Both the position numbers and the translations under genes were made by a program. A stretch of 12,731 nt of DNA from an uncultured Ruminococcus sp. (GTDB lineage Bacteria > Bacillota > Clostridia > Oscillospirales > Ruminococcaceae), in contig CAMCOJ010000026.1 in the NCBI GenBank assembly GCA_945876405.1, positions 1-12,731 on the forward strand. The letters are read 5' to 3'. Numbering within the stretch: the stretch's first letter is position 1; the number at the start of each line of letters is the position of its first letter. Below the pieces are notes generated by a model. The model was given only the letters and a program-made list of their open reading frames with translations, made no database searches and had not been told where the DNA came from. Of this stretch, positions 1 to 12,731 are shown piece by piece.

Positions 1-1053
1 TTCCGGAATTTCCGCCTGAGGTATTCCCCTGCCGTTGTCAGACAGAGTTATCACTGCACTTAACGGTGTCTCGGAAAGACTTATCTTTACTTCTGTGCAT
101 TCCGAATGGTCAGCTGCATTTTTCAGAAGATTTACAACTGCCTCGGAAAGCCATACTGCGTCAAAATCAAAAAACACATCCCTGCTGTAATCTCTTACAA
201 TATTTATACTTCTGCTCTCAAAAACAGGCTGTATTTTCTGAATGGATTTTTCGCACAGATTTCTGAGATTGCCGGGTTTCATTTCGTACTCTACTGCACC
301 GGCATTTAATTTTGCAAGTCTTAGTGCTGAGAAAATGAGGCTTTCCATATCATCAATGCTTTCGTTTATTTCATCTGAAAGCTGAACTGTTTTTTCATCT
401 GTAAGTCCGTCCATGCTGTCAAGAATATCGTTATTAAGCCTGATTACTGCAAGTGAATTTTTCAGCTGGTGGGAAAAATCAGAAAGAAATTCCCGTAAAA
501 AATCACGTTCTGCAGTAAGTTTTCCGGTGAGAAACATCATTCTCTCGCCGAGGCGGGAAACTGAATAAGCAAGTCTTTCCAGGCAGCTCAGATGCTCATC
601 ATACTGTCCCCTTACAGCTCCGCCCTTTTCAGTTATCTCCGCACATTCACTGTTCAGTTTTTCCATACCGGAGTAAACTTTCATAAGCGGAATCATTGCA
701 GCGAGATAACCGGCTGTACATAAAAACAGCGCCGACAGGAACAAACATATAAAAACTTTTTTTCTCACCTGATAAAAAAAATCGAGATACGATGGATCTG
801 TATCTCTTAAAAGGCCATACTGCCCGCTGATTTTTTCGCCGGCTGATATTTCTTCATCATCAGGAAAAGAGGAAAAATCAGTACTTCCTCCGGCTGCTGC
901 TATTACGTATGAAATATGATCTTCCGTTATTCTTTCTGCACAGTACTGAGAAAGAAAACAGCTTCCGGCAAAGGATAAAACAAGGAGTATTAAATACAAA
1001 AACGTTATCCTTCCGGGAGCTTTATTGTTTATGAATTTGTCTGTTGTGTCCAC
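1..1053 (-). CDS. Sensor histidine kinase, partial (C-terminal end cut by window edge)
   Basis: This is a membrane histidine kinase that would phosphorylate the response regulator encoded just upstream. I read 351 codons before the frame runs off base 1. Two hydrophobic segments, about residues 16-36 and 100-122, flank a roughly 60-residue extracytoplasmic loop that could be the sensor. The H-box contains FSHQLKNSL with phospho-accepting His195. The N-box reads LSEAVVNLLKNAADHSE (about 302-318), and the G1 box reads SDNGRGIP (338-345). The rest of the ATPase lid lies outside the window. I chose a GTG start at 1051-1053, inside the last codons of the regulator gene; the frame has no ATG near the N-terminus before TM1, and an AGAGGA lies 11 bases upstream. 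The 25-base overlap implies translational coupling. The sensed signal is unknown; metal or envelope stress are guesses from the neighbouring ABC ATPase. Confidence 0.9.
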   Translation of the reverse strand, partial: MDTTDKFINNKAPGRITFLYLILLVLSFAGSCFLSQYCAERITEDHISYVIAAAGGSTDFSSFPDDEEISAGEKISGQYGLLRDTDPSYLDFFYQVRKKVFICLFLSALFLCTAGYLAAMIPLMKVYSGMEKLNSECAEITEKGGAVRGQYDEHLSCLERLAYSVSRLGERMMFLTGKLTAERDFLREFLSDFSHQLKNSLAVIRLNNDILDSMDGLTDEKTVQLSDEINESIDDMESLIFSALRLAKLNAGAVEYEMKPGNLRNLCEKSIQKIQPVFESRSINIVRDYSRDVFFDFDAVWLSEAVVNLLKNAADHSECTEVKISLSETPLSAVITLSDNGRGIPQAEIPE

Positions 1054-1634
1054 TTGTAACCCATTCCTCTTCTTGTCACAATCTTTCCGTTGGTCAGTTT
1101 CTCACGAAGTCTGCTGACAGTTACGGAAAGTGTATTGTCATTTACAAAGTTGCCCTTCGAATCCCACAGGTGTGCGAGTATCTGGTCCCGAGTGACAAAC
1201 TGCTCCTTATTCAGCATGAGATAATCAAGCAGACTTTTTTCAAGTGATGTGAGATTGCTGTCCTCTTCGGGTTCGGAATAGCATCTTCTGTAGACTGCAT
1301 TTACACGCATTATAAGCTCCCGGAGTCTGAAAGGCTTCGTAATATAATCATCTCCGCCGCAGCTGAACCCGCTGATTATGTCTTTTTCCTCGTCACAGGA
1401 TGTGAGGAAAATAACAGGAGTGCGTGAGGACACTGAACGTATTTTTCTGCAGAAATCAATTCCGGTTCCGTCGGGCAGGATTACATCAAGGAGAATGAGC
1501 TTTGCAGCGGTATATTTTTCAAGAGCCTGCTCAACAGTGAAGGCAGAATCCGTTTCGTACCCTTCTGCACTCAGTGACATCACAAGGCTGCTGTTAAGTT
1601 TCGTGTCATCTTCTACTATCAGAATATTTTTCAT
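1029..1634 (-). CDS. OmpR-family response regulator
   Basis: This is a two-component DNA-binding response regulator of 201 residues. The receiver domain (about 1-115) has the acidic pocket E8-D9-D10, phosphoacceptor D50 in the sequence LILLDVILPDG, switch T78 in VIFLTS, and K100 in YITKPF, so it should be phosphorylatable. A winged-helix effector domain occupies about 127-198, ending in the typical SRLREKL recognition helix and a RRGMGYKW wing. It is slightly shorter than most OmpR-type proteins because the interdomain linker is short. It starts three bases after the ABC ATPase stop codon and overlaps the histidine kinase start by 25 bases. The three genes are therefore almost certainly one transcript. 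The target promoter is not evident in the window. Confidence 0.95.
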   Translation of the reverse strand: MKNILIVEDDTKLNSSLVMSLSAEGYETDSAFTVEQALEKYTAAKLILLDVILPDGTGIDFCRKIRSVSSRTPVIFLTSCDEEKDIISGFSCGGDDYITKPFRLRELIMRVNAVYRRCYSEPEEDSNLTSLEKSLLDYLMLNKEQFVTRDQILAHLWDSKGNFVNDNTLSVTVSRLREKLTNGKIVTRRGMGYKWTQQTNS

Positions 1635-1637
1635 ATA

Positions 1638-2348
1638 TCATTGCTCCTCTTCGCCAATCATACGAAGATAGATATCTGTATCTTTATATTCCTCAACTGT
1701 TCCGAAGAACTGCACTTTCCTTCCCATGTGAAGTATTCTTGTGCCGTACTTTACTGCACTCGGTATATCATGGGAAACCATGATTACTGTTATGCCGTGG
1801 CTGTTAAGGTGTTTTATTATTGTGTACATCTCTGCTGTAACCACAGGGTCGAGTCCGGTCACAGGCTCGTCAAGAATAAGCAGACTTCTTGTTGCACACA
1901 GGGCTCTGGCAAGAAGTACTCTCTGCTGCTGTCCTCCTGAAAGGTCACGGTATGATTTTTTTGAAAGGTCTTTTATGCCGAGAAGCTCCATGTTCTTGTA
2001 TGCCTTTTCCTTCTGTTTGTGTGAAAAAAACGGACGGAAACCGTTCTGATTAAGGCACCCTGAAAGAACAACTTCATAAACACTCGCAGGAAAATCCCTC
2101 TGCACAACTGTCTGCTGCGGAAGATAGCCTATTTCCTGCTTTTTGATAAGCCTGTAGTCAATCTCACCTGAGTTTATCTTAATCAGTCCGAGAAGCCCCT
2201 TCATAAGCGTACTTTTACCCGAACCGTTTTCGCCAACAATACAGAGATAATCACCTTTGCAGATATCAAAGCTTACATCCTCGACTGCTACTTTTTTGTC
2301 ATAGTTTATAGTTACATTTTTGCATGAAATGAGAATTTCGTTTTCCAT
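1638..2348 (-). CDS. Metal-type (ZnuC/AdcC/MntB-like) ABC transporter ATP-binding protein
   Basis: This is the cytosolic ATPase subunit of an ABC importer, most like the zinc/manganese uptake family by overall sequence. All nucleotide-binding motifs are intact in its 236 residues: Walker A GENGSGKST (39-47), Q-loop Q78 in YLPQQ, signature LSGGQQQR (136-143), Walker B LLILDEP with catalytic E161, and switch H193 in VSHD. I chose the ATG at 2348 because the protein then has the family's usual length and begins MENEIL. The same frame stays open upstream to 2468, but that part is toxin-derived sequence, not a family N-terminus. A weak AAAGATGG lies 9 bases before the start. Unusually, no permease or substrate-binding lipoprotein adjoins it; instead it is followed within three bases by a response regulator. 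A permease could lie beyond the left edge. Substrate specificity is inferred, not shown. Confidence 0.88.
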   Translation of the reverse strand: MENEILISCKNVTINYDKKVAVEDVSFDICKGDYLCIVGENGSGKSTLMKGLLGLIKINSGEIDYRLIKKQEIGYLPQQTVVQRDFPASVYEVVLSGCLNQNGFRPFFSHKQKEKAYKNMELLGIKDLSKKSYRDLSGGQQQRVLLARALCATRSLLILDEPVTGLDPVVTAEMYTIIKHLNSHGITVIMVSHDIPSAVKYGTRILHMGRKVQFFGTVEEYKDTDIYLRMIGEEEQ

Positions 2349-2378
2349 ATATTTTATCCATCTTTCGTTTGCTGTATT

Positions 2379-2511
2379 TAATGCATTGACTAACATATTG
2401 AACGCAATGTTCCTGAACAGTTGCTCATTTTTTGAGAAAAACAGTGCAGAAATCAACAATCTTGTCAAGATCTCTCAAAGCTTCAGGAGAGAATTTCAGA
2501 GAAAATTTCAT
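2379..2511 (-). pseudogene. ParE/RelE-type toxin, truncated and frameshifted remnant
   Basis: The ATG at 2511 overlaps the antitoxin stop codon as ATGA, the usual antitoxin-toxin arrangement. The first 28 codons start MKFSLKFSPEALRDLDKIVD, which resembles the N-terminus of ParE/RelE-family toxins, but a TGA ends the frame at 2425-2427 directly after a run of six A (minus strand, 2428-2433). Removing one A continues the family-like sequence as LKNEQLFRNIAFNML up to about 2379. After that the resemblance stops and the ATPase gene follows. A full toxin has about 90-100 residues, so more than half is missing, including the catalytic C-terminal region. I infer an inactive remnant produced by a frameshift and a 3' deletion. 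A sequencing error in the A-run could explain the frameshift but not the missing second half. Confidence 0.75.
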
Positions 2512-2771
2512 ACATTTTTCTCCCTGAAATGTCTGCGTACATCGGAAGAATCAATCCAGCCCTGTTCCTCACCGGAACGTTTACCTTTTTCAAGCTCACA
2601 CATAAGGTGTAATGCAGCTTTGGTTTTCTCGTATTCTTCCTGCTCCGTAATGTCGATAATCGCATAGCAGCCTCTGCCATTTTTAGTAAGATACACAGGC
2701 GAACCAACAGCAACATTATCAAGCACAGAGGAATAATTTCTGAGATCTGAGATAGGTACAATATTTGGCAT
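2508..2771 (-). CDS. Phd/YefM-family antitoxin, probably orphaned
   Basis: This is an 87-residue type II antitoxin, expected to bind DNA with its N-terminal Phd/YefM fold and to neutralise a toxin with its C-terminal part. The N-terminus (MPNIVPISDLRNYSSVLDNV) followed by PVYLTKNGRGCYAIIDI is typical of the family. The C-terminal third is charged and probably disordered without a partner. I chose the ATG at 2771 because AAGGAGTG lies 7 bases upstream; the earlier ATG at 2789 would place the ribosome binding site inside the gene. The toxin gene that overlaps its stop is truncated, so the antitoxin has no intact partner here. Known members repress their own promoter, so this one may now regulate the downstream ABC ATPase and two-component genes. 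That role is inference. Confidence 0.9.
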   Translation of the reverse strand: MPNIVPISDLRNYSSVLDNVAVGSPVYLTKNGRGCYAIIDITEQEEYEKTKAALHLMCELEKGKRSGEEQGWIDSSDVRRHFREKNV

Positions 2772-2796
2772 AGTCAGCACTCCTTTCACTACATAT

Positions 2797-2825
2797 ATTA
2801 TACTTCAAAGAAAAATATGAGTCAA
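2797..2825 (-). promoter_or_regulatory. Sigma-A promoter of the antitoxin operon
   Basis: On the minus strand TTGACT (2820-2825) and TATAAT (2797-2802) are separated by exactly 17 bases, which is almost perfect sigma-A consensus. The predicted transcription start is about 20 bases before the antitoxin ribosome binding site. No other convincing promoter is visible between here and the ABC ATPase, so this one probably also serves the ATPase, response regulator and kinase genes. Confidence 0.8.
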
Positions 2826-2960
2826 TATTCACAGTAAAGTTTTATGATAAATCAAACGTAGAAGGCTACTATTCACGGTCACAGAGACAGATTTTTAGTA
2901 ATACAACAGGAAATATATAACCTTTACAGAAAGTTTATAGGATTATACCCCGATAAACTA

Positions 2961-2989
2961 TTGATTTTTTGGATAAAAAGAGGTACAAT
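2961..2989 (+). promoter_or_regulatory. Sigma-A promoter of the AAA_14/DUF4143 ATPase gene
   Basis: TTGATT (2961-2966) and TACAAT (2984-2989) have a 17-base spacer. Transcription would start near 2996, giving a short leader of about 20 bases that contains the AAAGGAGG ribosome binding site (3001-3008). It diverges from the antitoxin promoter. The roughly 135 bases between the two -35 boxes are AT-rich and show no clear operator. Confidence 0.75.
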
Positions 2990-3016
2990 ATAGGTATGAA
3001 AAAGGAGGAATGCATC

Positions 3017-4228
3017 ATGATTTACAGAAAAACATATATGGATAAAATTATTCCGTTTATTGACACCCCGTTTGTAAAAATCCTGACTGGTGTACGCCGC
3101 TGCGGAAAGAGTACTGTCATGGAGATGATAAAGGAAGAACTTCTTCAAAGAGGCATCAGCAAAGAGAATATCATATCCTATCGTTTTGACTCCCTTGAAA
3201 ATGAAGAAATTGATACCGCATCCAAACTGTACAAAGAGATAAAAAGACAAGTCAGGAAAGATGAAAAAATGTATATCTTCCTTGATGAGATTCAGGAAGT
3301 AAAGGACTGGGAGAAAGCGGCCAATTCATTTCTTTCAGACTTTGGGGCTGATGTATATGTTACAGGTTCCAACTCAAGGATGATGTCTTCCGAGATATCA
3401 ACATATCTGACAGGCAGATATGTGTCTTTCAGAATCTATCCGTTGTCATTCTCTGAATATCTTGAATTCAGAAAAACTTATGCTGACTGGAATGACATCT
3501 ACAGCGAATTCGCCAGATATATCAGGTTTGGCGGTTTCCCTGCATTGCAGCTCCAGGAGTATTCACTTGATTCAGCTTACACAGTGGTCAGGGATATATA
3601 TAACTCTACGATTTTTACCGATATTGTTAAACGTAGTCAGATCAGGAAAATTGACCAGCTGGAACGTATTGTAAAATACACCTTCTCAAATACAGGACAG
3701 ACATTCTCGGCACTTAGTCTTTCGAAATACCTTAAATGTCAGAACCGAGCCATGGATCCTGAAACGGTGTATAACTATCTGAGTAAGCTGGAAAGTGCCT
3801 ACATTCTTCACAGATGCTCACGTTTTGATATCAGGGGTAAGGAAATCCTTAAGACTCAGGAGAAGTTCTACCTGGCAGACCCGGCATTCAGATTTGCAGT
3901 TCTGGGATTTAATGAAGATGATGTAGCAAGCACTCTGGAAAATATAGTTTTTCTGGAACTCAGACACCGCGGTTATGATGTGTATGTAGGAAAACTTGAC
4001 CATAATGAGATTGATTTTGTTGCTGTAAGGCAAAATGAAAAGCTGTACATTCAGATTGCTCAGGAAATAAGCAGTGAGAAAACAAAAGAACGAGAATACG
4101 GAAACCTGCTGTCCATTGCAGACAATTATCCGAAATACGTGCTAAGAACGGATATTCTTACAGGAGGCAATCACGAAGGCATAAAGACTATGCATGTGGC
4201 TGATTTTTTGCTAAGTGGGGATTACTGA
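3017..4228 (+). CDS. AAA_14/DUF4143-family ATP-binding protein
   Basis: This 403-residue protein belongs to a widespread prokaryotic ATPase family that pairs an AAA domain with a C-terminal DUF4143 domain; its biological role is not established. Walker A is TGVRRCGKST (24-33). Walker B is YIFLDEIQEV (86-95, D90 and E91), and a sensor-like VTGSNSRMM follows at about 115-123. The middle section (about 135-290) contains the family's LTGRY, YPLSFSEYL and FGGFP motifs. The C-terminus has a restriction-endonuclease-like pattern: EIDFV (about 331-335) followed by a YIQIAQE strand. I chose the ATG at 3017 because AAAGGAGG sits 8 bases before it; an in-frame ATG at 2969 lies upstream of the -10 box. 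The gene is monocistronic, with its own promoter, and converges on the secretion operon. Such genes often move independently, so it may be an insertion between the two minus-strand blocks. Confidence 0.92.
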   Translation: MIYRKTYMDKIIPFIDTPFVKILTGVRRCGKSTVMEMIKEELLQRGISKENIISYRFDSLENEEIDTASKLYKEIKRQVRKDEKMYIFLDEIQEVKDWEKAANSFLSDFGADVYVTGSNSRMMSSEISTYLTGRYVSFRIYPLSFSEYLEFRKTYADWNDIYSEFARYIRFGGFPALQLQEYSLDSAYTVVRDIYNSTIFTDIVKRSQIRKIDQLERIVKYTFSNTGQTFSALSLSKYLKCQNRAMDPETVYNYLSKLESAYILHRCSRFDIRGKEILKTQEKFYLADPAFRFAVLGFNEDDVASTLENIVFLELRHRGYDVYVGKLDHNEIDFVAVRQNEKLYIQIAQEISSEKTKEREYGNLLSIADNYPKYVLRTDILTGGNHEGIKTMHVADFLLSGDY

Positions 4229-4242
4229 GAAATGGTTTTTTT
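4208..4242 (+). terminator. Possible weak intrinsic terminator after the ATPase gene
   Basis: CTAAGT (4211-4216) can pair with ACTGAG (4224-4229), with one mismatch and a seven-base loop. A run of seven T follows at 4236-4242. The stem overlaps the stop codon and is short, so this is only a candidate. The 33-base gap to the convergent operon holds no stronger hairpin for either strand. Confidence 0.3.
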
Positions 4243-4261
4243 ATATCCAAATTCCCCCTCG

Positions 4262-5656
4262 TTATATCACAGGCGTAATCCGGACATCAAATACCACACG
4301 GCCTATTTTCAGAACAGAGCCGCTGAAAAGTTCGGTTTCTTCTGTTACTTCCTCTCCGTCAACATAGGTGTGGTTTAGCGAGCCAAGATCTTCAATATAT
4401 ATTTTTGAATTTCTTGAAAAAATACGGCAGTGCTTCTGGGATACGCTTCTCTCATTGTAGATAATTACATCTGACATAGACTGATTGCGTCCGATAACAG
4501 TTTCCTTTGCAGATGAAATCTCTATAACATGCTGAGGATTTCCGGTTTCGGTAAGTGTAATCTTCTGTTCTGTGTTTTCTCTGAAAAGTATGCGGGTTGA
4601 GACCGTGCTGAGTATGGTGCCTATCGAACTGTTCTTTCTGGAAAGGGGAACGGTAACGTGAGGCTGTTCCGCTGCAGTGTTTTTCTCCGGGGATGCGGAG
4701 ATTTTTTTCTTTCTCAGTAAAACGACAAATGCAATGGCAAGGGCAGCGGCGGCGGCTGAAACCAAAGCAACAAGGGTCTTCAGATTCTTAACTGATTTTT
4801 CCGCCATTTCACTTCTTCTGTCACCGGTATCAACTGTTTTTTCCAGTGCAATATCAGCTTCATCACCGTGCAGGCTTATGTATATCCGTTTTTCCCCGCC
4901 TGTTCCTATAGCCTCATCGCTAAGTTCCGTACTGAGAAAATATATATCCGACATATCGGAAGCCATCTGTGCAGCTTTTTCGCAGTCGGACTCAGAAGAA
5001 ACTGAACAGTATCCCAGGCATCCGCCAAGCGAAGTAAGATTTTTCTCATACAGCATATCACCGTCAGTTACAATAAAATACACCTGAATATCACTGCAGC
5101 CGCTTTTTAGTCTGGTGTCTGTAAGATTTACTTCAGCACTTGAAGTAAATACAATAAGACGGTCAAAAACATTTTCTTCCGGATTATAATATTTTTCCTG
5201 ATAGTCACAGAGCAACTGGTACAAATCCGCCTGTTCAGCTGCAGGTTCTGTGTTCTCGGCAGCATCAAGTATTTTCATCTGATTTGACGTCAGGTCGCAC
5301 AGCTGTTCTGTTCCATTACCTGTGAATGAAAAAAGTCTGAACAGTTCATTTTCACCTGACACCGAAAGAAGTTCTCTGAGTATTCCGGAAGTCAGGCTTT
5401 CCCCGCCCGGAGTGATTAGTACAGAAGTATGTACCCGGTCTCCCTCATCGGTTTTCCGGAAGTCAGTTAATTCTGTTTTTGTTCCGCCTGCATTTATATC
5501 CGATACGCTTAGATTATCATAAGGAAGTCTTAAAAAAGCTGAAAAATGATTTTCACTGTACCAGCTCTTAATTATTTTTCCCTCTGCTGCCTCCGCAGTA
5601 ACCGGAGCAGAAAAAACTATCACTGCAGCCAGTGCAGCCATCAGCCTGTTCTTCAT
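4262..5656 (-). CDS. Membrane-anchored protein with exported domain and cytosolic FHA domain (T7SS-locus component)
   Basis: I do not recognise a named family for the whole 464-residue protein. It begins with a signal peptide (hydrophobic core about 5-18, AEA/AEG cleavage near residue 23-24). An exported region of about 265 residues follows. It contains hydrophobic-strand patterns such as RLIVFTSS and VYFIVTDGD that could form a vWA- or Rossmann-like fold, and six cysteines. A single membrane helix lies at about 294-314, followed by RKKK, which fits a cytosolic C-terminus. A linker leads to an FHA domain at about 378-460 with the signature residues: VIGR (387-390), S406-QKH409 and N428-HTYVDG. 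FHA domains bind phosphothreonine, yet no Ser/Thr kinase is in the window. It is the last gene of the operon and its start overlaps the previous stop as ATGA, with AAGGAGC 8 bases upstream. It may take the structural place of the missing EssB; that is speculation. Confidence 0.85.
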   Translation of the reverse strand: MKNRLMAALAAVIVFSAPVTAEAAEGKIIKSWYSENHFSAFLRLPYDNLSVSDINAGGTKTELTDFRKTDEGDRVHTSVLITPGGESLTSGILRELLSVSGENELFRLFSFTGNGTEQLCDLTSNQMKILDAAENTEPAAEQADLYQLLCDYQEKYYNPEENVFDRLIVFTSSAEVNLTDTRLKSGCSDIQVYFIVTDGDMLYEKNLTSLGGCLGYCSVSSESDCEKAAQMASDMSDIYFLSTELSDEAIGTGGEKRIYISLHGDEADIALEKTVDTGDRRSEMAEKSVKNLKTLVALVSAAAAALAIAFVVLLRKKKISASPEKNTAAEQPHVTVPLSRKNSSIGTILSTVSTRILFRENTEQKITLTETGNPQHVIEISSAKETVIGRNQSMSDVIIYNERSVSQKHCRIFSRNSKIYIEDLGSLNHTYVDGEEVTEETELFSGSVLKIGRVVFDVRITPVI

Positions 5657-6057
5657 CTCTTCTGCTCCTTTGAAATTTTACTGATCACAAGTCTGCTCAG
5701 TTCGTCCTCGTGCTTAAGGGCGTGAGTAAAGAGCAGTTCACCTTCATCGTACTCTTTTGATTTTTCAACAATGACATCGCCGTGCTGTTGAAAAATGTGT
5801 TTTCTTAGAAGAGCTTTCACACGCTCTTCCGTCTCTTCGTATTCCGACACAGCCTTTTCTGTTAATACAGCAGCCTCTTCCGCAAACTGTGCCTCCTCAG
5901 AAAGTATTTTTTCTGCTTCAGAAAAATTTTCTGAAACATCTCCGGCAGCTGCCGCACGACGAATGGAATCCGCGTCGGAGCGAAGAGATTCCGATAATCT
6001 TCTGAATCCGGAAATACATTCTTCCGCATCAGAACAGTTAAAATTAATTCTTTTCAT
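5653..6057 (-). CDS. Acidic alpha-helical protein of the T7SS operon, unknown function
   Basis: This 134-residue protein is almost entirely predicted helix, with an Ala/Glu-rich coiled-coil-like core at about 40-85 and a more basic C-terminal tail. It has no signal peptide and no membrane segment. YEETE at 73-77 fits the YxxxD/E pattern seen in type VII substrates, but the pattern is short and could be chance. No WxG turn is present. The ATG is preceded by AAAGGA at 5-6 bases. It lies 27 bases after the WXG100-like gene and overlaps the FHA-protein start by four bases. It could be a substrate, a chaperone or a structural partner of the small helical proteins upstream. Confidence 0.8.
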   Translation of the reverse strand: MKRINFNCSDAEECISGFRRLSESLRSDADSIRRAAAAGDVSENFSEAEKILSEEAQFAEEAAVLTEKAVSEYEETEERVKALLRKHIFQQHGDVIVEKSKEYDEGELLFTHALKHEDELSRLVISKISKEQKR

Positions 6058-6084
6058 ATATTCCTTTCCTGCTCAGAACAACAG

Positions 6085-6300
6085 TTAAAATGAAAAATCA
6101 GAAAGTTCACTCCTGTGTGTATTTTCTGCTCCCTCCGGAGTTTCACGAAAACTGTCTGTTTTCTTTTTTATATACTTTATGGAATCGTCAAATGAACTGC
6201 AGAACAAATCCGCTGCTTCTGACTTCCAGTTCTTTTTTATCTCATCATTTATCAGCTGAAGTTCGCTGATTATCCTCTCAAAATTTCCGTATCCGTTCAT
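6085..6300 (-). CDS. Short WXG100-like protein
   Basis: This 71-residue protein resembles the core of WXG100 (EsxA-like) proteins: a first helix (about 5-24), a turn at NWKSEAADLF with W25-K26-S27 in place of W-x-G, and a second helix (about 30-50) ending KYIKKKTDSF. WXG100 proteins are secreted by type VII machines as helical-hairpin dimers and usually have about 100 residues, so this one is short. The final 20 residues look disordered and lack a clear YxxxD/E signal. I chose the ATG at 6300 because it overlaps the previous stop codon as ATGA; the frame is open further upstream but that part lies inside the preceding gene. It may form a heterodimer with the product of the overlapping upstream gene. 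Confidence 0.75.
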   Translation of the reverse strand: MNGYGNFERIISELQLINDEIKKNWKSEAADLFCSSFDDSIKYIKKKTDSFRETPEGAENTHRSELSDFSF

Positions 6301-6533
6301 AATATCCCACCTGAAGCTGAATAAATCCTGCTTTCGCATTCACGGTATTCACTGCATACTTTTTCAAGCAGATCCGAATACTCCTTTATTATTCTTCCGC
6401 ACTGTATCATCTCTTCCCTCTGTTTTTCAGAAGAAATTTTCTCCGCTTCTGAAATCCACTCTTCACTGCGTTTTCTCAGTTCAGATGAAGCATTTTCCAT
6501 TGCCTGAGAAGAAGCTAAAATATTTGTCATCAT
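6297..6533 (-). CDS. Small helical WXG100-like protein with YxxxE tail
   Basis: This 78-residue all-helical protein has a single tryptophan (W26 in SEEWISEAE) near the middle and a second helix that ends in YRECE (63-67). That ending fits the YxxxD/E secretion signal known from WXG100 and related type VII substrates. There is no canonical WxG turn. Size, helicity and position next to a WXG100-like gene suggest an EsxA/EsxB-style partner. Two consecutive ATG codons (6533 and 6530) are possible starts; the first overlaps the upstream stop as ATGA. Both ends overlap neighbouring genes by four bases, so production is tightly coupled to them. Confidence 0.7.
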   Translation of the reverse strand: MMTNILASSQAMENASSELRKRSEEWISEAEKISSEKQREEMIQCGRIIKEYSDLLEKVCSEYRECESRIYSASGGIL

Positions 6534-6721
6534 TTATTCTCCGTTTTTTCTGATTTTATCAGTTCCTCATGCAGATCTGAAAGTCTGCGGTACATCATGC
6601 CGGTTCTCTGGAGCAGAATATCAGAAAGAGCCGAATCACTGCTTTCCGACAGAATCTCCATAAGTGCCTTTACCTCTGCAATACGATCTGCAATACTGTC
6701 TGCAAGTTCATTAATCCTCAT
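6530..6721 (-). CDS. Small helical protein of the T7SS operon, unknown function
   Basis: This 63-residue protein is predicted to form two helices, about residues 2-25 and 29-58, giving a helical hairpin reminiscent of ESAT-6-type proteins. It has no tryptophan and no WxG motif. It lacks a signal peptide and membrane segment. The ATG follows AGGAGT at 9 bases, and that ribosome binding site lies just after the ubiquitin-like gene's stop. Its own stop overlaps the next start as ATGA. I cannot assign a family. It may be a secreted partner or a cytosolic chaperone for the next two gene products. Confidence 0.7.
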   Translation of the reverse strand: MRINELADSIADRIAEVKALMEILSESSDSALSDILLQRTGMMYRRLSDLHEELIKSEKTENK

Positions 6722-6734
6722 TTTCCAGTTACTC

Positions 6735-6998
6735 CTATATCAGCATCAGCCTGCTGCCACTGCATATCCCGCATTCTGAAAGACTGACCTCCGGATCAAG
6801 AGGCAGCTGTGATGTATCGGTAAAAAGATACATACTTCCTTCGTCAAATTTAAAGGACTCCGCTCTCTCAAACTGAATTATTTCCTCAGAAATTTTTTTC
6901 GCTGCCTCACCGGCTCTTATATCATTATCCAGAACAAAATCATATTTTCCCGGAAGAGCCGGACAAAGCACCTCAACTGTGATTTTCTTACTTTTCAA
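6735..6998 (-). CDS. EsaB/YukD-like ubiquitin-fold protein
   Basis: This 87-residue protein resembles EsaB/YukD, the small ubiquitin-like accessory protein of Firmicute type VII systems. The pattern is a first strand ITVEVLCPALPGKYDFVLD, a helix about AGEAAKKISEEI, a central LFTDTSQLPLDPEVSL segment and a final SRLMLI strand, as in a beta-grasp fold. It lacks a C-terminal di-glycine, like other YukD proteins, so conjugation is not expected. I chose the TTG start at 6998 because GAGGTGG lies about 6 bases upstream; another TTG at 7013 is possible but has no such site. The gene overlaps the preceding one by 11 bases. Its presence beside an EssC-like motor and WXG100-like genes is strong context support. 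Confidence 0.82.
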   Translation of the reverse strand: MKSKKITVEVLCPALPGKYDFVLDNDIRAGEAAKKISEEIIQFERAESFKFDEGSMYLFTDTSQLPLDPEVSLSECGICSGSRLMLI

Positions 6999-7449
6999 CC
7001 CTGACCACCTCAAAAATTTCAGCCAATTTTTCTCCGTATATTTTACATTCCGGACCTCTTACCGATACATATCCTCTGTCGGAAATATCTTCGGAAAGTT
7101 CTCTTCTCTCTTCACCGGATACGGCTGTTCTTATACGGTACTCCGTTTCAAACCGCACAGATATGATTATCTCATCCGAACAGTAAATCCATTCACCTGA
7201 ATCTTCACATACAAGAACAAGTTCCGAATCAAACATCTTTTTTATTATGTATGAAATGCATCTGTCCGGAATTATTTTTTCGCCGCATATCATTGCGAAG
7301 CCTTTTTTATGAAGACTTTCCGCAATACTTTCATATTCCTCACGGCTGATATATACATCCCCGAACTTCTGTTCAAGTGCATTTATATCACCCAGAAGAT
7401 CGATAAGCAGAACCAGTTCCTTTTTTTTCATTCTGTAGCAAATACCCAT
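6988..7449 (-). CDS. Conserved-looking T7SS-operon protein, unknown function
   Basis: I do not recognise this 153-residue protein. It looks soluble, without signal peptide or membrane helix. The N-terminal half (about 10-75) alternates helices and short strands around LIDLLGDINALEQKFGDVYISREEYESI and could be a winged-helix-like fold. The C-terminal half (about 76-150) is rich in beta strands (LVLVCEDS, EWIYCSDEIIISVRFETEYRI). This two-part mixed fold could suit a substrate chaperone or adaptor, comparable in role to EspG of mycobacterial systems, but I see no sequence proof. The ATG at 7449 follows AGGAGG by only 4 bases, and that site lies directly after the LytTR gene. The stop overlaps the EsaB/YukD-like start. 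Confidence 0.78.
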   Translation of the reverse strand: MGICYRMKKKELVLLIDLLGDINALEQKFGDVYISREEYESIAESLHKKGFAMICGEKIIPDRCISYIIKKMFDSELVLVCEDSGEWIYCSDEIIISVRFETEYRIRTAVSGEERRELSEDISDRGYVSVRGPECKIYGEKLAEIFEVVRVEK

Positions 7450-7461
7450 ACGTCCTCCTTA

Positions 7462-8175
7462 TCATCCTCTTATTGACCAGCTTCTTACTTCCTGAATATA
7501 GTTTCTCGAAAAGAAGAGCCTGCTGTCATCGTTAAGAACTATCTCCCTGGTATTGAAATCAATGCTTTTTATATAGTTGCCGTTTATCACTATACTTCTG
7601 TGAATTCGTACAAAACAGTCAGGTGCTTCCTTCATAACAGCATCCAGCGAATCGTAAAATTCGTAGGTCTGTGACTCAGTATGAAATGTTACCCTCTTGC
7701 TCTGCACCTCTATCATCATTATATCTGAAAATGCAGTGCGGTACGTAATGCCGCGTATCCTGAATGAATACTCTCCTCCCGGTGTATTATGATTCCGCAT
7801 ATAATCAGTATAAATTTCATCTATAATCCTGCCGATGCGACTCTCATCAAAACTCTCAAGAAGAATTCCTGAAGGTTTAACCGATGGATTAACTGCGTCA
7901 AACATTTCCTCAGGAGTACTCAGAATCAGCACAATATAGTTCGGTTTTTCAGAGCTGTTTATACTGTCGGAAATCTTTTCAAGACTGCCGTCCCTGTGCA
8001 GCATAAAAACAGCCGCATCTTCAAGTGAATACAGAATATCAGCAGTTTTTTTCTCATCATCAAAACAGCTGCCGACAAATATTTTCTTACCTGAAGATTT
8101 AATGTATGAGTCGCAGCGGCTGCTGAAATCTGTCGCACGTTCCTTGTCATGGTTATATACAAACAGACTAAGCAT
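7462..8175 (-). CDS. LytTR transcription regulator with degenerate receiver-like domain
   Basis: This 237-residue protein ends in a LytTR DNA-binding domain (about 135-236) with recognisable segments such as DIMMIEVQSKRVTFHT, CFVRIHRSIVINGNYI and the final FFSRNYIQEVRSW. The first 125 residues have the size and strand spacing of a receiver domain, but the active site is lost. Where an acidic pair is expected there is YNHD (7-10), the phosphoacceptor strand reads VFMLHRDG, and the conserved lysine position is E107 in LLESFD. It should therefore not respond to a histidine kinase in the usual way. I chose the ATG at 8175 because AGGAGG is 5 bases before it (2 bases before the ATG at 8178). It overlaps the essC stop by eight bases, so it is made with the motor and may control the whole operon. 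Confidence 0.9.
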   Translation of the reverse strand: MLSLFVYNHDKERATDFSSRCDSYIKSSGKKIFVGSCFDDEKKTADILYSLEDAAVFMLHRDGSLEKISDSINSSEKPNYIVLILSTPEEMFDAVNPSVKPSGILLESFDESRIGRIIDEIYTDYMRNHNTPGGEYSFRIRGITYRTAFSDIMMIEVQSKRVTFHTESQTYEFYDSLDAVMKEAPDCFVRIHRSIVINGNYIKSIDFNTREIVLNDDSRLFFSRNYIQEVRSWSIRG

Positions 8176-11100
8176 CATTTCCTCCTTCACTGTTTAATCT
8201 GAATTTCTCCAGAGCACTGTAATCTCCGTTTTCAGCCTTCCCGGAAATAAACCTTATACCAAGTCCCTTACCTCCGTCAAGAAATTTTTCCGTTATATTT
8301 TTCATATCTTCTCTGCCCTCTTCATATATGCAGGCACAGAAATCCCCGAAGCTGCAGAAAACCACATCGATATCCTCACCTTCATATGTGCCGGATATTT
8401 TTCTGCATGTGCTTCTTTCCTTAAATATTCTGCTGAGTTTAACAAGAAGTTCAAAAGCTCCTTCAGAACCGTAATAACGGAAAGAATTTTCACTTTCCTC
8501 ACCCTGTATCCGCTCTGAACCGCTCCATACAAATGTTTTTCTGCACTGCGAATTTTTCTTTATAAAATCCATGTACTGAGTTTCATTTTCCAGATTTTCA
8601 AAAACACAGAATCTTTCGTCCGGCTTTTCTTCAGTGCAAATGTAATCAGACTTTATCTTTTCGAACCATGATGAAAGCTGCTCTGTTCTCTCGCGTCCGG
8701 AGCCGCTGCAGCAGACTGCTGTCTGGAATTCAAGTATTCTCCTGTCCTGCCTTAAAAATCCGCAGCCTGTGTTCAGCCGGAGTTCCGTCTGAGGCCGGAT
8801 TCCAAGCAGCTCGGTATACTCTGTCTTGTCATTAAGCGCCAGTGCAGCTGCAGTACGAAAATTCTGACGTGTACGCATCTTCATATCGGAAAGCTGCTTT
8901 ACTGTGACAATAAAGTAAATACCGTACTTTGCAGATTCCCCTGATAAAAGATTAAACTTTTCCTCGTATGCCGGATAGATTTCTCTGAACAGATAGTATC
9001 CGTCAAGCAGAATTACTTCTGCACAAAGGCCGCTGCACTGTTCCCTGTACTCATTGAAATCAGCGGAATTTACATCTGCAAAAAGCTGTTTTCTTTTCTG
9101 AATCTCCCCTGACAGCATATCAAAAAATTCAGACAGTTCATGCTCATCAGGTGAAGAAAGAATTTTTCTGCACTGCGGCAGTTTTCCAAAAACCGAGAAA
9201 AGTCCTCCGGAAAAATCAACTACAGAAAACTTAAATATCTCCGGTGAATAATTATCTGCAAGTGAGCAGAGAGCCGTGATTAAAAATGTTGTTTTTCCGC
9301 TTCCGGACTGACCTGCAAGAAGAATGCTGCAGCATTCATACAGATCAAACTCTGCCGGATAAACAGACTGATTTTCAGGATCATCGGTGAGTCCTACTGT
9401 GAAAACAAGGGCATTTTTTCTCTCCCTGAGACTGTATTTTTCCGTAATATCGGAAAGATACGGCATAAGAGGAAGAGGCGGTTTCCACAGTTTCTGAGCC
9501 GGTTTTATCCCGTTTTCAAGGCAGTATGAATTTATCATGTTTTTAACCGCTTCAAGCTGGGTAATACGGTTTTCTTTTTTCGGACTTGTTTTAGCAACTG
9601 CTGCCGAACCGGTATCACGTATCATGCGTACTTCATATTTTCTGTCTGACGTATCATAATCAGCACCTGAAAATCCCGTCTGAACAAGCTCATAAATCTC
9701 ATCATTTCCGACCTGAACCCAGGCACGTCCCGTAACTGTAATGTCTGCAGCGTCAGGGTGTCTGAGCATTCCGATACTGTCTGACCTGTCCTGAACCTTA
9801 AGACAGATACGGAAGCCCGAGTTACTCCATATCTCCTCGTCAACAACACCTGAGGGCTTCTGGGTTGCAAGAATAAGATGAATTCCAAGACTTCTTCCAA
9901 CACGGGAAATACTTACAAGCTGACTGATAAACTCCGGGTTCTCTCTTTTAAGCTCTGCAAATTCATCACAGATAATTATAATATGCGGCATAGGTTCATC
10001 TGTCCTGCCGGCACGGAACAGCTCCATGTAGGCATCAGCATGGCTGACTCCGTAATTTCTGAATACCGTCTGTCTTCGTTTTATCTCGCTTCGCAGAGAG
10101 ATAAGCACACGTCCGACCTGATTGATATCATCAGACAGATTTGTAAGAACTCCTGCAGTATGGGGAAGGTCTTCGAAAACACCGGACATTCCGCCGCCCT
10201 TGTAGTCGATAAGGACAAATGAAATTTCATCAGGGCTGTAGTTTAAGGCAAGTGAAAGTATCATAGTCATTATAAACTCTGACTTTCCCGAACCTGTTGT
10301 ACCTGCTATAAGTCCGTGGGGACCGTGCTTTGATTCATGGAGGTCAAGACAGAAAGGAATATTGTCTTCTCCGAAACCAATGCATGCTCTTATTCCCTCT
10401 GAAGCTTTCATATCAGGATATCTGTACGCCGGGCTTATGCTTTCTGCTTCCTCAGCACCGTACATCTCAAGGAAAGTAAGTCTTTCAGGTACCGGAGCAG
10501 TATATTTTTCACTGTCAGATATCCCGGCTCTGAGGCGGGCATAGGAAAGTGCATTTTTATGGTTTATCAGATCAGGTTCACCGATGTTCATCCTGAAATT
10601 TGTTTTGCGTCCTTTTATGCTGAGTACTTCCGAATCTGAATTCTCCGTAAAAACAAACGTAACTCCGAGATTCTCACTGTTTCCGCAGTATCTCATAACC
10701 GGATCATCCCTGAATATTTTTTCGTCCGTGCAGAAAACAACAATATGAGGTGAAAATTCCTCTGTAAAACCGTTCTTTCTCTTTTCGTTTCCTGAACGAA
10801 GAATACTGTCGAGTACGGACAGAAGATGGGGGTACGACGTTTTTTCACAGGCAGTATATCTGAAAGCTCTGTCTTCAGAATATACATGAGGAAGCCATCT
10901 GAAAACTTCATAACAGCTTCTGTATTCGCCGGTTGAAAACAGCATCATCTTCACTTCCCTGCAGTCATGAAATGCTGAAATCTTAACTGCACAGGCTGTT
11001 ATAAATTCCGAAACAGTTTCCGGTTTTCCGCTTATCTTCAGGATTTTTTCATTCTTCAGGTCAAGTATCTGCGGAACATTCCCTACAACTGAAAAATCCT

Positions 11101-12277
11101 CTGCAAGTGCTTTTGTCTCACTGCTGCACTCGCCGTTGAACTGTATGTATTTTCTGAAATCCTCATTTCCTTTTCCAATGGTTATTTTCAGAAAATCTTC
11201 ACTTCCGAAGTCACGGATAATCTGTTTTCCTTCCCTGTACATGCTGACAGCCCTGTCTGCAGATATATATTTTTCCTCAAGAAATGCTCTTACCTGATTC
11301 TTTTTTTCTTCCGCTTTTATCCGGTAGTTTTCAAGATGTTTTTCTATCATCAGCTTCCTGTCAGCAGCATTTTTCTTTTCTGTAAGCGAATATGCCGCCT
11401 TTTCCGCAATATACCACAGAACCGAAACAGCAGCACTTCCTCCCGCAAAATACGCAGAAAGCACAGGCAGCGAAACAGGGTGTGTAAATGCATATGCCGC
11501 TGATAAAACTGCAGAAGAGGGCACAGCGGCTCTGAGTATTCCGGAAAAACTGTGCACTGATTTTTCAGCTTCAGGGATATTTAACGGATATATCATTACC
11601 GGAGAAATATCATAACCCGACGAACAGTCACGGACAATATCCGCCGGCTCTGTTCTGATTCTTCTGATATTTTTTTCAGTGCTTAACTTTTCAGCTTTTT
11701 TTAAAGATGATGTGATATTTTCATTTTCATTTATCGCAATTATCCCGCCGAGAAAAATAATCTTTACTCCGAAAATCCATACGGAGTCAAACATCTCAAG
11801 TCTCTGTTCCTTCATTTCTCCGGAAAGTCTTATACCATTTACGAAAGTTCCGTTGCTGCTGTGGTCTCTGATTACAAACTCATCATTTACCTTTACTATC
11901 TCTGCATGGCTGTGACTTACAAGTTCACTGCAGGTTACAATATCAGAGTCTGCAGCCTTTCCTATTTTCACTCTGTCCTTAATGCGGTATTTTTCAAATC
12001 TTCCGTTCATCTTTACCGCAATCGCAGCAGCAGTATGCACCGTTCCCTTTATACTGAACTCCACTGCCTTCCCGTTTTCAAGCCTGTCCGCTCCTGATAC
12101 TGATATCATTTCATCAGACATCACATGCCACACATCTCCGTGCCGCTCAAACGAAATAAAACAGTTTTCCTTTTCCGCTTCTTCCGATATGTCAATCCGG
12201 TATTTTTCTGCATCTCCTGAAGGGAGTATATACTCTTTTATTTTTTCGATAAAATTCAGATATATAGTATAATACAT
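8168..12277 (-). CDS. essC: EssC-like type VII secretion FtsK/SpoIIIE ATPase with N-terminal FHA domain
   Basis: This 1369-residue protein is the membrane motor of a type VIIb-like secretion system. An FHA domain lies at about 104-172 (KIGKAADSDIV, SHSHAEI and HSSNGTFVNG are its signature segments). Two close membrane helices are at about 247-290, followed by a coiled coil (about 295-335). The first FtsK/SpoIIIE domain is intact: Walker A GTTGSGKS (659-666) and Walker B IIIICDEFAEL (D771, E772). The second has Walker A GQSGSGKTT (989-997), but its Walker B is ILLDGYYLF, lacking the catalytic glutamate. A third domain (about 1220-1369) is short and has no Walker A. The protein is about 100 residues shorter than S. 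aureus EssC. The ATG at 12277 has only a weak purine-rich site (AGAAAG). It is the first gene of the operon, with a promoter about 50 bases upstream. Confidence 0.92.
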   Translation of the reverse strand: MYYTIYLNFIEKIKEYILPSGDAEKYRIDISEEAEKENCFISFERHGDVWHVMSDEMISVSGADRLENGKAVEFSIKGTVHTAAAIAVKMNGRFEKYRIKDRVKIGKAADSDIVTCSELVSHSHAEIVKVNDEFVIRDHSSNGTFVNGIRLSGEMKEQRLEMFDSVWIFGVKIIFLGGIIAINENENITSSLKKAEKLSTEKNIRRIRTEPADIVRDCSSGYDISPVMIYPLNIPEAEKSVHSFSGILRAAVPSSAVLSAAYAFTHPVSLPVLSAYFAGGSAAVSVLWYIAEKAAYSLTEKKNAADRKLMIEKHLENYRIKAEEKKNQVRAFLEEKYISADRAVSMYREGKQIIRDFGSEDFLKITIGKGNEDFRKYIQFNGECSSETKALAEDFSVVGNVPQILDLKNEKILKISGKPETVSEFITACAVKISAFHDCREVKMMLFSTGEYRSCYEVFRWLPHVYSEDRAFRYTACEKTSYPHLLSVLDSILRSGNEKRKNGFTEEFSPHIVVFCTDEKIFRDDPVMRYCGNSENLGVTFVFTENSDSEVLSIKGRKTNFRMNIGEPDLINHKNALSYARLRAGISDSEKYTAPVPERLTFLEMYGAEEAESISPAYRYPDMKASEGIRACIGFGEDNIPFCLDLHESKHGPHGLIAGTTGSGKSEFIMTMILSLALNYSPDEISFVLIDYKGGGMSGVFEDLPHTAGVLTNLSDDINQVGRVLISLRSEIKRRQTVFRNYGVSHADAYMELFRAGRTDEPMPHIIIICDEFAELKRENPEFISQLVSISRVGRSLGIHLILATQKPSGVVDEEIWSNSGFRICLKVQDRSDSIGMLRHPDAADITVTGRAWVQVGNDEIYELVQTGFSGADYDTSDRKYEVRMIRDTGSAAVAKTSPKKENRITQLEAVKNMINSYCLENGIKPAQKLWKPPLPLMPYLSDITEKYSLRERKNALVFTVGLTDDPENQSVYPAEFDLYECCSILLAGQSGSGKTTFLITALCSLADNYSPEIFKFSVVDFSGGLFSVFGKLPQCRKILSSPDEHELSEFFDMLSGEIQKRKQLFADVNSADFNEYREQCSGLCAEVILLDGYYLFREIYPAYEEKFNLLSGESAKYGIYFIVTVKQLSDMKMRTRQNFRTAAALALNDKTEYTELLGIRPQTELRLNTGCGFLRQDRRILEFQTAVCCSGSGRERTEQLSSWFEKIKSDYICTEEKPDERFCVFENLENETQYMDFIKKNSQCRKTFVWSGSERIQGEESENSFRYYGSEGAFELLVKLSRIFKERSTCRKISGTYEGEDIDVVFCSFGDFCACIYEEGREDMKNITEKFLDGGKGLGIRFISGKAENGDYSALEKFRLNSEGGNDA

Positions 12278-12326
12278 TTTTTCTTGCTTTCTGATTTTTA
12301 TTTCCCGGTATCATAAACATTCACAT

Positions 12327-12359
12327 TTAATTATACCACAATATTATTTATACCGCAAT
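12327..12359 (-). repeat. Tandem 16-base direct repeat overlapping the operon promoter
   Basis: ATTGCGGTATAAATAA (12344-12359) and ATTGTGGTATAATTAA (12327-12342) match at 14 of 16 positions and are separated by one base. The repeat unit includes the -10 element, and the first copy supplies the -35. It may be an operator or a duplicated promoter core. The 17-base period differs from the roughly 21-22-base spacing of known LytTR direct repeats. Confidence 0.6.
12330..12358 (-). promoter_or_regulatory. Probable promoter of the T7SS-like operon
   Basis: On the minus strand TTGCGG (12353-12358) and TATAAT (12330-12335) are 17 bases apart. Transcription would start near 12323, giving a leader of about 45 bases. 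A second TATAAT at 12358-12363 lies upstream but has no good -35 box. The -10 and -35 boxes fall inside two tandem copies of a 16-base repeat, so a regulator could bind here. Confidence 0.6.
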
Positions 12360-12421
12360 TATACTGTTTATATAAATCAGTGTGGAATTTTATTTCTTTT
12401 TGGGGATTTTTATGGATTTGG

Positions 12422-12470
12422 GAGAAATGTGCCTTGTATATCAATTTTTCTGATACACACCTGATTTCTC
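12422..12470. repeat. Imperfect inverted repeat (possible hairpin)
   Basis: GAGAAAT (12422-12428) is the exact complement of ATTTCTC (12464-12470). Inside, TGTATATCA (12435-12443) pairs with TGATACACA (12451-12459) apart from one mismatch, around a seven-base loop. No T-run follows on either strand, so it is not a convincing terminator. It ends six bases before the transposase remnant and might be an element end or a regulatory hairpin. Confidence 0.4.
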
Positions 12471-12475
12471 TTTAA

Positions 12476-12682
12476 CTAAGAATTGCCAGAGACGCAGAAG
12501 CTGAAGCTAAAAACGCAAAGGCCGAAGCTGCGGAAGCGAGAAGAAATGCTGAAGAAGAAAAAATCACATTCATCAGAAACCTTATGAAGAACGCTCACAT
12601 GTCTGCTGAAGAAGCAATGGAAACAATAGGAATAAGTACTGATGATTTTCAGAAATATTCAGATATACTGTATAGCATTTAA
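12476..12682 (+). pseudogene. C-terminal remnant of an Rpn/PD-(D/E)XK-type transposase-nuclease
   Basis: The frame is open from 12476 to a TAA at 12680-12682 (68 codons) but has no plausible start, and an in-frame TAA at 12473-12475 closes it upstream. It reads an Ala/Glu/Lys-rich helix (RDAEAEAKNAKAEAAEARRN) followed by FIRNLMKNAHMSAEEAMETI and GISTDDFQKYSDIL. That combination is typical of the tail of Rpn-family recombination-promoting nucleases, which are common and multicopy in gut Clostridia. The catalytic domain, about 200 residues, is absent. It could be a decayed element, or an assembly join, because the contig ends in adapter one base after the stop. Family assignment is from memory of such tails and is moderate. 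Confidence 0.6.
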
Positions 12683-12683
12683 A

Positions 12684-12731
12684 CTGTCTCTTATACACAT
12701 CTGACGCTGCCGACGATACTCCTTGTGTAGA
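12684..12731 (+). other. Illumina Nextera adapter and index (sequencing artefact)
   Basis: The sequence starts with CTGTCTCTTATACACATCT (12684-12702), the Nextera mosaic end, followed by GACGCTGCCGACGA (12703-12716), the read-2-side transposase adapter. Bases 12717-12724 (TACTCCTT) are the reverse complement of AAGGAGTA, a standard Nextera i5 index, and GTGTAGA (12725-12731) begins the flow-cell adapter. This is library DNA and not part of the genome. Confidence 0.98.

What the first reader, a model, noticed from the sequence alone, without database searches (positions are those of the whole stretch)
4262..12277. Complete nine-gene type VIIb-like operon with no EssB/YukC, EsaA or EssA
The operon has a promoter upstream and ends at a convergent gene, so it appears whole. 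It carries an EssC-like motor, an EsaB/YukD-like protein and WXG100-like proteins. The membrane partners considered essential in studied Firmicute systems are missing. In their place are a LytTR regulator, an unknown 153-residue protein, extra helical proteins and a signal-peptide/TM/FHA protein. This may be a distinct, reduced class of type VII machine in Clostridia.
Basis: partly seen in the sequence, partly recalled or inferred. Interest (0 to 1): 0.85.

Follow-up and report, generated by a model that had tools for sequence, protein, structure and literature searches.

The report
Undescribed type VII secretion system variant
A group of Ruminococcus-type bacteria carries a conserved nine-gene protein-secretion operon that lacks three membrane parts known from Staphylococcus and Bacillus; its unknown genes look like a small cargo chaperone, shrunken cargo proteins and a phosphate-reading surface protein, and a kinase encoded elsewhere in the genome may be its missing partner.

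Summary
The nine-gene operon is real and conserved. All nine families recur in order in 9 of 11 genomes of the genus. In a tenth the set is split over two contigs; in the eleventh the contig ends inside EssC. EssB 0/11, EssA 0/11, EsaA over cut-off 0/11.

"Complete" is not supported. An FHA-PP2C-TM kinase cluster lies elsewhere in all 11 genomes; in G008 one copy abuts the operon's second half. The kinase is the likely EssB counterpart (inference).

T7SS without EssB/EsaA/EssA are published (T7SSc-j, PMC11217815). This gene set matches none of the eight as described; T7SSi (Vallitalea: FHA-ATPase, LytR-like, EspG-like) is nearest, but its sequences could not be fetched. Verdict: new variant of a known kind.

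The parts
8168..12277 (-). EssC/TsxC motor ATPase, 1369 aa: N-terminal FHA, moderately hydrophobic region about 246-290 (by eye two TM; best 19-residue means 1.47 and 1.26, under my 1.7 threshold), domains D1 and D2 with intact P-loops (GTTGSGKS at 659, GQSGSGKT at 989), third domain degenerate by eye
   Evidence: TIGR03928 789.4 bits vs cut-off 778.4; FtsK_SpoIIIE 1.3e-52 and FHA 2e-12; the Arg contact of the FHA is N/S/K in 10 of 10 rows; hydropathy
7462..8190 (-). LytTR regulator with a receiver-like N-terminal domain that lacks the phospho-acceptor Asp
   Evidence: LytTR 3e-21; Asp position is H in the window and H/E/K/K/K/R in the 6 rows of the genus branch, D in 11 of 26 rows overall
6988..7449 (-). 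153-aa EspG-fold protein (TsxG-like chaperone)
6735..7013 (-). EsaB/YukD ubiquitin-like protein (TsxB)
   Evidence: YukD 1.5e-5, 26.1 vs 27 bits; 9 of 13 family members match YukD
6530..6721 (-). 63-aa helical protein; four relatives keep a W-x-S motif, lost in the window; hhalign probability 89 to the 71-aa family, 14 to a WXG100 set
6297..6533 (-). 78-aa helical protein, WXG100-derived, lacking the middle of the hairpin
   Evidence: profile without L034 finds the L034 WXG100 protein at 3e-6; that protein matches WXG100 at 1.4e-8; hhalign to a WXG100 set 88%; NCBIfam ESAT6_2 1.8e-4 but 21.7 vs cut-off 100 bits
6085..6300 (-). 71-aa WXG100-like protein (listed ORF runs to 6339) with W-x-S turn and C-terminal SDFSF tail
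   Evidence: profile finds the L034 WXG100 protein at 2e-4; that protein matches WXG100 at 1.6e-8; hhalign to a WXG100 set 55%, alignment
5653..6057 (-). 134-aa helical protein, WXG100-like first part with a C-terminal extension
   Evidence: profile finds the L034 WXG100 protein at 3e-3; that protein matches WXG100 at 3.2e-9; hhalign to a WXG100 set 69%
4262..5656 (-). signal peptide (hydropathy only) - vWA-like ectodomain - TM (about 295) - FHA, 464 aa
   Evidence: FHA 1.3e-16, no VWA hit of its own; Pfam VWA listed for relatives P0018 and P0021 and found in L049 and L058; Foldseek matches to vWA and FHA structures; G389 R390 S404 S406 H409 N428 in 22 of 22 rows; hydrophobic stretches at 5 and 295
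2969..4228 (+). convergent AAA_14/DUF4143 ATPase that bounds the operon; not part of it

Best explanation
A type VII secretion system of a subtype not matching the published ones. Shown by sequence or model: EssC is the motor; the 92-aa protein is the ubiquitin-like TsxB; the 153-aa protein has the fold of the EspG chaperones; three of the four small helical proteins are shrunken WXG100 relatives; the last gene is a vWA-TM-FHA protein; LytTR carries a receiver-like domain without the phospho-acceptor. Inferred: the four small helical proteins act as the core Esx proteins and as carriers of unknown substrates; the EspG-like protein keeps their tips soluble and delivers them to EssC; EsxA-like tails (SDFSF) switch on EssC. 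The membrane partner corresponding to EssB is a TM Ser/Thr kinase encoded in trans with a PP2C phosphatase, an FHA protein and a small Thr-rich TM protein. The FHA of protein 9 reads a phosphothreonine made by that kinase, perhaps on the small TM protein or on its own invariant T347/T354, so that assembly is switched by phosphorylation and sensed outside through the vWA domain. LytTR probably tunes operon expression in response to occupancy of the machine rather than to a histidine kinase.
For: Nine-gene synteny in 9 of 11 genomes. EspG fold; 8 proteins at the same gene position in other LytTR loci match it profile to profile (98.5%, E 2e-15), 5 longer ones more weakly (87.5%). WXG100 ancestry through the second locus of the same genome, L034. 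G004 and G007 (96% and 100% complete) carry the operon but no Pfam WXG100 match at E <= 0.01. vWA-TM-FHA fold and 22-of-22 pThr contacts. FHA-PP2C-kinase cluster in 11 of 11 genomes; its 12 kinases form one branch with support 100 and keep the ATP-site Lys, catalytic Asp and DFG in 12 of 12. In G008 one copy lies directly upstream, on the same strand, of the helical genes and vWA-FHA. In G010 another TM kinase and a small TM protein precede EssC. Seven genomes without the other, ~1560-aa EssC keep the cluster. In S. aureus FHA2 of EssC recruits the pseudokinase EssB (PMC9436818, passages).
Against: No secretion data. No substrate identified; LXG 0 of 11 over cut-off. The kinase cluster could belong to the other EssC class, near which its relatives lie in G003, G006 and G008. 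The kinase next to EssC in G010 is not in the same branch as the clustered ones. Every genome has further kinases, including pairs of about 740-820 aa in most, that could serve the FHA domains instead. EssC's own FHA lacks the Arg contact, so it need not bind phosphate. Three loci (L022, L024, L025) have lost the vWA domain. Foldseek E-values to EspG are modest (0.014 at best). The link of the 134-aa protein to WXG100 is weak (3e-3), direct profile comparisons of the small proteins with a WXG100 set gave 14-88%, and the 63-aa protein has no link of its own.
Confidence: 0.72

Rival explanations
1. It is the published T7SSi, extended from Vallitalea to Ruminococcus-type bacteria: FHA-bearing ATPase, TsxB, EspG-like TsiG and LytR-like TsiN, with lineage-specific extra genes.
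For: PMC11217815 describes T7SSi with FHA on TsiC, TsiB, TsiG, TsiM and a LytR-like TsiN; C, B, G and N are all here. LytTR follows EssC in 20 of 80 named EssC loci (in L104 with one ORF between, in L116 cut and weak at 8e-3).
Against: TsiM (kinase-like, C-terminal TM, no ectodomain) has no counterpart in the operon; vWA-TM-FHA is not described for T7SSi; core WXG100 genes could not be assigned in T7SSi.
Confidence: 0.3
2. The trans kinase cluster is a leftover of the other EssC class in this genus (T7SSe/j-like) and has nothing to do with the nine-gene operon, which works with EssC and the vWA-FHA protein as its only membrane proteins.
For: Relatives of the cluster lie near the ~1560-aa EssC in G003, G006 and G008, in one kinase branch.
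Against: The cluster is kept in 7 genomes without that EssC; one of G008's two copies is joined to the nine-gene operon's second half.
Confidence: 0.3
3. The operon is a decaying T7SS whose small helical proteins are degenerating.
For: Small proteins have lost motifs; EssC's third domain looks degenerate; protein 9 lost vWA in three loci.
Against: All nine frames are open in 9 genomes whose EssC are as little as 39-40% identical to the window's; P-loops and the FHA contacts of protein 9 are invariant.
Confidence: 0.06

Closest known systems
T7SSi (Vallitalea; PMC11217815)
   Same: ATPase with N-terminal FHA, TsxB, EspG-like TsxG, LytR-like regulator
   Different: T7SSi has kinase-like TsiM and no described vWA-TM-FHA; its TsxA is unassigned; reported only from Vallitalea; sequences not compared here
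T7SSe and T7SSj (PMC11217815)
   Same: TM kinase (D), PP2C (F), DUF6382-FHA (J) and small single-TM proteins; in 7 Bacillaceae-type EssC loci here (L065, L069, L071, L078, L082, L087, L092, T7SSe by my reading) the order is J-F-D, as in the trans cluster
   Different: No EspG-like protein or LytTR described for T7SSe/j; here D, F, J lie away from EssC, and in several genomes the FHA protein is short and lacks a DUF6382 match; EssC branch differs
T7SSb (S. aureus Ess, B. subtilis Yuk)
   Same: EssC over the NCBI cut-off, EsaB/YukD-like protein, WXG100-derived proteins; EsaE with a predicted EspG fold in some T7SSb (PMC11217815)
   Different: No EssB, EssA or EsaA found in the genomes; no LytTR or vWA-FHA among T7SSb core parts
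EspG chaperones of mycobacterial ESX (T7SSa)
   Same: Fold over 145 of 153 residues
   Different: About half the length, 7-10% identity, clients unknown
T7SSc (B. anthracis, Paenibacillus; PMC11217815)
   Same: EspG-like TscG; a vWA protein (TscE); kinase and phosphatase; no EssB/EsaA/EssA
   Different: TscE is described as cytoplasmic and without FHA; TscC lacks FHA domains; no sequence named T7SSc was placed in my tree

Membership tests
T7SS (any type) | EccC/EssC FtsK-like ATPase | tested here: met
   TIGR03928 789.4 vs 778.4 bits
T7SS (any type) | WXG100 protein encoded with the ATPase | tested here: inconclusive
   None of the window's four small proteins matches PF06013; three families link to WXG100 proteins of L034; 3 of 30 family members scanned match WXG100
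T7SSb | EssB/YukC | tested here: not met
   0 of 11 genomes
T7SSb | EssA | tested here: not met
   0 of 11
T7SSb | EsaA | tested here: not met
   0 of 11 over cut-off, 3 of 11 under it; the G000 hit is YhgE/Pip, those of G007 and G002 not scanned
T7SSb | EsaB/YukD | tested here: met
   YukD 1.5e-5, 0.9 bits under cut-off; 9 of 13 relatives match at E <= 0.01
T7SSi | LytR-like TsiN in the gene cluster | tested here: met
   LytTR directly after EssC
T7SSi | EspG-like TsiG | tested here: met
T7SSi | TsiM, kinase-like with C-terminal TM and no ectodomain | tested here: inconclusive
   No such gene in the operon; no TsiM sequence or model at hand for a genome search
T7SSi | ATPase in the TsiC clade | not testable with these tools
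   Vallitalea TsiC could not be fetched; supplements not available
T7SSe/T7SSj | Kinase (D), PP2C (F) and DUF6382-FHA (J) in the ATPase cluster | tested here: not met
   Kinase, PP2C and FHA protein are in all 11 genomes but not beside this EssC; G010 has another kinase there
T7SSe/T7SSj | Large Ig-domain protein TsxI | not tested
   No search made; none in the operon
EspG chaperone | EspG fold | tested here: met
EspG chaperone | Binds the tip of PE-PPE/LXG-type cargo | not testable with these tools
   Needs binding assays
LytTR response regulator | Phospho-accepting receiver | tested here: not met
   Asp replaced in all 6 genus-branch rows of A7

The most novel reading that the evidence does not exclude
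A type VII subtype in which no recognisable WXG100 protein remains: four shrunken Esx-derived proteins, a half-size EspG-fold chaperone and a vWA-TM-FHA surface receptor replace the usual Esx core and EssA/EsaA, while an active TM kinase encoded in trans takes EssB's place, making assembly of the secretion machine a phosphothreonine switch.
Probability: 0.4. Interest if true: 0.72.

Novelty: new variant of a known kind. Interest (0 to 1): 0.56.

Why it matters
Why EssB is a pseudokinase docked on EssC's FHA domain is unexplained (my reading of the literature). A system that keeps the motor but pairs it with an apparently active kinase, a phosphatase and a phosphothreonine reader would suggest what the pseudokinase stands in for and make phospho-control of type VII secretion directly testable. 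It also shows how far the WXG100 core can be reduced (two genomes at 96% and 100% completeness have the operon and no Pfam WXG100 match), and adds a half-size EspG-fold protein to a wide set of EssC loci in Oscillospiraceae and Lachnospiraceae. One genome is tied to a named strain, Ruminococcus sp. HUN007, so bench work may be possible.

Tried and rejected
Divergent EssB hidden among the nine: rejected; the 153-aa protein is EspG-like, and protein 9 has the reverse topology with FHA and vWA. EsaA in G000: rejected; YhgE/Pip with a TetR-like gene next door. EsaA-model hits in G007 and G002 were not followed. Ectodomain of the trans kinase as EssB-like: a sequence search of the PDB gave 8 designed or consensus TPR proteins (best 4.5e-4); EssB was not listed. 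Sequence search of the 153-aa profile in the PDB gave nothing convincing (best 0.025). LXG substrates: only one sub-cut-off hit, in G001. Long frames with weak WXG100 hits (913 and 1191 aa) were fetched (L141, L142) but not studied. EssC of L053 (broken in two) and L055 (same record as G009's contig, by length) were left out of the tree. LytTR genes elsewhere than after EssC (L074, L095, L097, L113) were not counted. Rows called 'no LytTR' in that tree include L023, L042 and L111, whose contigs end at or just after EssC, so their state is unknown. The LytTR homologue search listed 120 of 414 proteins; in the names shown, cut short and given for few rows, I saw no Vallitalea. The protein search with the 153-aa family found 15 proteins among 1107 candidates, so the family is narrow at that sensitivity. 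Papers (PMC, no bioRxiv); the names T7SSi/T7SSh/T7SSf occur only in PMC11217815. The promoter and terminator scan listed 11 terminator-like sites against 6.3 +/- 2.4 in shuffles, none at the operon's end.
Full report
OBSERVATION. The window is contig C26 of a 434-contig genome, G000, 88% complete. Nine ORFs run on the minus strand from 12277 to 4262 with overlaps or gaps of -43 to +27 bases and end 33 bases from a convergent AAA_14/DUF4143 gene. EssC passes NCBI's T7_EssCb cut-off (789.4 against 778.4 bits). The promoter is a consensus match only.

RECURRENCE. All 11 genomes of the genus encode a relative of this EssC. Profiles built from the nine genes find all nine, in order, in 9 of 11 genomes: window, L020, L021, L022, L024, L025, L026, L027, L028. 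G002's contig ends inside EssC (L023). In G008 EssC-LytTR-u153-UBL stands at L029. Relatives of the 134-aa and 71-aa proteins and vWA-FHA stand at L140 on another contig, with two more small helical genes (95 and 70 aa) matched only weakly. One genome is tied to the name Ruminococcus sp. HUN007 by a LytTR record of the same protein length on a contig of the same length as G001's (P0147). G009's contig has the same length as the named record of L055 (uncultured Ruminococcus RUG13497).

MISSING PARTNERS. EssB 0 of 11, EssA 0 of 11, EsaA 0 of 11 over cut-off and 3 of 11 under it (the G000 hit is YhgE/Pip). B. subtilis rang as control in each. Among 50 further genomes with EssC loci, 5 have EssB. 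Of the 19 of these whose EssC is followed by LytTR, 2 have EssB (G171, G173), and there EssB stands beside a different EssC (L138, L139).

A KINASE MODULE IN TRANS. A Pkinase search found TM kinases of about 570 aa among several kinases in every genome. Regions around them show an FHA protein, PP2C, TM kinase and, where the contig goes on, a small single-TM protein with a Thr-rich tail: L148 (G000, contig ends after the kinase), L149, L150, L151, L152, L153, L154, L158. Pfam confirms FHA in the 7 such FHA proteins scanned (L148, L149, L150, L153, L158, L154, L033), DUF6382 over cut-off in L158 and L033 only and under it in L150; it confirms PP2C in L148 and L153 and the kinase in L148. In G003 and G006 (L033, L032) and in one copy of G008 (L159) the module lies in the neighbourhood of the other EssC class. 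The second G008 copy, L140, is immediately upstream, same strand, of the helical genes and vWA-FHA. That makes 11 of 11 genomes. Twelve kinases form one branch with SH-aLRT 100 and keep the ATP-site Lys, catalytic Asp and DFG in 12 of 12. Seven genomes have no ~1560-aa EssC at E <= 1e-60 yet keep the module. In G010 another TM kinase and a small TM protein precede EssC directly (L026), but that kinase is not in the branch of twelve. In several Lachnospiraceae loci with LytTR a TM kinase with TPR repeats lies upstream of EssC (L056, L075, L102, L103).

PLACEMENT. A tree of 109 EssC rows (quick IQ-TREE, 598 columns) puts 34 of 35 LytTR-linked EssC in a 50-row branch (SH-aLRT 98) that also holds 16 rows without it, three of them with contigs that end at EssC. 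The window's genus is an 11-row branch (100). L114, L122 and L126, whose genomes have EssB, lie outside.

COMPARISON. PMC11217815 (introduction to discussion read; most of the reference list not read) defines T7SSc-T7SSj, which lack EssB, EsaA and EssA. T7SSi has FHA on the ATPase, TsiB, TsiG (EspG-like), TsiM and the LytR-like TsiN, reported only in Vallitalea. T7SSe and T7SSj have kinase, PP2C, DUF6382-FHA and small TM proteins. The system here combines C, N, G and B as in T7SSi, D, F and a J-like FHA protein as in T7SSe/j but in trans, a vWA-TM-FHA protein described for none of them, and strongly diverged Esx proteins. PMC9436818 (passages only) shows that FHA2 of S. aureus EssC recruits the pseudokinase EssB, the basis for proposing the TM kinase as its counterpart here. 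PMC5555719 was seen in one passage, the other listed papers in search listings only.

MECHANISM AND LIMITS. Shown: synteny, absences within the genomes held, folds by prediction, residue conservation. Inferred: secretion itself, chaperone clients, phospho-switch, partnership of the module in trans, regulation by LytTR. The substrate is unknown; LXG is over cut-off in 0 of 11 genomes. The chief open test is the direct comparison with T7SSi of Vallitalea.

Noticed in passing
window 12680-12731: Contig end reads as Nextera transposon adapter sequence (recognised from memory); both ends of contig C150 (L034) look the same when translated. Assembly artefact.
   Followed up: partly
L034 (G000:C150): Second, divergent EssC-LytTR-EspG-UBL locus in the same genome, with four WXG100 proteins over the Pfam cut-off; cut at both ends.
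   Followed up: yes
L146 (G000:C209): FHA protein, PP2C and two TM Ser/Thr kinases in a row; possible partner module of the second locus.
   Followed up: partly
L030-L033: Another EssC class in four genomes of the genus (~1560 aa), with WXG100 proteins, Big_2-domain proteins (L030, L032) and, in L030, L032 and L033, PP2C and DUF6382-FHA genes nearby (with a kinase in L032, L033 and L159), T7SSe/j-like.
   Followed up: partly
L059, L093: EssC in bins labelled Deltaproteobacteria groups tightly with an Oscillospiraceae EssC (L085); probably mis-binned contigs.
   Followed up: no
window 1-2468: By eye, histidine kinase, response regulator and ABC transporter ATPase genes on the minus strand, as if a metal-transport or signalling unit.
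   Followed up: no
window 2508-2789: 93-aa protein resembling a Phd/RelB-type antitoxin by eye, without an obvious toxin beside it.
   Followed up: no
L022, L024, L025: vWA domain deleted from the vWA-TM-FHA protein (314-358 aa) while signal peptide, TM and FHA remain.
   Followed up: partly
L143, L145: EssC-like ATPases of 1074 aa with nearby WXG100-type proteins in G003 and G010 (in G010 under cut-off), a third ATPase type in the genus.
   Followed up: no
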